From: Bacteroidota bacterium
GTDB lineage: Bacteria; Bacteroidota; Bacteroidia; Chitinophagales; Saprospiraceae
Direction: 5' to 3'
NCBI GenBank assembly: GCA_024642665.1
Contig: JAHEAR010000002.1
Coordinates: 8,689-72,688, forward strand
Length of the DNA stretch: 64,000 bases
Of the stretch, positions 1 to 64,000 are shown piece by piece. A program made the position numbers and the translations under genes. Every line of letters starts with the position of its first letter. Within the stretch, counting starts at the first letter, position 1. The notes under the pieces were generated by a model. That model ran no database searches. It was not told where the DNA came from and saw nothing but the letters and a program-made list of their open reading frames with translations.

Positions 1-2603
1 CATTCTATAGGCGTCAGTTGATTGACATCCATGGCAAGAAGTTCATCTTTTACTTTGCGTAGGGTAGCATCTGACTGATCGAAGATATTGAGTTGGAAAG
101 ACGTCAGATCCTTGACTTTTTTAACACTTGTCTTTCCGGTGCCATCATCCAGACTCAGATTCTTGGATTCAAGTTCGTGAAGAATTTCGGTAGCTCTTTC
201 GAGCAGGGACTTAGGCATACCGGCCATCCGCGCTACGTGAATACCAAAACTATGTTCACTGCCACCGGCTGTAAGCTTACGAAGGAATATCACTTTGCTC
301 CCACTTTCTTCGGTAGCAATGTGATAATTGTGCACGCGATCATACTTTTCCGCCAACTCATTTAACTCATGATAGTGCGTAGCAAAAAGCGTTTTGGGTT
401 TGTATGGAATATGATGGTGGAGGAATTCAGCAATACTCCACGCCAGACTGATGCCATCAAAGGTGCTGGTACCACGTCCGATCTCATCCATCAAAATCAA
501 ACTGCGTGCGGAGAGATTGTTCAGAATACTGGCAGTCTCATTCATCTCCACCATAAAGGTTGATTCGCCGGAAGAGATATTATCGGAGGCTCCGACACGT
601 GTAAATAATTTATCAATGATCCCTAAGGTGGCTTTTTTCGCCGGAACAAAACTTCCCATTTGCGCCATCAGACTGATTAAAGCCGTTTGCCGAAGGAAGG
701 CTGACTTACCGGACATATTGGGACCGGTGATGATAAATATCTGCTGGTCTTCACTATCCATGTACAAATCATTCGCGACGTACGATTCACCCGGTGGTAA
801 ATGCCGTTCAATCACCGGATGTCGCCCATCCTTTATGTCAATGGAAAAACCATCATTCATTTCCGGGCGGCAATAGGTATAGGCTTTTGCAATATCAGCC
901 AGTGATAGCAGGCAATCCAATTGGGCAATGACTGTCGCATTGACCTGGATAGGCCCGATGTATTCCTGGGCAGCAATCACCAGATCATCAAAGAGCTGGC
1001 TTTCGAGTGTACCGATTTTTTCCTCTGCATTCAGAATCTTGGTTTCCAGTTTTTTGAGATCATCGGTGACATAGCGTTCACAATTGGAGAGGGTTTGCTT
1101 GCGCACCCAATTGTCAGGAATCAACCCTTGGTTTTTATACTTGTTGGTTACCTCCAGAAAGTATCCGAAAACATTATTATAGCCAATCTTCAGGCTGGAG
1201 ATTCCGGTTTTTTTGGCTTCTTCCTGTTGCAGATTGATCAGAATCTCTTTGGAGTTTTGAATAATATCTCTGTACTCATCGAGTTCTTCATTATAGCCCG
1301 GTTGGATTACATTGCCTTTCGCCAGAATCGCTGGAGCTTCATCCTGTATCGCTGTTTCGATGGTTTTATGCAGATGTTCACACGTATTTAACTGATCGGC
1401 CAGGCGAATAAATCCTTCCTGACCACTTTGGGCAAGATTTGATTTGACCGGAAGGAGAGCAGCTAAGGCGCGCTTCAACTGCACCATTTCGCGAGGAGAT
1501 ATTTTAAGTTGTGAGACTTTGGTGATGATACGTTCAAGATCACCGATAAGTTGGATTTGCTCTTTGTGTTCTTCTGACCAGTCTGATTCTTTGAGCGCAT
1601 ACTCCACCATGTCGTGTCTAAGTCGTATTTCACTCAAACTGATCAGTGGCAGTGCGATCCATTTTTTCAACATCCGCGCCCCCATGGGAGACGTGGTTTT
1701 ATCGAGTACATCAAGTAAACTGGTACCGGTGTCATTGGCAGGGTAGAGCAGTTCCAGATTTCGAAGCGTAAAACGATCCATCCAAACATAATGATCCGAT
1801 TGGATTCGGCTGATGGTACGAATATGTTTCAGTCCATCCTGCTTAGTCGCATTCAGATAATGAAGTATGGCACCGGCCGCTACCTGCGCTATTTTAAGAT
1901 GTTCGATACCAAATCCTTTCAGTGTCGCAATATCAAAGTGGCGAAGTATTTTTTCGTTAGTATAATCTTCGGTATAAATCCATTCCTCCAGACCAAAGGA
2001 ATAGTAGGTATGGCCAAATATTTTTTCAAATCGATTTTTATTGGATTTGGAAAAAATAATTTCAGAAGGATTAAAACTTTGCAGGAGTTTTTCTATTTCT
2101 CGCTGCGGACCCTCACTGACGACAAACTCACCGGTAGAAATATCAAGAAAAGCTATGCCCAACTGATCAGGCCCACTGTTGTGTAACGAAGCGAGATAAT
2201 TGTTCTGACTTCGATTCAATAGGGAATCACTGGTAGTAATCCCGGGCGTGACCATATCGGTAACGCCGCGGTCCACAATTTTCTTTTCTTTCGATGGTTT
2301 TTCCAGTTGTTCACAGATCGCTACGCGATAACCCGCCTGGACAAGTTTGGGAAGATAGAGATCCATCGAATGGTACGGAAATCCGGCCAGTTCGATCTTA
2401 CTACCACCATTATTTCGGTGCGTCAGAACGATACCCAGGGCATCAGCAGTCTTAACTGCATCTTCGCCAAAGGTTTCATAGAAATCACCAACCCGAAACA
2501 GCAAAAGTGCCTCCGGATGCTGGCTTTTGATCTTATAGTATTGCTTCATCAAAGGGGTTTCTTTCCCTTCCTGAATCGTTATTTTATCTGGTTTTGACTT
2601 CAA
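1..2603 (-). CDS. mutS: DNA mismatch repair ATPase MutS (C-terminus cut by window edge)
   Basis: Recognises mismatches and insertion/deletion loops and recruits MutL. The ORF track shows only plus-strand shadows here because the true minus-strand frame runs off the left edge; I translated it by eye. About 867 codons are visible. The mismatch-reading Phe-x-Glu lies in GDFYETF (about residues 41-43), Walker A is GPNMSGKSAFLRQ (about 627) and Walker B is DEIGRGTSTFDG (about 705). Start: no ATG occurs before the conserved TPLMKQYY block. A TTG at 2603 sits 6 nt after a good Shine-Dalgarno (AGAAAGGGG) and just downstream of an in-frame TAG, so I chose TTG. The family is certain; the start is likely. 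Confidence 0.96.
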   Translation of the reverse strand, partial: MKSKPDKITIQEGKETPLMKQYYKIKSQHPEALLLFRVGDFYETFGEDAVKTADALGIVLTHRNNGGSKIELAGFPYHSMDLYLPKLVQAGYRVAICEQLEKPSKEKKIVDRGVTDMVTPGITTSDSLLNRSQNNYLASLHNSGPDQLGIAFLDISTGEFVVSEGPQREIEKLLQSFNPSEIIFSKSNKNRFEKIFGHTYYSFGLEEWIYTEDYTNEKILRHFDIATLKGFGIEHLKIAQVAAGAILHYLNATKQDGLKHIRTISRIQSDHYVWMDRFTLRNLELLYPANDTGTSLLDVLDKTTSPMGARMLKKWIALPLISLSEIRLRHDMVEYALKESDWSEEHKEQIQLIGDLERIITKVSQLKISPREMVQLKRALAALLPVKSNLAQSGQEGFIRLADQLNTCEHLHKTIETAIQDEAPAILAKGNVIQPGYNEELDEYRDIIQNSKEILINLQQEEAKKTGISSLKIGYNNVFGYFLEVTNKYKNQGLIPDNWVRKQTLSNCERYVTDDLKKLETKILNAEEKIGTLESQLFDDLVIAAQEYIGPIQVNATVIAQLDCLLSLADIAKAYTYCRPEMNDGFSIDIKDGRHPVIERHLPPGESYVANDLYMDSEDQQIFIITGPNMSGKSAFLRQTALISLMAQMGSFVPAKKATLGIIDKLFTRVGASDNISSGESTFMVEMNETASILNNLSARSLILMDEIGRGTSTFDGISLAWSIAEFLHHHIPYKPKTLFATHYHELNELAEKYDRVHNYHIATEESGSKVIFLRKLTAGGSEHSFGIHVARMAGMPKSLLERATEILHELESKNLSLDDGTGKTSVKKVKDLTSFQLNIFDQSDATLRKVKDELLAMDVNQLTPIE

Positions 2604-2722
2604 AATGAACCCCTTTCTATTAATCTGCTAAGATAAGATTTAGAAATTTGATATACTTGATTTTAAAATATATGATTTCCTTCACGATTCAATTAGGTAA
2701 TCCTTTAATAATAGTATTGATT

Positions 2723-2818
2723 AGCCCTGAAAGGGTGCCCAGGTAGTGTTGGGGTTCAGTCCTAAGCCAGAAGAAGACCCATAGGGGTACACAAATAGCG
2801 TTAGGGTTCAATCCTATG
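2723..2818. repeat. two imperfect 44-bp tandem copies (52-bp period)
   Basis: Copy 1 is 2723-2766 and copy 2 is 2775-2818. Aligned without gaps they match at about 31 of 44 positions, best in the block GGTTCARTCCTA. Copy 1 opens with a small palindrome (AGCCCTGAAAGGGT). They lie in the 358-bp gap between mutS and the LysM gene, which otherwise holds only AT-rich sequence. Compact repeats opening with this kind of palindrome are common between genes in Bacteroidota, so these may be decayed copies of a dispersed element; that part is inference. Confidence 0.6.
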
Positions 2819-2961
2819 TAAATATGAAATCATTTCCCCCCGGAAATTGTATTTTAAGGCAATGATTTGGAATGACACCGTCATACTATTCAATTATAGG
2901 AATTCGTTGTTAATAATTAGACATAAATAAGTATTATCTTAACCTAAATTAAACCACAACT

Positions 2962-3432
2962 ATGGGATTATTTTCATTCTCCAAGACCTCCGGTGAAAAA
3001 TTGATTAAAAAAGCAGATATTGAAAAAGCAGCTGCCGTATCACCTGCGGAAGTCACAAAAATCAGAACGGACGCCATGATCAAAGCTGTCAATAACCTGA
3101 ACTTGCCGGTGAAGGATATAGCCCTTGTGATTAATGATGATGTCGTCATTGCCTTCGGTGAGTCAGAGACACAGTTTGCCAAAGAATTGGTATTATTGAC
3201 ATTGGGCAATACGCAGGGCATTGCTTCTGTAGACGATCGTATCAATGTCGTAAAACCGGAACCTGAAGCTACTTTTTATGAAGTGAAGTCAGGCGATTCA
3301 TTGTCAAAAATTGCCAAGCATGCGTATGGCGATGCCATGAAGTATAAAATCATCTTTGAAGCTAATCAGCCGATGCTCAAGGATCCTAACCTGATCTATC
3401 CAGGTCAGATGCTTAGAATCCCTACGTTGTAG
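2962..3432 (+). CDS. BON and LysM domain protein (Kbp/YgaU-like)
   Basis: A 156-aa protein without signal peptide. Residues about 20-100 form a BON-type domain (ADIEKAAAVSP... to ...VDDRINVV) and residues about 104-155 a LysM module (YEVKSGDSLSKIAKHAYGD ... YPGQMLRIP). This order and length match E. coli Kbp/YgaU, a cytoplasmic potassium-binding protein; LysM domains otherwise bind peptidoglycan. The gene stands alone, with a strong terminator about 27 bp after its stop. Function beyond the domain call is inferred from the family. Confidence 0.88.
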   Translation: MGLFSFSKTSGEKLIKKADIEKAAAVSPAEVTKIRTDAMIKAVNNLNLPVKDIALVINDDVVIAFGESETQFAKELVLLTLGNTQGIASVDDRINVVKPEPEATFYEVKSGDSLSKIAKHAYGDAMKYKIIFEANQPMLKDPNLIYPGQMLRIPTL

Positions 3433-3458
3433 AAAGATTGTTTTCAACTGGTGAAGTT

Positions 3459-3498
3459 GGTGGAAGTGCGGGCCATTGGGCCGACTTCCACCTTTTTT
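3459..3498 (+). terminator. Rho-independent terminator of the LysM gene
   Basis: The stem GGTGGAAGT / ACTTCCACC closes a second pairing GGGCC / GGCCG-like core and is followed directly by TTTTTT. It lies between the LysM stop and the convergent xseB stop. The minus strand lacks a matching T-run, so it serves the plus strand. Confidence 0.85.
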
Positions 3499-3511
3499 AT
3501 TTTACGAGAAA

Positions 3512-3706
3512 CTATTCTTCTTCAAGAATGGCATCGAGATCAACTTCGATGTCTCTTAGTTTCGCTCGACATTCTTTGATCAATGCAAGAGCCGTTTTGA
3601 CTTCACCGCGCATTTCTTCCAGACCAAGTTTCCCATCCTGTATTTTCTCTACCAGGGCTTCCAGTTGAAGCATTGCTTTGTCATAATCCGTTTGCTTTTT
3701 TTTCAT
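3512..3706 (-). CDS. xseB: Exodeoxyribonuclease VII small subunit
   Basis: A 64-aa acidic helical protein that assembles with XseA into exonuclease VII, which degrades single-stranded DNA. The central stretch LEALVEKIQDGKLGLEEM is the family signature (…LE.IV..LE.G.L.LEE…). It begins 4 bp inside the xseA stop (overlapping ATGA-type junction), so the two are translationally coupled. Length is normal for XseB. Confidence 0.93.
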   Translation of the reverse strand: MKKKQTDYDKAMLQLEALVEKIQDGKLGLEEMRGEVKTALALIKECRAKLRDIEVDLDAILEEE

Positions 3707-4932
3707 TCTGCTTTACTTTTGACTATTCCATCCATAAAGGTGGTTTGAAGTTCCATGCCCTTTTTTACGGATTTCGCATTCGTGATGGTCTGACCCTGAT
3801 GACTCGTGATCGTAAATCCCCGGGCCAGGATGTGATCCGGGTTGATCGCCGAAATAAGTTTTTCCATATATGATATACGTTCCTTATGTTTTAGCACCAG
3901 GTTTTTAGTGGCGTGTTGCATCATCCGCAGGGCTTGATCAATTTTGTTTCGATCATGGATCAATCGCGAACGAACGCCTTGATTAACCGCATGCGCCAGC
4001 AAGGTGATTTTTCGTTCTTCATTGTTCAAACGCGCACGCACTTCATCTCGTAACAAAGTATCCAATTCATCCAGCTCACCTTCAAAACCGGCATTTCGTT
4101 CAATGACATAATCAGCTACGGCCGTTGGTGTCTTTAAGGAAGTGTAGGCTACCAGATCAAGTAAGGACTGATCGATTTCATGACCAATACCGATCAACAC
4201 CGGAAATGGAAAATTTGCAACTCGCAAACAAAGAGCAAGATTATCAAAAGCCGCAAGATCTGTTCGAGCGCCACCACCGCGCATAATTGCCACTGCGTCA
4301 AATTCGTCTTGCTGTTTTTCTATTTGATCCAGACAGGCTAATACTTCAGTTTCTACCGCTTGCCCCTGCATTGCTGCTTCAAACAATTCTATCCGGATAT
4401 CATAACTATAATAATTGTCCTCAAGATGTTTGATAAAATCCTTATACCCGGCCGCTCTGCCCGAACTAATGATGGCCAGTCGCTGCACAACGACAGGAAG
4501 ATGTGTCTGCGCATTTTTGTGGAGTAAACCTTTTTCTTTAATCTCCTTTAGGATGGCTAAACGCTGCAATTCTAATTGACCAATCGTGAAGCTGCTGTCA
4601 ATATCTTCGATGATCAGTTTGAGGCCGTAGCGCTCGTGATAATCGACATTGACCTTTAGCTTGACGGACATCCCTTGTTTCAGGATGTCTTCAATCGGAA
4701 CAGGAGATTTTTTTCGAAGAAAGAAATATACATTTGCCCACATGGCCGCCTGACATTGCGCCACCACCTGTTCTTCTTCTTTTTGAATGAGATCAAGATA
4801 CCAATGCCCGCGGGAAAGAGAAGCCTGACCTATTTCACATTCAATCCAAAGCGGTTCATCAAAATTCAGCGAGATGACCCGCCGGATATATTGGTTGATT
4901 TCAAGTAATGAATATGATGAGGGGTTGGCCAT
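3703..4932 (-). CDS. xseA: Exodeoxyribonuclease VII large subunit
   Basis: Catalytic subunit of exonuclease VII. The N-terminal ~100 residues form the OB-fold (LWIECEIGQASLSRGHWYLDL), followed by the catalytic domain with MRGGGARTDLAAFD and GIGHEIDQSLLDLVAYTSLKTPTAVAD-type motifs, and a long helical C-terminal region. At 409 aa it is slightly shorter than E. coli XseA (456 aa), in the C-terminal coiled-coil part. It starts 19 bp after the sucC stop, so sucC-xseA-xseB is probably one transcript. Confidence 0.95.
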   Translation of the reverse strand: MANPSSYSLLEINQYIRRVISLNFDEPLWIECEIGQASLSRGHWYLDLIQKEEEQVVAQCQAAMWANVYFFLRKKSPVPIEDILKQGMSVKLKVNVDYHERYGLKLIIEDIDSSFTIGQLELQRLAILKEIKEKGLLHKNAQTHLPVVVQRLAIISSGRAAGYKDFIKHLEDNYYSYDIRIELFEAAMQGQAVETEVLACLDQIEKQQDEFDAVAIMRGGGARTDLAAFDNLALCLRVANFPFPVLIGIGHEIDQSLLDLVAYTSLKTPTAVADYVIERNAGFEGELDELDTLLRDEVRARLNNEERKITLLAHAVNQGVRSRLIHDRNKIDQALRMMQHATKNLVLKHKERISYMEKLISAINPDHILARGFTITSHQGQTITNAKSVKKGMELQTTFMDGIVKSKAE

Positions 4933-4951
4933 GTATTTCCAATCAGCCGGA

Positions 4952-6154
4952 CTATTTCAGTACGTCCGCTACAAGATCAGCAGCTTCCTGTAAGAGAATC
5001 GCTGACTTCACTTTGAGACCACTATCATCAATTATTTTCTTGGCCACATCTGCATTCGTCCCCTGAAGTCTGACAATGATTGGTACATTGATATTTCCAA
5101 TATTGTTGTAGGCATCCACCACCCCCTGAGCGACGCGATCACATCGGACGATTCCTCCGAAGATATTGATCAGAATCGCTTTGACATTGGGATCTTTGAG
5201 AATAATGCGGAATGCATTTTCAACACGGGTTGCATCAGCGGTACCACCGACATCAAGGAAGTTGGCCGGTGATCCACCGGATAGTTTGATGATATCCATC
5301 GTCGCCATCGCCAGTCCGGCACCGTTGACCATACAGCCAACATTACCATCAAGATTGACATAGTTCAGACCAAATTCTTTGGCTTCCAGTTCCGTAGCAT
5401 CCTCTTCACTTGGATCATGCCATGCTGCGATGTCCTTATGACGGAAAAGCGCATTGCCATCAATTGTTGTTTTGCAATCAACGGCTACAATTTCACCATG
5501 GCCATTGACAAGGACCGGATTGATCTCCAGCATCGTACAATCACTTTCTACAAAAGCCTTGTATAAGTTGGCCACAAACTTTGTCATGTTTTTATAAGCG
5601 GCACCGGAAAGACCCAGGTTGAAAGCAATTTTTCTTGTTTCAAATCCCTGAATACCCAACGCCGGATCGATGTATTCTTTATGGACCAGATGAGGTGTTT
5701 CTTCCGCAACGGTTTCAATATCCATCCCACCTTCAGTGGAGTAGACGATGACATTGCATTGCTTTTCCCGATCGGTCAGAATCGACATATAAATTTCATT
5801 ACACTGATCAAATTCAGGAATGTAAACATCTTCTGCAATCAAAACCTGACGTACGAGTTTGCCTTCCCCATTCATTCCACCCGGTGTCTGCGGCGTTTTT
5901 AACATCATGCCGATGATATTTCCTGCATTGGTTTTTAACTCTTCCAGGTTCTTGGCGAGTTTTACACCACCGCCTTTGCCACGTCCTCCTGCATGAATCT
6001 GCGCTTTGACCAAGGCCAATGGACTTCCGGATTCAGCAGTGATCTTTTGATATGCCTCAACTGCTTCATCCATGTTTTTAGCCACATATCCTCTTTGGAT
6101 TTTTACGCCAAATCGACTCAACAATTCTTTTCCCTGATACTCGTGTAAATTCAT
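4952..6154 (-). CDS. sucC: Succinyl-CoA synthetase beta subunit (ADP-forming)
   Basis: TCA-cycle enzyme interconverting succinyl-CoA and succinate with substrate-level phosphorylation. The 400-aa protein opens with the typical MNLHEYQGKELLSRFGV. It has an ATP-grasp domain (IHAGGRGKGGGVKLA, then EINPVLVNGHGEIVAVDCK) and a C-terminal CoA-ligase domain (NIFGGIVRCDRVAQGVV). The usual partner sucD is not adjacent; instead xseA and xseB follow. A weak -7-like box (TAGTTTCG) lies about 27 nt before the ATG. Confidence 0.96.
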   Translation of the reverse strand: MNLHEYQGKELLSRFGVKIQRGYVAKNMDEAVEAYQKITAESGSPLALVKAQIHAGGRGKGGGVKLAKNLEELKTNAGNIIGMMLKTPQTPGGMNGEGKLVRQVLIAEDVYIPEFDQCNEIYMSILTDREKQCNVIVYSTEGGMDIETVAEETPHLVHKEYIDPALGIQGFETRKIAFNLGLSGAAYKNMTKFVANLYKAFVESDCTMLEINPVLVNGHGEIVAVDCKTTIDGNALFRHKDIAAWHDPSEEDATELEAKEFGLNYVNLDGNVGCMVNGAGLAMATMDIIKLSGGSPANFLDVGGTADATRVENAFRIILKDPNVKAILINIFGGIVRCDRVAQGVVDAYNNIGNINVPIIVRLQGTNADVAKKIIDDSGLKVKSAILLQEAADLVADVLK

Positions 6155-6217
6155 ATAAAGACTTCTTTTCGATTAAGTGTGCGAAACTAATTAAAATCGG
6201 GCTTTCTGACCCAAAGA

Positions 6218-8335
6218 TTACTCGGTCATTAAGGCCATGGCTTCCTGCACCAACGATGTTGGTCGCTTACAAGACTTGTTTTGACAGACATATATAAGTG
6301 TCTCTCCGTCAGATAGTTTGTGCTCCAGTAATGGGAGATTCCCTTCATCTGCTCCCCCGAGATAAACAGCATCCGGCTGATACGTCTTTTGCATTTCTGT
6401 CATCAGCGATTTATAATCCTTGCCAACAATCGCAACTTCGTAGGGCGGTTTAGCAATCGAAAGCATCAATTGGCACCAGTTAGCATAAAAAGCCGGCTGC
6501 CCATCACTTTTGATCCGTGGCCATACTCTGTTAAACATCAACATAGCCCGGTCAGTATAAGCCTCCTGATAGAGTAGCTCGCCTAGCAAATAAAGATTAC
6601 GTGCCATGATGCTGTTAGGGGATGAAATTACATTGTCAGATACATCAATTCGCCGGGCGATGAGCGGGGGATCGAGGTCTGAGGTAAAGTAGAAAAAACC
6701 GGATGCATCCCCATCAAAATGAGCCAGGACATGTTCTGTCAAATCTTTGGCATGATTAAGCCATGCTATTTCGAAAGTAGCCTGATAGAGGGAAATAAAT
6801 GCCTGAATGGTAATGGCATAATCATCCAAAAAACCATTAATGGTGGATTTGCCGTGTTTAAAATTTCGGTCAAGCCGATGATTTTCTTTCAACATCTCAC
6901 GCACGATAAAACCCGCATTCTCCTTCGCCAGCTTAAGATATTTTTCATCGCCGGTCGCCTGATAGGCATCAACCAATCCCTGCAACATCAGACTATTCCA
7001 TGCTGTCAGTATTTTATCATCAAGTCCGGGTGCAATACGTGGCTTTCTTTTTTTCAGCAAGCGTGCATTTATGTTGTCAATACGCTCGTGAAATTGCTCC
7101 ACCGTAATCCCATATTTGTCGGCTATTTCTTGAGGACTCCTGTGCCGTTGCAGGATATTCATTTTGTCTTCCCAATTACCATTCGGTCGAATATCATTGT
7201 AGGCATAATACATATCCCGATCTACCCCTTCATCTATCAATGCGTCCAATTCTTCCTGCGTCCAAACATAGTATTTACCTTCTTCGCCCTCACTGTCCGC
7301 ATCAAATGAACTATAGAAGCCGCCGGATTTGTCACGCCAGTGTGTTTCCACAAAATCAATGGTTTGATTGACCACATCGAGATATTCTTTTTTTCCTGTC
7401 CAAGCATACGCTTTGGCATATAAGGAAACTAATTGTCCATTGTCATACAGCATTTTTTCGAAGTGCGGCACCAGCCAGTTGGCATCCGTGGAGTATCTTG
7501 AAAATCCACCTTCCAGTTGATCATAGATGCCTCCCATCATCATTTTATCAAGGGTTACCAGCAGCAGATCTGTTGCTTCCTGGTCATCATATCGAAAAGC
7601 ATAATGCATGAGGTATTCCCAATTACTGGGCATAGGAAATTTTGGTGCGCCTCGTCTGCCACCCATTTTAGGATCAACACGCTCTTTAAATTGTTTTGCC
7701 AACAGATGTATTTCTTCTTCGGTAAATGCGAGGTGCTGATCTGCCGTAATACTGTCAATGCCATGGTCTCGCACACCTTCCACAAGACGTGCGCCATAAG
7801 CTTCTAACTTGTCTCGTTCTTCAGCATTCGTTTTTCTGAAATACTCCAGCACTTCCATCCATTTCTTTTTTGGGAAATAAGTGCCGGCCCATACCGGTTT
7901 GCCATCGGGTAGCGCAAAGGAATTCAAAGGCCATCCACAATTGCCTCCGGAAGATAATTGGCACGCAGACATATATACATCATCAATATCAGGGCGCTCT
8001 TCACGATCTACTTTGATATTGACAAAATGCTCATTCATAAAAGCTGCCACGGTGGTATCTTCAAAAGATTCATGCTCCATGACATGGCACCAGTGACACG
8101 AAGAATAGCCTATGCTAATCAGCATGAGTTTTCCTTCCTGACGGGCTTTTTCAATGGCTTCTTCGCCCCATGGATACCAGTCTACCGGATTGTGTGCATG
8201 TTGTAGTAAATAGGGACTACTCTCGTTGATAAGTCGATTGGTATATGGATGATCCATTTTATTATTGGTTTGACACCCTATGGTCCCTGCAAGAAAGACA
8301 AGTACGATAGAAAAGTGGCGGGTATACGGCAACAT
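6218..8335 (-). CDS. DUF255 thioredoxin-domain lipoprotein (YyaL/SPATA20-like)
   Basis: A 705-aa protein with a lipoprotein signal ending LAGTIGC, so it is probably membrane-anchored in the envelope. The N-terminal domain ([15 protein letters not shown], then [16 protein letters not shown]) is the DUF255 thioredoxin-like fold with a CxxC pair. The rest is an alpha/alpha toroid related to N-acylglucosamine epimerase and cellulase folds (for example [16 protein letters not shown]). The family's enzymatic role is not settled. It stands alone between sucC and the divergent purM. Most homologues I know of are cytoplasmic, so the signal sequence is notable. Confidence 0.9.
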
Positions 8336-8514
8336 TAATGTGAATGATTAAATTCGAAACTGGTGAAACACTTCAGGGCTTAAAAAGTTAGCCGACAAAG
8401 TCTGATGACATTGGTTATCAGCATACAAATTTAAGCCGATGCAGACAGAAAACATCAATATTCACGTGATATGCCTTATTTCAGTATAATTTATTGAAAA
8501 AAAGGCTGTGAAAT

Positions 8515-8547
8515 TAAAAAAACCACCCCGGTCTTAAGATCAAGGTG
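8515..8547 (-). terminator. orphan leftward terminator-like hairpin
   Basis: On the minus strand, CCACC…GGTGG (5 bp plus two possible G·U pairs) is followed by TTTTTTT. A minus-strand transcript would end here, but the only gene to its right, purM, runs the other way. It may end a short antisense or leader RNA, or be a relic. Confidence 0.5.
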
Positions 8548-8650
8548 GCTTTCAGATTGGTTTTAACAGTCGCAAAGGCGATTTCTGTTATGCTGGCAAA
8601 TTATGTACCAAAAATTGAGATACCTGATTCACCATTGCATGAAATTAGTG

Positions 8651-8658
8651 CATCTTTG
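8651..8658 (+). promoter_or_regulatory. -7-like box (CATCTTTG) close to purM start
   Basis: Matches the Bacteroidota -7 consensus TAnnTTTG at all fixed positions but the first. It ends 8 nt before the purM ATG. No clear -33 TTTG at the usual spacing. Confidence 0.4.
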
Positions 8659-8666
8659 CCACAATT

Positions 8667-9863
8667 ATGTCACAGGAAGCAGATAAATACAATCAGCGGG
8701 GGGCTTCTGCCTCGAAAGAAGAAGTTCATCATGCGATTCGCAACCTGGATAAAGGTTTGTATCCACTGGCTTTTTGCAAAATTTTGCCGGATACGGCAGG
8801 CGGACATCAGGATTACTGCAATATCATGCATGCGGACACTGCCGGCACTAAAACCAGCCTTGCTTATATGTATTGGAAAGAAACCGGTGATATTTCTGTT
8901 TGGCGTGGTATAGCGCAGGATGCCCTGGTGATGAATCTCGATGATATGGCCTGCTGTGGTTGTCTGGATAATATTCTCATATCTAATACTATTGCCAGAA
9001 ACAAACACCTGATTCCCGGAGAGGTCATCGAAGAATTGATTGAAGGGACTGTTGCGTTTGTTGATGCTATGGCAGAAAGAGGCATCTCCATCAAACATGC
9101 AGGAGGTGAAACCGCAGATACCGGTGATATTGTGCGCACGGTGGATATGGGTATTACTGCTTTTGGGCGACTGCCCAGAAAAGACCTCATCGTCAATCAG
9201 ATCAAACCGGGTGCCGTCATTATCGGATTGGCGTCAGATGGTCAGGCCAATTATGAAAATGAGTACAATAGTGGTATCGGCAGCAATGGCTTGACTTCTG
9301 CGCGCCACGATATGCTTGACCATAGCTATGCCAAAAAATATCCTGAAAGTTTTAGCCCACAGACAGATATCAAATACGTCTATAATGGGCCATGGAAACT
9401 CACCGACAAAGTCATGGTCGATGGTCATGAAATAGCGATCGGAAAATTGATGTTATCCCCAACGCGAACTTACTTGCCCATCTTAATGCCGGTGGTGCGC
9501 GAATATCGCAATGATGTGCAGGGGATTATTCACTGCACAGGAGGCGCCTATAGTAAAGTCCTTAAGTTTGTTGGTGCCGATCTCACGGTGCGAATCGATA
9601 ATGTGCCGGAGACCCCTGTATTATTTGATCTCATTCGTACGGCTTCAAAAACCTCGCTGACGGAGATGTATAAGGTTTTCAATATGGGTATCCGCATGAT
9701 GCTTTTTGTCAATAAAGATGCTGCGGAAGCTATTCTTGATCTCGCCTCCGCTTTTGGCGTAAAGGCAAATATTATCGGTGAAGTTGTCAAGTCTGAAGGA
9801 CCCGCAAAAGTAGAAATCCATACCGGTGATGCTGCGGAACCTTTAGTAGTGTATACGGCTTAA
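8667..9863 (+). CDS. purM: Phosphoribosylformylglycinamidine cyclo-ligase (AIR synthase), Bacteroidota type
   Basis: Fifth step of purine synthesis: ATP-dependent closure of FGAM to AIR in the cytoplasm. The 398-aa protein opens YNQRGASASKEEVHHAI and carries IMHADTAGTKTSLAYMYW, AQDALVMNLDDMACCG and HAGGETADTGDIVRTVD. These are the ATP-binding and dimer-core segments of the PurM fold in the longer (~390 aa) form used by Bacteroidota, compared with ~345 aa in E. coli. It stands alone and is followed by a repeat-rich gap. Confidence 0.92.
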   Translation: MSQEADKYNQRGASASKEEVHHAIRNLDKGLYPLAFCKILPDTAGGHQDYCNIMHADTAGTKTSLAYMYWKETGDISVWRGIAQDALVMNLDDMACCGCLDNILISNTIARNKHLIPGEVIEELIEGTVAFVDAMAERGISIKHAGGETADTGDIVRTVDMGITAFGRLPRKDLIVNQIKPGAVIIGLASDGQANYENEYNSGIGSNGLTSARHDMLDHSYAKKYPESFSPQTDIKYVYNGPWKLTDKVMVDGHEIAIGKLMLSPTRTYLPILMPVVREYRNDVQGIIHCTGGAYSKVLKFVGADLTVRIDNVPETPVLFDLIRTASKTSLTEMYKVFNMGIRMMLFVNKDAAEAILDLASAFGVKANIIGEVVKSEGPAKVEIHTGDAAEPLVVYTA

Positions 9864-9922
9864 TTGAACGTAGCCCTAAAGTTGTTTTACGAATTCCCAA
9901 TCCGGTAATTTCCAAATAAATA

Positions 9923-10176
9923 TTTCGCGTTTCTTTTCTTATCCATCCTTGCGTTTCTTTGCGCCTTTGCTTGAAACTGCTTTCAGACATTTCAAAAAAA
10001 ATCCCACCCCCAATATGACTCAAGTCTCAGTTCTCAGGTCTAAAAATCTCAGGTCTTATGATGTTGAAGGTTTAATGTGTAGGGCTTAATAGGTAACAGT
10101 ATTAAACATTTTAGCACTCATTTCGCTTCACCAAACTATGCCCTATGCCCTATGCTCTTCGCCCTATGCTCTATGT
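9923..10176. repeat. three degenerate ~7-bp tandem repeat tracts
   Basis: The 315-bp gap between convergent purM and the DUF1295 gene contains three short heptad-like tracts. They are 9923-9970 (TTTCGCGTTTCTTTT, later CCTTGCGTTTCTTTGCGCC), 10022-10058 (two TCTCAGGTCT units plus TCTCAGTTC) and 10136-10176 (CCCTATG / CTCTATG repeated about five times, ending CTCACCTCTCACC). They resemble the short tandem heptamer repeats found between genes in several bacterial groups. I see no gene or terminator in this gap. Confidence 0.65.
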
Positions 10177-10178
10177 CC

Positions 10179-11099
10179 TCACCTCTCACCCCTTGGAATA
10201 AACCTCCCTACCTTCTTTTGATACGCCTTGTATTCCGGATATTTCTCCGCAGAAATGGCTTCACTGAAATCAGAACTTCCCTGAAACAGAATCACCAGTA
10301 ACAAACACCCTGCAATAGACCAGTTGATCCATGCACCTGTGGCTGCAACACTATATACGTAGATACAAATCCAAATCGATTGCTCCGCCAGATAATTTGG
10401 ATGTCTCATTTTTCCCCACAAACCTTTTCTGTTAAAACCGGCGGCATAATCTCCTTCAAGCTTTTCACCTGCTTTGATCTTTCTGTGCTTTTCATTTTGA
10501 AATACCCACTGTTGCTGATCAGCAATGGTCTCCAGCGCGATAAAAAACAATATGCCTCCTGTCGCCAGGTAATCCAGCCAGCCTAATGGTGTGTCAGTTC
10601 CCTTTAAAGCCACCAGCAGCGGCAGGGTGATGAGTAATAGCAAGCCATTCTGATAGAATGAGATGAAGAAGAGATTAAAAAGAAACCATCTCAACTTTCC
10701 TTTTAATTCGGGTTTTTCTCTCAGCACCGCCCATCGATAATCTTCTTCCCCTGTCCAGAATTTCCAGGAGTAGGCCCCTCTTCTGGAAAAATTATAGGTC
10801 AGTCGAAGGCCCCACAAAGTCACTAAGATGGCAGCGATCACAATGCGACTATTCATCTCACTGTCGATCGCAATAACCCACGCATAGACGATAGGAATGA
10901 GACTCCATATTTTATCAACCTGACTGTAATTACCTGATATCTCACTGATCAGAAAACACGCAGTGGCTACACCCAGATAAATATAAAGACATGTCCACAG
11001 CGTGATGTATTGATCAAAACTCAATGGCTCATCGAAATAATAGGTGATCACAGGAACCAGAATAAAGGTGACAATGAGAATGGAGATGGTCTTGAGCAT
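10179..11099 (-). CDS. DUF1295 family integral membrane protein (steroid 5-alpha-reductase-like fold)
   Basis: A 306-aa membrane protein with about seven hydrophobic segments. The C-terminal part carries the DUF1295/isoprenylcysteine-methyltransferase-like signature FNRKGLWGKMRHPNYLAEQ, followed by FSEAISAEKYPEYKAYQKK, which form the cofactor-binding end in related reductases and methyltransferases. Substrate unknown. A -7-like TAGTTTTC lies about 22 nt before the ATG. The gene is convergent with purM. Confidence 0.85.
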   Translation of the reverse strand: MLKTISILIVTFILVPVITYYFDEPLSFDQYITLWTCLYIYLGVATACFLISEISGNYSQVDKIWSLIPIVYAWVIAIDSEMNSRIVIAAILVTLWGLRLTYNFSRRGAYSWKFWTGEEDYRWAVLREKPELKGKLRWFLFNLFFISFYQNGLLLLITLPLLVALKGTDTPLGWLDYLATGGILFFIALETIADQQQWVFQNEKHRKIKAGEKLEGDYAAGFNRKGLWGKMRHPNYLAEQSIWICIYVYSVAATGAWINWSIAGCLLLVILFQGSSDFSEAISAEKYPEYKAYQKKVGRFIPRGER

Positions 11100-11171
11100 A
11101 GTCGATTACGTTTTTCGAATGGAAAACTAAAGAAAAAGAATCAAAAAGACATTTTGGTAATCTTCAAAAGA

Positions 11172-11206
11172 AAAGCCCTGTCAAATCTTTCATCTGACAG
11201 GGCTTT
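11172..11206 (-). terminator. terminator of the M43-like protease gene
   Basis: Perfect 12-bp stem AAAGCCCTGTCA / TGACAGGGCTTT with an 11-nt loop. On the minus strand it is followed by TTCTTTTG, about 34 nt after the protease stop. Confidence 0.85.
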
Positions 11207-11239
11207 GATCGTTATATGCTGTAAACAGCATTGTATGCT

Positions 11240-12745
11240 TTAATCAATGATCAGCATTCGTTCAACAAGTCTTCCGTGGGAAGAATGAAGTATGATAAAG
11301 TATAAGCCTGCCGTCAGATCAGAGGTGGCTATCTCATGTTGTGAAATACCTGCTGTAATATTCACTTGCTGACTGGACAATCGCTGTCCGGTAGCACTGG
11401 TCAATTCGATAACTGCATCAAAATCTTTCGTTGAAGAAAGCGCAAGAGTTGCTTTTCCAAGTCCTCTGACCGGATTTGGGCTTAAGGTATAACCGGTTAT
11501 TTCTCTGATGTCATTGACGGCAGTACCGGTAGAAGCTTTGAAGCTTTGTGTTGCACTGTATCCTGCATCCGTTTGTGATTCGTTATAAGGCCACACCTTC
11601 CAGTAGTACGTAACGTCTTCTGACAAGGCATCGGTGATCAGATATTCTGATGAAGTGACGATAGCTTTCTTTGGATTGAACGTGAATGACATAAAGCGAT
11701 CATAGATCACAAGGTATTTATTGGCACCCGGCGTATCTTCCCAATCAAGCAATATATTTGAAAATCCACCGGCATCTTCCCCGTTAATGGGGCTAATATA
11801 ATTGACCGGATCCGTCACAGGTGTTGTGTTAGGAATAACCCCGGTGCGAATATAGGACCGTTTGAACGTGAAGAAATCTGTATTGATTAAATTTTTCTGG
11901 GTAGGTGAAAACTGATAGGTTGCACAATTAGTATAATAACTCATGAAGTTATTAGTCATGGGCTTGATCACCTCACCATTGATGTCTTTCACAGAATTAT
12001 TTTCTGCACAATCATTCTGCCAGAATAAACCAAGGTTATAATCCTCCGGGGTATCACAGATATGATCACCGGCAGTGTTACAGTTGGAACGATCGTGAAG
12101 TTCAATCAAGGAAGATCCACCGCCGCCGTCGCATGGAATGGTGAAGGTTACCTCTACCGGATTAGTATAGGGCGGAATATTGAATGGATTACAATCCCAT
12201 CCTGAGAAAGGATGCGCCAGGCTAAAAAAGTGACCTGCTTCATGGGCAAGGGTTGATGAAACACCATTAATCTGTCCTTTTCGGGATACCAGCCAGTCTT
12301 CCTGCGGATCGTAATACGCCAGTGTCTGACCAGGTCCGGTTGATTCGATACTATTGACCACGAAGACATTGATGGAGTTATTATCCTTTCTTAATCGCAT
12401 TTGGGTATTGGCAGCGAAGGAGCGAGGGCTGTCGTACACGGCATCATTATCAAAGTAGTTGAAGCGATCGATATAAAATAAAGCTTCCTGATCGCCATAC
12501 TGCGCATTGATATTGGCTACCTGGCTGAGGATGGCTTCCTCTGTGACCCGACCTGAACCGGCATCATTGGCTACCAGGTGAAAAGTCATAGGAATGTACT
12601 TCTGAACACCCCGTTGAACCTCAACCATAGTCTTTTTATTGGCATCTGTACGCTCTAACAATGGGGCCTGAGGGGTACCGCAAGGCTGGGCTACTACCGT
12701 AAATACAATAAAAATACCGGCAGCGGCAAGTAATGATTTTAACAT
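11240..12745 (-). CDS. Secreted M43-like zinc metalloprotease with T9SS sorting tail
   Basis: A 501-aa exported protein. It has a signal peptide (residues 1-19), then a metzincin catalytic domain with HEAGHFFSLAH (His168, His172, His178; Glu169 catalytic) and a Met-turn NFMSYY. A fibronectin-III-like segment follows (about 320-405) and then a T9SS type-A tail (LSPNPVRGLGK … GLYFIIL). The domain matches M43 (cytophagalysin/pappalysin). The canonical glycine of HExxHxxGxxH is serine here. Predicted to cross the outer membrane by T9SS. A perfect -7 box lies upstream, and a terminator follows. Confidence 0.9.
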   Translation of the reverse strand: MLKSLLAAAGIFIVFTVVAQPCGTPQAPLLERTDANKKTMVEVQRGVQKYIPMTFHLVANDAGSGRVTEEAILSQVANINAQYGDQEALFYIDRFNYFDNDAVYDSPRSFAANTQMRLRKDNNSINVFVVNSIESTGPGQTLAYYDPQEDWLVSRKGQINGVSSTLAHEAGHFFSLAHPFSGWDCNPFNIPPYTNPVEVTFTIPCDGGGGSSLIELHDRSNCNTAGDHICDTPEDYNLGLFWQNDCAENNSVKDINGEVIKPMTNNFMSYYTNCATYQFSPTQKNLINTDFFTFKRSYIRTGVIPNTTPVTDPVNYISPINGEDAGGFSNILLDWEDTPGANKYLVIYDRFMSFTFNPKKAIVTSSEYLITDALSEDVTYYWKVWPYNESQTDAGYSATQSFKASTGTAVNDIREITGYTLSPNPVRGLGKATLALSSTKDFDAVIELTSATGQRLSSQQVNITAGISQHEIATSDLTAGLYFIILHSSHGRLVERMLIID

Positions 12746-12769
12746 ATAGTCTAAATTTTAATTAATATG

Positions 12770-12777
12770 CAAAGATA
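12770..12777 (-). promoter_or_regulatory. -7 box TATCTTTG upstream of the M43-like protease
   Basis: Exact match to TAnnTTTG on the minus strand, 24 nt before the protease ATG. This gives a short conventional leader. Confidence 0.5.
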
Positions 12778-12822
12778 ACAATCTATTGGTCCTCAGGATT
12801 CCATAAGAAGTAGAAATCTTAT

Positions 12823-12830
12823 TAGTTTTG
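12823..12830 (+). promoter_or_regulatory. -7 box TAGTTTTG upstream of mdh
   Basis: Exact match to TAnnTTTG, 40 nt before the mdh ATG and divergent from the protease promoter. The -33 element is not obvious. Confidence 0.45.
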
Positions 12831-12870
12831 CCGACATATTCATGTTTTACAAATCATTCAACCAATAAAT

Positions 12871-13806
12871 ATGTCAAAAGTTACTGTTGTAGGAGCCGGA
12901 AATGTAGGAGCCACCGTGGCTAATGTGTTAGCACACCAGAATATTGCCAATGAAATCGTTCTGTTGGATCTTATGGGCGATATGGCCAAAGGAAAAGCCC
13001 TGGATACCTGGCAACAGGCGCCAATTGACGAATATTCCACCAGAATCAATGGAACAGGAGATTATGCCGAAACGGCAAATTCAGATATTGTTGTGATCAC
13101 CGCCGGTGTGCCCAGAAAGCCCGGAATGACCAGAGATGATCTGATTTCCACCAATGCAAAAATTGTTTCTTCCGTGACACGGTCACTGCTCGAGCATAGC
13201 CCTAAGGCCATCATCATTGTGGTGTCGAATCCATTGGATGTGATGACTTATGCTGCGCATGAAGTGTCAGGTCATCCGGCCGGTAAAGTGATCGGAATGG
13301 CCGGCGTGCTTGATACCGCCAGATACCGTGCTTTTCTGGCTGAAGCACTTGATGTGTCACCACGAGATATTCAGGCTATGTTACTTGGTGGTCATGGGGA
13401 TACCATGGTACCACTACCACGCTATACAACGGTAGCCGGTATTCCTGTCACGGAAATGATCGATTCTGACAAACTTGACGCTATTGTTGATCGGACAAAA
13501 AAAGGCGGTGGTGAATTAGTGCAATTGATGGGAACTTCTGCATGGTACGCCCCGGGAGCTGCTGCTGCCCAGATGGTGGCTTCCATATTGCGCGATGAGA
13601 AACGCATTTTCCCATGTTGTATCAAACTGGAAGGCCAGTACGGATTGAATGATGTTTACCTTGGAGTGCCTGTTAAACTTGGAAAAAATGGCGTAGAGGA
13701 AGTGCTCGAATTAAAACTTTCTGCGGATGAAATGGCCCTTTTACATACGTCCAGTGGTCACGTGAAGGAAGTAATGAGTGCCTATGATAAAATGGGTTTA
13801 AGCTAA
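12871..13806 (+). CDS. mdh: Malate dehydrogenase (LDH-like type)
   Basis: NAD-dependent oxidation of malate to oxaloacetate in the TCA cycle. The 311-aa protein has the Rossmann motif GAGNVGATVANVLA at its start, the substrate-arginine loop VPRKPGMTRDDLI and the catalytic-histidine motif LLGGHGDTMVPL. The arginine in VPRKPGM is typical of malate rather than lactate specificity. The next gene starts only 9 bp after its stop, suggesting co-transcription. Confidence 0.95.
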   Translation: MSKVTVVGAGNVGATVANVLAHQNIANEIVLLDLMGDMAKGKALDTWQQAPIDEYSTRINGTGDYAETANSDIVVITAGVPRKPGMTRDDLISTNAKIVSSVTRSLLEHSPKAIIIVVSNPLDVMTYAAHEVSGHPAGKVIGMAGVLDTARYRAFLAEALDVSPRDIQAMLLGGHGDTMVPLPRYTTVAGIPVTEMIDSDKLDAIVDRTKKGGGELVQLMGTSAWYAPGAAAAQMVASILRDEKRIFPCCIKLEGQYGLNDVYLGVPVKLGKNGVEEVLELKLSADEMALLHTSSGHVKEVMSAYDKMGLS

Positions 13807-13815
13807 TATAACCGT

Positions 13816-14346
13816 TTGGAAAAACTTCACTTTTTAAAGCAAACACATACTCAAAGAGGAGAAAATCTTTGGGATATCTCACATCACAGACCTGTTTTAC
13901 TGGTCTTCCTAAGGCATTTTGGTTGCGTATTCTGCAAAGAAGCCATGACCGATCTGGGTAATATCACGGATGAGATTGAAGCCTTAAATGCCAAGTTAGT
14001 CCTGGTACATCTGGCGGATCCCACGACGGCAGAATCCTTTTTCTCCAAATACAATTTGCACAATGTAGATTATATCACCGACCCGGACGGTATTGTTTAT
14101 CAGCAATTCGGTCTCCTGAAAGCATCAATGAAAGAACTGATGGGTCTGAAGGTATGGCTGAGAACTTTTCAGCAAGGAGTCATCAAAGGACACGGCTTAA
14201 ACAGTCATCTGATAGGTGATGGATTTCAATTGCCAGGAGCCTTTCAGCTATACGAAGGCGAAATTAAAGAGAAATTTATTCATGTGACGATTGCTGATAA
14301 GCCTGATTATCTGAAACTGGCAGATTGTGCGGATTGCATTCGATAA
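13816..14346 (+). CDS. Peroxiredoxin-like AhpC/TSA-2 family protein
   Basis: A 176-aa thioredoxin-fold protein with the redox motif CVFC (Cys37 and Cys40) in LVFLRHFGCVFCKEAM. This pattern is that of the AhpC-TSA_2 (PRXL2/AAED1) and SelL-like family, in which some members have selenocysteines at these positions; here both are cysteines. Probably reduces peroxides or disulfides in the cytoplasm. The only early start is TTG at 13816, 9 bp after mdh, with no clear Shine-Dalgarno, so translation may be coupled to mdh. Substrate unknown. Confidence 0.78.
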   Translation: MEKLHFLKQTHTQRGENLWDISHHRPVLLVFLRHFGCVFCKEAMTDLGNITDEIEALNAKLVLVHLADPTTAESFFSKYNLHNVDYITDPDGIVYQQFGLLKASMKELMGLKVWLRTFQQGVIKGHGLNSHLIGDGFQLPGAFQLYEGEIKEKFIHVTIADKPDYLKLADCADCIR

Positions 14347-14402
14347 TGCAAAAAGGTTAAACAATAGCGCCAGTAATTTGTCATTCAAGTATACCTATAG
14401 CC

Positions 14403-15497
14403 ATGGAAATCGATAATAATAAGATAGTCAATGCACTCAGCACTGTAAAAGATCCGGCGACCGGCCAGGATATCATCAGCAGAAGAATGATTTCTGAGCT
14501 GCAAATCAAAGGCGATCAGGTGCAGTTTCATCTGGCTACGGCTGATTTACCTGAAGCACAAAAATCAAGTTTAAATTTTGCCTGCATGGAAGCCATACAG
14601 GCTGTTTATCCGGAAGCTAACGTTCATATACATATGCAACGTCCAGATCATGCCGGAGGAAAAGAAAGCCCGTTACCGCACGTTAAAAACATTATAGCAG
14701 TAGGATCCGGAAAAGGAGGCGTTGGAAAAAGCACCATCGCAGTCAATCTTGCACTTGGTCTTCAGAAGCTTGGCTATAAAGTAGGATTGCTGGATGCAGA
14801 TTTATATGGTCCTTCTGCCCCCACCATGCTTGGGCTGCAAGGCGAAAAGCCAAAAGTACAGGTAGTCCACGGAAGTCATAAAATAGTTCCGTTGGAAGCT
14901 TATGGATTGCCGGTGATGTCTATTGGCTTTGTCGTTGAACCTGAACAAGCCGTGGTCTTACGGGGTCCAAGGCTGGCGGGGATTATCAAGCAATTTCTAG
15001 GGGATACAATGTGGCCTGCACTGGATTATCTGATTATCGATCTTCCTCCCGGCACAGGAGACATCCAACTCACACTTGTGCAAACGGTTCCATTGACCGG
15101 GGCTGTGATGGTGACCACACCCCAGGAATTGGCAATGATTGATGCCGTCAAGGCAATGAATATGTTTATGCTGGACTCACTCAATGTCCCGATTCTGGGT
15201 GTCGTCGAGAACATGGCATGGTTTACACCTGCAGAATTACCCGATAATAAATACTTCCTCTTTGGTGAAGGGGGCGGCGCTAAACTGGCAGCGTTAGGAA
15301 ATACAAAACTGCTGGCTCAGATACCGTTGGTGCAGTCCGTTCGTGAAGGAGGAGATACAGGGAAGCCGGTGGTACTGCAAAATGAGGCCGGAATCCTGCA
15401 GGATCGATTCATGGATCTTGCTAGATCACTTCACGAACAAACACAAAAACGAAATCAAGCCGGGGCTCCTACACGTATTGTAGAAATGAAAGAATGA
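14403..15497 (+). CDS. apbC: Mrp/NBP35-family Fe-S cluster carrier ATPase
   Basis: A 364-aa P-loop ATPase that carries Fe-S clusters to target proteins. It has an N-terminal DUF59/MIP18 domain (about 1-85), then a deviant Walker A GSGKGGVGKSTIAVNLA, LLDADLYGPSAPTMLG and LIIDLPPGTGDIQLT. The CxxC cluster-binding motif that usually follows the VENM segment is absent: here it reads VENMAWFTPAELPDNKYF, a replacement I know from other Bacteroidota Mrp proteins. The neighbour is a NifU-type scaffold, which fits an Fe-S role. Confidence 0.92.
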   Translation: MEIDNNKIVNALSTVKDPATGQDIISRRMISELQIKGDQVQFHLATADLPEAQKSSLNFACMEAIQAVYPEANVHIHMQRPDHAGGKESPLPHVKNIIAVGSGKGGVGKSTIAVNLALGLQKLGYKVGLLDADLYGPSAPTMLGLQGEKPKVQVVHGSHKIVPLEAYGLPVMSIGFVVEPEQAVVLRGPRLAGIIKQFLGDTMWPALDYLIIDLPPGTGDIQLTLVQTVPLTGAVMVTTPQELAMIDAVKAMNMFMLDSLNVPILGVVENMAWFTPAELPDNKYFLFGEGGGAKLAALGNTKLLAQIPLVQSVREGGDTGKPVVLQNEAGILQDRFMDLARSLHEQTQKRNQAGAPTRIVEMKE

Positions 15498-15538
15498 CAT
15501 TTAAACCAAAGAACTGCCGGTTGTTCATAAAGAAAGGC

Positions 15539-15546
15539 TAATTTTA
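15539..15546 (+). promoter_or_regulatory. -7-like box TAATTTTA before the NifU-type gene
   Basis: Matches TAnnTTTG at all but the last position and ends 8 nt before the ATG. A TTG triplet lies 15 bp upstream, shorter than the usual spacing. Confidence 0.35.
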
Positions 15547-15554
15547 CACGCTAC

Positions 15555-15815
15555 ATGTCAGATCAGGAAAAAACACAACTCATTCATCAAATTGAAATTG
15601 CGTTAGATGATATCCGACCACATCTCGCAGTTGATGGAGGAAATGTTAGCGTGGTGGATGTGACTGAAGATTTGGTGGTTCATGTGAAATGGCTGGGAGC
15701 TTGCGAGAGTTGCTCCATGTCCGCTATGACCATGAAGGCCGGTGTCGAACAAACCATTAAATCACGACTACCCCAGATTCAATCCGTAGAAGCAATTAAT
15801 TCGATTCATGCCTGA
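15555..15815 (+). CDS. NifU C-terminal-domain Fe-S scaffold protein
   Basis: An 86-aa single-domain Nfu-type protein that holds or transfers an Fe-S cluster. The cluster-binding CxxC is Cys50-Cys53 in WLGACESCSMSAMTMKAGVE, preceded by IRPHLAVDGGNV, the family signature. The stop overlaps the pyrF start by 8 bp. It lies just after the Mrp ATPase and a few kb from cysteine desulfurase. Confidence 0.92.
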   Translation: MSDQEKTQLIHQIEIALDDIRPHLAVDGGNVSVVDVTEDLVVHVKWLGACESCSMSAMTMKAGVEQTIKSRLPQIQSVEAINSIHA

Positions 15816-16632
15816 AACGCTTAAGGACAAAGCATTCCTTATCCAAAGAATTAAAGAGGTTAACTCTCTTCTCTGCATCGGACTTGATACTGCCGTCTCA
15901 AAACTCCCCATTTCCGTCCATCAGGATGTACTCACGTTTAACAAAGCAATTATCGATGCGACCCGCGAGGAATGTATCGCTTACAAACCAAATTTTGCTT
16001 TTTACGAAGCGCTGGGACCGAAAGGATGGGAACTTTTGCAGCATACGATCGAATACATAGGCGATCAACATTTGATCATCGCGGATGCAAAGCGCGGGGA
16101 TATAGGCAATACCTCTGCGATGTATGCCAAAGCGATTTTTGATGAGATGGGTTGTGATGCGATCACCGTCAATCCGTATATGGGAGAAGATTGTGTAAGT
16201 CCCTTTTACAAAGTTGGAAAATGGGTGATCATACTTGCGCTGACGTCCAATCAGGGAAGCCATGATTTTCAGAAACAGACATTACATAACGGATCAAAGC
16301 TTTATCAGGAAGTAATGCAAACGACAGCCGCCTGGGGAAGTGCCAATGATACGATGTATGTTTTAGGGGCAACACATCCATCTGAAGTCGAAGCTTGTCG
16401 CAAAACATTTCCGGATCACTTTTTTCTGATTCCGGGTATTGGGGCTCAGGGAGGCGATTTGGATGCCATTTGTGAAGCAGGCATGAATGCAGAAGGGGGC
16501 TTATTGATCAATGCTTCCCGAAGTATTCTGTATGCCGATAGTGGGGTTGATTTCGCAAAAGCAGCCCAAAAAGAAGCTTCCAGAATGAATGCCCTAATCA
16601 GGCCTCACCTCCAAAGAGTAGGATTGATATAA
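15808..16632 (+). CDS. pyrF: Orotidine-5'-phosphate decarboxylase (type 2)
   Basis: Last step of UMP synthesis, OMP to UMP plus CO2. The 274-aa protein is the longer subtype found in Bacteroidota, actinobacteria and myxobacteria. It has the Lys-containing active-site stretch IIADAKRGDIGNTSAMYA, CIGLDTAVSKLP near the start and VNPYMGEDCVSPF. It overlaps the NifU-type gene and is convergent with the glycosyltransferase gene, 4 bp away. Confidence 0.94.
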   Translation: MPETLKDKAFLIQRIKEVNSLLCIGLDTAVSKLPISVHQDVLTFNKAIIDATREECIAYKPNFAFYEALGPKGWELLQHTIEYIGDQHLIIADAKRGDIGNTSAMYAKAIFDEMGCDAITVNPYMGEDCVSPFYKVGKWVIILALTSNQGSHDFQKQTLHNGSKLYQEVMQTTAAWGSANDTMYVLGATHPSEVEACRKTFPDHFFLIPGIGAQGGDLDAICEAGMNAEGGLLINASRSILYADSGVDFAKAAQKEASRMNALIRPHLQRVGLI

Positions 16633-16636
16633 CCAA

Positions 16637-18085
16637 TTACCTCTTTTCCCTGACCTGAATCGTATAGCCTAAATCGCTCCATTGGCGCATCGTGTCAATG
16701 CTAAATTGATTTTGAATCTCCTCGAGATACGGTGACTGACTGATGATGATTTCATCTCCTATGCTGACCTCATTTACCTGATGGAGCACCGGTACGTTGA
16801 TGTGTTTATTTTTCAAAACTACTTTGCGGTAAAAGTCTACTTGTAATTGATGTTCAGGGGTTTCTACAGCCATAAATACTTTTGTGTTTGTGGAGATATT
16901 CGCCTGTCGCAAAATCGCTCCCTCATTTTCAAAAGGATGGCGTGGATTAATATCATGTTGGATGAAAACTAATTTTCTGCCAAGCACTAGGGCAATCGGT
17001 ATCAGTAAAAGTGATTTCCATCGGGAAGGTAATGCTAAAGCAAAATGGCCTGCAACCACACCCGTCACCAATGCAAAAAATGGGTAGGCAGGCGCATCAT
17101 ACCATTCCAATTTAACGGCAGGAATCGTAATAATCAGCATATAGCCTAAACCCAATAGTATCCATCGCAAAAGGTGGTTACGAACCAGTACATCTTTCAA
17201 TCCAAAGAGTGAAAACACAATAGCGGCAACCAACAAATAGACCCATGGTGTAAAAGTCTTTAAGGTGATAAAATTTGCAAAATAATATGAAGCCGGATGT
17301 TCATGCCAGGGCATTATGTTTTTGGCAATTCGCAAATACTCTGACCCCCATGTCAGACTAAGATATCCGGGTTGTAATTGTTCTCTGAGGAGATAGTATA
17401 GCAGACCTACACCAATTGATAGAACAACCCCTGCTATAAATTTCATTCTGAGCAGCACTGCTCGCACAGGGGATAACAACCAAATCACTCCGAGTGGTGC
17501 CATCATCATCCACCCGGCTATTGATTTTGAATAAAATGCTGCAATAAAAGCCAAAAAGAAAAACAGCATATGTTTTCCGGACCAACGTTTTGCATGTATC
17601 GCATCCAGAACAATGAAACAATACGCCGTAACAAAAAAAGTCATGACGGCATCCAGATCACCCGTTCTACTAATGTGATGCCGGATAAAACCTTCATGTC
17701 CGACAAAACAAATCATCACCAGCACGCGGGTCCAAGAATCAAATCCCCAGCGTTTTAATCCGGCTTGAAACATCCATAGAATTCCGATGACCGAAAGCGC
17801 ACTCGGCAATCGAACCGCCCATTCAGCAGAAGGGAGCAGAAATAAAAACACGGCCTGCATCCAAAGTACCAACGGGGGCTTTGTATTGTAATCACCGTGT
17901 ACCGGCACCAGCCAGGAAGAACCATTGGCGATATCAAAGGAAGCATTGGTGTAAACGGCTTCGTCCCATATATAAATTGCCGGTGTCCCCAGCAAATAAA
18001 AAGCAGGAATAGCACACACAAGAATGGTTGCCCAGTCAGTAAGACTTAAATCAAATCGCGGGATAATTTTTTTTATGCTAAGCAT
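16637..18085 (-). CDS. GT39/ArnT-like membrane glycosyltransferase
   Basis: About 482 aa with roughly 11-12 hydrophobic segments and the early periplasmic loop YIWDEAVYTNASFDIANGSS. Its acidic Asp-Glu pair and the following Lys-Pro-Pro (DYNTKPPLVLW) are the PMT_2/GT39 signature for transfer from a polyprenyl-phosphate sugar donor. A soluble C-terminal domain ends the protein. The ORF track extends further upstream, but the ATG at 18085 (ATGCTTAGC) overlaps the upstream stop by 8 bp and is the better start. Acceptor unknown. Confidence 0.82.
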   Translation of the reverse strand: MLSIKKIIPRFDLSLTDWATILVCAIPAFYLLGTPAIYIWDEAVYTNASFDIANGSSWLVPVHGDYNTKPPLVLWMQAVFLFLLPSAEWAVRLPSALSVIGILWMFQAGLKRWGFDSWTRVLVMICFVGHEGFIRHHISRTGDLDAVMTFFVTAYCFIVLDAIHAKRWSGKHMLFFFLAFIAAFYSKSIAGWMMMAPLGVIWLLSPVRAVLLRMKFIAGVVLSIGVGLLYYLLREQLQPGYLSLTWGSEYLRIAKNIMPWHEHPASYYFANFITLKTFTPWVYLLVAAIVFSLFGLKDVLVRNHLLRWILLGLGYMLIITIPAVKLEWYDAPAYPFFALVTGVVAGHFALALPSRWKSLLLIPIALVLGRKLVFIQHDINPRHPFENEGAILRQANISTNTKVFMAVETPEHQLQVDFYRKVVLKNKHINVPVLHQVNEVSIGDEIIISQSPYLEEIQNQFSIDTMRQWSDLGYTIQVREKR

Positions 18086-19046
18086 CACAAATCCGTTGGT
18101 GAATGTCTTCAGCAATATTACCTCCACAAAGTACGATGACCACTTGGTCATTAAATGAATGAACAGCGTCTTTCTTAGCAGCTGCCATCGCTACACCGGC
18201 AGCTCCTTCAATGATCATTTGATGTTTTTCCCACGTATATCGAATCGCTAGTTCAATTTCTTTTTCATCCACAAGGATAAATCGATCTATGTATTTTTCA
18301 CATATACCAAAGGTGATACTGTCTTCCTCCAATGGTCCGGCGGAGCCATCCGAAAGCGTTGGTTCAGCATTTGGCGCAGAAACTACGTGACCCGCTTTTA
18401 CACTGAGCGACATCTCCGGCGAATTGGTCGGTTGACAAGCTATAATTTCAGTTTTTGGTGAATTTATTTTGAACCAACTGGCGATTCCGGAAATGAGTCC
18501 GCCACCTCCGACAGTGATGTAAATCCTGGTGATATCTTTTAACTTCTCTGTGATTTCAAGGCCAATGGTTCCCTGACCGGAGATAACATCAATATCATTG
18601 TATGGACTTACCCATGTAAGATTTTGTTCTGAAGCATATTTTTTTCCGGCTAATTCTGCCGACAACGAATCGCCTTTCACCAATTGAAGATCAACGCCAA
18701 GCTCATTGAGCAGTTTTATTTTCTTTCGGGAGGTGGTTTCAGGAATATAAATTCTGGCGCGGAGATCGTATAAAGCTGCTGCATTTGCGATACCAAGACC
18801 ATGATTACCCGTAGAAGCTGTGACGATGGACTGACCGGAAGAAATCAAACTAAGTTTGGCAAGTGCCCCTCGCCATTTAAAGGAACCTGTTTTCTGTTTG
18901 TTTTCACATTTCAACCAACACTGTAAATCTTCATCGAACAGAAGTGGTGTGGAAATGAGCTGAGAAGAAATTCGGTGAAAAGCTTGCGTTATAAGCGCCG
19001 CGATATGGTCAGGGGATGTATTGACGACTACATGATTTTCCACCAA
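18078..19046 (-). CDS. PLP-dependent threonine/serine dehydratase-like enzyme
   Basis: A 322-aa fold-type II PLP enzyme. The Schiff-base lysine is in KTGSFKWRGAL, with STGNHGLGIANAAAL for substrate binding and the phosphate loop GGGGLISG. There is no C-terminal ACT regulatory domain, so it resembles catabolic threonine dehydratase or serine racemase rather than biosynthetic IlvA. Start: TTG at 19046 or GTG at 19043, right after AAGGA; there is no nearby ATG. It lies 8 bp after the cysteine desulfurase stop. Confidence 0.85.
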   Translation of the reverse strand: MVENHVVVNTSPDHIAALITQAFHRISSQLISTPLLFDEDLQCWLKCENKQKTGSFKWRGALAKLSLISSGQSIVTASTGNHGLGIANAAALYDLRARIYIPETTSRKKIKLLNELGVDLQLVKGDSLSAELAGKKYASEQNLTWVSPYNDIDVISGQGTIGLEITEKLKDITRIYITVGGGGLISGIASWFKINSPKTEIIACQPTNSPEMSLSVKAGHVVSAPNAEPTLSDGSAGPLEEDSITFGICEKYIDRFILVDEKEIELAIRYTWEKHQMIIEGAAGVAMAAAKKDAVHSFNDQVVIVLCGGNIAEDIHQRICDA

Positions 19047-19054
19047 TCCTTAGC

Positions 19055-20209
19055 TTAAGATGGCACCTGAATGCCACTGGCTAAAATCCCTTCCAGTTTT
19101 TCGATGGTAAAATCTATTTCGTCTTTCGTATTAGAATGGCATAAAGAGAAGCGCACCGTTTTGCGATCTGCAGGATGCCCAATCGCTTCCATCACGTGTG
19201 ATTGCGTTTCGGCACCTGAACTACAGGCACTCCCGCCACTCACACTGATGCCGGCAATATCCAGAGACATAATCATCAAATCCGCATGTGGTCCCGGTGG
19301 AAAGGAAACACTTAGGACAGAGTATAAAGATTTTGACGGATGACCATTAAATTGTGCATCAGGACAAATCTCTTTGATGCGCTCTTTCATATAGGATTTT
19401 AAATCACTGATATAATTAAGATCTTTTTCAAATTCATCTGTGGCCAATTGCAAAGCTTTAGCGAAACCGACGATCCCGGCAATATTCTCAGTTCCTGCAC
19501 GCATATTGCGTTCCTGTGCGCCACCATCGATATAGGGATGTATATGGCAGCGACTATTGATATAAATAAATCCAACCCCCTTAGGTCCCTGAAATTTATG
19601 TGCTGCTCCGGAGATAAAATCAATCGGTGTTTCCTGAACATTGACAGGATAATGACCAATCGTTTGAACAGTATCGGCATGATGATAGGCCCCATATTTT
19701 TTGCATAAGGCTGAAACCGCGGCGAGATCTATCATAGAACCTATTTCATTATTGGCATGCATCAAGGTGACCAGTGTTGGTGATTCGGAAGCAGCTAATA
19801 ATTCTTCCAAATGATTCAGGTCGGGCAAGGCATATTGATCAAGACGGACGTAATCTATTTTTGCCAGATGCATGGAATCTATATACTCAACAGAATGTTT
19901 GACGCAATGATGCTCTGCCGGAGATGAGATGATCCTTTTGACACCAAGATCGCGCACAGCGCATTTGATGGCCATATTATTTGACTCTGTACCACCGGAA
20001 GTGAAAAAAATTTCTCCTGTCGAAGCACCAATGATATTAGCCACTGTCTTTCGGGCAGCTTCAATGGCTGCTCTTGTTTTTCGGCCTTCCTGATGTATCG
20101 AAGAGGGATTGCCATAACTTTCGGTCAGGTAGGGCATCATCGCCTCTAAAACCTCCGGCCTGAGTGGGGTCGTAGCGGCATTGTCAAAATAAACTCTCCG
20201 TTGCATCAT
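19055..20209 (-). CDS. Cysteine desulfurase (NifS/IscS family)
   Basis: Removes sulfur from cysteine to supply Fe-S cluster and thio-cofactor assembly. It has VYFDNAATTPLRPEV at the N-terminus, the PLP lysine in GAAHKFQGPKGVGF and the sulfur-carrying cysteine in SGGSACSSGA. About 384 aa, the normal length. The ORF track uses an upstream GTG (20230); I prefer the ATG at 20209 (or 20206), which begins just before the conserved strand. It is followed by a dehydratase rather than an iscU gene. Confidence 0.93.
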   Translation of the reverse strand: MMQRRVYFDNAATTPLRPEVLEAMMPYLTESYGNPSSIHQEGRKTRAAIEAARKTVANIIGASTGEIFFTSGGTESNNMAIKCAVRDLGVKRIISSPAEHHCVKHSVEYIDSMHLAKIDYVRLDQYALPDLNHLEELLAASESPTLVTLMHANNEIGSMIDLAAVSALCKKYGAYHHADTVQTIGHYPVNVQETPIDFISGAAHKFQGPKGVGFIYINSRCHIHPYIDGGAQERNMRAGTENIAGIVGFAKALQLATDEFEKDLNYISDLKSYMKERIKEICPDAQFNGHPSKSLYSVLSVSFPPGPHADLMIMSLDIAGISVSGGSACSSGAETQSHVMEAIGHPADRKTVRFSLCHSNTKDEIDFTIEKLEGILASGIQVPS

Positions 20210-20266
20210 AATAGGTCGATTTGAAGGCACAATTTAAGGAAGAAATAGCAGTTTTCAGAAATGCCG

Positions 20267-21637
20267 CTATATCAAAGCCTTTACTTTATCAACAAGAACT
20301 CTGGCCTCTTCGATAGTTTTAGATTCGGCATATATCCTAAGGATGGGCTCAGTGTTCGATTTTCTCAGTTGCACCCATCCATTAGCAAGATCAATTTTCA
20401 ATCCATCTCGGACATCGAGATTTTCATTTTTAAAATGTTCCGCGACCCGATCCAGTATGCTTTGGGGAGAATTTGACGGATCAAACGCCACCTTGTCTTT
20501 CACCATTTCATAAGCAGGATAGCCCGTTTTCAGCACAGAAAGCGTTTTCCCACAGGTAGCCAGATGCATCAGGATCAGTGCCACACCGATCAGTGAATCC
20601 CTGCCGTAATGCAGCTGGGGATCAATAATTCCCCCGTTGCCTTCACCTCCCAAAACAGCCTTCCTGTTTTTCATCTCAGTCACCACATGAACTTCACCAA
20701 CTGGTGCAAAAAAACACTGAACACCAAAATTTTCAGCCAGATCACTTAAAGCTCTGCTTGAAGATAAATTGGTCACTACAGAACCCTTACGGTGCTTTAG
20801 AACATAATCGGCCACACAAACCAGGGTATATTCCTCTCCAAAGAAAACGCCCTTTTCGTCCACCAGGGCAAGTCGATCGACATCAGGGTCAACACTAATC
20901 CCCATATCCGCATGATGGGTCTTGACCGCTTCACATAACGCGGTGAGGTGAGCGGGGAGTGGTTCGGGATTATGAGCAAAATGCCCTGACATATCATCAT
21001 TCAGCAGGACATGTTTTACCCCCAGTGCATCGAGCAAGGGGGGTAGGCTGATACTTCCGGTACTATTAATACAATCCACTACAACCCTCAGATTAGCCGA
21101 AGCTATTTTCTTTGCATCGATCAACGGATGATCCAGAATAGCCCGGATATGCTGGTCAATGGCATCAGATATCGAAGTCACCTGACCAAGCTTCATAACA
21201 TCAGCGTAGACCACATCAGGGCATCCCAATTCGGCCATCTTTCTGATTTCTTCACCAATGTCAGGGCTGATAAACTCCCCAAGATGATTCAGAAATTTTA
21301 AGGCATTCCACTCCGCCGGATTGTGACTGGCAGTGATAATGATTCCTCCTGATGCTCCTGAACTTTTAACATACATTTCAACAGTTGGCGTCGTAGAATA
21401 ATCAAGATCAATTACATCAATGCCTAAAGCCTGAAGGGTATTGATCGCAAAATCCTTTACCATTTGACCTGATATTCGGCCATCTCGACCGATCACTACT
21501 TTAGGTGTATTTTCCTTTGAGAGCAGATGGTTTCCGTAGGCGGAAACAAAGGAAACTATGTCATTCGGCGTCAGATTATCACCTGATTTCCCACCAATAG
21601 TACCCCGTATGCCACTGACTGATTTAATTAAAGACAC
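20267..21637 (-). CDS. glmM: Phosphoglucosamine mutase
   Basis: Converts glucosamine-6-phosphate to glucosamine-1-phosphate for peptidoglycan and LPS. The 456-aa protein has the four alpha-D-phosphohexomutase motifs: active-site serine TASHNPAEWNALKF, metal loop SVDPDVDRLAL, sugar loop GGEGNGGI and phosphate loop RKSNTEPILRIY. The start codon is GTG (21637); the protein opens with the usual SLIKSVSGIRGTIGG. Some Bacteroidota enzymes of this subgroup act on several phosphohexoses, so specificity is by family. Confidence 0.9.
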   Translation of the reverse strand: MSLIKSVSGIRGTIGGKSGDNLTPNDIVSFVSAYGNHLLSKENTPKVVIGRDGRISGQMVKDFAINTLQALGIDVIDLDYSTTPTVEMYVKSSGASGGIIITASHNPAEWNALKFLNHLGEFISPDIGEEIRKMAELGCPDVVYADVMKLGQVTSISDAIDQHIRAILDHPLIDAKKIASANLRVVVDCINSTGSISLPPLLDALGVKHVLLNDDMSGHFAHNPEPLPAHLTALCEAVKTHHADMGISVDPDVDRLALVDEKGVFFGEEYTLVCVADYVLKHRKGSVVTNLSSSRALSDLAENFGVQCFFAPVGEVHVVTEMKNRKAVLGGEGNGGIIDPQLHYGRDSLIGVALILMHLATCGKTLSVLKTGYPAYEMVKDKVAFDPSNSPQSILDRVAEHFKNENLDVRDGLKIDLANGWVQLRKSNTEPILRIYAESKTIEEARVLVDKVKALI

Positions 21638-21670
21638 GATATCCCGGTTTAGATTTGTGTTGTAAAACTA

Positions 21671-21678
21671 TACATTTG
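21671..21678 (+). promoter_or_regulatory. -7 box TACATTTG next to the PAP2 start
   Basis: Exact TAnnTTTG match ending 4 nt before the first ATG (21683). A TTTA at 21648-21651 gives a 19-bp spacer, the usual Bacteroidota -33/-7 distance. This arrangement implies a leaderless or nearly leaderless mRNA. Confidence 0.5.
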
Positions 21679-21682
21679 ATTG

Positions 21683-22252
21683 ATGATGGAGACAATTCTT
21701 CAGTGGGATACGGCCCTTTTTCAGATGATCAATCACGGTTGGAGCAGTGATTTGCTGGACTGGATTCTGCCCATGACCAGAAATAAGTTTGCCTGGGTAC
21801 CGCTCTATATACTGATCCTGAGTTGGATGATCTTTAATTTATCGGTCAAACAATGGGCTTATACCTTTTTATTTATTGCGCTTTCCATTTTTGCTTCTGA
21901 TACGATTAGTTCCGAACTGATTAAAAAACAAGTTAAACGTCCCCGACCTTGTGCGGAGGTAACGATGAATCCTGCTGCTATTCAACGCGTGCATTGCGGA
22001 GGCGGGTACAGCTTTACCTCATCTCATGCAACGAATCATTTTTGCATTGCGGCATTCCTTGTGATCGTTTTTGGGGGATATATGAAAAGATGGAAGTATA
22101 TGTGGTGGATTTGGGCCGCCATCATATCCATTGCTCAGGTATATGTTGGCGTCCATTATCCGTTGGATGTACTATTTGGTGGAATTCTAGGAGCGATTAT
22201 TGGAGCATCCGCCGGGATTTTATGCAAACACAGGATAAATCTGACATTTTGA
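21683..22252 (+). CDS. PAP2-family membrane phosphatase
   Basis: About 189 aa with 5-6 hydrophobic segments and the three PAP2 motifs: KKQVKRPRPC, SFTSSHATNHF (SxxxH-type) and YVGVHYPLDVLFG. Such enzymes dephosphorylate undecaprenyl pyrophosphate or phosphatidyl-glycerophosphate-type lipids at the membrane; which one cannot be told here. ATGs at 21683 and 21686 are both possible; the ORF-track TTG at 21680 is too close to the promoter-like box. Confidence 0.87.
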   Translation: MMETILQWDTALFQMINHGWSSDLLDWILPMTRNKFAWVPLYILILSWMIFNLSVKQWAYTFLFIALSIFASDTISSELIKKQVKRPRPCAEVTMNPAAIQRVHCGGGYSFTSSHATNHFCIAAFLVIVFGGYMKRWKYMWWIWAAIISIAQVYVGVHYPLDVLFGGILGAIIGASAGILCKHRINLTF

Positions 22253-22280
22253 TTACTTGGTCCTGAATGAATATCTTGTG

Positions 22281-22302
22281 GCGCTGTTTTGAAAAACAGT
22301 GC
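22281..22302. other. small hairpin between PAP2 gene and folD
   Basis: GCGCTGTTTTGAAAAACAGTGC can fold into an 8-9 bp stem but lacks a T-run, so it is not a clear terminator. It sits 20-odd bases before the folD ATG and could affect folD translation or RNA stability. Confidence 0.4.
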
Positions 22303-22328
22303 AATTCAATACTTTATAAACAAATAAC

Positions 22329-23216
22329 ATGGAGATTATAAACGGAAAGGAACTGGCCGTCACGATTAAAGCGGAGTTAAAAGCGAAAGTAGATAAGGCA
22401 GTAGCGACAGGCAGACGTGCTCCTCATCTGGCGGCGGTATTGATTGGGGATCATCCGGCTAGCCGCTCATATGTCACCAATAAAGTCAGAAGTTGCACCG
22501 AAGCCGGTTTTAAATCAACGCTAATCCAGCGACCGGCAGAAATCTCTCAGGAAGCACTTTTGCAAATCGTACATGACCTTAATGATAATCCTGAGATTGA
22601 TGGATTCATTGTACAACTGCCACTGCCGGAGCATATACATGAAATGGATATTACACTGGCCATTAATCCTGCAAAAGATGTGGATGGTTTCCACCCCATG
22701 AATCTTGGATTGATGACGCTCGGGCTGCCATCCTATTTACCCGCAACACCGATGGGCATCATGCAGATGCTGGAACGCTACAACATTGATATTCGAGGTA
22801 AGAATTGTTGTGTGATCGGTAGAAGTAATATTGTCGGTACACCCATTAGTATTCTGTTATCCAGAAAAGCAACACCGGGAGATGCAACGGTTATGTTATG
22901 CCACAGTCGGACTCCCAACATCAAAGAAATGGCTTTGAAAGCAGATGTTTTAGTAGTGGCGCTTGGAAGACCCAATTTTCTGACGGCGGATATGGTGAAA
23001 GACGGTGCCGTAGTAATTGATGTGGGCATCAATAGAGTAGAGGATGCTTCAAAGAAAAACGGGTTTCGTTTAGTTGGCGATGTCGATTATGATAATGTTG
23101 CCCCGAAGTGTAGCTACATCACGCCTGTTCCCGGTGGTGTTGGGCCGATGACCGTGACCTCTCTTTTAATTAATACCTGGAAGGCTTACACCGGAGAGAT
23201 TTATCCTGCGAAATAA
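22329..23216 (+). CDS. folD: Methylenetetrahydrofolate dehydrogenase / cyclohydrolase
   Basis: Bifunctional one-carbon enzyme interconverting 5,10-methylene-THF and 10-formyl-THF. The 295-aa protein has the catalytic Tyr-Lys segment SYVTNKVRSCTEAG, VQLPLPEHI, DVDGFHPMNLG, the NADP-binding CVIGRSNIVGTPISILL and the C-terminal TPVPGGVGPMT. Its stop overlaps the prmA start by one base (TAATG), a clear two-gene unit. Confidence 0.97.
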   Translation: MEIINGKELAVTIKAELKAKVDKAVATGRRAPHLAAVLIGDHPASRSYVTNKVRSCTEAGFKSTLIQRPAEISQEALLQIVHDLNDNPEIDGFIVQLPLPEHIHEMDITLAINPAKDVDGFHPMNLGLMTLGLPSYLPATPMGIMQMLERYNIDIRGKNCCVIGRSNIVGTPISILLSRKATPGDATVMLCHSRTPNIKEMALKADVLVVALGRPNFLTADMVKDGAVVIDVGINRVEDASKKNGFRLVGDVDYDNVAPKCSYITPVPGGVGPMTVTSLLINTWKAYTGEIYPAK

Positions 23217-24046
23217 TGAATCCTGAATATTTCTCACTGACCTTTGACACGAAAGGCTACGACAATGAAATTCTGATGGCTATGTTAGGGATTTATCCGT
23301 TGGAATCTTTCCATGATGACGGAGATATATTGATTGCCTATATCTTAAAACACGACATCACGCAGGCACTTCTGGAAGCCGTAGAAGAAGCAGAAGGGAA
23401 ATGGTTTGAGTCCTATCGGATGGATCTGGTGCCGGACGAAAACTGGAATGCTGTATGGGAAAGTTCGTTCAATCCGATTGCCGTCAATGATTATTGCTAT
23501 ATCCGTGCTGCATTTCATACCAACCCCGAAAATAAATTTAAACACGAAGTCATCATTGCCCCTAAAATGGCTTTTGGAACAGGTCATCATGCGACGACGT
23601 ATATGATGATTGAAGCCATGGCGCAGATTGACTTCAAAGGCAAAACAGTATTTGACTATGGATGTGGCACAGGCATTCTTTCCGTTGTCGCCGCTAAAGA
23701 AGGTGCTGCCCATATTGTCGGTGTGGATATCCAACCCGAATCAAAAGAAAACAGTGATGAGCACGCCAGACTTAATCAGGTGGAAGATCAGTGTGCTTTT
23801 TTTGAAGGAGGTATTGAGCTTGTCCGAAATCAAAAATTTGATGTCATCCTGGCCAATATTAATCTGAGCGTCATTCAAAAATATTTTGAAGAACTAAAGC
23901 AGATGATAAATCCGGGAGGTTACATTTTGCTTTCCGGGATCATGGTTTATGATATTGAAAAAATGGAACAAACGATCTCATTTCCTCCGTTAAACGTGCT
24001 GGAAAAGAAAGAGCGCGGCGAATGGATTCAGATCACCCTACAATAA
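23216..24046 (+). CDS. prmA: Ribosomal protein L11 methyltransferase
   Basis: SAM-dependent methyltransferase that trimethylates ribosomal protein L11. The 276-aa protein has an N-terminal substrate-binding domain, then APKMAFGTGHHATTYMM, the SAM motif FDYGCGTGILSVVAAKEGA and motif IV LANINLSVIQ. Length is slightly below E. coli PrmA (293 aa). Convergent with maf, 7 bp apart. Confidence 0.94.
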   Translation: MNPEYFSLTFDTKGYDNEILMAMLGIYPLESFHDDGDILIAYILKHDITQALLEAVEEAEGKWFESYRMDLVPDENWNAVWESSFNPIAVNDYCYIRAAFHTNPENKFKHEVIIAPKMAFGTGHHATTYMMIEAMAQIDFKGKTVFDYGCGTGILSVVAAKEGAAHIVGVDIQPESKENSDEHARLNQVEDQCAFFEGGIELVRNQKFDVILANINLSVIQKYFEELKQMINPGGYILLSGIMVYDIEKMEQTISFPPLNVLEKKERGEWIQITLQ

Positions 24047-24053
24047 TATTTTA

Positions 24054-24641
24054 CTACGCATTCCAGGCAGACAGCACCTCATAGACTTTGTGTACCGGCA
24101 GTCCCATCACATTCGCATAAGAGCCTTCAATTCTTGAAACTTTTGCCCATCCAATCCAATCCTGGATGCCGTAGGAACCTGCCTTATCCATCGGAGAACA
24201 CGTCCGAATGTAATAGGTTATTTCCTCTGTCGTCATTGGGTCTAACCAAACAGACGTAAAGTCTGAAAAGCCTTCACCACGGGAATGATTTCCAATAAAA
24301 ACACCGGTGATCACCAGATGATGTTTTCCGGCTAAAGCTGAAATCATTTCAATCGCTTCTTCTTCAGAGGCCGGTTTCCCATAGATGCGATCATGGAGTA
24401 TCACAACGCTATCCGCAGCGATCACCAGTTCATCATTTTTCAATAATGGCATGGCTGCTTCAGCTTTCAATCTTGCAAGGTATTCCGGGACATCTTCAAT
24501 ATCCATATCTACGGGATGTATTTCTTCTACATCCACATCAATTAATGAAAATTCAATTCCTGCTAAAGAAAGTAACTCTTGTCTTCGAGGTGATTTGGAC
24601 GCAAGAAAAAGTGGTGGATGTTTTAATTTCATTTTAGTCAT
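24054..24641 (-). CDS. maf: Maf-family nucleotide pyrophosphatase
   Basis: Hydrolyses non-canonical or modified nucleoside triphosphates (dTTP/UTP-type Maf). The 195-aa protein has FLASKSPRRQELLSLAG, VIAADSVV (the usual AADTVV with Ser for Thr), DKAGSYGIQ and RIEGSYANVMGLPV. It lies 5 bp after the acs stop, probably in the same transcript. Confidence 0.93.
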   Translation of the reverse strand: MTKMKLKHPPLFLASKSPRRQELLSLAGIEFSLIDVDVEEIHPVDMDIEDVPEYLARLKAEAAMPLLKNDELVIAADSVVILHDRIYGKPASEEEAIEMISALAGKHHLVITGVFIGNHSRGEGFSDFTSVWLDPMTTEEITYYIRTCSPMDKAGSYGIQDWIGWAKVSRIEGSYANVMGLPVHKVYEVLSAWNA

Positions 24642-24646
24642 GTTGG

Positions 24647-26554
24647 TTAATGTGTTTCCTGAGATTTTCTGATGATTTCATCTACAATTTCCGGGTTGAG
24701 CAAAGTAGAGATATCCCCCAGGTTTGCATAATCGCTTTCTGCAACTTTGCGAAGTATTCTGCGCATAATCTTTCCGGATCTTGTTTTTGGCAGACCACTG
24801 ACGATCATTATTCGATCTGCCTTTGCAATTGGCCCAATCATCTCCACTAGTTTTTGATTGATCTCTTCCACAAAAACTACTTCGTCCGGCACTGCTTGCC
24901 TGACGATTACATAAGCGAAAATACCTTGTCCTTTAATCGGATGCGGGCAACCAACAACGGCACTTTCTACCACATTTGCATGCTCATCAATTGCATTCTC
25001 TACCTCAGCAGTCCCAATACGATGACCGCTCACATTGATCACATCATCTACGCGACCAATCACACGATAGCGACCTTCCTCATCTCTTCTCGCCTGGTCT
25101 CCTGTAAAATACATGCCCGGAAACGGTCTAAAATAGGTTTTCACACAACGTGCATGATCCCCATAGGTCGTCCGGATGATGGAAGGCCATGGATGTTTAA
25201 TACAAAGCAGTCCTTCTACATTATTGCCTTCGATTTCATGGCCGGCCACATCTACCAAAACAGGCTGAATGCCGGGCAGAGGATAAGATGCAAAACAAGG
25301 TTTCGTATCCGTAATTCCCGGCAAGGGCGAAATCATAATTCCCCCTGTTTCCGTTTGCCACCAGGTGTCCACAATCGGTGCCTTTCCTTTACCAATTTTT
25401 TCATTATACCAATGCCATGCTTCTTCATTGATGGGTTCGCCTACGGACCCTAATACCTTAATCGTTGACAAATCATGGCCTTCAACATACGTATCGCCTG
25501 CAGCCATCAAAGCTCTGATCGCGGTAGGGGCTGTATAAAAAACATTTACGGTAAATTTTTCACAAATCTTCCAAAATCTTGAAGGATCCGGATAGGTAGG
25601 GGTACCATCAAACATTAACGTAATCGCGCCATTTAACAGCGGACCATAGATGATATAACTATGTCCTGTGATCCATCCAATATCCGCGGTACACCAGTAG
25701 ACATCACCGGGTTCATATTGAAAAACATTTTTAAACGTGTAAGCCGTATATACCATATACCCTCCGCAGGTATGTACAACACCTTTAGGTTTTCCGGTAG
25801 ATCCGGATGTATATAAGATAAATAAAGGGTCTTCGCTGTCCATGATTTCGGCATCACACGTTATGCTTTGTTCGCCGATAAAGTCATGCCACCACATATC
25901 TCGTTCTTCTGTCCAGGGGACAATTCCTCCTGTATTGATATAAACGATTACAGATTCAACGGAGTCACAATCGAGCGCGATCGCCTCATCGACAATTTCT
26001 TTAATAGGTATATGCTTTAATCCACGGTCATTAAAATCAGAGCAGATCACCATCTTGCAGGATGAATCTTTGATACGATCGGCCAGTGAGACAGCAGAGA
26101 AACCTGCAAAGACTACACTATGCACTGCACCTATCCGTGCACATGCCAATATACTAATGGCTAACTCCGGGACCATCGGCATGTAAAAACAAATGCGATC
26201 TCCTTTTTTAATTCCTTTAGCTTTAAGGCCATTCGCACATCGACAAACCTCCTGATGCAATTCAGCATAAGTAAGTTGTCTGTGATCCCCTCTAATGTCA
26301 TTTCCTTCCCAAAAAATGGCGATCTGGTGACCTCTTTCCTCCAGATGTCGATCGAGACAATTGATGGTGATATTTAATTTGCCATCCACAAACCATTTAT
26401 TGTGTCCTTGCCTTAAATCAGGCTCCAGCACTTTACGCCATAAGGTATGCCATTGGAAATCAGCAGCCTGATCTGCCCAAAAAGATTCAGGATTCTCAAT
26501 GCTTTTTTTGTACGCAGATTTGTAATCGTCTATATTTTTTATATCGTTTCCCAT
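24647..26554 (-). CDS. acs: Acetate-CoA ligase (AMP-forming)
   Basis: Activates acetate to acetyl-CoA through acetyl-AMP. The 635-aa protein has the AMP-binding P-loop LYTSGSTGKPKGVVH, the CoA tunnel and hinge YFTGDQARRDEEGRYRV…GRVDDVINVSGHR, and the catalytic, acetylation-sensitive lysine in PKTRSGKIMRR near the C-terminus. Length and motif order are those of bacterial Acs. It is followed directly by maf and preceded 18 bp away by the prenyltransferase gene. Confidence 0.96.
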   Translation of the reverse strand: MGNDIKNIDDYKSAYKKSIENPESFWADQAADFQWHTLWRKVLEPDLRQGHNKWFVDGKLNITINCLDRHLEERGHQIAIFWEGNDIRGDHRQLTYAELHQEVCRCANGLKAKGIKKGDRICFYMPMVPELAISILACARIGAVHSVVFAGFSAVSLADRIKDSSCKMVICSDFNDRGLKHIPIKEIVDEAIALDCDSVESVIVYINTGGIVPWTEERDMWWHDFIGEQSITCDAEIMDSEDPLFILYTSGSTGKPKGVVHTCGGYMVYTAYTFKNVFQYEPGDVYWCTADIGWITGHSYIIYGPLLNGAITLMFDGTPTYPDPSRFWKICEKFTVNVFYTAPTAIRALMAAGDTYVEGHDLSTIKVLGSVGEPINEEAWHWYNEKIGKGKAPIVDTWWQTETGGIMISPLPGITDTKPCFASYPLPGIQPVLVDVAGHEIEGNNVEGLLCIKHPWPSIIRTTYGDHARCVKTYFRPFPGMYFTGDQARRDEEGRYRVIGRVDDVINVSGHRIGTAEVENAIDEHANVVESAVVGCPHPIKGQGIFAYVIVRQAVPDEVVFVEEINQKLVEMIGPIAKADRIMIVSGLPKTRSGKIMRRILRKVAESDYANLGDISTLLNPEIVDEIIRKSQETH

Positions 26555-26572
26555 ATACGTTTCTATCCCGGT

Positions 26573-27439
26573 TTATAAGAATAATAAAACAATCGTTCCC
26601 AGCAACATAACTCCTTTGATGAAAACAGATGCCATGTGATAATACGTTTTATCCTTCGCCCACCAGACAAATGCCATGGAAGTCACTATAAAACCCTGTA
26701 ATATATTAAGTGCCATGGCGATAGATCCGGAAGACTGAATCGTGCTCCATTGAAATACTGCATAGGTCAAAACTGCCACAATCCCTAAAGCCATAATCTT
26801 AGCCGGACGAATGCCGAATCGTACAACAAATGTTTTGCAAGCTAATAATCGATCGCCCGCAGCATCCTCGATATCCTTGACGATTTCGCGATACCACGTG
26901 GCCAGAAATGCAAAAGACGTATAATACCCTAAATGAATACTAATAGCTGACGGATCGCCACCTAACCAGTCCGGTAAAGCAACTACGATTAATACGCCGG
27001 CACAAAATATGGCTACCCAAAGATTGCCAATGACAGGTTTACATTTTAAAGCATAAGAGTATAGCCAAAGTGCTCCAACAGCCAGTGGATAAATAAAAAG
27101 GAATGGCAGGAGCATTAATCGGATGGCAAGGATGATACTTAAAACTGCCCCTAATGCCACTGTAAGCCAATACACATTAAGCACTTTCTTCAGCGACCAA
27201 AGATTGCCGGCAATCCATTTATCCGGCTTATTTACTTCATCCATCCGGTAATCAAAGAAATCATTGATGATATAGCCGGAACCTGCGATCACGACCGTAA
27301 TCAGAGAAAGCATCAGGAAATCACCAAATCTAAGTCTGGTAAGGTCCATATCTATTAAAAAATAGTAGATAAAACCCTGAATCAGACCAATCATAAGGAG
27401 ATTGGACCATCGAATGATATGAAGGATTTGCTTAAGCAT
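26573..27439 (-). CDS. UbiA-family prenyltransferase
   Basis: A 288-aa membrane enzyme with about eight hydrophobic segments and both Asp-rich motifs that bind Mg-prenyl diphosphate: NDFFDYRMDEVNKPDK and DIEDAAGDRLLACKT. The sequence is closest in style to the geranylgeranylglycerol-phosphate/4-hydroxybenzoate-type subgroup common in Bacteroidota, so it may act on menaquinone or another lipid; the acceptor cannot be told from motifs. It lies upstream of acs in a probable three-gene unit. Confidence 0.85.
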   Translation of the reverse strand: MLKQILHIIRWSNLLMIGLIQGFIYYFLIDMDLTRLRFGDFLMLSLITVVIAGSGYIINDFFDYRMDEVNKPDKWIAGNLWSLKKVLNVYWLTVALGAVLSIILAIRLMLLPFLFIYPLAVGALWLYSYALKCKPVIGNLWVAIFCAGVLIVVALPDWLGGDPSAISIHLGYYTSFAFLATWYREIVKDIEDAAGDRLLACKTFVVRFGIRPAKIMALGIVAVLTYAVFQWSTIQSSGSIAMALNILQGFIVTSMAFVWWAKDKTYYHMASVFIKGVMLLGTIVLLFL

Positions 27440-27518
27440 GTAATCAGAGGTTCAAGATACTGGCTTTCATTTATTTCTTAGGGATCTGACTCTCAATCCA
27501 TAATAAGAACCAGCCGTA

Positions 27519-27550
27519 TTTGGAACTATAATCTGAACAACTTATATTTA
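27519..27550 (+). promoter_or_regulatory. promoter-like TTTG-N20-TATATTTA before the double-AAA gene
   Basis: TTTG at 27519-27522 and TATATTTA at 27543-27550 are separated by 20 bp, close to the Bacteroidota -33/-7 layout. The ATG follows 9 nt after the -7 box. Confidence 0.5.
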
Positions 27551-27559
27551 AACAGTATT

Positions 27560-30178
27560 ATGGAAGAGACAGGTCAATCACAATCGGAAGCAAAGAGCTT
27601 TAAGTTCAAGGAACTGAAGGTGTATACCTCTACAGAATGGTTGGCCGATAACAAAAAGAAGTACAGGCAGGTGTACGATCGGCTGGAGGCCTCCTATGTA
27701 TACGCAGAACTGTCTTTTTATAATAAACACTTCGATGTAAAGAATTGGGACGTTGATATCACCTTGCGCTGCCTGTCCATGAAAGCAGCAGGGAAAGAGC
27801 TTTGCCGACTTCGCATACAGCGAAATGTCAGTAAGTACGACAGTGTTGTGTTTATCAGAGAAGGATGGGGAAATAAGAAAGAAGGTACATTTTGGAAGCA
27901 GGGGACCTATTGCTGGGAAGCCATTATTGATGGGGAAAAAGTGGGTTCCAAGTATTTTTATATTGAAGAAAGCACCACCAAAATTGATGGCCAGTCCAGA
28001 TATCTGGAATTGGAATCCCTGCGCCTTTATGAAGGACAGTATGATGATGTGGGGGAAGATGATCGTAGCTACTATACTGCTTTTTCCACCTCAGAAACGC
28101 GGTATATCTATTCTGAATTAATCTTTCAAAACCTTAAAACGGATGAGGCGTGGCAGTGTGAGTTGTTTACCAAATTTTATAATGAAGCCAGAGAATTAAA
28201 AGGGCAGGTGACCAGGCTGCAAACCATTAAAAAAGGGGATGAAAAAGTAAAAGTCACAGCAGGCTGGGGTTCCAATGTCAAAGGATCATGGCGAGCAGGT
28301 CGATATACGGCCGAAATCGTTTTCATGGATAAACTTGTTGCCGTTGTTCCCTTTGAAGTAGGCGAGGAGTTTGTTCAGGGCAATAGCCAGGTACTATGGC
28401 CGGATTATCAACCTGCCCATTTCAAAACGGATTTGGCGATTGGTCAGTCAGAGGAAGCGGTGTTGGCTGAGTTAACGAATATGATTGGCCTGCAGAAAAT
28501 CAAAAAACAAGTCTATGAGCATGCCCAGTATTTGCGCTTTCTTCAATTAAGGAAAGAAAAGGGGTTTAAGGAAAATCAGAACATCAATATTCATTCGGTC
28601 TTTGTGGGCAATCCGGGAACCGGCAAGACCACAGTTGCGCGGATGATGGGTAAGCTCTATCGCCATATGGGTTTATTGTCCAAAGGACACGTACATCAGG
28701 TAGATCGAGTGGATCTTGTCGGGGAGTATATAGGGCAAACCGCCCCTAAAACCAAAGAGTCCATAGAAAAGGCAAGAGGGGGTGTATTATTTATTGATGA
28801 AGCCTATGGTCTTGCACGGGCCAATGATGATACGAAAGATTTCGGTCGGGAGGTTATTGAGATTTTAGTAAAAGAAATGTCCAATGGGCCGGGCGATATA
28901 GCAATCATAGTGGCCGGCTATCCAAAAGAAATGAAATACTTTCTGGACTCTAATCCGGGATTGAAATCGAGGTTTAAGATCCACTATGAATTTTCTGATT
29001 ACCTCCCGCAGGAACTCTCTGAAATAGCAGAATATACCTGTAAGGAAAAAGAGGTAAAGCTCGAGGATCATGCAAAGTTAATGCTGGATGAAATGATCAC
29101 TGAAGCTTTCAGAAACAGAGACCGTAATTTTGGCAATGCCCGCTTTGTCAACGATCTGGTCGAAAAGGCAAAAGTATCACTTGGTCTGCGCATCATGAAT
29201 GAGGCCAAACATCATGACATGAGCCCGGCTGACCTCTCTCTGATACTGGCTGCGGATATAGAACAAATAAAGTCGCTTGAAGCATTTGCCTTGCCCAATA
29301 TTCCGGTGGATGAAAAATTGTTAGCCCTGGCGTTGACAGAGCTAAATGCATTGACCGGTCTGGAAAATGTGAAACAGCAAATCAAAGAGATGATTGACAT
29401 TGTAAAATACCATCAGCTACTGGGAAGAGGGGTGCTGAATAAATTTTACATGCATACCGTCTTTATAGGCAATCCCGGTACCGGCAAAACGACAGTGGCC
29501 CGCATCCTTACGAAAATTTACAAAGCACTTGGAATTCTTGAACGAGGACATATGGTTGAAACAGACCGGCAAGGGCTGGTCGCCGGTTACGTAGGACAGA
29601 CCGCCTTGAAAACCGGAGAAAAGATTGAAGAGGCCATGGGAGGCGTGCTGTTTATTGATGAAGCATATGCGCTGACCAGTTCTATAGGAGGCAATCATGA
29701 TTTTGGGAATGAAGTCGTACAGACGATACTCAAGCAAATGGAGGATAAGCGAGGACATTTTTTCGTTTTCGCAGCAGGATATCCGGACAACATGGATGCC
29801 TTTTTGAAAGCTAATCCGGGACTCAGCTCCCGTTTTGATAAAGTACTAAGATTTGAAGATTACAGCCCGGAGGAATTGAACGAAATAGGCATTAATCTGA
29901 TCCATAGTCTGGATATGAAAATCACGCCTAAAGCGCTGGAACATCTCAATGGTTATTTTAAATTCCTGTATGATTACCGGGATAAATATTTTGGCAATGG
30001 ACGCAGTATCCGACAGGTGATTCACGAAGTCATTAAGAAGCAGAATCTTCGATTGGCCAATGCGATGCATGGGTCCCGAAATCAAGCCAATCTGATCACC
30101 TATGAGGATGTCAAGGATTTTAGCCTCGATAAAAAACTCCTTATTTATCAACGCCAGACGATAGGTTTTCAGAAATAA
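27560..30178 (+). CDS. Double CbbX/SpoVK-type AAA ATPase with duplicated N-terminal module
   Basis: An 872-aa cytoplasmic protein without signal peptide. Residues about 12-135 and 145-275 look like two copies of one beta-rich module: both have a Y-x-Y-x-E-L-x-F segment, then GWG…G(x)W(x)xG(x)Y and a closing D-x-x-V segment. Two AAA domains of the CbbX/EccA/SpoVK subgroup follow: Walker A GNPGTGKTTVAR at about 350 and 636, Walker B GGVLFIDEAY at about 406 and 694, and arginine-finger loops NPGLKSRF and NPGLSSRF. Such ATPases remodel bound partner proteins; the N-module probably picks the partner. Target unknown. Confidence 0.85.
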   Translation: MEETGQSQSEAKSFKFKELKVYTSTEWLADNKKKYRQVYDRLEASYVYAELSFYNKHFDVKNWDVDITLRCLSMKAAGKELCRLRIQRNVSKYDSVVFIREGWGNKKEGTFWKQGTYCWEAIIDGEKVGSKYFYIEESTTKIDGQSRYLELESLRLYEGQYDDVGEDDRSYYTAFSTSETRYIYSELIFQNLKTDEAWQCELFTKFYNEARELKGQVTRLQTIKKGDEKVKVTAGWGSNVKGSWRAGRYTAEIVFMDKLVAVVPFEVGEEFVQGNSQVLWPDYQPAHFKTDLAIGQSEEAVLAELTNMIGLQKIKKQVYEHAQYLRFLQLRKEKGFKENQNINIHSVFVGNPGTGKTTVARMMGKLYRHMGLLSKGHVHQVDRVDLVGEYIGQTAPKTKESIEKARGGVLFIDEAYGLARANDDTKDFGREVIEILVKEMSNGPGDIAIIVAGYPKEMKYFLDSNPGLKSRFKIHYEFSDYLPQELSEIAEYTCKEKEVKLEDHAKLMLDEMITEAFRNRDRNFGNARFVNDLVEKAKVSLGLRIMNEAKHHDMSPADLSLILAADIEQIKSLEAFALPNIPVDEKLLALALTELNALTGLENVKQQIKEMIDIVKYHQLLGRGVLNKFYMHTVFIGNPGTGKTTVARILTKIYKALGILERGHMVETDRQGLVAGYVGQTALKTGEKIEEAMGGVLFIDEAYALTSSIGGNHDFGNEVVQTILKQMEDKRGHFFVFAAGYPDNMDAFLKANPGLSSRFDKVLRFEDYSPEELNEIGINLIHSLDMKITPKALEHLNGYFKFLYDYRDKYFGNGRSIRQVIHEVIKKQNLRLANAMHGSRNQANLITYEDVKDFSLDKKLLIYQRQTIGFQK

Positions 30179-30235
30179 GTCAACTCCATTTGCATAAAGT
30201 GACTATTGTCACATTTCGCTTTAGAATATTGCTAG

Positions 30236-30243
30236 TACTTTTG
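30236..30243 (+). promoter_or_regulatory. -7 box TACTTTTG next to the DUF983 start
   Basis: Exact TAnnTTTG match that ends 4 nt before the ATG at 30248 (10 nt before an alternative ATG at 30254). TTTC at 30214-30217 gives an 18-bp spacer. Confidence 0.5.
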
Positions 30244-30247
30244 AGCT

Positions 30248-30622
30248 ATGAGCATGATTCGCAGCATATTTGGAATGACTTGTCCCCGGTGCCGACAAAG
30301 CAAACTATTCGAAACTCCTATAAAGTTGTCCCGCCCGCTTCGGATGAATAAAAATTGTCCTGTTTGTGGCCAGCGCTTTGAACCGGAACCCGGATTTTAT
30401 TTTGGGGCCATGTTCATTTCCTATATTTTTCTGGCCTTTTTTAGCTTAGGAGTGGCCGGCATGTTGGTTTTTTATTTCCATCGATCAGTCGACTTTGCCT
30501 TTTCTGTCCTGCTGGGTATTCTGGCAGTTATGTTTATTTGGAATCTTCGGTTTAGCCGATCCATCTGGATCCACCTGATGATCAAATATGATCCCAAAGC
30601 GGGAAAGAATGAAGCGCTCTAG
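30248..30622 (+). CDS. DUF983 family membrane protein
   Basis: A 124-aa protein with two CxxC knuckles (MTCPRCRQ and NCPVCGQRF), which probably bind one zinc, and FEPEPGFYFGAMFISY. Two to three transmembrane helices follow. This is the DUF983 family, of unknown function, widespread in Bacteroidota and alphaproteobacteria, sometimes near respiratory genes. A second ATG two codons in (30254) would also fit the promoter-like box. Confidence 0.88.
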   Translation: MSMIRSIFGMTCPRCRQSKLFETPIKLSRPLRMNKNCPVCGQRFEPEPGFYFGAMFISYIFLAFFSLGVAGMLVFYFHRSVDFAFSVLLGILAVMFIWNLRFSRSIWIHLMIKYDPKAGKNEAL

Positions 30623-30648
30623 CGTTTAGATCAAATCACCTGTCAATT

Positions 30649-31407
30649 TCAAATCACCATATCCAATAGTTTCCGATATGACTTTGTATACGGATGTTGA
30701 AAGCCAAGTGTATTGAAAATACCGATGGCAGCTTTCGTTAGTTTGCCCTCCGCAATTTTATTGTTTTTTGTGAGAGCGGCTATAATGGCTTTGATAGCAT
30801 CCTCAAGGCTACCTTTCTGAAGCAGATTTTTAATGGACAAAAGTGTTTCATCTTCTGTTTCCATGAACAGAAATTCTGCCACTTGTCTCAGATAGGAGGC
30901 TTTATCATACAATGGCGTTCCCATCTTAACAGGGGACAAAATTTCTAGCACCCGTTCCGGATGGTCCCATAGCAGTACCTGGCTTAACACAAGCCTGATT
31001 TCGTGCGTATCGGGGTATTGTTCCATCAAAATCTCAAGAGCTTCTATAGAAGGCACTTCTTCGCTATCCAGTAAATGATCCAGTGCAAAGACGCCATCAT
31101 CCGGAAGTGCTTTATCAAGCCAATCCAATATCATTTGCCGAGGTAATGCACCCGCAAATTCATTGATAACTACTCCTCGATAAAACATCTTTACGGCAGG
31201 AATGCTGCGAATATTATAGGTCAAAGCAATATCCTCCTGCATTTGCGTATCAATTTTGACAAGGCTCCAGCGATCATTTTGCTCAGAGGCGATTTGCTCT
31301 ATCACAGGGCCAAGCACTTTACAAGGCCCACACCATTCAGCCCAGAAGTCCACAACCACCGGAATACTAAAACTCCTTTCTATCACTTCTTTATTAAAAT
31401 CGATCAT
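30649..31407 (-). CDS. Thioredoxin-TPR protein (CnoX/YbbN-like)
   Basis: A 252-aa protein whose first ~105 residues are a thioredoxin with intact active site (DFWAEWCGPCK, Cys26 and Cys29), followed by a helical TPR-like region. The architecture is that of CnoX/YbbN, a holdase that works with GroEL and protects proteins during oxidative stress. E. coli CnoX has lost one active-site cysteine; this one keeps both, so it could also reduce disulfides. Convergent with the DUF983 gene. Confidence 0.87.
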   Translation of the reverse strand: MIDFNKEVIERSFSIPVVVDFWAEWCGPCKVLGPVIEQIASEQNDRWSLVKIDTQMQEDIALTYNIRSIPAVKMFYRGVVINEFAGALPRQMILDWLDKALPDDGVFALDHLLDSEEVPSIEALEILMEQYPDTHEIRLVLSQVLLWDHPERVLEILSPVKMGTPLYDKASYLRQVAEFLFMETEDETLLSIKNLLQKGSLEDAIKAIIAALTKNNKIAEGKLTKAAIGIFNTLGFQHPYTKSYRKLLDMVI

Positions 31408-31560
31408 ACTAATATTGTTTCTACTTTTATAGCATCAAAGGATGTTCCTTAGCGGTATTATTGTCTGTTTGGCAGTATTTTCTGCTTCCGGTGACAGAAT
31501 GACACTGTTCAATATGAATAATTGCCTACAATATCGTTATTGAATTCCCATTTTACGCAA

Positions 31561-32877
31561 ATGAAGAGCATTCCTCGTTTATATATTCTTTTTTGTGTTG
31601 TGGGCATGGTATCATGCACGACTACGCAACAGCTGACTTCCGGGTCAAAAAGAACATTTGTCAACGCATGGAAGAAATCAGGACTTTCCAAAAACCAACA
31701 AGTTGGGTTATCCATTTATGATCCCTTGCGCAAAGAAACGCTGATTAGTGATCGAGCTGATAATTATTTCACCTCCGCCTCCAATACAAAAATCCTGACG
31801 CTTTACGCGGCGCTCCAGCTCCTGACCGATACAATTGTTGCCGCTAAATATATTGAAACAAAAGATTCATTATTTATTTGGGGTGCCGGTGATCCTGGTA
31901 CAGGCTATCCGAATATTAAAGCTGACAATGCATTGGTGAATTTCCTCAGTCAAACGGACAAAGTCATTGTTTTTTCGAATGCCCATTTTAAGGCCAGGCG
32001 ATTCGGGCAGGGATGGGCTTGGGATGATTATCCATATGCATTCCAATGTGAAAGAAATGCTTTACCACTGTATGGTAACCGTATTTGGTTTGAAAAAAGC
32101 GAAGATACGATTCAGGTGATACCAAATTATCTAACGTCCGCTGTTTCAATTCAATCCGGGCCCGTAACCGGAACTGCAAAATCAGAATGGGGCGATCGTT
32201 ACATTTTTACTTCCAACCCCTCTATTAAGCGTGAAAGACTGAGTATACCAATTACCTTTTTTGAAAATGATACCCGATTTTCATGGGAGGAAATAACCGG
32301 CAAAACCATCAGCAATACCAATAGAATGTTACCTGAAATGACCACCTCAATTTTTGGCTCATTGAGAGATTCACTATTGAAAGTTATGATGCAGGAAAGC
32401 GATAATTTTGTTGCCGAACAATTACTACTGAATTGTTCATTCATAGAATTAGGCTATCTGTCGGATATCGATTTTATCAAGTCATTCAAGCAGAAATATT
32501 TGTTTAATCTGCCGAATGAGGTCAAATGGTATGATGGCTCAGGCTTGTCAAGATATAATGCATTGACGCCGGCATCGATTATTGATATTCTTGAACGTAT
32601 CTATCAACTAAAAGGGAAGGATTACATAACTACCATTTTTGCGGCAGGCGGTCTTTCAGGCACTATCAGGGAATATTTCAAAGGACCAGCTGATCGACCA
32701 TATGTTTATGCCAAATCAGGTTCACTAAAAAATATTTATTGCCTTAGTGGCTATCTCATTACAAAATCAGGCAAAACCCTTGTGTTTTCATGGATGAATA
32801 ATAACATAAAGGATAATCCTGAGCAAATAAAATCAGCATTTGAGCAATATTTGTTGTTTGTTTGCGACCATTATTAG
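31561..32877 (+). CDS. dacB: D-alanyl-D-alanine carboxypeptidase (PBP4/S13 family) lipoprotein
   Basis: Trims or cross-cuts peptidoglycan peptides in the periplasm. From the ATG at 31561 the protein has a lipoprotein signal (YILFCVVGMVSC), then the three serine-acylase motifs: SxxK in SASNTKIL, SxN in ESDNFVAEQLL and KTG-like KSG in YAKSGSLKN. About 438 aa. The ORF-track start (31522) would block the signal peptide. lysA follows after 5 bp, a pairing of cell-wall/DAP functions. Confidence 0.88.
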   Translation: MKSIPRLYILFCVVGMVSCTTTQQLTSGSKRTFVNAWKKSGLSKNQQVGLSIYDPLRKETLISDRADNYFTSASNTKILTLYAALQLLTDTIVAAKYIETKDSLFIWGAGDPGTGYPNIKADNALVNFLSQTDKVIVFSNAHFKARRFGQGWAWDDYPYAFQCERNALPLYGNRIWFEKSEDTIQVIPNYLTSAVSIQSGPVTGTAKSEWGDRYIFTSNPSIKRERLSIPITFFENDTRFSWEEITGKTISNTNRMLPEMTTSIFGSLRDSLLKVMMQESDNFVAEQLLLNCSFIELGYLSDIDFIKSFKQKYLFNLPNEVKWYDGSGLSRYNALTPASIIDILERIYQLKGKDYITTIFAAGGLSGTIREYFKGPADRPYVYAKSGSLKNIYCLSGYLITKSGKTLVFSWMNNNIKDNPEQIKSAFEQYLLFVCDHY

Positions 32878-32882
32878 AATCC

Positions 32883-34115
32883 ATGGCTATGACACCCTCC
32901 ATTTCGAGTGAAACACTTTTAAGTTATGCGAAGCAATTCGGCTTACCTTTATTTGTCTACGATGCCCAAACAATTTCTACTCAAATAGCAAATCTGAAAA
33001 ATGCTTTTAATGTCCCTTTATTTGAAATCAGATATGCGTGTAAAGCATTAAATACAATTGCCATTCTCCGGCATATCTATCAGCAGGGTTGTGGTATTGA
33101 CACGGTTTCAATGGGGGAGATACAAATTGCTCTGCAAGCCGGCATTCCGCCCGATAAAATAAGTTTTACCCCTTCCGGCGTTCTTTTGGAAGAGTATGCT
33201 TACGCTATTGAGCATGGTGTGCATGTGCATGTCGATCAATTGCATGTATTGGAATGGATGAATGAAAAGTATCCAGGAACGGAAATAACCCTTCGCTTCA
33301 ACCCCGGAGTCATCGCCGGAGGACACCTGAAACTTCAGGTGGGGGCAGAAGATTCTAAATTCGGGATTCACATCAATCAGGTAGAAAAAATCAAAGCCCT
33401 TACGGACAGACTATCGCTTAAAATTGTAGGGGTGCATATGCATCTTGGCTCAGATATTGGCAAGTCAGACAGCTTTGATGAAGCCTATGCCTATGTGCTT
33501 AAGGTCGCTATGCAATGGAAACAAACCCTAAAACAAATTGACCTGGGGGGTGGCTTTAAAATACCTTATCATCCGGATGACCATTCGATCGATATTGAAT
33601 CTTTTGGGCACAAAATCAGCGCACGTTTCAAATCGTTTTGTGAAGAGATCGGACGGGATATTACGATGATCATTGAACCCGGAAAGTATCTTGTAAGTCA
33701 GGCAGGCTATTTATTAATGGAAGTGAGTGGCACGAGGGACATTCAACAAACAGGCTTAGCCTATGTTGCCTCCGGATTTAACCATTTCCTAAGACCGATG
33801 AATTACGATGCCTACCATCATATTCTTAATCTATCCAATCCTCATGGAGAAATCAGTCCTTATGATGTGGTAGGTTACTTATGTGAAACGGATACATTTG
33901 CACACGAAAGACCGATCAGCAAAATCAGAAAAGGAGATGTCCTTTGCTTAATGAATGCAGGGGCTTATGGTTTTACAATGTCTTCCAATTATAATACCCG
34001 GCCACGTCCGGCAGAAGTGCTCGTGCAGGAAAATGGAGAGGGTGTATTGATCAAACGTGCGGAAACCATCGATGATATCCTCCGAACAGACTTAGGCTAT
34101 CAATCACCTCTTTAA
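32883..34115 (+). CDS. lysA: Diaminopimelate decarboxylase
   Basis: Last step of lysine synthesis: decarboxylation of meso-diaminopimelate by a fold-III PLP enzyme. It has the PLP lysine in EIRYACKALNTIAIL, the phosphate-binding GVHMHLGSDIG and IDLGGGFKIPYH, and the C-terminal substrate motif GAYGFTMSSNYNTRPRPAEV. The ATG at 32883 is chosen because it lies 5 bp after the dacB stop and begins the family's N-terminus; the track start is a TTG inside dacB. Coupling to dacB is likely. Confidence 0.92.
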   Translation: MAMTPSISSETLLSYAKQFGLPLFVYDAQTISTQIANLKNAFNVPLFEIRYACKALNTIAILRHIYQQGCGIDTVSMGEIQIALQAGIPPDKISFTPSGVLLEEYAYAIEHGVHVHVDQLHVLEWMNEKYPGTEITLRFNPGVIAGGHLKLQVGAEDSKFGIHINQVEKIKALTDRLSLKIVGVHMHLGSDIGKSDSFDEAYAYVLKVAMQWKQTLKQIDLGGGFKIPYHPDDHSIDIESFGHKISARFKSFCEEIGRDITMIIEPGKYLVSQAGYLLMEVSGTRDIQQTGLAYVASGFNHFLRPMNYDAYHHILNLSNPHGEISPYDVVGYLCETDTFAHERPISKIRKGDVLCLMNAGAYGFTMSSNYNTRPRPAEVLVQENGEGVLIKRAETIDDILRTDLGYQSPL

Positions 34116-34127
34116 GATTCTGTTTTT

Positions 34128-37100
34128 CTATTTCGAAAACGTATGAATTTGTATAGGTCCTTCATTATTTCCGGTAAGCACTGCTTCTTTACCATCTGCC
34201 ATTTTTAACAGGACAAGTTCTCTGACTTCGTCCGGCGCCCAAAAGCCATGTGCTGTGTTTTCTATAAATGCAAAATTTCCATCCGCTTTTTGAAGTAATA
34301 GCGAGCCATTTCCTGAATCAAGTTCTCCGGTCTCAGTTTCCGCATAATTAAAATTACCGGCCAAAAGAATATCCATGCGTCCATCCTGATTAAAATCATA
34401 GACAAGGATGTCATTGGTGGGTTGCAGCTGGGCCTGAAAAGGAATATTCTGTTTGGTGAAAACACCATTATTGTTTTTATACAAGGTAGTTTCAAATGTA
34501 TAGGTGTAATGGTAAGTGGCTTTATCAAGGTCTGATTTGGAAAATATATCTTCCAGGCTTGCTGTGGAATACGGTTTATAGCGTAAAAACTTCTTTTTCA
34601 GCACCGGTACCTGAGCAATGATGGCATCACGTCCGGCATATGGATACAATTTACCCTGATGATAATAACACATGACAGGATCAAGAAATCCATTGTTATC
34701 AAAATCATTTGTCACCAGTGTTACCGGATACGCCTTACTGGTGGTCAGTCGATGATTCAGTCCAAGATTACCTGCTATGATATCCATATCGCCATCCCCA
34801 TCTATATCTTTGATCTCTACAGCTTTCCACCAACCATTTGTTTTATCAAAACCAAAATCATTTGTCTTGTCAACATATTGTTTGCCATCCCAGGAAAACA
34901 CACTGACCGGTATCCATTCGCCCACAATAACAATCTCTGCTTTTCCATCTCCGTTCAAATCAGCAACCTCAATATCAGAAATCATCCCATATCGGTCTAG
35001 TGCCGGAAAGAGTTCAGCGGTGACGTCAACAAATTTTCCTTTGTCATTTCTCAATAAATAACTTTTTGGTGCGGTAGGAAATCGACCGGGGACACTTCTT
35101 CCTCCGATAATAATATCCATGTCTTTATCCCCATCGAAATCAAAAGCTTTAACAGCCCCTGCATTCGTTTTGATGTCAGGAAAATCATTCTGCGCACTGA
35201 ACGCTCCTGAACCATCATTAATGTATTCCCTTACACTGTATTCTTTGGCATTGTCAGGCTTTTCACTCCCCCCGGAAATCACGAGAATATCTAAATCACC
35301 ATCCTGATCAAAATCTTCCAGGACAGAACCACAATCCTCAAAAGCAGCATCTCGTTCAATGACCGGAATAGCAGCTTTCTGAAATCCGCCATTTTTATTT
35401 TGCATAAAAACAACTGCCGGAAAACCGGTGCCGCTACCGGCAAAAATATCCTCCAGTTGATCGCCATTGAGATCTCCAACGGAAAGACAAGGTCCTTCGG
35501 CGGACAACATATAAGGAATTAATTTTTCCGTTTTAAAGTCTACAAATTTATTTTCCTGATGTACCCAATGAATAGCATTCCGTTGCGGAGTAAATAAAGG
35601 TTTGGGGTTCTTTTTCGCATAGCCTTTATAAGCTTCATGATCTCCTTTCTTTAATGCCAGTCTTTGATTAATGCTTACATTTTTCAATATTTCTTTACCG
35701 CCGGAAGGCCATGTGATAATGATCGAATCCACCACCTGCGCCTGATTAAGACCAAAATGAAGCAAGGGCTCTGAAGAGGATAAAAAGCCTTGTGTATTCA
35801 TCAATGTCTGTCGCTGATAATTATCAGAAGTAAAAACTTCTGCAGCAGTACCATAAGCGATAGGATTTTTTTCATCCAGCGTCACGGTTATTTGAAGCCA
35901 ATTCCGGTTAGTAATATCATTGCGATATAAAAATACAGGGTCATCAATATTATGCACGATGAGATCAAGATCACCATCCATATCCAGATCAGCAAAGGCA
36001 GATCCATTCGAAAAAGAAACCTGATCCATTCCCGCCTGCTTACCCGCATCAATAAATGAAAGATGTTGTGAGTTTATATAAAGGTAATTGTTCAACCGCT
36101 TTTCAGGGATCTGATTGAGCACCTCATAGATATCCGGAAAGCGTCTCGGCGTGACCCCTCCACTGCGGTCTATGGAGTCCCGAAAGTAATTGGTATAATC
36201 AAGGTTGGTGATGTCACGCCTATACCCATTGGTCACATAAAGATCTTTCCACCCATCATTATCAAAATCAGCAATTAACGGCGACCAGCTCCAGTCTGTA
36301 GCTGCCACACCTGCATACTGAGCGATATCTACAAACGTATTATTTCCCTTGTTCAATTGCAGCATGTTTCTTCCCACCTGTCGACCATACCCATATTGCA
36401 CAAGTAAGTTGTAACGATCATAAGTCATCACCGTCGCTAATTCTTTATATCGAAAGGGATCTTCTGATTTCATATCCATCACCACTATATCATCCAAACC
36501 ATCGTTGTTAATGTCTGCCACATCAGACCCCATACTGTTCTGACTGGAATGTCTGAGATACTCATAATAATGGTCGGTAAAGGTTCCATTTTTATTATTG
36601 ATGTAGATGTAATCCGGTTCTACGAAGTCATTAGCTACATATAAATCCATCCATCCATCCTGGTCGATATCCACAGGCGTTACACTCAATCCAAATGCTG
36701 AATTGACCAATCCGGCTTCAGCAGTTACATTTACAAAATGGCCATTGTCATTTCTAAAGAGCTGGTTGGATTCAAATGGTGTTTCAGGGGTTGTAATTCT
36801 TTTGACGGTCCCGTCAGGTTGTTCTTTTAATCGGAGCTTTGCCGCATCCTCAAATCCGATGCGGTGATTAAGAATGAATACATCCAGATCCCCATCCCTG
36901 TCATAGTCGAAAAAACATGCCTGATTACTGTCGCTGTTATCGTCCAGACCAAGTTCAACAGCTTTATCCTCAAAATAGGGGATCAGCTTTCCTTTAATAG
37001 GCTTATTGCCCATATTGATATACAGATGGTTGGTCTTCAGGCCATCATCTGTTTTACTGGTTCGACAACTATATAAATCCATTCGTCCATCGCCATTGAC

Positions 37101-37520
37101 ATCCGCCATGGTCACCCCGGTTTTAAACCCTTGAAGCGCGGCTACATTAGCATCTTTGGTGATATCCAAAAATCTGAAGTCGCCAAGATTTAAATACAAT
37201 CTGTTGGGTCCGAAGGCGGTGGAAAAATACAAATCAGGCAATCCGTCACCATTGACATCACCAGCTGCCACACCACAGCCATTGTAGATGTACTCATAGG
37301 TGAAAATATTATAATTGTAATCCTCCTTAAACTTGTTAGAGTGCTTCACACCTGTCCTTTCCTCTGGCATTAGCGTAAAACGAGCACTCACTTCAGGAAG
37401 CACTTCATTCTCCATGACATTAGGTGCTTTTTCCATAGTTCCTTCGGGTTTGCAACTATGAAAAAAAGGAACCATCATCAAGCCAATCACTACAATATGA
37501 TATCGATTCATGCTATACAT
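34128..37520 (-). CDS. VCBS/FG-GAP repeat lipoprotein with ASPIC/UnbV domain (copy 1)
   Basis: A 1130-aa lipoprotein (signal …VPFFHSC). It is built of FG-GAP/VCBS beta-propeller blades with repeated calcium-binding D-x-N-x-D-G-x-x-D loops (DVNGDGLPDLYF, DFDNDGWKDLYV, DLDMDGDLDLIV) and a central UnbV/ASPIC domain (FLSSSEPLLHFGLN…WPSGGKE). Likely an outer-membrane-anchored surface protein. The ATG at 37511 is an alternative start. It is a close paralogue of the next gene, same length and order. Function unknown. Confidence 0.9.
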   Translation of the reverse strand: MYSMNRYHIVVIGLMMVPFFHSCKPEGTMEKAPNVMENEVLPEVSARFTLMPEERTGVKHSNKFKEDYNYNIFTYEYIYNGCGVAAGDVNGDGLPDLYFSTAFGPNRLYLNLGDFRFLDITKDANVAALQGFKTGVTMADVNGDGRMDLYSCRTSKTDDGLKTNHLYINMGNKPIKGKLIPYFEDKAVELGLDDNSDSNQACFFDYDRDGDLDVFILNHRIGFEDAAKLRLKEQPDGTVKRITTPETPFESNQLFRNDNGHFVNVTAEAGLVNSAFGLSVTPVDIDQDGWMDLYVANDFVEPDYIYINNKNGTFTDHYYEYLRHSSQNSMGSDVADINNDGLDDIVVMDMKSEDPFRYKELATVMTYDRYNLLVQYGYGRQVGRNMLQLNKGNNTFVDIAQYAGVAATDWSWSPLIADFDNDGWKDLYVTNGYRRDITNLDYTNYFRDSIDRSGGVTPRRFPDIYEVLNQIPEKRLNNYLYINSQHLSFIDAGKQAGMDQVSFSNGSAFADLDMDGDLDLIVHNIDDPVFLYRNDITNRNWLQITVTLDEKNPIAYGTAAEVFTSDNYQRQTLMNTQGFLSSSEPLLHFGLNQAQVVDSIIITWPSGGKEILKNVSINQRLALKKGDHEAYKGYAKKNPKPLFTPQRNAIHWVHQENKFVDFKTEKLIPYMLSAEGPCLSVGDLNGDQLEDIFAGSGTGFPAVVFMQNKNGGFQKAAIPVIERDAAFEDCGSVLEDFDQDGDLDILVISGGSEKPDNAKEYSVREYINDGSGAFSAQNDFPDIKTNAGAVKAFDFDGDKDMDIIIGGRSVPGRFPTAPKSYLLRNDKGKFVDVTAELFPALDRYGMISDIEVADLNGDGKAEIVIVGEWIPVSVFSWDGKQYVDKTNDFGFDKTNGWWKAVEIKDIDGDGDMDIIAGNLGLNHRLTTSKAYPVTLVTNDFDNNGFLDPVMCYYHQGKLYPYAGRDAIIAQVPVLKKKFLRYKPYSTASLEDIFSKSDLDKATYHYTYTFETTLYKNNNGVFTKQNIPFQAQLQPTNDILVYDFNQDGRMDILLAGNFNYAETETGELDSGNGSLLLQKADGNFAFIENTAHGFWAPDEVRELVLLKMADGKEAVLTGNNEGPIQIHTFSK

Positions 37521-37622
37521 TGGATAATTTCATTTAAGTTTTCCGCAATAAAACTTTACTGTTGTTTATAAAATACCTGAAAGAATTTATTAACCAGCTG
37601 GTATGATCTGGTATAATGTCTC

Positions 37623-40600
37623 TTAATTTAGGATCAAATTTAACTCAATATTCTCTTTATTATTACCGGTGAGAATCGCTTTCCGGTCAGATCCCAATGT
37701 AATGATCCTAAGCTCCCTGACTTCATCCTGCGCCCAGAAACCATGTTTTGTATTTGGCAAAAACTCAAAAGAGCCATCTGCCTGCTGCACAAGCAATGTA
37801 CCACATCCATTATCCATTTCTCCTGTTTCCGTTTCTGCGTACGTAAAATTTCCTGCCAACAGGAGGTCTTTTCTTCCATCAGCTGTAAAATCATAAATTA
37901 ATATATCCAGCGTAGGACTAAGTTGAGCCTGAAAAGGAAGATCGATAAGGCGAAATTGTTTCCCGTCATTCATCCATAGGGTAGTAGCAAAAGTCTGAAC
38001 TTTCAGATAGGTGCTTTGGTCTAATTGGTCTGTTGTAAAAATATCGGTAATGGTAGCCCGGGCATAAGGAGCATATCTCAAATATTTCTTTTTTAGCATC
38101 GGTAATTGTTCGATCATTGCATCACGTCCGGGGTAAGGATATTGTTTGCCATTTGCATAATACGTTAAGACAGGATCCAGGGAGCCGTTTTTGTCATAAT
38201 CAAGGGTGATCAATGTAATGGGTTCCGCTGCAGAAGCTGCCATTCGATGGTTGAGACCGATATTTCCGGCGAGAATATCAATATCTCCATCATTGTCAAT
38301 GTCCTCGAGCGAAACAGTTCTCCACCATCCCGTCTTATCGCTCATACCAAATGCTTCAGTTCGATTGACCATCACTTGGTGCTTCATGGAAAATATACAA
38401 ATCGGCATCCAATCACCCACAAGCACTATTTCATCTATTTCATCTCCATCCAGATCGGCCACAGCTATATCCGTAATCATTCCAAGATTTTTTAAAGCGG
38501 GAAACAGGGTAGCGGTTGCATCCTTAAAATAGCCATCTTCATTCAGCAACAAATAACTTCGAGGTATCTCCGGAAATCGGCCCGGGACACAACGGCCCCC
38601 AATAATTATATCCAGATCATTATCATGATCGATGTCAACCGCCTGAATCGCACCGGCACTCGTTCTGATATCAGGAAATGATACTTCCCGGGTAAATTGA
38701 CCTTTGCCATCATTTCTATAATATCGGGTCATATATTCCGGCGCATTTACAGGAAACTCATTTCCACCTGAAATAACAATAAGATCAAGATCACCATCTG
38801 AATCAAAATCTTCCAATGATGCACCGGTGTCTTCGAAGGACTTATCCTTTGCAAATGCTAATTCATTTGTTCGGTTAAAATTTCCTAACTGATCCTGCAA
38901 CAAAATATCACTTGCATATCCGGAACCATTTCCCGCGAAAATATCCTCAAGCCCATCACCATTGACATCTCCAGTAGCCAGGCATGGTCCTTCTGCGGAA
39001 AGCATGAAAGGCAAAAGTTTTTCTCGCTTAAAGTCATTAAAGGGTTGTTCCTGATGCACCCACTGAAGATTTTTTTGCAACGGTTTAAAGAGAGGATGTT
39101 CCGGAAATGGAGGTGATAACTTATATGACTTTCCAGAATTCCTTGCCCAGACCAAACGTTGATTAACTTCAATCCTTTCCTTCTTTTCCATCTTGCCATC
39201 AGGCCATCGTAGAACAATTGAATCAATCTGTTTGGCATCGTTCAAACCAAAGTGTGCGATGGCCTGCGAAGATGACAGGAAGCCTTGGTTAGGCATAATC
39301 ATTCCCGTGAAGATGGATTGACCTGCAAACACTTTAATCGATGTCCCCATGCCGTTTGTGTTTCCTGTCTCTTGTCGAGCTTCTATCTGTATCCAGTTTT
39401 TACCGGTCAGTTCATTTCGGTAAATAAAAGCCGGATCATTTATATTATTAACAACAATATCAAGGTCTCCATCCAAATCCAAATCAACATAAGCAGCACC
39501 CGTTGAAAAAGAAGGGTGATTCATACCACACTGCTCCGTGACATTCGCAAAAGTTAATTGCCCGGAATTAAAAAATAAGTAGTTGCTTATTTTTTTATCG
39601 GGAATGTATTTAATGAACTCTTCTATATCTGGAAATCGATTGGAATTGAGTCCTCCGGTTTTTGCAATGGAATCCTGAAAATAATTTACGTAATCAAGAT
39701 TTGTTACATCCTTTCGATAGCCGTTTGTAATGTACAAGTCCTTCCACCCATCATTGTTGAAATCAGCCAGCAAAGGTGACCAACTCCAATCCGTACTGGA
39801 AATGCCGGCGTATTGACCAATTTCAGAAAACGTATTATTTCCGTTATTAAGCTGCAGCATATTGCGGCCTTGCTGTCTGCCATAGCCATATTGTACCAGC
39901 AGATTATATCGATCATAATGCATGACGTTGGCCAGTTCTTTGTAACGGATATGATTATCCGCTTTCATATCTAATACAACGATGTCTGGCAACCCATCAT
40001 TATTAATATCTGCTATATCCGATCCCATACTATTCTGACTGGTGTGTTTTAAATAATTGGAACATTGGTCAGTGAACGTTCCATCCTTATTATTGATATA
40101 CAGATAGTCAGGCTCTATATAATCATTAGCTACATACAAGTCCATCCAGCCATCCTGATTAATGTCCTGCGCAGTGACACTCAATCCAAAAGCGGCACTG
40201 ATCAAACCGGCTTGTTGTGTGATATCGGTAAAATGTCCCCCATCATTTCTGAACATTCGATTGGACTCAAATGGGGTAGCAGGGGTACGAATTCGACTTA
40301 TGGTTCCGTCTGGGTTTTGTTGCACTCTGATGCGGGTAGCCTCCTTAAAATCAATTCGATGATTTAAGTAAAACACATCCAGATCACCATCACGATCAAA
40401 ATCAAAATAACAGACATGATTGGTATTGCTGTTATCATCTAATCCAAGCGCCTTCGCCTGCTCTTGAAATACAGGTATCTGAAGTCCTTCTGATGATTTG
40501 TTACCCCGGTTAATAAATACTAAATCTGTTTTTTGTCCATCATCATTCTTGCTGGTACGGCAACAATGGATATCCAGTAATCCGTCTCCGTTAATATCGG

Positions 40601-41006
40601 CCAACGAAACACCGGTTTTATAACCTTCCTGTGCTGCCACCCCGGCAATTGAGGTGACATCTTTAAAATGGAAATTTCCGAGATTAAGAAACAATTTATT
40701 GGAACCAAAAGCAGAAACAAAGTACAGATCCGGGAGTCCATCCCCATTGAGATCACCGGCACCTACACCGGCACCGTTATAAAGGTATTCGTAAGAAAAA
40801 ATATTGTAGTTGAAGTCTTCGGTTATGTCATTTGAAAAATCGATACCGGTCTCACCGGCCACTAACGATGTGAAAACACCGGGATTGCTCCTGGGGGTAT
40901 CGTCTGTTTTGTTTTGGCCAGTGGAATTCTGACAACCAGAAAAGTATATCAATCCAAACACCAGGGTGGCGGATACTATAGACTTCAAAAAAAACTGCTG
41001 ATTCAT
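37623..41006 (-). CDS. VCBS/FG-GAP repeat lipoprotein with ASPIC/UnbV domain (copy 2)
   Basis: An 1127-aa lipoprotein (signal …GLIYFSGC) and tandem paralogue of the 34128-37520 gene. Whole segments align, for example the opening (NYNIFSYEYLYNGAGVGAGD against NYNIFTYEYIYNGCGVAAGD), the blades and the ASPIC domain (FLSSSQAIAHFGLN…WPDGKME). The two genes are separated by about 100 bp. A -7-like TATCTTCG lies upstream of this copy, so it is probably the first of the pair. Likely a surface or periplasmic binding protein of unknown ligand. Confidence 0.9.
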   Translation of the reverse strand: MNQQFFLKSIVSATLVFGLIYFSGCQNSTGQNKTDDTPRSNPGVFTSLVAGETGIDFSNDITEDFNYNIFSYEYLYNGAGVGAGDLNGDGLPDLYFVSAFGSNKLFLNLGNFHFKDVTSIAGVAAQEGYKTGVSLADINGDGLLDIHCCRTSKNDDGQKTDLVFINRGNKSSEGLQIPVFQEQAKALGLDDNSNTNHVCYFDFDRDGDLDVFYLNHRIDFKEATRIRVQQNPDGTISRIRTPATPFESNRMFRNDGGHFTDITQQAGLISAAFGLSVTAQDINQDGWMDLYVANDYIEPDYLYINNKDGTFTDQCSNYLKHTSQNSMGSDIADINNDGLPDIVVLDMKADNHIRYKELANVMHYDRYNLLVQYGYGRQQGRNMLQLNNGNNTFSEIGQYAGISSTDWSWSPLLADFNNDGWKDLYITNGYRKDVTNLDYVNYFQDSIAKTGGLNSNRFPDIEEFIKYIPDKKISNYLFFNSGQLTFANVTEQCGMNHPSFSTGAAYVDLDLDGDLDIVVNNINDPAFIYRNELTGKNWIQIEARQETGNTNGMGTSIKVFAGQSIFTGMIMPNQGFLSSSQAIAHFGLNDAKQIDSIVLRWPDGKMEKKERIEVNQRLVWARNSGKSYKLSPPFPEHPLFKPLQKNLQWVHQEQPFNDFKREKLLPFMLSAEGPCLATGDVNGDGLEDIFAGNGSGYASDILLQDQLGNFNRTNELAFAKDKSFEDTGASLEDFDSDGDLDLIVISGGNEFPVNAPEYMTRYYRNDGKGQFTREVSFPDIRTSAGAIQAVDIDHDNDLDIIIGGRCVPGRFPEIPRSYLLLNEDGYFKDATATLFPALKNLGMITDIAVADLDGDEIDEIVLVGDWMPICIFSMKHQVMVNRTEAFGMSDKTGWWRTVSLEDIDNDGDIDILAGNIGLNHRMAASAAEPITLITLDYDKNGSLDPVLTYYANGKQYPYPGRDAMIEQLPMLKKKYLRYAPYARATITDIFTTDQLDQSTYLKVQTFATTLWMNDGKQFRLIDLPFQAQLSPTLDILIYDFTADGRKDLLLAGNFTYAETETGEMDNGCGTLLVQQADGSFEFLPNTKHGFWAQDEVRELRIITLGSDRKAILTGNNKENIELNLILN

Positions 41007-41199
41007 TGCTAGCCGGCATGTTTCTTAAAGGACGAAGATACAATCCTTTAGGTGGGAACTTTAAGTCCACACCAGCCCAAGCTGGTTTCCTAAAAGTTGG
41101 ATATTCAAAGCTTTATGAAAATGCAATCATCCCTTGACAGCAAATAATGTGGTCGAGGGATATCAGGGGATTTATGGCAGGGCATCCCTGACAAAGAAT

Positions 41200-41207
41200 T
41201 ACCTTTG
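41200..41207 (+). promoter_or_regulatory. -7 box TACCTTTG before the exonuclease
   Basis: Exact TAnnTTTG match, 6 nt before the ATG at 41214. No good -33 element is seen. The ORF-track TTG start (41205) lies inside this box. Confidence 0.45.
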
Positions 41208-41213
41208 CCCATT

Positions 41214-42023
41214 ATGAATCTCCACTTAGATAAAAACCTGATATTTTTTGATATTGAATCCACCGGATTGAATGTCCTTCGTGATCGAATTATTCAACTC
41301 GCTCTGATCCGATACCATAAAGATGGCTCTCCGGCGATTGAGAAGGAATATTTAATTAATCCGGGGATTCCTATTTCTCCCGAAGCTATGGCTGTGCATG
41401 GTATTACACCTCAGGATGTGGAAGGGCAGCCTTCATTTTCGGATTATGCAAATGAAATATTTGAATTTATCGGTGACGCAGATCTGGCGGGGTATAATTC
41501 AAATCGATTTGATGTACCGCTGTTGATGGAGGAATTTGGTCGTGCCGGCATTGATTTTGACATCGATCAGCGTCGAACCATTGATGTACAGCGAATATTT
41601 TATAAAATGGAACCCCGGACACTTTCAGCGGCGTATAAGTTTTATTGTGATGGAACCATCGAAAATGCCCATGATGCACTTGCTGATGTTCGCGCGACCA
41701 TTGAAGTGCTGGATGGTCAATTAAGAAAATATGATGGGGCCGATTTTGAATCATCGGATGGTGAAATCGTTTCAGCCCCCATTAAGAATGACGTGAAGGC
41801 TTTGGATGAATTCACTAATGATTTAAACATTGTCGATGTCACCCAACGCTTAAGGTATGATCACAATGGAACCATCGTCTTTAATTTTGGAAAATATATG
41901 GGCAAACCCGTTGCGGAGGTCCTTACGAAGGATAAGCAATATTATCAATGGATGCTTGAAAAGGAGTTTTCCTTTCAGGTAAAAAAAATCATTCAGCAAC
42001 TGGTAGCAGATTATAATAAGTAA
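41214..42023 (+). CDS. DnaQ-type 3'-5' exonuclease
   Basis: About 269 aa. The DEDDh exonuclease domain covers the first ~175 residues: Exo I FFDIESTGLN, then AVHGITPQDV, Exo II YNSNRFDVPLL and Exo III NAHDALADVRAT. The C-terminal ~60 residues (FGKYMGKPVAEVLTKD … YYQWML) form the small extra domain seen in many Bacteroidota DnaQ-like enzymes. It resembles the polymerase III epsilon/proofreading class but lacks a clamp motif I can recognise. The next gene starts 4 bp after its stop, so it heads the MbnP-MbnH operon. Confidence 0.86.
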   Translation: MNLHLDKNLIFFDIESTGLNVLRDRIIQLALIRYHKDGSPAIEKEYLINPGIPISPEAMAVHGITPQDVEGQPSFSDYANEIFEFIGDADLAGYNSNRFDVPLLMEEFGRAGIDFDIDQRRTIDVQRIFYKMEPRTLSAAYKFYCDGTIENAHDALADVRATIEVLDGQLRKYDGADFESSDGEIVSAPIKNDVKALDEFTNDLNIVDVTQRLRYDHNGTIVFNFGKYMGKPVAEVLTKDKQYYQWMLEKEFSFQVKKIIQQLVADYNK

Positions 42024-42026
42024 AAT

Positions 42027-42821
42027 ATGATCAGGTCAGGATTTGGATTGTTTATACTATTGGTACTGCTCAGCGTGAATATGGGATGCAATACCAGAAT
42101 TGAAGGTTGTCTCGACTTGAATGCGGCCAATTTTGATTTTGAAGCTGAGCGATCCTGTGATGATTGTTGTAAGTATCCTTCCGCTATTCTTTCCCTGACC
42201 CAAAAATGGAACGCTGACAATTTTTCCAATGAGGATACTTTATATGACGGGCAGGGGCAAAAGTATTTAATTATTGATTTAAAATATTTTCTTTCTTCCT
42301 GGGCCTGGCAAGACAGCGATGGAAAAATCTATACGGTGGACTCTGTGACTGCAACCTGTGGGACAGAAGATTTGACGTATACGCCAGATATGATAACTGC
42401 AGATTCCAGGAAGTTTTCATACGCATTAGGGCCTATACGCAGGTCCCCAATCACGGACTCACTTTCCATGGTATTTGGATTGGTTGAAGATTTTAGTTGC
42501 CTTGATCCAACCAATAAAGCTACCCCTGCAAATCTTACAGAAAACAGCCCCCTTTGGAATAAGCAAACTGGTTTATTGGAAACCTTAAGATTAGTCCTTC
42601 AGCGTAATTTTGAAACTGTAACTTTTGATACGATCTTCTTAACTACAAAAGTCGATTTTCGCTATGCCTACGCACGGGAATTCCGGGCCGGCAAAAATGA
42701 TACATTTGCCCTGGCAGTTGATTACGCCCAATGGTTTCAGGATGTCAGCGTGGCGAATTTGGCATCCTTTCCCATTTCTATCGAGAATCACCTGTCCGGC
42801 AGCATCACACCGACAAATTGA
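42027..42821 (+). CDS. Divergent MbnP-like lipoprotein
   Basis: A 264-aa lipoprotein (signal …LSVNMGC). The mature N-terminus has the DxNAxNF-type motif GCLDLNAANFDFEAE followed by CDDCC. The rest looks like a diverged MbnP domain: an FGL…D…DP…NL segment then SPLWNKQTG, corresponding to the fGiGv…DP…pLs…yW…tG stretch of MbnP. It retains tryptophans near the position that matures in MbnP. Gene order with a clear MbnP and MbnH supports the call; sequence alone is suggestive. Confidence 0.6.
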   Translation: MIRSGFGLFILLVLLSVNMGCNTRIEGCLDLNAANFDFEAERSCDDCCKYPSAILSLTQKWNADNFSNEDTLYDGQGQKYLIIDLKYFLSSWAWQDSDGKIYTVDSVTATCGTEDLTYTPDMITADSRKFSYALGPIRRSPITDSLSMVFGLVEDFSCLDPTNKATPANLTENSPLWNKQTGLLETLRLVLQRNFETVTFDTIFLTTKVDFRYAYAREFRAGKNDTFALAVDYAQWFQDVSVANLASFPISIENHLSGSITPTN

Positions 42822-42884
42822 CAATTGTCAGACAAAACAAAAAGACACGCCTGCCGTTTATTAAATACACTATATATACCATCC

Positions 42885-43631
42885 ATGAAAAACATACTTA
42901 TACTCTTTACTTTATTAGGCTTAGTCGCTGCTTCATCCTGCAAAAAGGATGATGAGACTACCTATGGCACTTTGACGATCAATGTCAAAGCCGTTTATGA
43001 TAATGAGCCATTACAAACCTTTACCACCTTTCCTTTTAACAATGGGCAGCAAATTCAATTTAGCCTGATGAGCCTTATGCTTTCAGATATTAACCTTTAT
43101 GCCCAATCCAACACTATTCAAATAAGTGATATTCAATTGGCGGACATGAGTTTTGACAATCTAGCAGCCGCAGAAAAAGGGTACACCATCAAGTCTATGA
43201 ATATTCCTACCGGAAGTTATTCCGGGATTCAGTTTGGTATAGGGGTTCCTTCCGATCTGAATGCAATGACGCCTGCTGATTTCCCATCCGCCAGTCCGTT
43301 AAGTAAGTCAACCTATTACTGGATTCCCTGGAGTAGTTATATTTTTTCAAAAACAGAAGGGAAATTGGACACCGCGGGGACTGGCACATTAGATCTTGCT
43401 TTTGCGCTTCATACTGGTTCTGATGAGCTTTACAGGGGCGGATATGATGCCGCCATCCCAATTGTGATTGAAGATCAAAAAGACACCCAACTTGATATTG
43501 TGATTGATTATAAGGCGCTATTGGCAGGTGTAGACATTCAATCCAATCCCCTAAATCATAATCCGCAAGACATCGTCACCATCACTGCTATGGTTAATAA
43601 TTATGTCAGTGCAATAACTCTTCGTCATTAA
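42885..43631 (+). CDS. MbnP-family copper-binding lipoprotein
   Basis: About 249 aa from the ATG at 42885, with a lipoprotein signal (LGLVAASSC). The domain matches MbnP: beta strands, IQFGIGVPSDLNAM…FPSASPLSKSTYYWIPWSSYIFSK, then HTGSDELYRG. In characterised MbnP, one tryptophan is oxidised to kynurenine by MbnH to complete a copper site; here YYWIPWSSY holds the candidate tryptophans. The start upstream in the ORF track lacks a signal peptide. Its neighbour is the MbnH-type peroxidase, 9 bp downstream. Confidence 0.78.
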   Translation: MKNILILFTLLGLVAASSCKKDDETTYGTLTINVKAVYDNEPLQTFTTFPFNNGQQIQFSLMSLMLSDINLYAQSNTIQISDIQLADMSFDNLAAAEKGYTIKSMNIPTGSYSGIQFGIGVPSDLNAMTPADFPSASPLSKSTYYWIPWSSYIFSKTEGKLDTAGTGTLDLAFALHTGSDELYRGGYDAAIPIVIEDQKDTQLDIVIDYKALLAGVDIQSNPLNHNPQDIVTITAMVNNYVSAITLRH

Positions 43632-43640
43632 TAGCTTAGG

Positions 43641-44753
43641 ATGAAGTTTGGATATGGGAAATTATTTATAGGGTATGGAATACTGTTAATGATTTTATTC
43701 CAAGGCTGTCAGGATACGATCAATATCCCGACAGATCCTGATAATGACCTGACTTCAATTCCCTATAATCCTGTTCTTTATCAGCCCATTATTCCGGTTG
43801 GGTTTCCTGCCATGGAACAGCCGGCGGAAAACCTCATGACCAATGCCGGGATTCAATTGGGGCGAAAGCTCTTTTACGATCCAATCCTCTCGGTGGATAG
43901 TTCGGTTTCCTGTGCTTCCTGTCATTTACCTGAATTATCATTTACCGATGGGCTATCCAGAAGTCAAGGGGTGAATGGTACTACTGCCAGAGGGGCCATG
44001 AGTTTACTCGATGCTGGGTTTCACAACATCCGGTTTTTCTGGGATGGTCGTGCAGCTACGCTTGAAGAACAAGCACATTTACCTGTTGAAGATCCGATTG
44101 AAATGGGAGAAATGTGGCCAGAAGTAGAAGCAAAATTAAAAGCTCACCCCACTTATCCGTCAGATTTCAGAAAGGCTTTTGGCATTGAAAGCAAAACCAT
44201 GATCAATAAAGATCTGGCTACTAAAGCCATCGCCCAATTTGAAAGAAGCATAGTTTCCAGTGGAAAATCTCGCTATGATCGATTTGTTCGTGGGGAGATA
44301 TTTCTAGAGGATAATGAATACACGGGTTATCTGATGTATTTCAATTTCGACCAATCCCTTCCGGATGCACAATGCGGACATTGCCACAATGCTCCGCTTT
44401 TTGGCGGGGAGGATTTCCTTAATAATGGTTTACAGGCATCTCCGGACTTAATAAGTTTTGCAGACAAAGGCTTAGGTATGGTTACCGGAAATATTAGCGA
44501 CAATGGAAAGTTTAAAGTGCCTTCCCTGAGAAATATTGCTTTGACAGCACCCTTTATGCATACTGGCCAGTTTGCTACCTTAGAAGAAGTCATTGAACAC
44601 TATGATAGTGGAGGTCTGGATTCTCCCAATAAAAGTTCATTACTTCAACCGTTACATCTTACAGAAAGTCAGAAATCTGATCTTTTGGCATTCATTTTGA
44701 CGCTTACGGATACCACGATACTTACAAATCCGGATTACCAAAATCCTTTTTAG
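43641..44753 (+). CDS. Diheme cytochrome c peroxidase, MbnH/MauG-type
   Basis: A 370-aa lipoprotein (signal …MILFQGC) with two c-type heme sites, CASCH at 91-95 and CGHCH at 245-249, and the family motifs RFFWDGRAATLEEQ (Trp134) and LTAPFMHTGQF. This is the bacterial CCP/MauG family. Next to an MbnP gene, the likely role is MbnH: oxidising a tryptophan of MbnP to kynurenine in the periplasm. A plain peroxidase role is the alternative. Confidence 0.85.
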   Translation: MKFGYGKLFIGYGILLMILFQGCQDTINIPTDPDNDLTSIPYNPVLYQPIIPVGFPAMEQPAENLMTNAGIQLGRKLFYDPILSVDSSVSCASCHLPELSFTDGLSRSQGVNGTTARGAMSLLDAGFHNIRFFWDGRAATLEEQAHLPVEDPIEMGEMWPEVEAKLKAHPTYPSDFRKAFGIESKTMINKDLATKAIAQFERSIVSSGKSRYDRFVRGEIFLEDNEYTGYLMYFNFDQSLPDAQCGHCHNAPLFGGEDFLNNGLQASPDLISFADKGLGMVTGNISDNGKFKVPSLRNIALTAPFMHTGQFATLEEVIEHYDSGGLDSPNKSSLLQPLHLTESQKSDLLAFILTLTDTTILTNPDYQNPF

Positions 44754-45034
44754 GCTTTTATAAGCCCCTTTATCTGAGTTTATTTCCAAAATTTTTTGAT
44801 AAACTTTCAGACTCCTCTTGGTATATATTTCACAAAATTTATCAAAAAAAATCATGTACTAATACATTATATACTGCTATACAGTTAATTACAGATTAAC
44901 TAATATCTGTATATATTTAATTTACCTGTAACAAATAAGCATTTTTGTACTTGTTTAGGGCTTCAGATGTCCCGATAATTGTATCATCAAATAAAGAGAT
45001 ACAGATCGGGTAGAAGTACCGGATTCAAATTTAG

Positions 45035-45102
45035 ATATGTTCATGGGATTATAATTCTGATGGATAGAAGGTTGCCTCCCGGCAACTTTCTGTCCTCTTT
45101 TT
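45035..45102 (+). ncRNA. short-RNA or attenuator-like unit A
   Basis: The 22-bp block ATATGTTCATGGGATTATAATT (45035-45056) is followed after 5 nt by a 15-bp stem, GGATAGAAGGTTGCC / GGCAACTTTCTGTCC with a TCCC loop (two wobble pairs), then TCTTTTT. This is a strong intrinsic terminator. The identical block recurs 102 bp downstream before another hairpin of different sequence. It could be an sRNA with a shared seed, a leader attenuator, or a promoter-like site; function unknown. Confidence 0.5.
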
Positions 45103-45136
45103 AAAAATCTTTTCAGACATCTCTAAAATATCAAGA

Positions 45137-45201
45137 ATATGTTCATGGGATTATAATTTGTAAAGCTGGGTAGTTCTGAAGTGAACCTCCCAGCTTTTTT
45201 T
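45137..45201 (+). ncRNA. short-RNA or attenuator-like unit B
   Basis: The same 22-bp block (45137-45158), then after 3 nt the hairpin AAAGCTGGG…GTTC/GAAC…CCCAGCTTT with a small internal loop, running into TTTTTTT. The stem sequence is unrelated to that of unit A, so the block and the terminator shape are what is kept. Confidence 0.5.
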
Positions 45202-45501
45202 ATGCCCCCTGGGGTCCTCTTTGAAACTCTTTTTTGGCCCTCATCTGATTCCGTATTTTGCCTGAGCACCTATTTTTCTGAATCATCTTTTTCCTTAAAG
45301 ACTCCCTTTCTCGAATCGCTAAACGGCTGATTTTTATTCTGAAATACAATAAAAATGTCAGGCAGTTGAAGATTGAATTTTCAAAACCAACATACGAATT
45401 GATAGCCCTTGGATTGGATAATAATTATCTATAATATGTAAAAATTTATTTTTTCGAAAATATTAACTATTTTTCAAGCTCACAAAACAAAACCATAAAT
45501 T

Positions 45502-48500
45502 ATGAAGTTAACCACACTACTTTTTTTATTTGTTTCCTTTCTTATTCCGTTTAGTGCTTCCGCGCAGCTTCCTGATGGGTCCGAGGCGCCTGATTGGACA
45601 CTTACAGATATCAATAACGTCGAACACAATCTGTATACCCTTTTGGATCAGGGTAAAATGGTAGTTATTGAATTTTCTGCTACCTGGTGTGGCCCCTGCT
45701 GGAATTATATGCAGACAGGTGCCCTCGAGCAGTTCTGGGATGAACATGGTCCCAATGGCGATGATACCGCCCAGGCATTTTATATTGAGGCAGACCAATC
45801 CACAGGAATGGATGATCTTCTCGGACTGACACCTTCATCACAAGGCAACTGGGTCGCTGCTATTCCTTTCCCGCTAATTGACCTACAGGTAGGAGAAAAT
45901 ACCGATAATGATTACAACATCGGCTATTACCCTACCTTATTTGCTGTCTGTTCCGATAAAAAGTTATATGAATTAGGTCAGGTCGGCGCGGATGAGTGGT
46001 CTGAGTTTATCGAAAGTTGTATGCTTGCAGGATCGGTAGAAAGTATCGAACAAGCTGTTTGCTATGGGGATGGAGCTGTTGAGTTAGATGTTACGGGAGG
46101 TGTAAGCCCTATAGATTATGACTGGAGTGATGGTTCAAGTCAGCCATCCCTTCAAAATGTTGGGGCCGGTGTCTACAGTGTTACAGTAACGGAGGCCAAT
46201 GGGAAATCTTTTATACTTGAAGATATCGTGATTGAAGGATCAGACACGCCATTAGAATTGGCAAGTGCTGATATAGATCCGGCACTCTGCTTTGAATCAG
46301 CAACCGGTGCTGTAAGCATCGAAATTGACGGCGCCATTGAACCGGTCGAATATGATTGGAGCAATGGAGATCAAACCCAGAATATTGAGAACCTGGTGGC
46401 TGGCCAATATGATGTAGTGGCGACTGACGCCAATGGATGTTTATTTGAAGATTCATTTGTTGTCACAGAACCTGAAGAATTGGTGGCTTCCTATGAAACC
46501 ACGCCAGAATATTGTGATCAGGGTGATGGTTCTATTCTACTGGATATTGATGGCGGAGTAGGTAATTATTCTGTTTACGCTTCTGAAGGCGATGTCCAGG
46601 ATAATCTGATTTATAATCTGTACGCAGGCAATATCACAGCCACTATTGAAGATGGAAACGGTTGTATTTGGGAAGAAAATGTTGATATAGAATTCGTGGC
46701 CCAACATGAGTTGTTTTTTACGCCGGATCCCGAAATCAATTGTATTTCACCTTCCACAATAGTTGAAGGATTTATAACAGGAGGGTTCGATGATTATGAA
46801 TACGAATGGTCAACTGTCAATGGTCACATAGTTGGAGAAACAGATGGCTCATCCATAGAAGTTGATCAGGAAGGAGATTATGATCTTGCGGTGTATGATA
46901 TATTCAGCGGATGTACTGCAGTGAGTTCTGTCTACGTAACCTCCACGGCAGATCTGCCGGAGGTAAGTGCCGGGGCTGATGCACCCATAACTTGTGAAAT
47001 CACTGAGGCCATTCTGCAAGGTACCGGTGATTCTGAAAATGTGATTTCATGGACCACGACGGATGGGCATATTGTTTCCGGAGGTGATACTTATACCCCT
47101 ACAGTAGATGAACCAGGTACCTATGTGATTGAAGTTTTAAATCCAAACAATGCGTGTGCAAATGTGGATACGGTAATCGTCTTAGATCAAATAGCTCCGG
47201 CAGATGCACAATTCCAATATCAAACCAGTGGACTTACAATAGCTACTACTGATATTTCAACAGGAAGCAATTTGTCCGGATGGGCATGGACTTTTGGCGA
47301 TGGCAATTCCTCTAATGATCAAAATCCTCAATACACCTATGCCGCTGAAGGAAATTATGAAGTATGTCTGAGTGTTCAAAATGGCTGCGGCGAAAGTAAT
47401 ATTTGTCAAACCTTAAATGTCATGATTGATGGAAGTACCATCAGTGTACTGGAAACGGTGCAGGATGTCCTTTGCCATAGTGGCAGTACCGGAAGTATTA
47501 CCTTAATTGTAAATGGTGGTTCAGGCAACTATACGTTCTCCTGGACAGGGCCGGATGGTCAAACTTACGCTACACAATCTATCAATGACTTGCCGGCAGG
47601 AATCTATCAATTGGAAATAACAGATGACATGGGTAATACATTTACCACTGAGTACACGGTCAACGAACCTACTCCTTTGGTACTTATTGGTTCAACGGTG
47701 ACTGATAATCTTTGCTTTGGAGATCTCAATGGTGTTGTTTCTGTTGACATTGCAGGTGGCGTAGGACCTTATTTATATTCTTTTAATCAGGGTCCAAATC
47801 AAATGGAAAATACCATTGGTTCATTACCGGCAGGCATAGTCGAAGGTATCATTACAGATGCCAACGGTTGTCAATTTTCTGCTGGTCCTTATTCCATTCA
47901 GGAGCCACTGCAAGTGGAAAATATCACCACGGTTAAATCTGTAAGTTGTTTTGGAGATACAGATGGATCTGCCGTGATCCAGACGCAAGGTGGCGTAGCA
48001 CCATATAGTTATCTATGGAATATTGGAGGAGTAATTCTCCCGGAAATCGGTGATCTCGCTCCGGGTACCTATACCTGCGCTATTACCGATCATAATGGTT
48101 GTGAAAGTGAAGTTTCCATCGATGTGATAGAGCCGGGTATTTTGGATGTAGCCAGTGTTTTAGCGGTTGATGCCACCGGTATTGAGCAAAATAACGGAAG
48201 TATCAGTATTGAAATTACCGGCGGAACAGCACCTTATTCGATATCATGGAGTAATGGCGCTACCGGATCCTCAATTGAAGGACTGGTACCGGGTGAATAT
48301 ACGTACTCCGTTATTGATGCAAATGGTTGTTCCCTTGGAACATCAAACCCAATTCTTATCAATGGGGTAGTGGCAACCACCATCGTACCATGGGCTGAGT
48401 TTATTACCGTGACTCCTAACCCATCTACAGGAGATGTAAAAGTAACCTGGGAGGGATTGACTAGTGATCAGGGTACCATTACACTGACGACCATGCAAGG

Positions 48501-48639
48501 CAAACGTCTTCAGGTGGAACGCGTAAATTCAAGTGCGGGTACATGGGATTTATCTCAGTACAATCTTGCCAGTGGAGTTTATATTATCTTATTCGAAATG
48601 AATAAGGAGGCAGTTCCGTATAAGCTGATAGTCCTTTAA
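45502..48639 (+). CDS. T9SS surface protein: thioredoxin fold, SprB-type repeats, PKD domain
   Basis: A 1045-aa exported protein. It has a signal peptide (…FSASAQ), then a TlpA-like thioredoxin domain with an intact active site (EFSATWCGPCWNYMQ, about residues 50-65). About seven SprB-type repeats follow (pattern CFGDxDGSxxIxxxGGxxPYxYxW…GxYxxxITDxNGC), one PKD domain (WAWTFGDGNSSNDQNPQYTY) and a T9SS type-A tail (VTPNPSTGDVKV … SGVYIILFE). The fold order is unusual: redox domain at the N-terminus of an adhesin-like repeat protein. Probably cell-surface. Confidence 0.88.
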   Translation: MKLTTLLFLFVSFLIPFSASAQLPDGSEAPDWTLTDINNVEHNLYTLLDQGKMVVIEFSATWCGPCWNYMQTGALEQFWDEHGPNGDDTAQAFYIEADQSTGMDDLLGLTPSSQGNWVAAIPFPLIDLQVGENTDNDYNIGYYPTLFAVCSDKKLYELGQVGADEWSEFIESCMLAGSVESIEQAVCYGDGAVELDVTGGVSPIDYDWSDGSSQPSLQNVGAGVYSVTVTEANGKSFILEDIVIEGSDTPLELASADIDPALCFESATGAVSIEIDGAIEPVEYDWSNGDQTQNIENLVAGQYDVVATDANGCLFEDSFVVTEPEELVASYETTPEYCDQGDGSILLDIDGGVGNYSVYASEGDVQDNLIYNLYAGNITATIEDGNGCIWEENVDIEFVAQHELFFTPDPEINCISPSTIVEGFITGGFDDYEYEWSTVNGHIVGETDGSSIEVDQEGDYDLAVYDIFSGCTAVSSVYVTSTADLPEVSAGADAPITCEITEAILQGTGDSENVISWTTTDGHIVSGGDTYTPTVDEPGTYVIEVLNPNNACANVDTVIVLDQIAPADAQFQYQTSGLTIATTDISTGSNLSGWAWTFGDGNSSNDQNPQYTYAAEGNYEVCLSVQNGCGESNICQTLNVMIDGSTISVLETVQDVLCHSGSTGSITLIVNGGSGNYTFSWTGPDGQTYATQSINDLPAGIYQLEITDDMGNTFTTEYTVNEPTPLVLIGSTVTDNLCFGDLNGVVSVDIAGGVGPYLYSFNQGPNQMENTIGSLPAGIVEGIITDANGCQFSAGPYSIQEPLQVENITTVKSVSCFGDTDGSAVIQTQGGVAPYSYLWNIGGVILPEIGDLAPGTYTCAITDHNGCESEVSIDVIEPGILDVASVLAVDATGIEQNNGSISIEITGGTAPYSISWSNGATGSSIEGLVPGEYTYSVIDANGCSLGTSNPILINGVVATTIVPWAEFITVTPNPSTGDVKVTWEGLTSDQGTITLTTMQGKRLQVERVNSSAGTWDLSQYNLASGVYIILFEMNKEAVPYKLIVL

Positions 48640-48661
48640 GATTATTTGTAATTAGTTTTAT

Positions 48662-48694
48662 AAAAGCCTGATGAAATTTCATCAGGCTTTTTTT
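48662..48694. terminator. bidirectional terminator between the T9SS gene and the amidohydrolase
   Basis: AAAGCCTGATGAAATTTCATCAGGCTTT is a perfect stem (up to 13-14 bp) followed by TTTTTTT on the plus strand. The minus strand has TTTTATAAAA after it, weaker. It ends the 45502-48639 gene and can also serve the convergent amidohydrolase. Confidence 0.88.
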
Positions 48695-49802
48695 ATTCTG
48701 GGAACAAGGAAGAATCAAGACCAGGAATAATGTGCAAAGCATTTTTGTAATAGATTTTTTTCAGTATATCATCACCTAAATCCAGTCCATACATTTTCCA
48801 AAATGCATGGTATTTTTTATAGTAGGGAAAGTATTCATCAGCAGTTTCAAGGACTCTGAAATAAGTATGATATTCTTTTGGTTGGTAAGAATCTTTTCCA
48901 AATAATATCCTATCCTGAAAGTCCGTAAAAAACGCTTTGGCTCGCCTTGGCTGTCTACCCAATTCAGCGATGACAGCCCCGAACTCAACATATATATTGG
49001 GCATCTCATTCATTAAATCCGAAAGATGATCTAAATCATTAGCAAACCAACCAAAATGAGCATTAATGAAAACGGTGCCCGGGTGTCTTTTGAATACATC
49101 ATGCTGTTCGGCAATGATAATCTCCCAAGGCGCAGGATCATCTGCTTCACGCTTTCTGCCCGGCTTTAACTTTAATTCCAGCCATCGTTCATTCAGACTA
49201 TCCATGGGCTGCCAAAATGCTTTTGGATCTGCAGCATGAATCAACACAGGAATCTTAAGCGCTCCACACAAATCCCAGATAGGATCAAGTTTTGGATGAT
49301 TGAGTGGGATTCGGTTACCCGAGCTATCCGTATTAAACATCCCCTGGCTTTTGTAGATTTTGAGTCCGCGGGCGCCATTTTCAACATCATATTTGATTTG
49401 GGCGGAAGTGCTTTCTACCCAATCGACTTCATCAATCGAACGAAATTCAATATTGGTAAAGACGACCAGCCTATTCGAATAGCCCTGACTATCAATGTTG
49501 TGCGTTATAGCTGAAAGAATTTTACCTCCGCGTCCACTTAAATTGACATTAATACCCATATTTAAGCTGTCCATTTGGCTGACCAATTCATGCAGATCCG
49601 ATTCCTGCATATTCCAATGATGGCTGTGCACATCAATGAACGGGTATTTTGCACTGGAGAGCGGATGCTCCGGTACGACCAGTGTTGACGGTGGATCATA
49701 GGATTCAAAATCCATGTGAATATCCGGCACCTCATTTTCCTGAGCACAAACAAAGAGAGAAATGAGGCATAATGGAATAATTTGAATATGTCTGCGCATC
49801 AT
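48693..49802 (-). CDS. Secreted amidohydrolase-family protein
   Basis: About 369 aa from ATG 49802 with a signal peptide (HIQIIPLCLISLFVCAQ). The TIM-barrel metal motifs of the amidohydrolase-2/PHP-like group are visible: the first-strand VHSHHWNMQ, IPVLIHAADPKAFW, FINAHFGWFA and the late Asp in ILFGKDSYQP. It is periplasmic or exported; the substrate (a carboxylate or aromatic acid-like ring?) cannot be told. The ORF-track TTG start at 49835 would put residues before the signal peptide. Confidence 0.8.
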   Translation of the reverse strand: MMRRHIQIIPLCLISLFVCAQENEVPDIHMDFESYDPPSTLVVPEHPLSSAKYPFIDVHSHHWNMQESDLHELVSQMDSLNMGINVNLSGRGGKILSAITHNIDSQGYSNRLVVFTNIEFRSIDEVDWVESTSAQIKYDVENGARGLKIYKSQGMFNTDSSGNRIPLNHPKLDPIWDLCGALKIPVLIHAADPKAFWQPMDSLNERWLELKLKPGRKREADDPAPWEIIIAEQHDVFKRHPGTVFINAHFGWFANDLDHLSDLMNEMPNIYVEFGAVIAELGRQPRRAKAFFTDFQDRILFGKDSYQPKEYHTYFRVLETADEYFPYYKKYHAFWKMYGLDLGDDILKKIYYKNALHIIPGLDSSLFPE

Positions 49803-49907
49803 AAATGGAATTGAATTAAGCTGTAATAATGACAAAATATTATTACATCATTTGTCTGCCATGGACAAATTGGTGGAAATCGTGGATTTAAGGACTCAAC
49901 TTTTCAT

Positions 49908-49915
49908 TAGTTTTA
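49908..49915 (+). promoter_or_regulatory. -7-like box TAGTTTTA next to the large T9SS gene
   Basis: Seven of eight TAnnTTTG positions and only 4 nt before the ATG (49920). TTTA at 49887-49890 gives a 17-bp spacer. Confidence 0.42.
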
Positions 49916-49919
49916 TCCC

Positions 49920-52900
49920 ATGATAGCAACTCATCTTCGCAGGGCATCCCTATGCCTTAAATACTGCTTCGCCATTTGTTTGGCAGCCTTTTCCATCTGC
50001 TCCCTCAATGGGCAAAATGCTGAAAAGTACTATACTGCAGAAAAGTCATTTGCTGTTAAACTGGGTACCACCAAACCACTTCATCAAACCGCTCAGGCGA
50101 TTGCTACAGATGCTGATAAATCAAAGGGCCTGAAGGATCAGAAACCCAGCTTTGTCCCAAATTTTGGAGGGCGCAGACAAGAGATTATGCATCATCCGGA
50201 TGCACTTCCCAAAGGGCGTGACCCACTATTCGATCCATTTTCTTCAAGGTCTGTGATGACGGAGATAGTACCAATAGTCAATGTTGCAGGCATTTCGTCA
50301 ACGGAAGTTGGAGCAGGGGTTCCTGATGTCAGCGGAGATATTGGTAAAGACTTTTATGTAGAAATTGTCAATCAGACCTATTTCAAAGTGTATGATAAAA
50401 CAGGTGCTCCGGTGAGTGGGTTGATTGCAGCCAATTCCATCTGGAGTCAGGTTGGCCAATCATCTTTTGGCGATCCTATTATTTTGTATGATCAGGAAGT
50501 GGATCGTTGGTTGTTAACTGAATTTCCGACCACTAACAGAGTACTTGTTGCTATTTCTCACACCAGCGATCCTCTGGGAAGTTGGGATGCCTATGTGTTT
50601 CAAACACCCCGTTTTCCTGATTTTCCAAAATACGGTATCTGGGGTGATGCTTATTATCTGACCGCAAATGAATCCGGTAATTCATTTCCAATCTATGCCA
50701 TCAACCGGGAAGATATTCTTGCCGGAGAAGATAATGCAAGATTACAAAGACTGACAACGCCTAAAGTTGGGGGTGTTTTTTTTGAAGTGGGTCAGCCCAT
50801 TGATTGGGATGGCATGACACCTCCCCCTGCCGGCAGTCCGGGAATGGTCGTTAAATTGAATGACGATGACTGGGGGCAAACGAATACCGATGAGATATTA
50901 CTCCATAAAATCACAATTGACTGGGACAATGCAGTGAATTCAAATATTGAAATCATTTCCCTGCCGACTGCACCTTATGATACCGATGGATGTCAAACAG
51001 AAAATACAGGAGGATTTTCCTGTATTCCGCAGCCTAACGGACAAGGAATTGATGGGGGCGAATGGATTATTACCAATAAAGCACCTTACCGAAATTTTGG
51101 AACACATGAGTCTTTTGTGATGTCTTTTATGGTAGATGTTACCGGTGATGATGTGGCAGGAATACGATGGATCGAATTGAGAAAAACACCAACTGAAGAT
51201 TGGCATATTTTTCAGGAAGGCACAGTGGGCTCTGATGATGGTATCCATCGATTTCAGCCGTCCATCTCAATCGATGGAAAAGGAAATATCGGTTTGGCCT
51301 ATGGTGTATCCGGACCAAATAAGTTTCCCTCGCTAAGATTTACGGGACGATATTCAACAGATCCACTGGGAGAAATGAGCATTAAAGAGTATGAATTTGC
51401 TACCGGTAAAAGAAGTCAGGGCTCTGATCGATACGGCGATTATTTTTCTATGTCGGTTGATCCGACAGATGATGCAACTTTTTGGTTTGCCGGTCAATAT
51501 CTGCCCTTAGGCAATAACTGGGGAACAAAGATTGTGGCATTTAAGGCCAGTAGAGATACAATTGATGTTTTTCCAACAAAGTTAGCTTCACCGATAAACG
51601 ATGCCTTACTTGGAGCTCAGGAAGTAGAATTTTCAGTATTGAACAGAGGACTTGAAACCGTTTTTACTTTGCCCTTAGGCTATCAGTTCAATAATGGTCC
51701 TTGGATCACTGAGGATCCCGTCATCGACAGTCTGCCGGTGGATCAGGAGTTCACTTTCAAATTTGTAACGCCTTTCGACATCGACCTTCCGGGTTCCTAT
51801 CCCCTTCGAATTGCTACCTTTCTTGATGTTGACAACAACAAGAAAAATGACACCTTGTCTTATGTCATTACAAAGTTTGGACTTAGGGATATCGGACTTG
51901 AATATGTAGTACCTGCCAATGACGATCTGATTTGTACCGACATGTCAGATATTTCTGTTCGCATTAAAAACGTTGGTATCGATACAATTAAGCAAATCGT
52001 ATTTAAACTATCCTCGTTTTCAATTCCTGTAGATTCTTTTCAATGGACTGGTTCCTTAGCTTTCGGAGAGGAAACTATCTTTTCTTTTCCTGCCGTAATA
52101 GCAGAAGGCCCAAATGATTTTTCGCTGGACATCGACACGTTGAATTTTATTTATGTTGATGATCAACCTGCGAACAATCAAATAAATTTTTCAGTGAATG
52201 GCCATCCTGAAGGATTTCCAGTAACATTGGAATTCACGACGGACAAATATCCAAATGAAACTTCCTGGAAATTATTTGATAGCGATGATAATATTATCGC
52301 CTCCGCGGGGCCTTTTATGGAAGCGCAAACCACTACGGTCACGACATTTTGCCTTGATGAAGAAGCGTGCTATACTTTTACCGTGTATGATGCTTTAGGC
52401 GATGGGATGTCTTCTCAGGGCATCGTTGGTGATTTTGAAATATTCAATGAACAGGGCGTTTTATTAGCCGATTTGGAAAAGCCAAATTTTGGCGATGAAT
52501 CGTCCAGTCATTTCTGTCTCACCGGCCAGTGCATGCTTTCCGTACAAGTTGGGGTAGCTCAGGAATCGACTCCCGGAGCAGGTGATGCGATGGTTATCGC
52601 GGAAACCGAAAATAGCCTTGGCAACATTCGCTTCAGCCTTGACAATGGAGTAACCTTCCAGACATCTTCCATGTTTTCCAATTTAGCACAAGGCATTTAC
52701 ACCCTTATCGCATTAGACGATGCAGGATGCGCGGACACGACTGCATTTGAAATTGTAGCCTGTAATCTAATCGTAGAAATAACTACCAAGCCTGCAAACA
52801 ATGGAGACATTGGTGAAATACACATCTCCGTCACCGGTCAGAACGGTCCCCTTCAGTATAGTATACAAGGTGCGCCTTTTGTTTCAGACTCCTTCTTTGT

Positions 52901-53267
52901 CATGCTGGAACCTGGTGAATATATGGTGACCGTAAAGGATAGTGCAGGATGTTTTCATACGGACACAGTAATTGTTTCTACCATGGTGGGAACATCCGTT
53001 TTCTCCGGTGAATACAAGGTTAGTGTTTCGCCCAATCCGGGAAAAGAATTATTTAGAATTGATGGTGCTTTTGATTTTGACAAACTATTTATTCCATATA
53101 CCATTCACGCTTCAACCGGCGAAGTTGTGGCGCATGGCTCCATTGTCCGGTATGACAATCATCATCAGGGTGAATTTTCATTAAAGACTTTTCCACCGGG
53201 TACCTATTATCTTGTGTTTCAGTTAAATGATAAAATTTTGGTTCGCAGAATCATCAAAGTGGGGTAG
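49920..53267 (+). CDS. Large T9SS-secreted protein, propeller-like N-terminus and CARDB-like middle
   Basis: An 1115-aa protein with a signal peptide (…AFSICSLNGQ). Residues about 100-530 are beta-propeller-like with conserved glycine and aromatic blades (DVSGDIGKDFYVEIVNQTYF, GSWDAYVFQTPRFPDFPKYG). They are followed by two CARDB-like beta-sandwiches, a SprB-like segment and a T9SS tail (VSPNPGKELFRIDG … PGTYYLVFQL). No catalytic motif seen. It starts just after a divergent amidohydrolase, and the isoprenoid-synthase-like gene follows after 6 bp. Confidence 0.82.
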   Translation: MIATHLRRASLCLKYCFAICLAAFSICSLNGQNAEKYYTAEKSFAVKLGTTKPLHQTAQAIATDADKSKGLKDQKPSFVPNFGGRRQEIMHHPDALPKGRDPLFDPFSSRSVMTEIVPIVNVAGISSTEVGAGVPDVSGDIGKDFYVEIVNQTYFKVYDKTGAPVSGLIAANSIWSQVGQSSFGDPIILYDQEVDRWLLTEFPTTNRVLVAISHTSDPLGSWDAYVFQTPRFPDFPKYGIWGDAYYLTANESGNSFPIYAINREDILAGEDNARLQRLTTPKVGGVFFEVGQPIDWDGMTPPPAGSPGMVVKLNDDDWGQTNTDEILLHKITIDWDNAVNSNIEIISLPTAPYDTDGCQTENTGGFSCIPQPNGQGIDGGEWIITNKAPYRNFGTHESFVMSFMVDVTGDDVAGIRWIELRKTPTEDWHIFQEGTVGSDDGIHRFQPSISIDGKGNIGLAYGVSGPNKFPSLRFTGRYSTDPLGEMSIKEYEFATGKRSQGSDRYGDYFSMSVDPTDDATFWFAGQYLPLGNNWGTKIVAFKASRDTIDVFPTKLASPINDALLGAQEVEFSVLNRGLETVFTLPLGYQFNNGPWITEDPVIDSLPVDQEFTFKFVTPFDIDLPGSYPLRIATFLDVDNNKKNDTLSYVITKFGLRDIGLEYVVPANDDLICTDMSDISVRIKNVGIDTIKQIVFKLSSFSIPVDSFQWTGSLAFGEETIFSFPAVIAEGPNDFSLDIDTLNFIYVDDQPANNQINFSVNGHPEGFPVTLEFTTDKYPNETSWKLFDSDDNIIASAGPFMEAQTTTVTTFCLDEEACYTFTVYDALGDGMSSQGIVGDFEIFNEQGVLLADLEKPNFGDESSSHFCLTGQCMLSVQVGVAQESTPGAGDAMVIAETENSLGNIRFSLDNGVTFQTSSMFSNLAQGIYTLIALDDAGCADTTAFEIVACNLIVEITTKPANNGDIGEIHISVTGQNGPLQYSIQGAPFVSDSFFVMLEPGEYMVTVKDSAGCFHTDTVIVSTMVGTSVFSGEYKVSVSPNPGKELFRIDGAFDFDKLFIPYTIHASTGEVVAHGSIVRYDNHHQGEFSLKTFPPGTYYLVFQLNDKILVRRIIKVG

Positions 53268-53273
53268 GATCGT

Positions 53274-54047
53274 ATGAAGCATAAAAATGAAACATTGATA
53301 AAATCAAAAATTGATGAGCTTTTTGCCTATCGGCGTTTAACAGAATTATTCCAATGGATTGGATTGAAGAATGAACATGCCATAAAAACGCATTTAGTAG
53401 AATTACAATATCAGATCTATCTCCTTGATGATTATCTGGAAACGACATGGCCGCTGGATCAATCTGCTTTAGATGGTTTTTGGAAAGGCATCCGATCTGC
53501 TTTTAAGCCCTTTGCACTTTCGGAAAATGAAATTGATCGACAGCTGAAAGAAATCAGAAACTATCAGCGCATAGAAAGTGATTGCAGGATCAGACTATGG
53601 CCTACAGAGATATCATTTAAAGAATTCTATACCACCAAGTCTTGTGATGTACGGTTGATCAGACACCTTTTATATACAACGCATCCTTCCCTTAAGGCGT
53701 TTTGTAGTGAAAAATCCTGGGTATATTATGATCTGATTACGGAGATCAATGATGATATCACAGATGTCTATGAAGACCTGAAAACCTACAATGCGAATAG
53801 GTTTCTGATATCGATTCTCCGAAAAGGACATCTCCGAACAAGAGAAGAATATGTCCGATTTATTTCAAAAGTGGCCTATCAGGCAGAAACCTATTTTAAA
53901 ACCAATCATATCGTAGGGGAGAATGCCCAATTGTTTGAGTGGACCACTGAACGAATGCTGGAAACATTAGACTTACTTCATGCGACTACTAATACCATAG
54001 ATCACAAACTTTTTGCCGAATCCTGGCTTTTGGAGAAAATGAAATAG
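53274..54047 (+). CDS. Class I isoprenoid-synthase-like helical protein
   Basis: A 257-aa all-helical protein without signal peptide. Two acidic motifs at plausible positions match the class I terpenoid/isoprenoid fold: DDYLE at residues 52-56 (DDxxE) and NDDITDVYED at 159-168 (NDxxDxxED). Both are placed on predicted helices, and an Arg (R178) lies after the second. These are the Mg-diphosphate ligands in that fold. Product and substrate unknown. It could instead be a coincidental acidic helical protein, but both motifs together make this unlikely. Neighbour genes do not hint at a terpene pathway. Confidence 0.6.
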   Translation: MKHKNETLIKSKIDELFAYRRLTELFQWIGLKNEHAIKTHLVELQYQIYLLDDYLETTWPLDQSALDGFWKGIRSAFKPFALSENEIDRQLKEIRNYQRIESDCRIRLWPTEISFKEFYTTKSCDVRLIRHLLYTTHPSLKAFCSEKSWVYYDLITEINDDITDVYEDLKTYNANRFLISILRKGHLRTREEYVRFISKVAYQAETYFKTNHIVGENAQLFEWTTERMLETLDLLHATTNTIDHKLFAESWLLEKMK

Positions 54048-54154
54048 GATAGCTGCGAAGAAAAAGATCCCCGATTTCTTACATAACTTGCTGGAAATAA
54101 GGAGTAAGCAAAAAATCTATACCGGATCATTGCGCCATGGAGGCACTTTAATTG

Positions 54155-54162
54155 TAACTTTG
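54155..54162 (+). promoter_or_regulatory. -7 box TAACTTTG upstream of engB
   Basis: Exact TAnnTTTG match, 28 nt before the engB ATG. A TTG at 54130-54132 is 22 bp upstream, slightly beyond the usual spacing. Confidence 0.45.
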
Positions 54163-54190
54163 CTTTCGGTCAAAGAAGTATGCGAGAGAA

Positions 54191-54814
54191 ATGAACAGGG
54201 AAACACTAGCTGTTGAGTACATAGGAAGTTACACGGACGTTAAGGAATGTCCTGAACTCGCATTTCCGGAGTATTGTTTTATCGGACGTTCTAATGTCGG
54301 CAAATCCTCTATTATCAACTATATAACAAGTAATAAAGAGATTGCCCGCACGTCTAAAAAACCGGGTAAAACACAGTCCATTAATCTTTTTAAAGTAAAT
54401 GAAGATCCATCCTGGTATATCGTGGATTTACCCGGTTATGGATATGCCAAAACATCAAAAAGTACACGGAAAAGATGGTCCGCTTTAATTGATCGATATA
54501 TCCTTCATCGCGAAAACCTGATGTGTACTTTTTTTCTGATTGACATCAGGCATCCTCAGCAGGAAAATGATCGATTGTTTATGAATCTATTGGGAGAAAA
54601 CAATATTCCATTTTGCATCATCTTCACAAAATCAGACAAACTTAAACCTGTTGAACTGACGGAAGCACTTGATGCATATAAAAACGAAATTCTTAAAGAG
54701 TGGGAAGAATTGCCTGAGATCATTGTGAGCAGTAGTGTGGAGGAACTGGGTAGAGAAGAAATCATGGATCTGATCAAGCGCACTAATAATATCTACGCTG
54801 CATATGCCCACTAA
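54191..54814 (+). CDS. engB: Ribosome biogenesis GTPase EngB (YsxC/YihA)
   Basis: An essential GTPase in 50S ribosome assembly. The 207-aa protein has G1 GRSNVGKSSIINY, G2 TSKKPGKTQ, G3 DLPGYGYA, G4 FTKSDK and a G5-like SSSV. This is the full family length. Its end overlaps the next gene by 11 bp. Confidence 0.95.
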   Translation: MNRETLAVEYIGSYTDVKECPELAFPEYCFIGRSNVGKSSIINYITSNKEIARTSKKPGKTQSINLFKVNEDPSWYIVDLPGYGYAKTSKSTRKRWSALIDRYILHRENLMCTFFLIDIRHPQQENDRLFMNLLGENNIPFCIIFTKSDKLKPVELTEALDAYKNEILKEWEELPEIIVSSSVEELGREEIMDLIKRTNNIYAAYAH

Positions 54815-56531
54815 AACGAAGGTCTATCCACAGCTGATCCCTGAGATTCGTGATTGGCCTATCAATAAGCTCTATGAAGATAGAGATGGGTTGATCGCTG
54901 CCGTTGACCAAAAGACATTAGCGTTTGTGCTGGAAAAGCATGGAGACCGACTAGGTGAATTGATTTCAAGAGTTTGTTATTTAGAGCTCATTCGACTAAA
55001 AAACAATCCGTGGAAAGTGGATCCACCAAAAGAGCCCCAATTTTGGAAACGAATTCGGACGGAAGTAACCGCTAATGAAAAACTGAATGCAGATCAACGA
55101 CAAAAGAACAATACTGAAATTTTAAGGCGAATCATCCATCGGTATACCACCGAAATAGCCGGTAATTTCAAAGAGAGTACCTTCCTATTTGCCCGAAAAT
55201 TTCTTACTTTTTTCTTTAAGCGTTTGCTGAATGCAGCTGCCGGAAAAATTCATCGAAAGTTCTGGAATACAAAACTAGAACTTTACGAACGTATAAAGGT
55301 GCATGGGGATGTTGAACATGTCCGAAGAATGTTCAATAAAGGCACCGTGGTTATTCTTCCAACGCATTTGTCCAACATGGACAGTATTATGATAGGATAT
55401 GCCCTTGATTTTGTAGTTGGATTGCCTTCCTTTGCTTATGGTGCAGGACTGAATCTCTATGAATCGGAAGTATTTGCATATTACATGTCACGGTTGGGTG
55501 CTTATAAAGTGGATCGTCGGAAAAAGAATGCCATATATCTGGACAGCTTAAAATTTATGTCACAGGTGATGATCGAAAGAGGCACCAATTCACTTTTTTT
55601 CCCGGGTGGTACAAGATCCAGATCAGGGATGATCGAACGTGATTTGAAATATGGATTACTCAACTCTTTGCTCTCTGCGCAACGGTCTATTTTTGAAAAT
55701 AATGGAGATCAAAAAATTATTGTTGTGCCAATGATCATAGGCTATCATTGCACACTGGAAGCGCAAAGCCTGATCGCCAGTCATCTCAAATCAACGGGCC
55801 AGGAAAAATATGTGAGTGCAGGAAAGAAAGCCTTTAACGTTAGAAATTTATTATCCTTTGCGTGGAAGTTTTTCTCCCAATCAAGTGAATTTCATCTCTC
55901 TTTTGGCGAACCAATGGATGTGCTGGGATATAAGCTGGACGACAACGCCAATAGTATTGATGAACGTGGCAAGCAGGTAGACATAAAAGAATTCTTCTCA
56001 TTGCATGGAAAAATCGAGGCTAACCGGCAAAGAGAATCTGTCTACACCAGGAAACTGGCTGACAAAGTGATTGAAAACTATGAACGTTATTATGTAGTCT
56101 TGTCAAGTCATCTTGTGGCTTTTACTGCGTTTCAGTTACTTCGAAAAATGCATCCTACCATGGATATATATACGATGATGCGTTTGCCGGCAGATATGCT
56201 GACGATTCCAAAGGAAACTTTCAGGCAGGCATTCGTAACCATCCTTGACTTATTGAAACAAATGGAAGCTGACCACAAAATCCGTTTACAGGAAGAACTG
56301 CATAGTCTTGCAATTGATGATGTAATTCAGCATGGTATTAAATATCTTGGATCCTTTCATGCGGTATGGCCATTAAAGTTTGATAAGAAACAAAATAATA
56401 TTATGGCTAAAAACGCGCAGCTGGTGTACTACTATCATAATCGTCTGGCTGGTTTTCATTTGGAAGACAAAATTGAATGGGATGCTCGCAGTATTCAGCA
56501 GGCCATCGATAATCTGCAGGAATCGGAATAA
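54804..56531 (+). CDS. Glycerol-3-phosphate/1-acylglycerol-phosphate acyltransferase-like protein
   Basis: A 575-aa protein with an acyltransferase core: HX4D motif LPTHLSNMDSIMIG, the glycine/arginine block FFPGGTRSRSG and the later IVVPMIIGYH (PLSC motifs I-IV). The N-terminal ~150 residues and C-terminal ~200 residues are extra helical regions, as in PlsB-like enzymes but shorter than E. coli PlsB (807 aa). Probably makes phosphatidate precursors at the membrane. It overlaps engB and lies 9 bp before the exonuclease gene. Confidence 0.82.
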   Translation: MPTKTKVYPQLIPEIRDWPINKLYEDRDGLIAAVDQKTLAFVLEKHGDRLGELISRVCYLELIRLKNNPWKVDPPKEPQFWKRIRTEVTANEKLNADQRQKNNTEILRRIIHRYTTEIAGNFKESTFLFARKFLTFFFKRLLNAAAGKIHRKFWNTKLELYERIKVHGDVEHVRRMFNKGTVVILPTHLSNMDSIMIGYALDFVVGLPSFAYGAGLNLYESEVFAYYMSRLGAYKVDRRKKNAIYLDSLKFMSQVMIERGTNSLFFPGGTRSRSGMIERDLKYGLLNSLLSAQRSIFENNGDQKIIVVPMIIGYHCTLEAQSLIASHLKSTGQEKYVSAGKKAFNVRNLLSFAWKFFSQSSEFHLSFGEPMDVLGYKLDDNANSIDERGKQVDIKEFFSLHGKIEANRQRESVYTRKLADKVIENYERYYVVLSSHLVAFTAFQLLRKMHPTMDIYTMMRLPADMLTIPKETFRQAFVTILDLLKQMEADHKIRLQEELHSLAIDDVIQHGIKYLGSFHAVWPLKFDKKQNNIMAKNAQLVYYYHNRLAGFHLEDKIEWDARSIQQAIDNLQESE

Positions 56532-56540
56532 GTCAGTATC

Positions 56541-57083
56541 ATGAATTTTATCATTCTGGATTTAGAAGCTACTTGCTGGCAGGGAAATGCCATGGGAAGG
56601 CAACAGGAGATCATAGAGATAGGGGCTTATCGAATCAATGGATTTGGGGATTGGATAGATCAATTCCAATCTTTTGTCAAACCCATTCAACATCCCCGTT
56701 TATCCACGTATTGTAAAGACCTGACAGGTATCACACAGGCCCAAATTAATCAGGCAAGAACATTCAACATTATATTTGAAATGTTCGAAGTTTGGCTGGA
56801 AGAATATGATGAACCTTATTTGTTATGCACCTGGGGAGCCAAAGATATGCCCTTCATCTTCGCTGATTGTGAACGACACGATCTTGACTATTCATTTTTA
56901 CCAAAGGCGATAGACCTGAAATATCAGTATGCACAGATCCATCAATTAGGAAAAGAAGTTGGATTGGCTAAGGCATTAGAATATAATGCCATTGAATTTG
57001 AAGGCAACCGACACCGGGCGATTGATGATGCCTACAACACCTCAAGGCTTTTCCTGGCGTACCTGGATCTCTGGCAGTATTAA
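56541..57083 (+). CDS. KapD/ERI-1-like 3'-5' exonuclease
   Basis: A 180-aa DEDDh-type exonuclease with Exo I in IILDLEATCWQ, the middle Asp in YLLCTWGAKDMPF and Exo III in HRAIDDAYNT. The DLEATCW form of Exo I is characteristic of the ERI-1/KapD/oligonucleotidase subgroup, which acts on RNA or small nucleic acids. Cytoplasmic. Ends a four-gene plus-strand unit with engB and the acyltransferase. Confidence 0.87.
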   Translation: MNFIILDLEATCWQGNAMGRQQEIIEIGAYRINGFGDWIDQFQSFVKPIQHPRLSTYCKDLTGITQAQINQARTFNIIFEMFEVWLEEYDEPYLLCTWGAKDMPFIFADCERHDLDYSFLPKAIDLKYQYAQIHQLGKEVGLAKALEYNAIEFEGNRHRAIDDAYNTSRLFLAYLDLWQY

Positions 57084-57186
57084 TTAGAGTATTTCACATA
57101 GGCGATTACTGTCCCTTTGTCGATTAGAACAAACTGTTTGCCGAAGCAGTCCCTGCCGTATGCAATTTCCTGAAGATTTTCTCGTC
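57080..57186 (-). pseudogene. possible C-terminal gene remnant
   Basis: In the 252-bp gap after the exonuclease, one minus-strand frame reads …ENLQEIAYGRDCFGK…LIDKGTVIAYVKYSN and a stop, with an in-frame stop upstream and no start. The composition looks protein-like, as if the tail of a lost gene. Not recognised; it may be chance. Confidence 0.3.
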
Positions 57187-57277
57187 ATTACTTTATCACG
57201 TGAATCAATACGTTCCTATCATAGGGAATGTTTCAAATACGGAAGTAGAGTTTTTCATACTAATCTGGTCTTTAGTG

Positions 57278-57307
57278 AAGGAAGTTAATTCGTTAACTTC
57301 CTTTTTT
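57278..57307 (+). terminator. strong terminator with TTCG loop
   Basis: AAGGAAGTTAA – TTCG – TTAACTTCCTT is a perfect 11-bp stem followed by TTTT. It is 195 bp after the exonuclease stop and just before the mnmH promoter-like box. It separates the engB unit from the selenium genes. Confidence 0.88.
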
Positions 57308-57321
57308 ACTTAATGGCCTTG

Positions 57322-57329
57322 TATCTTCG
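57322..57329 (+). promoter_or_regulatory. -7-like box TATCTTCG next to mnmH
   Basis: Seven of eight TAnnTTTG positions, 6 nt before the mnmH ATG. The region just upstream is occupied by the terminator stem. Confidence 0.35.
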
Positions 57330-57335
57330 TCTTTC

Positions 57336-58385
57336 ATGGAGGAAGGAATTACAATTGATGAAGTTTTGGCAAACCGGGGTTCCTGGCAGATCATAGATGT
57401 CCGGTCACCATCAGAGTTTGAAAGAGGCCATATTCCCGATGCAGTAAATATTCCGCTTTTTTCTGATGAAGAACGAGCGATTGTGGGGACTTTGTACAAG
57501 CAGACCTCTCAGGAATCAGCCTTGCAAAAAGGCCTGGAAATAGCCGGAGTGAAAATGGCTGCTTTGGTCAATGCCATTCAGGGACAACACCGGGCAGACA
57601 GAAATAAAAAATTACTGATTCATTGCTGGAGAGGAGGTAAGCGAAGTAAAGCAGTGCACTGGCTGATATCATTTACCGGAACGAGCGCTTATCTACTGGA
57701 TGGCGGGTACAAGCAGTATCGGAGAGCCATGCAGGATTATTTTGCAAATAGTTCGACTACATTCAACATCCTCGGTGGTTGCACCGGTGCCGGGAAAACG
57801 GAAGTATTGGCTGCTTTGAAAGAAATGGGCGAACAAGTGGTGGATCTGGAACATCTGGCGAATCATAAAGGAAGTGCTTTTGGGGGTATTGGAGAAGAAG
57901 TTCAACCAAGCACTGAGCAGTTTGAAAACAATCTTTATCATGAATTTTTAAAACTTAATCCTGACCAACCCATATGGCTTGAAAATGAATCCAAAAGCAT
58001 TGGGAAAGTATATTTGCCGGATACGCTTTGGAAAAAAATGAGAAACTCAGTACTGTATACCATTGATGTTGACGCAGAGGTTCGACTTGAACGGGCGTTG
58101 CGATATTATTCTGATGAAGTAGATACGAAGGTTTTAAGAGCTTCCTTTGATAAAATCAGAAAGCGCCTGGGAGGGCTTGAATATCAAAAGGCGTTGGAGG
58201 CGCTTGAGCGAAATGATCTTAAAGTTGCTGCTGCGGTGGCATTAGCCTATTATGATAAATCCTATACCTATCAAATAAGCAACTGGCCATCAGAAATGAC
58301 TTGCCAAATTGCACCAAACAATGATGTCAATCAATTAGCCCGTTTGTTGAGGGAAGCCTCTTCACGCAAATTAATTAAATCTTAA
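57336..58385 (+). CDS. mnmH: tRNA 2-selenouridine synthase
   Basis: Replaces the sulfur of 2-thiouridine at tRNA wobble position 34 with selenium from selenophosphate. The 349-aa protein has an N-terminal rhodanese domain with the catalytic Cys97 in LLIHCWRGGKRS and a C-terminal P-loop GGCTGAGKTEVL. The exact Cys97 position matches E. coli SelU/MnmH. It is immediately upstream of selD, which supplies the selenophosphate. Confidence 0.94.
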   Translation: MEEGITIDEVLANRGSWQIIDVRSPSEFERGHIPDAVNIPLFSDEERAIVGTLYKQTSQESALQKGLEIAGVKMAALVNAIQGQHRADRNKKLLIHCWRGGKRSKAVHWLISFTGTSAYLLDGGYKQYRRAMQDYFANSSTTFNILGGCTGAGKTEVLAALKEMGEQVVDLEHLANHKGSAFGGIGEEVQPSTEQFENNLYHEFLKLNPDQPIWLENESKSIGKVYLPDTLWKKMRNSVLYTIDVDAEVRLERALRYYSDEVDTKVLRASFDKIRKRLGGLEYQKALEALERNDLKVAAAVALAYYDKSYTYQISNWPSEMTCQIAPNNDVNQLARLLREASSRKLIKS

Positions 58386-58410
58386 TTAACAGATTTGCAG
58401 TGTTTTATAT

Positions 58411-58426
58411 AGCTTTATATAAAGCT
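58411..58426 (+). promoter_or_regulatory. perfect 16-bp palindrome in the selD promoter
   Basis: AGCTTTATATAAAGCT is an exact palindrome that ends at the base before the TAAATTTA -7-like box and fills most of the 20-bp spacer. It is a plausible operator for a dimeric repressor; nothing is known of its regulator. Confidence 0.5.
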
Positions 58427-58434
58427 TAAATTTA
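58427..58434 (+). promoter_or_regulatory. -7-like box TAAATTTA next to selD
   Basis: Seven of eight TAnnTTTG positions, 6 nt before the selD ATG; TTTT at 58403-58406 is 20 bp upstream. The spacer is filled by a 16-bp palindrome. Confidence 0.42.
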
Positions 58435-58440
58435 CATTAA

Positions 58441-59484
58441 ATGGAAAGCTCAAAGATCAAACTTACCCAATATAGTCACGGAGCCGGTTGCGGTTGTAAA
58501 ATATCTCCGGCCATTCTTGATTCAATTTTAGGAACGGCAGGTCGCTTGCAAATTTCCTATCCAAATTTATTGGTGGGTAATGAAGAGCGAGATGACGCTG
58601 CGGTATTTGACCTTGGGGATGGGACTGCCATCATCAGCACGACAGATTTCTTTATGCCCATTGTGGATGATCCTGAAACATTCGGTAAAATAGCAGCTAC
58701 AAATGCCATCAGCGATGTGTATGCCATGGGAGGAAGTCCGATGATGGCCATTGCGATATTGGGGTGGCCAATTGATACACTGGCGCCTGAGGTGGCAGGA
58801 TTAGTGATCAGAGGAGCCCAGGAGGTATGTAAAGAGGCCGGGATTCCTTTAGCAGGAGGACACAGTATTGATTCGCCGGAGCCAATATTCGGCTTAGCCG
58901 TGACAGGAAAAGTGCCTATCACAAATTTAAAAAAAAATGGAGGGGCTAATATTGGAGATACTTTATTCATAACCAAGCCTTTAGGAGTAGGTATATTAAG
59001 TACAGCTCAAAAGCAGAAAAAGTTGCTGGAACAGCATGAATACTTAGCCACGGAGGTGATGATACGCCTGAATTCAATAGGGGAGAAACTTGGTAAAATT
59101 TCCGGGGTACATGCCATGACCGATGTGACCGGATTTGGTCTCGCAGGACATCTCATGGAGATGTGTATGGCCAGTGAAACCACTGGCTCTTTGAGTATGG
59201 AAAGTATTCCATTGATTGCTCCATGCATTTTGGATTATATCCATGCAGGATGCATTCCAGGCGGCACCATCAGGAATTTTAAAAGTTACGGGCATTCCGT
59301 CTCATTTAGGGACGAAAGCCAAAAGACCATCGTATGTGACCCTCAAACCAGCGGCGGGCTCTTAATTGCTGTTTCTCCGGAAACTGTGGATGAAGTCAGC
59401 AGGCTATTGGAAGACGAGGGATTATGGTCAAAACCGATTGGAAAAATGATCCAAAAAACAGCCTATGCCGTGATCATTGATTAA
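58441..59484 (+). CDS. selD: Selenophosphate synthase
   Basis: Makes selenophosphate from selenide and ATP. The 347-aa protein has the active-site segment SHGAGCGCKISP with Cys17 and Lys20, the same positions as the E. coli enzyme (Cys, not selenocysteine). Also DDAAVFDLGDG, DVTGFGLAGHLMEM and QTSGGLLIAV. Only mnmH accompanies it; no selA, selB or selC is in the window. It overlaps the convergent zinc-ribbon gene by 4 bp. Confidence 0.95.
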   Translation: MESSKIKLTQYSHGAGCGCKISPAILDSILGTAGRLQISYPNLLVGNEERDDAAVFDLGDGTAIISTTDFFMPIVDDPETFGKIAATNAISDVYAMGGSPMMAIAILGWPIDTLAPEVAGLVIRGAQEVCKEAGIPLAGGHSIDSPEPIFGLAVTGKVPITNLKKNGGANIGDTLFITKPLGVGILSTAQKQKKLLEQHEYLATEVMIRLNSIGEKLGKISGVHAMTDVTGFGLAGHLMEMCMASETTGSLSMESIPLIAPCILDYIHAGCIPGGTIRNFKSYGHSVSFRDESQKTIVCDPQTSGGLLIAVSPETVDEVSRLLEDEGLWSKPIGKMIQKTAYAVIID

Positions 59485-59729
59485 ACAAATTCGTCACGCG
59501 AATCGAACTCAGATTCCTTTTTATCTATCCATTTTTGCCAGCGCTTATCATCAAGAGTTGCGTAGTTCTCGATATATCCACAAGCAGTACATACATAGCG
59601 GTCAAAATAGCCAATGTGCGTTCCCCATTTAGTGAGTTGAACCTGGTTGCTTGTGGAGGTTCCCGGAAAAGCTTCTGCAATGACAATGTCTTTTGAGCTG
59701 CATTTAGGGCATGTATGGGTTGCTTTCAT
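59481..59729 (-). CDS. Small zinc-ribbon protein
   Basis: About 82 aa from the ATG at 59729. Two CxxC knuckles (THTCPKCSSKD and RYVCTACGYIE) can bind one zinc; the tail is charged. The longer ORF-track version adds 23 residues upstream without conserved features. Family not identified. Convergent with selD. Confidence 0.68.
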   Translation of the reverse strand: MKATHTCPKCSSKDIVIAEAFPGTSTSNQVQLTKWGTHIGYFDRYVCTACGYIENYATLDDKRWQKWIDKKESEFDSRDEFV

Positions 59730-60047
59730 TGCTATTGTTACGTTCTGGTAGAGTTGATGTAATTTTCTCCTATTTAACATAATATAAATTATGGGCAAGA
59801 AGTATGGATTTTTTTTGCCATGCCAATTTAACCAAAATACCCATAGTTATTGAGCCTTAGATCATATGCGATCGATTAAAACGATTAGAAAGCATCTCAT
59901 CTTAAGCAAAATTGAGTCGTATCAAAACAACGGATGAGAAATACGTTTTAAGGCTTCCGTATAATCGTATTATATCTTTTTCATTCACCTATCACTGCTC
60001 AATGTTATTGCTATAAGGAATCGTAACGCAGATTAAAAACTGATTGA

Positions 60048-60512
60048 TTAGTTATTAAAAAAAATATACGCATTCAGACTCGTAGCAATCAACAACCAGA
60101 CAAAATATGGTGCTATCCAGAGGGATTTATCCTTTAGTTTGGGCCAGTAGCCGAACAAGAAAATAGATACCAGACCGGTCAGTAATACAATGGTTACCAA
60201 TCCAATCAAAACCTGATGAAAATGAAAAAACACGGGATTCCAAAGCACATTCAGAAACCATTGGATACTGAAGAAGAAAATAACGGATTTGGATTTATTA
60301 GTAGCGTCCCAAAGCAAACCCATATAAATGGTAAAACAGATCATGATGAATGTCCAGGCAACACCAAAAACCCACCCGGGAGGTGTCCATGGAGCTTTAT
60401 TTAGCGCCTGATACCATTCAGCACCCGGACCTTCACCCATGAGCCAACCCCCTAATGCTAAAGCCCCAAAATTTAAAATGCCAAACAGTATAAACTTTCG
60501 AATCTTTTCCAT
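60048..60512 (-). CDS. tspO: TspO/MBR-family membrane protein
   Basis: A 154-aa protein with five transmembrane helices. The family signature is clear: WYQALNKAPWTPPGWVFGVAWT and the Trp-rich third helix. TspO proteins bind porphyrins and other small hydrophobic molecules; the bacterial role is often tied to tetrapyrrole handling or stress. Stands alone, 56 bp from the lipoprotein gene. Confidence 0.92.
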   Translation of the reverse strand: MEKIRKFILFGILNFGALALGGWLMGEGPGAEWYQALNKAPWTPPGWVFGVAWTFIMICFTIYMGLLWDATNKSKSVIFFFSIQWFLNVLWNPVFFHFHQVLIGLVTIVLLTGLVSIFLFGYWPKLKDKSLWIAPYFVWLLIATSLNAYIFFNN

Positions 60513-60568
60513 CGAAGATAATAACTGCTAAAACGAAACTTTTGTTTTCCAACAGTCTGGATCTTCAA

Positions 60569-61465
60569 CTAAAATGGGACATTGGGAAGTAAGCATCTGT
60601 ATATGTTTCGGTCTTTCTTCTTTTTCCCTTCACTGGAAATCAACAAGTTTAACCGGTCATCAAATAAAACCGATTCAATCTGCAATCGCCCGTTTAATTG
60701 AATCCGACTAGCCGCTGAATCAAAAAAATCACTCCCGGTGACATCATTGAAATAGATCACAAACGGATGGTATCCAAATGCTTTGCTTGTATAACCCACC
60801 AGAACAAGTTCTTTACGTCCGCCTGTATTCCTATAATCTGCCCCGGTGACCAACCCCTTGGCATCGTACTCCCCCAGCAGTTTGGCAGCATATTTCCCGG
60901 GTTTATTTGACAGACAATAGAGATTCGTTTTGAGATTACCATGATTCTTGGTCATTAAATACAAACTATCCCCTATGCACACCATCGCTTCACAGTCAAA
61001 ATTGGTACTGTTGGAGTGATCAAAATTCAGCTGTTGTGGATAATTAAAATTAATAATCTCTGCGCTGACCTCATCGGCTGACATCAAATCCTGCTTGGCC
61101 ACTTTATAAATCCGAAGATTCCTGCGATTTCCATTATTGTTACCAAAATCACCTATATAGACGTAGGTATCATCTTCCGCCAGTTCCTCCCAATCCACAT
61201 TTTTTGCATTAGCCACAGACACAGCTTTTAACCTTGATTCCTTTTCAAGATTAAAGACATATAACTCAGCGGGATTATTACTATCATTCAGCGCTACATA
61301 ATAACCATCCTTTAGCGTAGCCATTCCTGAACATTCATTTAATTCCGCAGGTAATGAGGTGATCTTCATGAGTCTGTCATCCTCATCGTGGTCTACCAAA
61401 CATGAAAGTCCGGAAAACAAGAAGGAGCAACCTATTACATACTGAAGCATCAGTTTAATGACCAT
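60569..61465 (-). CDS. Propeller-like lipoprotein of unknown function
   Basis: A 298-aa lipoprotein (signal …SFLFSGLSC). Blade-like segments such as LKDGYYVALNDSNNPAELYV, NVDWEELAEDDTYVYIGDFG and NFDCEAMVCIGDSLYLMTKN resemble a beta-propeller of the phytase-like/SdiA-regulated sort often seen in Bacteroidota exported proteins. No catalytic motif seen. ATG 61450 is an alternative start. Confidence 0.65.
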   Translation of the reverse strand: MVIKLMLQYVIGCSFLFSGLSCLVDHDEDDRLMKITSLPAELNECSGMATLKDGYYVALNDSNNPAELYVFNLEKESRLKAVSVANAKNVDWEELAEDDTYVYIGDFGNNNGNRRNLRIYKVAKQDLMSADEVSAEIINFNYPQQLNFDHSNSTNFDCEAMVCIGDSLYLMTKNHGNLKTNLYCLSNKPGKYAAKLLGEYDAKGLVTGADYRNTGGRKELVLVGYTSKAFGYHPFVIYFNDVTGSDFFDSAASRIQLNGRLQIESVLFDDRLNLLISSEGKKKKDRNIYRCLLPNVPF

Positions 61466-61596
61466 TACAAAGTTAAATTAACATTATAAGGCCGGATTAA
61501 AGCAAGCTATGTCAAAAGGAATGATAAAACAATTCAAATTTCAGACCTATATCACGGTTGATTAGACAAATGAATCTCAGATAATAAAATACATCC

Positions 61597-61604
61597 TACA
61601 TTTG
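61597..61604 (+). promoter_or_regulatory. -7 box TACATTTG upstream of the SMUG2-like gene
   Basis: Exact TAnnTTTG match. The ORF-track TTG start (61602) lies inside it, which favours the GTG at 61629 as the true start, with a 24-nt leader from the box. Confidence 0.42.
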
Positions 61605-61628
61605 ATTTTTATTAAAGCTTTACTTGAG

Positions 61629-62294
61629 GTGAGTAAATTTTCGAAACATGTGTTGGATTATCATTTTAGTCTGGCACCACAATATAAACTTCCGAAAGAT
61701 ATCGAATGGCTTTTGCCTTATTCGAATCCCGAAACTCAAGCTTGCATGAAATCTTTCTATGGCGAGTACTATAATGACAGCAATGACCGAACTTTTATTT
61801 TAGGTATAAATCCGGGAAGACTAGGCGCCGGTTTAACAGGAGTTCCGTTTACAGATCCCGTTTGTTTGACTGATCTCGGCATTAAAAATTCCTTCCCGCA
61901 AAAGCACGAGCTCTCGAGCATTTTTATCCATGAAATGATAGCCGTTTGTGGTGGGCATGATAAGTTTTTCAGGCGCTATTATATTACTTCAATTTCGCCA
62001 TTAGGGTTTGTCAAAAATGGAAAAAACTATAATTATTATGATGATGCTGAACTTAGCCAAATCATCAGACCATTTATCATTGATAGCATCGAGACGCAGT
62101 TAACGTTTGGGTATGACCGCACAAACGTTTACTGTCTGGGGCAGGGCAAAAACTTTGATTATCTGAATACATTGAATAGCGAATACCAATGGTGGGATCG
62201 GGTAGTCCCCCTACCCCATCCCCGGTGGATCATGCAGTACAAACTCAAAAGAAAAGAGGAATTCCTTGCGATGTACAAAGAATTCCTCTTTTAA
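61629..62294 (+). CDS. DUF4918/SMUG2-like uracil-DNA glycosylase family protein
   Basis: About 221 aa. It carries the SMUG2/DUF4918 signature LGINPGRLGAGLTGVPFTDP (active-site loop) and a late PLPHPRWIMQYKLKR, with FTDP and HP as in uracil-DNA glycosylases. Likely removes uracil or a damaged base from DNA. I chose GTG 61629 because it places the N-terminus (VSKFSKHVLDYHF) as in the family and clears the promoter box; TTG 61602 is the alternative. Its last codons form part of a terminator hairpin. Confidence 0.82.
   Translation: MSKFSKHVLDYHFSLAPQYKLPKDIEWLLPYSNPETQACMKSFYGEYYNDSNDRTFILGINPGRLGAGLTGVPFTDPVCLTDLGIKNSFPQKHELSSIFIHEMIAVCGGHDKFFRRYYITSISPLGFVKNGKNYNYYDDAELSQIIRPFIIDSIETQLTFGYDRTNVYCLGQGKNFDYLNTLNSEYQWWDRVVPLPHPRWIMQYKLKRKEEFLAMYKEFLF
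62252..62292. terminator. terminator hairpin inside the SMUG2-like coding end
   Basis: AAAAGAGGAATTC / GAATTCCTCTTTT is a perfect 13-bp stem with a 15-nt loop within the last codons (the stop TAA overlaps its 3' edge). On the minus strand it is followed by CTTTTGAG, so it can also end the convergent T9SS gene whose stop is 44 bp away. Confidence 0.65.
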
Positions 62295-62335
62295 ACTTCT
62301 CAAAAAAATGAGAATATTCACTTTGAATTGCTTGT

Positions 62336-64000
62336 CTAACGAACAACAGAAATCATTGAAGTCCAAATGCCTTCGTCGGTCGTTGCCTTCACTAAATGAA
62401 GTCCAGTTGGCAGTCCTTCCAAACTGATTTGAACATTACTACCATTAACTTTTTTGGTATATAATTGCTGACCATTTGATGCAAATATTTCTATCTGAAA
62501 AATATTGAATTCACTATTCAATCGAATAAAGTCACTTGTAGGGTTAGGTGTTATTGTGATTGATCTCTGATCCAAAACTTGAACGTGATCAATCATGTTA
62601 ACTTGTAAGGCTAGCAGTTGATAGCCTTCATTCCAAGGAAAGTTATTGTCAAATTGTGTACCTATGCCAACAACATTGATTGAGGATCCAACGCCAATAT
62701 CACCCGGCTCTAAAGGAATACCTGCATCTACATCAACACGAACATCAATGTTCGATCCACCCTGGGAAGAAGTGAATATGGTGTATCCGGCAGCTGAAAT
62801 ATTGCCGACGCTATCCACTTCCAGATTGGAAACGAGATAGCTTGATTCATCGGTTTCAACGACCTCCGAAACTAATCTTGCTACCACTAATGAATTACCG
62901 GTAGAAAGTACTTCAATGTCATCCGGAACGATTTCCAGCATACCATTAAAAGCATCCATGGTACCTGATACCGTGACCATATCACCTTCCGAAACTACAT
63001 AAGGCATAGGATCAAAGGAAAAAACATTCATGCCTACATTATTCACGTCAATAATGAAAAATGAATATCCATCCGGTTTGAAATTGACACCATGCACAAC
63101 GCCGGTCACGCGCGTAGGCACACCATCAAAAAGGTGTACCCCATTCAAGCCATCCGTAATTCTAAGATGCGGTAATGGGAAATCTGTATAATTATTTCGA
63201 TCATATACGGACATCGTACCCACCATTCCGCTAAAAACGTGCGGATCGCACTGATAATTATACAAACCTGCTATCGTTGGACTATAATCATATGTCCAGT
63301 TGGGCGCCGGGGCACCATTACCGAAGCTTACGGGATTTCCGGAAAAAACGGATTGATCACCATTCACATTATGCGCAATAGGTTCATTATTTACCCATCG
63401 AACCAGACTCCCCATCTCAACTACAATATTTTTAGGATTGAACTGGAAATTACCTACGGCAACCGTTACATCAGGCGTGCTGGTACCGCCGTCTGAGTTC
63501 AGCGCACCCGGTGTTCCGAAAACTTCATTTCCATTAATGATGACGCCGGTAGCGCCACCGGAGGATTGCCAGTTAGCACCGTCGTTATTATCTAAGACTG
63601 AATCTGTCAATTCGAGTGAAGGACCGTTTCCATCCGGATCTGTTGGCCATGGATCTGCATCATCAAACAATACACTATCGACAATCATTCCGCCTTCGTC
63701 AGCAAGCATAATCAATTCCCCACCATTACTCAGCGCACCTCCTGCCCATTCATGTACCACGATACCAAATACATTCAGCATGGCCTGTGCATTGATGGCG
63801 GTTACATAATACGCTCCCGGCTGGAGCTCAACATTGGGAAGTGTATCTATAATACCGGCCAGAAAATGCCAGCCTTCCAGATTAACAGGAGAAAGGCCTG
63901 TATTGAGAATTTCAATATATTCCAGTGAATCATTTCCTGATTCTGGTGGATTATAACTGATCTCATTGATGACGATCTGTGCTTGCAGACTACCAAGACT
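62336..64000 (-). CDS. T9SS protein with lamin-tail and cupredoxin domains (N-terminus cut by window edge)
   Basis: The frame continues past the ORF-track start (63781) to the window edge; about 555 codons are visible. It opens with the end of a signal peptide (SLQAQ) and a lamin-tail domain (IVINEISYNPPESGNDSLEY). A cupredoxin follows with copper ligands His (PIAHNVNG), Cys and His (YQCDPHVFSGM) and the last Met. Then comes an OB-like domain (FDPMPYVVSEGDMVTV) and a T9SS type-A tail (ITPNPTSDFIRLN). Probably a surface or secreted copper protein. Its partner and electron donor are unknown. Confidence 0.82.
   Translation of the reverse strand, partial: SLGSLQAQIVINEISYNPPESGNDSLEYIEILNTGLSPVNLEGWHFLAGIIDTLPNVELQPGAYYVTAINAQAMLNVFGIVVHEWAGGALSNGGELIMLADEGGMIVDSVLFDDADPWPTDPDGNGPSLELTDSVLDNNDGANWQSSGGATGVIINGNEVFGTPGALNSDGGTSTPDVTVAVGNFQFNPKNIVVEMGSLVRWVNNEPIAHNVNGDQSVFSGNPVSFGNGAPAPNWTYDYSPTIAGLYNYQCDPHVFSGMVGTMSVYDRNNYTDFPLPHLRITDGLNGVHLFDGVPTRVTGVVHGVNFKPDGYSFFIIDVNNVGMNVFSFDPMPYVVSEGDMVTVSGTMDAFNGMLEIVPDDIEVLSTGNSLVVARLVSEVVETDESSYLVSNLEVDSVGNISAAGYTIFTSSQGGSNIDVRVDVDAGIPLEPGDIGVGSSINVVGIGTQFDNNFPWNEGYQLLALQVNMIDHVQVLDQRSITITPNPTSDFIRLNSEFNIFQIEIFASNGQQLYTKKVNGSNVQISLEGLPTGLHLVKATTDEGIWTSMISVVR

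Follow-up and report, generated by a model that had tools for sequence, protein, structure and literature searches.

A predicted small RNA of Saprospiraceae carries repeated segments complementary to the start regions of some SprB-repeat adhesin genes

A 22-bp block that occurs twice in a 64,000-nucleotide stretch of a Saprospiraceae genome (the window) is the most conserved part of what we predict, by comparison of sequences, to be a previously undescribed small-RNA gene present in most members of this family. With moderate confidence, we read its product as an antisense RNA with repeated seeds, which would pair with the start regions of mRNAs for SprB-repeat adhesins of the T9SS and block translation initiation. 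In the proposed mechanism, this Saprospiraceae-specific non-coding RNA gene would be transcribed from one sigma-A promoter into a transcript of ~0.2–0.6 kb that displays an antisense segment of ~20 nt in at least two copies, each with a private hairpin behind it; the last hairpin would terminate transcription. The segment, 5′-UGUUCAUGGGAUUAUAAUUUGUUAG-3′, would be antisense to an A/U-rich translation-initiation region (TIR) ending in AUG. Our literature search found no paper on such an RNA in Saprospiraceae and none on an sRNA controlling SprB.

A block repeated in tandem across Saprospiraceae

The two copies in the window (Table 1) are exact over 22 bp and lie 102 bp apart, as a preliminary description of this DNA had stated, and shuffles of the window gave no match to the block even when three mismatches were allowed. 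The stems that follow differ, also as described, the two hairpins being of unrelated sequence. Each hairpin had been called a terminator; hairpins do stand at both copies, and a long T-run directly follows only the second. Hairpin 1 is present, with a larger stem (15 bp) than first noted. It has TCTTTTTAAA, a weak T-tract in the window that is mostly missing in relatives. Small private hairpins similar to the one 5′ of block 1 also occur in several other clusters; the mean folding z of the 60 nt upstream of the block is just −1.06, so this 5′ hairpin is in general weakly supported.

Table 1 Features of the RNA locus and its neighbors in the window
Feature	Position	Strand	Details
Di-haem cytochrome c peroxidase (CCP_MauG), upstream neighbor	43641..44753	+	After two MbnP genes
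Predicted −33 element	44942..44953	+	TTTTTGTACTTG; fits family consensus TTTTTGTCTTTG; kept in same-genus genome
Predicted −7 box	44974..44987	+	GATAATTGTATCAT; exactly 20 nt past the −33 element; identical variant in L085
Predicted non-coding transcript	44987..45201	+	~215 nt, two block-hairpin units; from conserved segment, promoter, and terminator
Small 5′ hairpin, 5′ of block 1	45009..45020	+	GGTA-GAAG-TACC; from sequence
Conserved block copy 1	45035..45056	+	ATATGTTCATGGGATTATAATT
Private hairpin 1	45062..45095	+	15-bp stem (45062–45076 with 45081–45095), loop TCCC; internal, weak T-tract
Conserved block copy 2	45137..45158	+	ATATGTTCATGGGATTATAATT
Private hairpin 2 with TTTTTTT, intrinsic terminator	45162..45201	+	AAAGCTGGG...CCCAGCTTT; hairpin 45162–45197, running into T-run 45195–45201
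SprB-repeat T9SS gene, downstream	45502..48639	+	SprB E 9e-53; Por_Secre_tail

The search of the genome and its relatives that the preliminary description had proposed found a 17-nt core of the block (at most one mismatch) in 249 of 298 Saprospiraceae genomes, representing 100 of 111 genera; a reversed-word control gave almost no matches in genomes of this family. The rest of the phylum yielded about a dozen scattered single core matches in ~390 genomes, which is near chance. When named genome contigs were scanned with an exact 19-mer, nearly all of the matches listed came from Saprospiraceae, Saprospirales, Lewinella, Phaeodactylibacter, or Flavilitoribacter. Among Saprospiraceae members without the exact block, a search for variants returned mostly three-mismatch matches at chance level, and these genera have therefore probably lost it. 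Copies are arranged in tandem on the same strand, usually two and up to seven, the latter as near-identical units at locus L194. Several clusters per genome occur; the window genome has a single one, at 45035–45201. On many contigs from metagenome-assembled genomes (MAGs), the cluster lies at the contig end with the break on its 3′ side, likely because of the repetitive SprB genes downstream.

Conserved segment and private hairpins

In a pooled set of 289 distinct copies from 156 clusters, conservation is limited to ~20 nt, positions −3 to +19 around the core; because the core itself served to retrieve the copies, values within it are biased upward and those of the flanks are not. Tabulation of what follows each copy, another check proposed at the outset, showed a hairpin nearly always, differing in sequence, with a T-tract normally on the last only. 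Relative to dinucleotide shuffles, the downstream hairpins have a mean z of −4.6 (92% below −2), and the hairpin regions of two random copies are 28% identical; structure is thus kept while sequence is free. The T-run has a median length of 1 after non-last hairpins (19% with five or more) and of 8 after last hairpins (82% with five or more).

A hairpin behind nearly every copy would also suit a 3′-end module, in which the block marks or modulates the adjacent intrinsic terminator or stabilizes RNA 3′ ends, and the phage copies on IMG/VR contigs, where block, hairpin, and T-tract directly follow phage genes, fit the same idea. We judge it improbable, as non-last hairpins usually lack a T-tract and, for most cellular copies, a separate promoter lies ~50 to 110 nt upstream of the first block.

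Six loci (L015, L066, L089, L108, L119, and L144) contain a second conserved stretch between units, AGATTGAGTTTT...AGTTGGTTTTC, possibly a structural subdomain in a subset of the RNAs. Four IMG/VR contigs (L172, L175, L177, and L180) each carry a single block-hairpin-T-tract module directly behind phage genes; in L175 and L180, which are related phages, the gene ahead of the module matches structural families of phages (head/tail, PHROGs). Copies of the host seed may be present in phages, a hint of viral exploitation of the circuit.

Each cluster as one predicted transcription unit

Most clusters have the promoter TTTTTGTCTTTG-N20-NATNTTTGTAT 5′ of the first block. Although spacers of 17 to 23 nt were allowed in the search, the spacer is exactly 20 in each of the best 70 clusters by score, and promoter scores upstream of the first block are well above those of a downstream control. 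The promoter agrees with the published Bacteroidota −33/−7 consensus, TTTG/TANNTTTG (PMC6847099). The same promoter type also drives other genes and is therefore a strong general promoter rather than one specific to the block RNA. From the predicted −7 box, transcription in the window is expected to start at ~44985–44988. The segment 44930–45200 is sharply conserved relative to the same-genus genome, and its flanks are not.

With a single promoter, exactly spaced, before the first block and a T-tract on the last hairpin only, each cluster is predicted to form one stand-alone transcription unit comprising several block-hairpin units, and we infer that this unit is expressed. The same arrangement speaks against the independent sibling RNAs of the preliminary description, whose more general idea of a small RNA with a conserved seed and private hairpins is supported by the family-wide conservation, the promoter, and the terminator. 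A further suggestion, that the TATAAT within the block could make it a promoter, was not borne out: the −33/−7 promoter lies 5′ of the block at exact spacing in most clusters, and TATAAT is not the Bacteroidota −7 sequence TANNTTTG (PMC6847099), for which reason a sigma-A promoter within the block was rejected. A leader peptide or small ORF (MFMGL*) was rejected as well, with variation equally low in all three frames and an open frame into block 1 in at most 25 of 104 cases, none of them consistent. Searches of Rfam 15 at gathering and permissive thresholds gave no match for the block RNA.

Multiple clusters in one genome and tandem expansion to as many as seven units (L194) are features expected of a DNA-level repeat or mobile element (REP/MITE or recombination site), an account we group here with that of a promoter core and consider very unlikely: copies always share one orientation and come with a promoter and terminator, the hairpin sequence is not conserved, the segment delimited by the same-genus pair resembles an RNA gene and lacks repeat ends, and the −33/−7 promoter is upstream of the block. 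REP/RAYT or MITE repeats in particular were rejected on the private hairpins (28% identity) and the same-orientation tandems.

Variant blocks occur in other RNAs. Loci L223 and L236 (G020:C111 and G002:C93), and also L282 (G014:C143), encode a different, larger noncoding RNA (ncRNA) that ends in a variant block, TTTCATGAGATTATGATTTGTTATTAGC, and a terminator; in L223 and L236 it is ~700 nt long, has the same promoter type, and occurs in tandem in the genome. A conserved near-perfect complement, GATCATAATCCCAT, lies ~130 nt upstream of the variant block, which suggests a long-range stem between GATCATAATCCCAT and TTTCATGAGATTATGATTTGTTATTAGC. This larger ncRNA had no Rfam match. At L279, L280, L284, and L286, longer intergenic arrays in which a GAGCTTTGAGAGGCTATCTACATACCA segment recurs contain more variant blocks (TTCATGAGATTATAATT...), each preceded by a hairpin; we read these as a wider RNA superfamily in the larger genomes.

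Neighboring genes

Of 109 upstream genes, 79 are co-directional with the cluster. The commonest upstream neighbor, at 26 of 156 clusters, is a di-haem peroxidase of the MauG/MbnH-like type that follows MbnP genes. In the window, 42027–44753 holds two MbnP-domain genes and then a MauG-type di-haem peroxidase (an MbnP/MbnH-like pair), an arrangement that recurs beside the RNA in many genera. Downstream, an SprB-repeat T9SS gene is the commonest neighbor, the window included.

As an alternative, the preliminary description had offered a 45502 leader with tandem attenuators, and in the window and at some other loci the downstream gene is indeed co-directional and T9SS-secreted. As a general function, attenuation fails on gene orientation, since 58 of 111 clusters have a convergent gene downstream (median distance there, 95 nt); moreover, the last terminator is very strong, and the only trace of an alternative antiterminator pairing is a weak signal from AATCCC (AATCYC), a potential intramolecular partner after hairpin 1 that was seen 35 times against 22.6 expected. 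Attenuation of the downstream gene thus retains hardly any probability.

Complementarity to the start codons of SprB-repeat genes

Start regions of all fetched loci were scanned against the block antisense. The 3′ half of the block with its extension (GGAT.TATAATTTGTTAG) proved antisense to a leader, CTAACAAATTAT-NN-ATCC, located just before the ATG of SprB-type genes. A direct search for the leader in 150 Saprospiraceae genomes gave 54 matches, 50 of them distinct and readable. Seventeen of these 50, among them 9 of the 11 exact ones, have the ATG of a long ORF 0 to 10 nt behind them, compared with none of 25 matches outside the family (Fisher p = 0.0004). The RNA lies 244 to 1094 nt upstream on the same strand at 12 start-codon loci; L166 and L333 agree in leader and block distances and could be a single site present in two collections. 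All eight target proteins tested contain SprB repeats. Leader matches at start codons also occur where no block is nearby, and such genes may be trans targets.

Pairing with the block is better for co-directional genes located up to 1.2 kb downstream than for the remaining genes (p = 0.001), strong TIR-block pairing being found for 13.6% of the former versus 2.1% of other TIRs (best, −23 kcal/mol); this comparison set is unbiased, its ncRNA loci having been picked before the SprB leader match was noticed. At three loci (L106, L327, and L330), CTAAC and the ATG are spaced exactly as in a perfect block antisense, and the block is therefore read as antisense to a start region, start codon included. 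The match of SprB leaders is chiefly to the 3′ half and extension; few of them (L330, L106, and L327) match the TGTTCATGG half. Because the TGTTCATGG half is as invariant as the 3′ half and yet so seldom matched, a further constraint probably acts on it.

In about a dozen lineages, the complement at the adhesin start codon suggests that the RNA controls the amount of adhesin made. Here, the segment would pair with the leader CUAACAAAUUAU-NN-AUCC-AUG of the SprB-repeat T9SS adhesin gene just downstream, most likely repressing its translation by occluding the initiation region. Bacteroidota mRNAs have no Shine–Dalgarno sequences and need start regions that are A-rich and unstructured (PMC6847099); occlusion of these regions by an A/U-rich antisense should therefore matter.

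Complementarity beyond chance holds for a subset of genomes and not for the window's own genes, and most clusters have no complementary gene adjoining. The preliminary description had seen a weak hint of base pairing at the start codon of a nearby T9SS gene. The idea was right in kind, the targets well supported by sequence being SprB-repeat genes of other species, and is not supported for the gene at 49920: ATCCCATGA does occur at its start codon (49915–49923), but its TIR ranks only 6th of 52 in duplex energy with the block, and the match alone is therefore no evidence. The 45502 SprB gene has no complementary leader, and its TIR ranks 24th of 52. The core antisense word ATAATCCCATGA has 36 non-block matches in the window genome; of the 34 that are readable, two precede a plausible start codon of a long ORF. 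These ORFs, at L382:1508 (+) and L388 (−), directly follow partial block antisense sequences (ACAATTATAATCGC-ATGA and ATTATCCC-ATGA) and are candidate trans targets. As regards pairing with rRNA, the window genome holds no 16S, and a search with the 17-mer complement of the block (at most one mismatch) gave nothing beyond the RNAs and scattered matches. In genomes whose clusters lack a complementary neighbor, that of the window included, the targets of the RNA would be unlinked.

Discussion

The main rival to antisense pairing is a protein-binding role, because the predicted accessibility of the block is not special (mean unpaired probability 0.42, versus 0.40 in shuffled blocks) and, within a locus, block and leader showed no clear compensatory changes. 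The RNA would then be a sponge comparable to CsrB for CsrA, its repeated single-stranded block sequestering an RNA-binding protein and its hairpins serving as scaffolds. Several identical copies per transcript, ~20-nt invariance that extends to the half not used in target pairing, and the degenerate, divergent block copies present in longer RNAs are all compatible with such a sponge. It is nonetheless unlikely: CsrA (PF02599) is absent from the relatives (0 of 25, with positive controls detected), 20 invariant nucleotides are long for a protein site, and the start-codon complementarity of the adjacent SprB genes would go unexplained.

Beyond antisense control of adjacent adhesin genes, we tentatively put forward a broader picture that may well prove too wide, in which tandem-seed riboregulators operate across Saprospiraceae. 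Their repeated segment would be a generic antisense to the start regions of Bacteroidota mRNAs without Shine–Dalgarno sequences; it would control T9SS adhesins both adjacent and in trans, expand by unit duplication, sit in larger ncRNAs, and, in copies made by phages behind their tail genes, act on the same circuit of the host. RNA regulators of Bacteroidota are little known outside Bacteroides. An element of ~20 nt that is nearly invariant over ~100 genera and antisense at adhesin start codons offers a testable candidate regulator, a search seed for targets, and insight into antisense regulation in the absence of Shine–Dalgarno pairing by ribosomes.

By its sequence, the block RNA appears to work like a base-pairing sRNA with repeated seeds. 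Among multi-copy seed sRNAs such as Listeria LhrC and OmrA/OmrB, a short seed is common to the copies or siblings and the remainder diverges. The block RNA likewise combines a short, conserved, shared seed with divergent remaining sequence; it differs in that its copies would lie in one transcript, its seed is A/U-rich and anti-start rather than CU-rich and anti-Shine–Dalgarno, and its lineage is unrelated (OmrA/OmrB are reviewed in PMC12692685). CsrB and RsmZ also repeat a single motif several times next to hairpins within one RNA, whereas the block motif is longer and, as far as predicted, not in hairpin loops, and CsrA is absent. In Bacteroides, cis-encoded antisense RNAs are reported to repress surface or polysaccharide loci (Cao et al. 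2016, cited in PMC9723704). The block RNA shares with them a place beside the surface-protein gene that it would control; it differs in not being on the opposite strand of its target, and its complementarity comes from a separate conserved block. Trans-encoded base-pairing sRNAs have been mapped in Bacteroides thetaiotaomicron (PMC7366714). The block RNA resembles these as a predicted discrete intergenic transcript with its own sigma-A promoter, an intrinsic terminator, and proposed pairing to mRNA 5′ regions; it has no sequence relation to them (no Rfam match) and is set apart by repeated identical seeds in each transcript, 20-nt invariance across the family, and a seed antisense to the initiation region.
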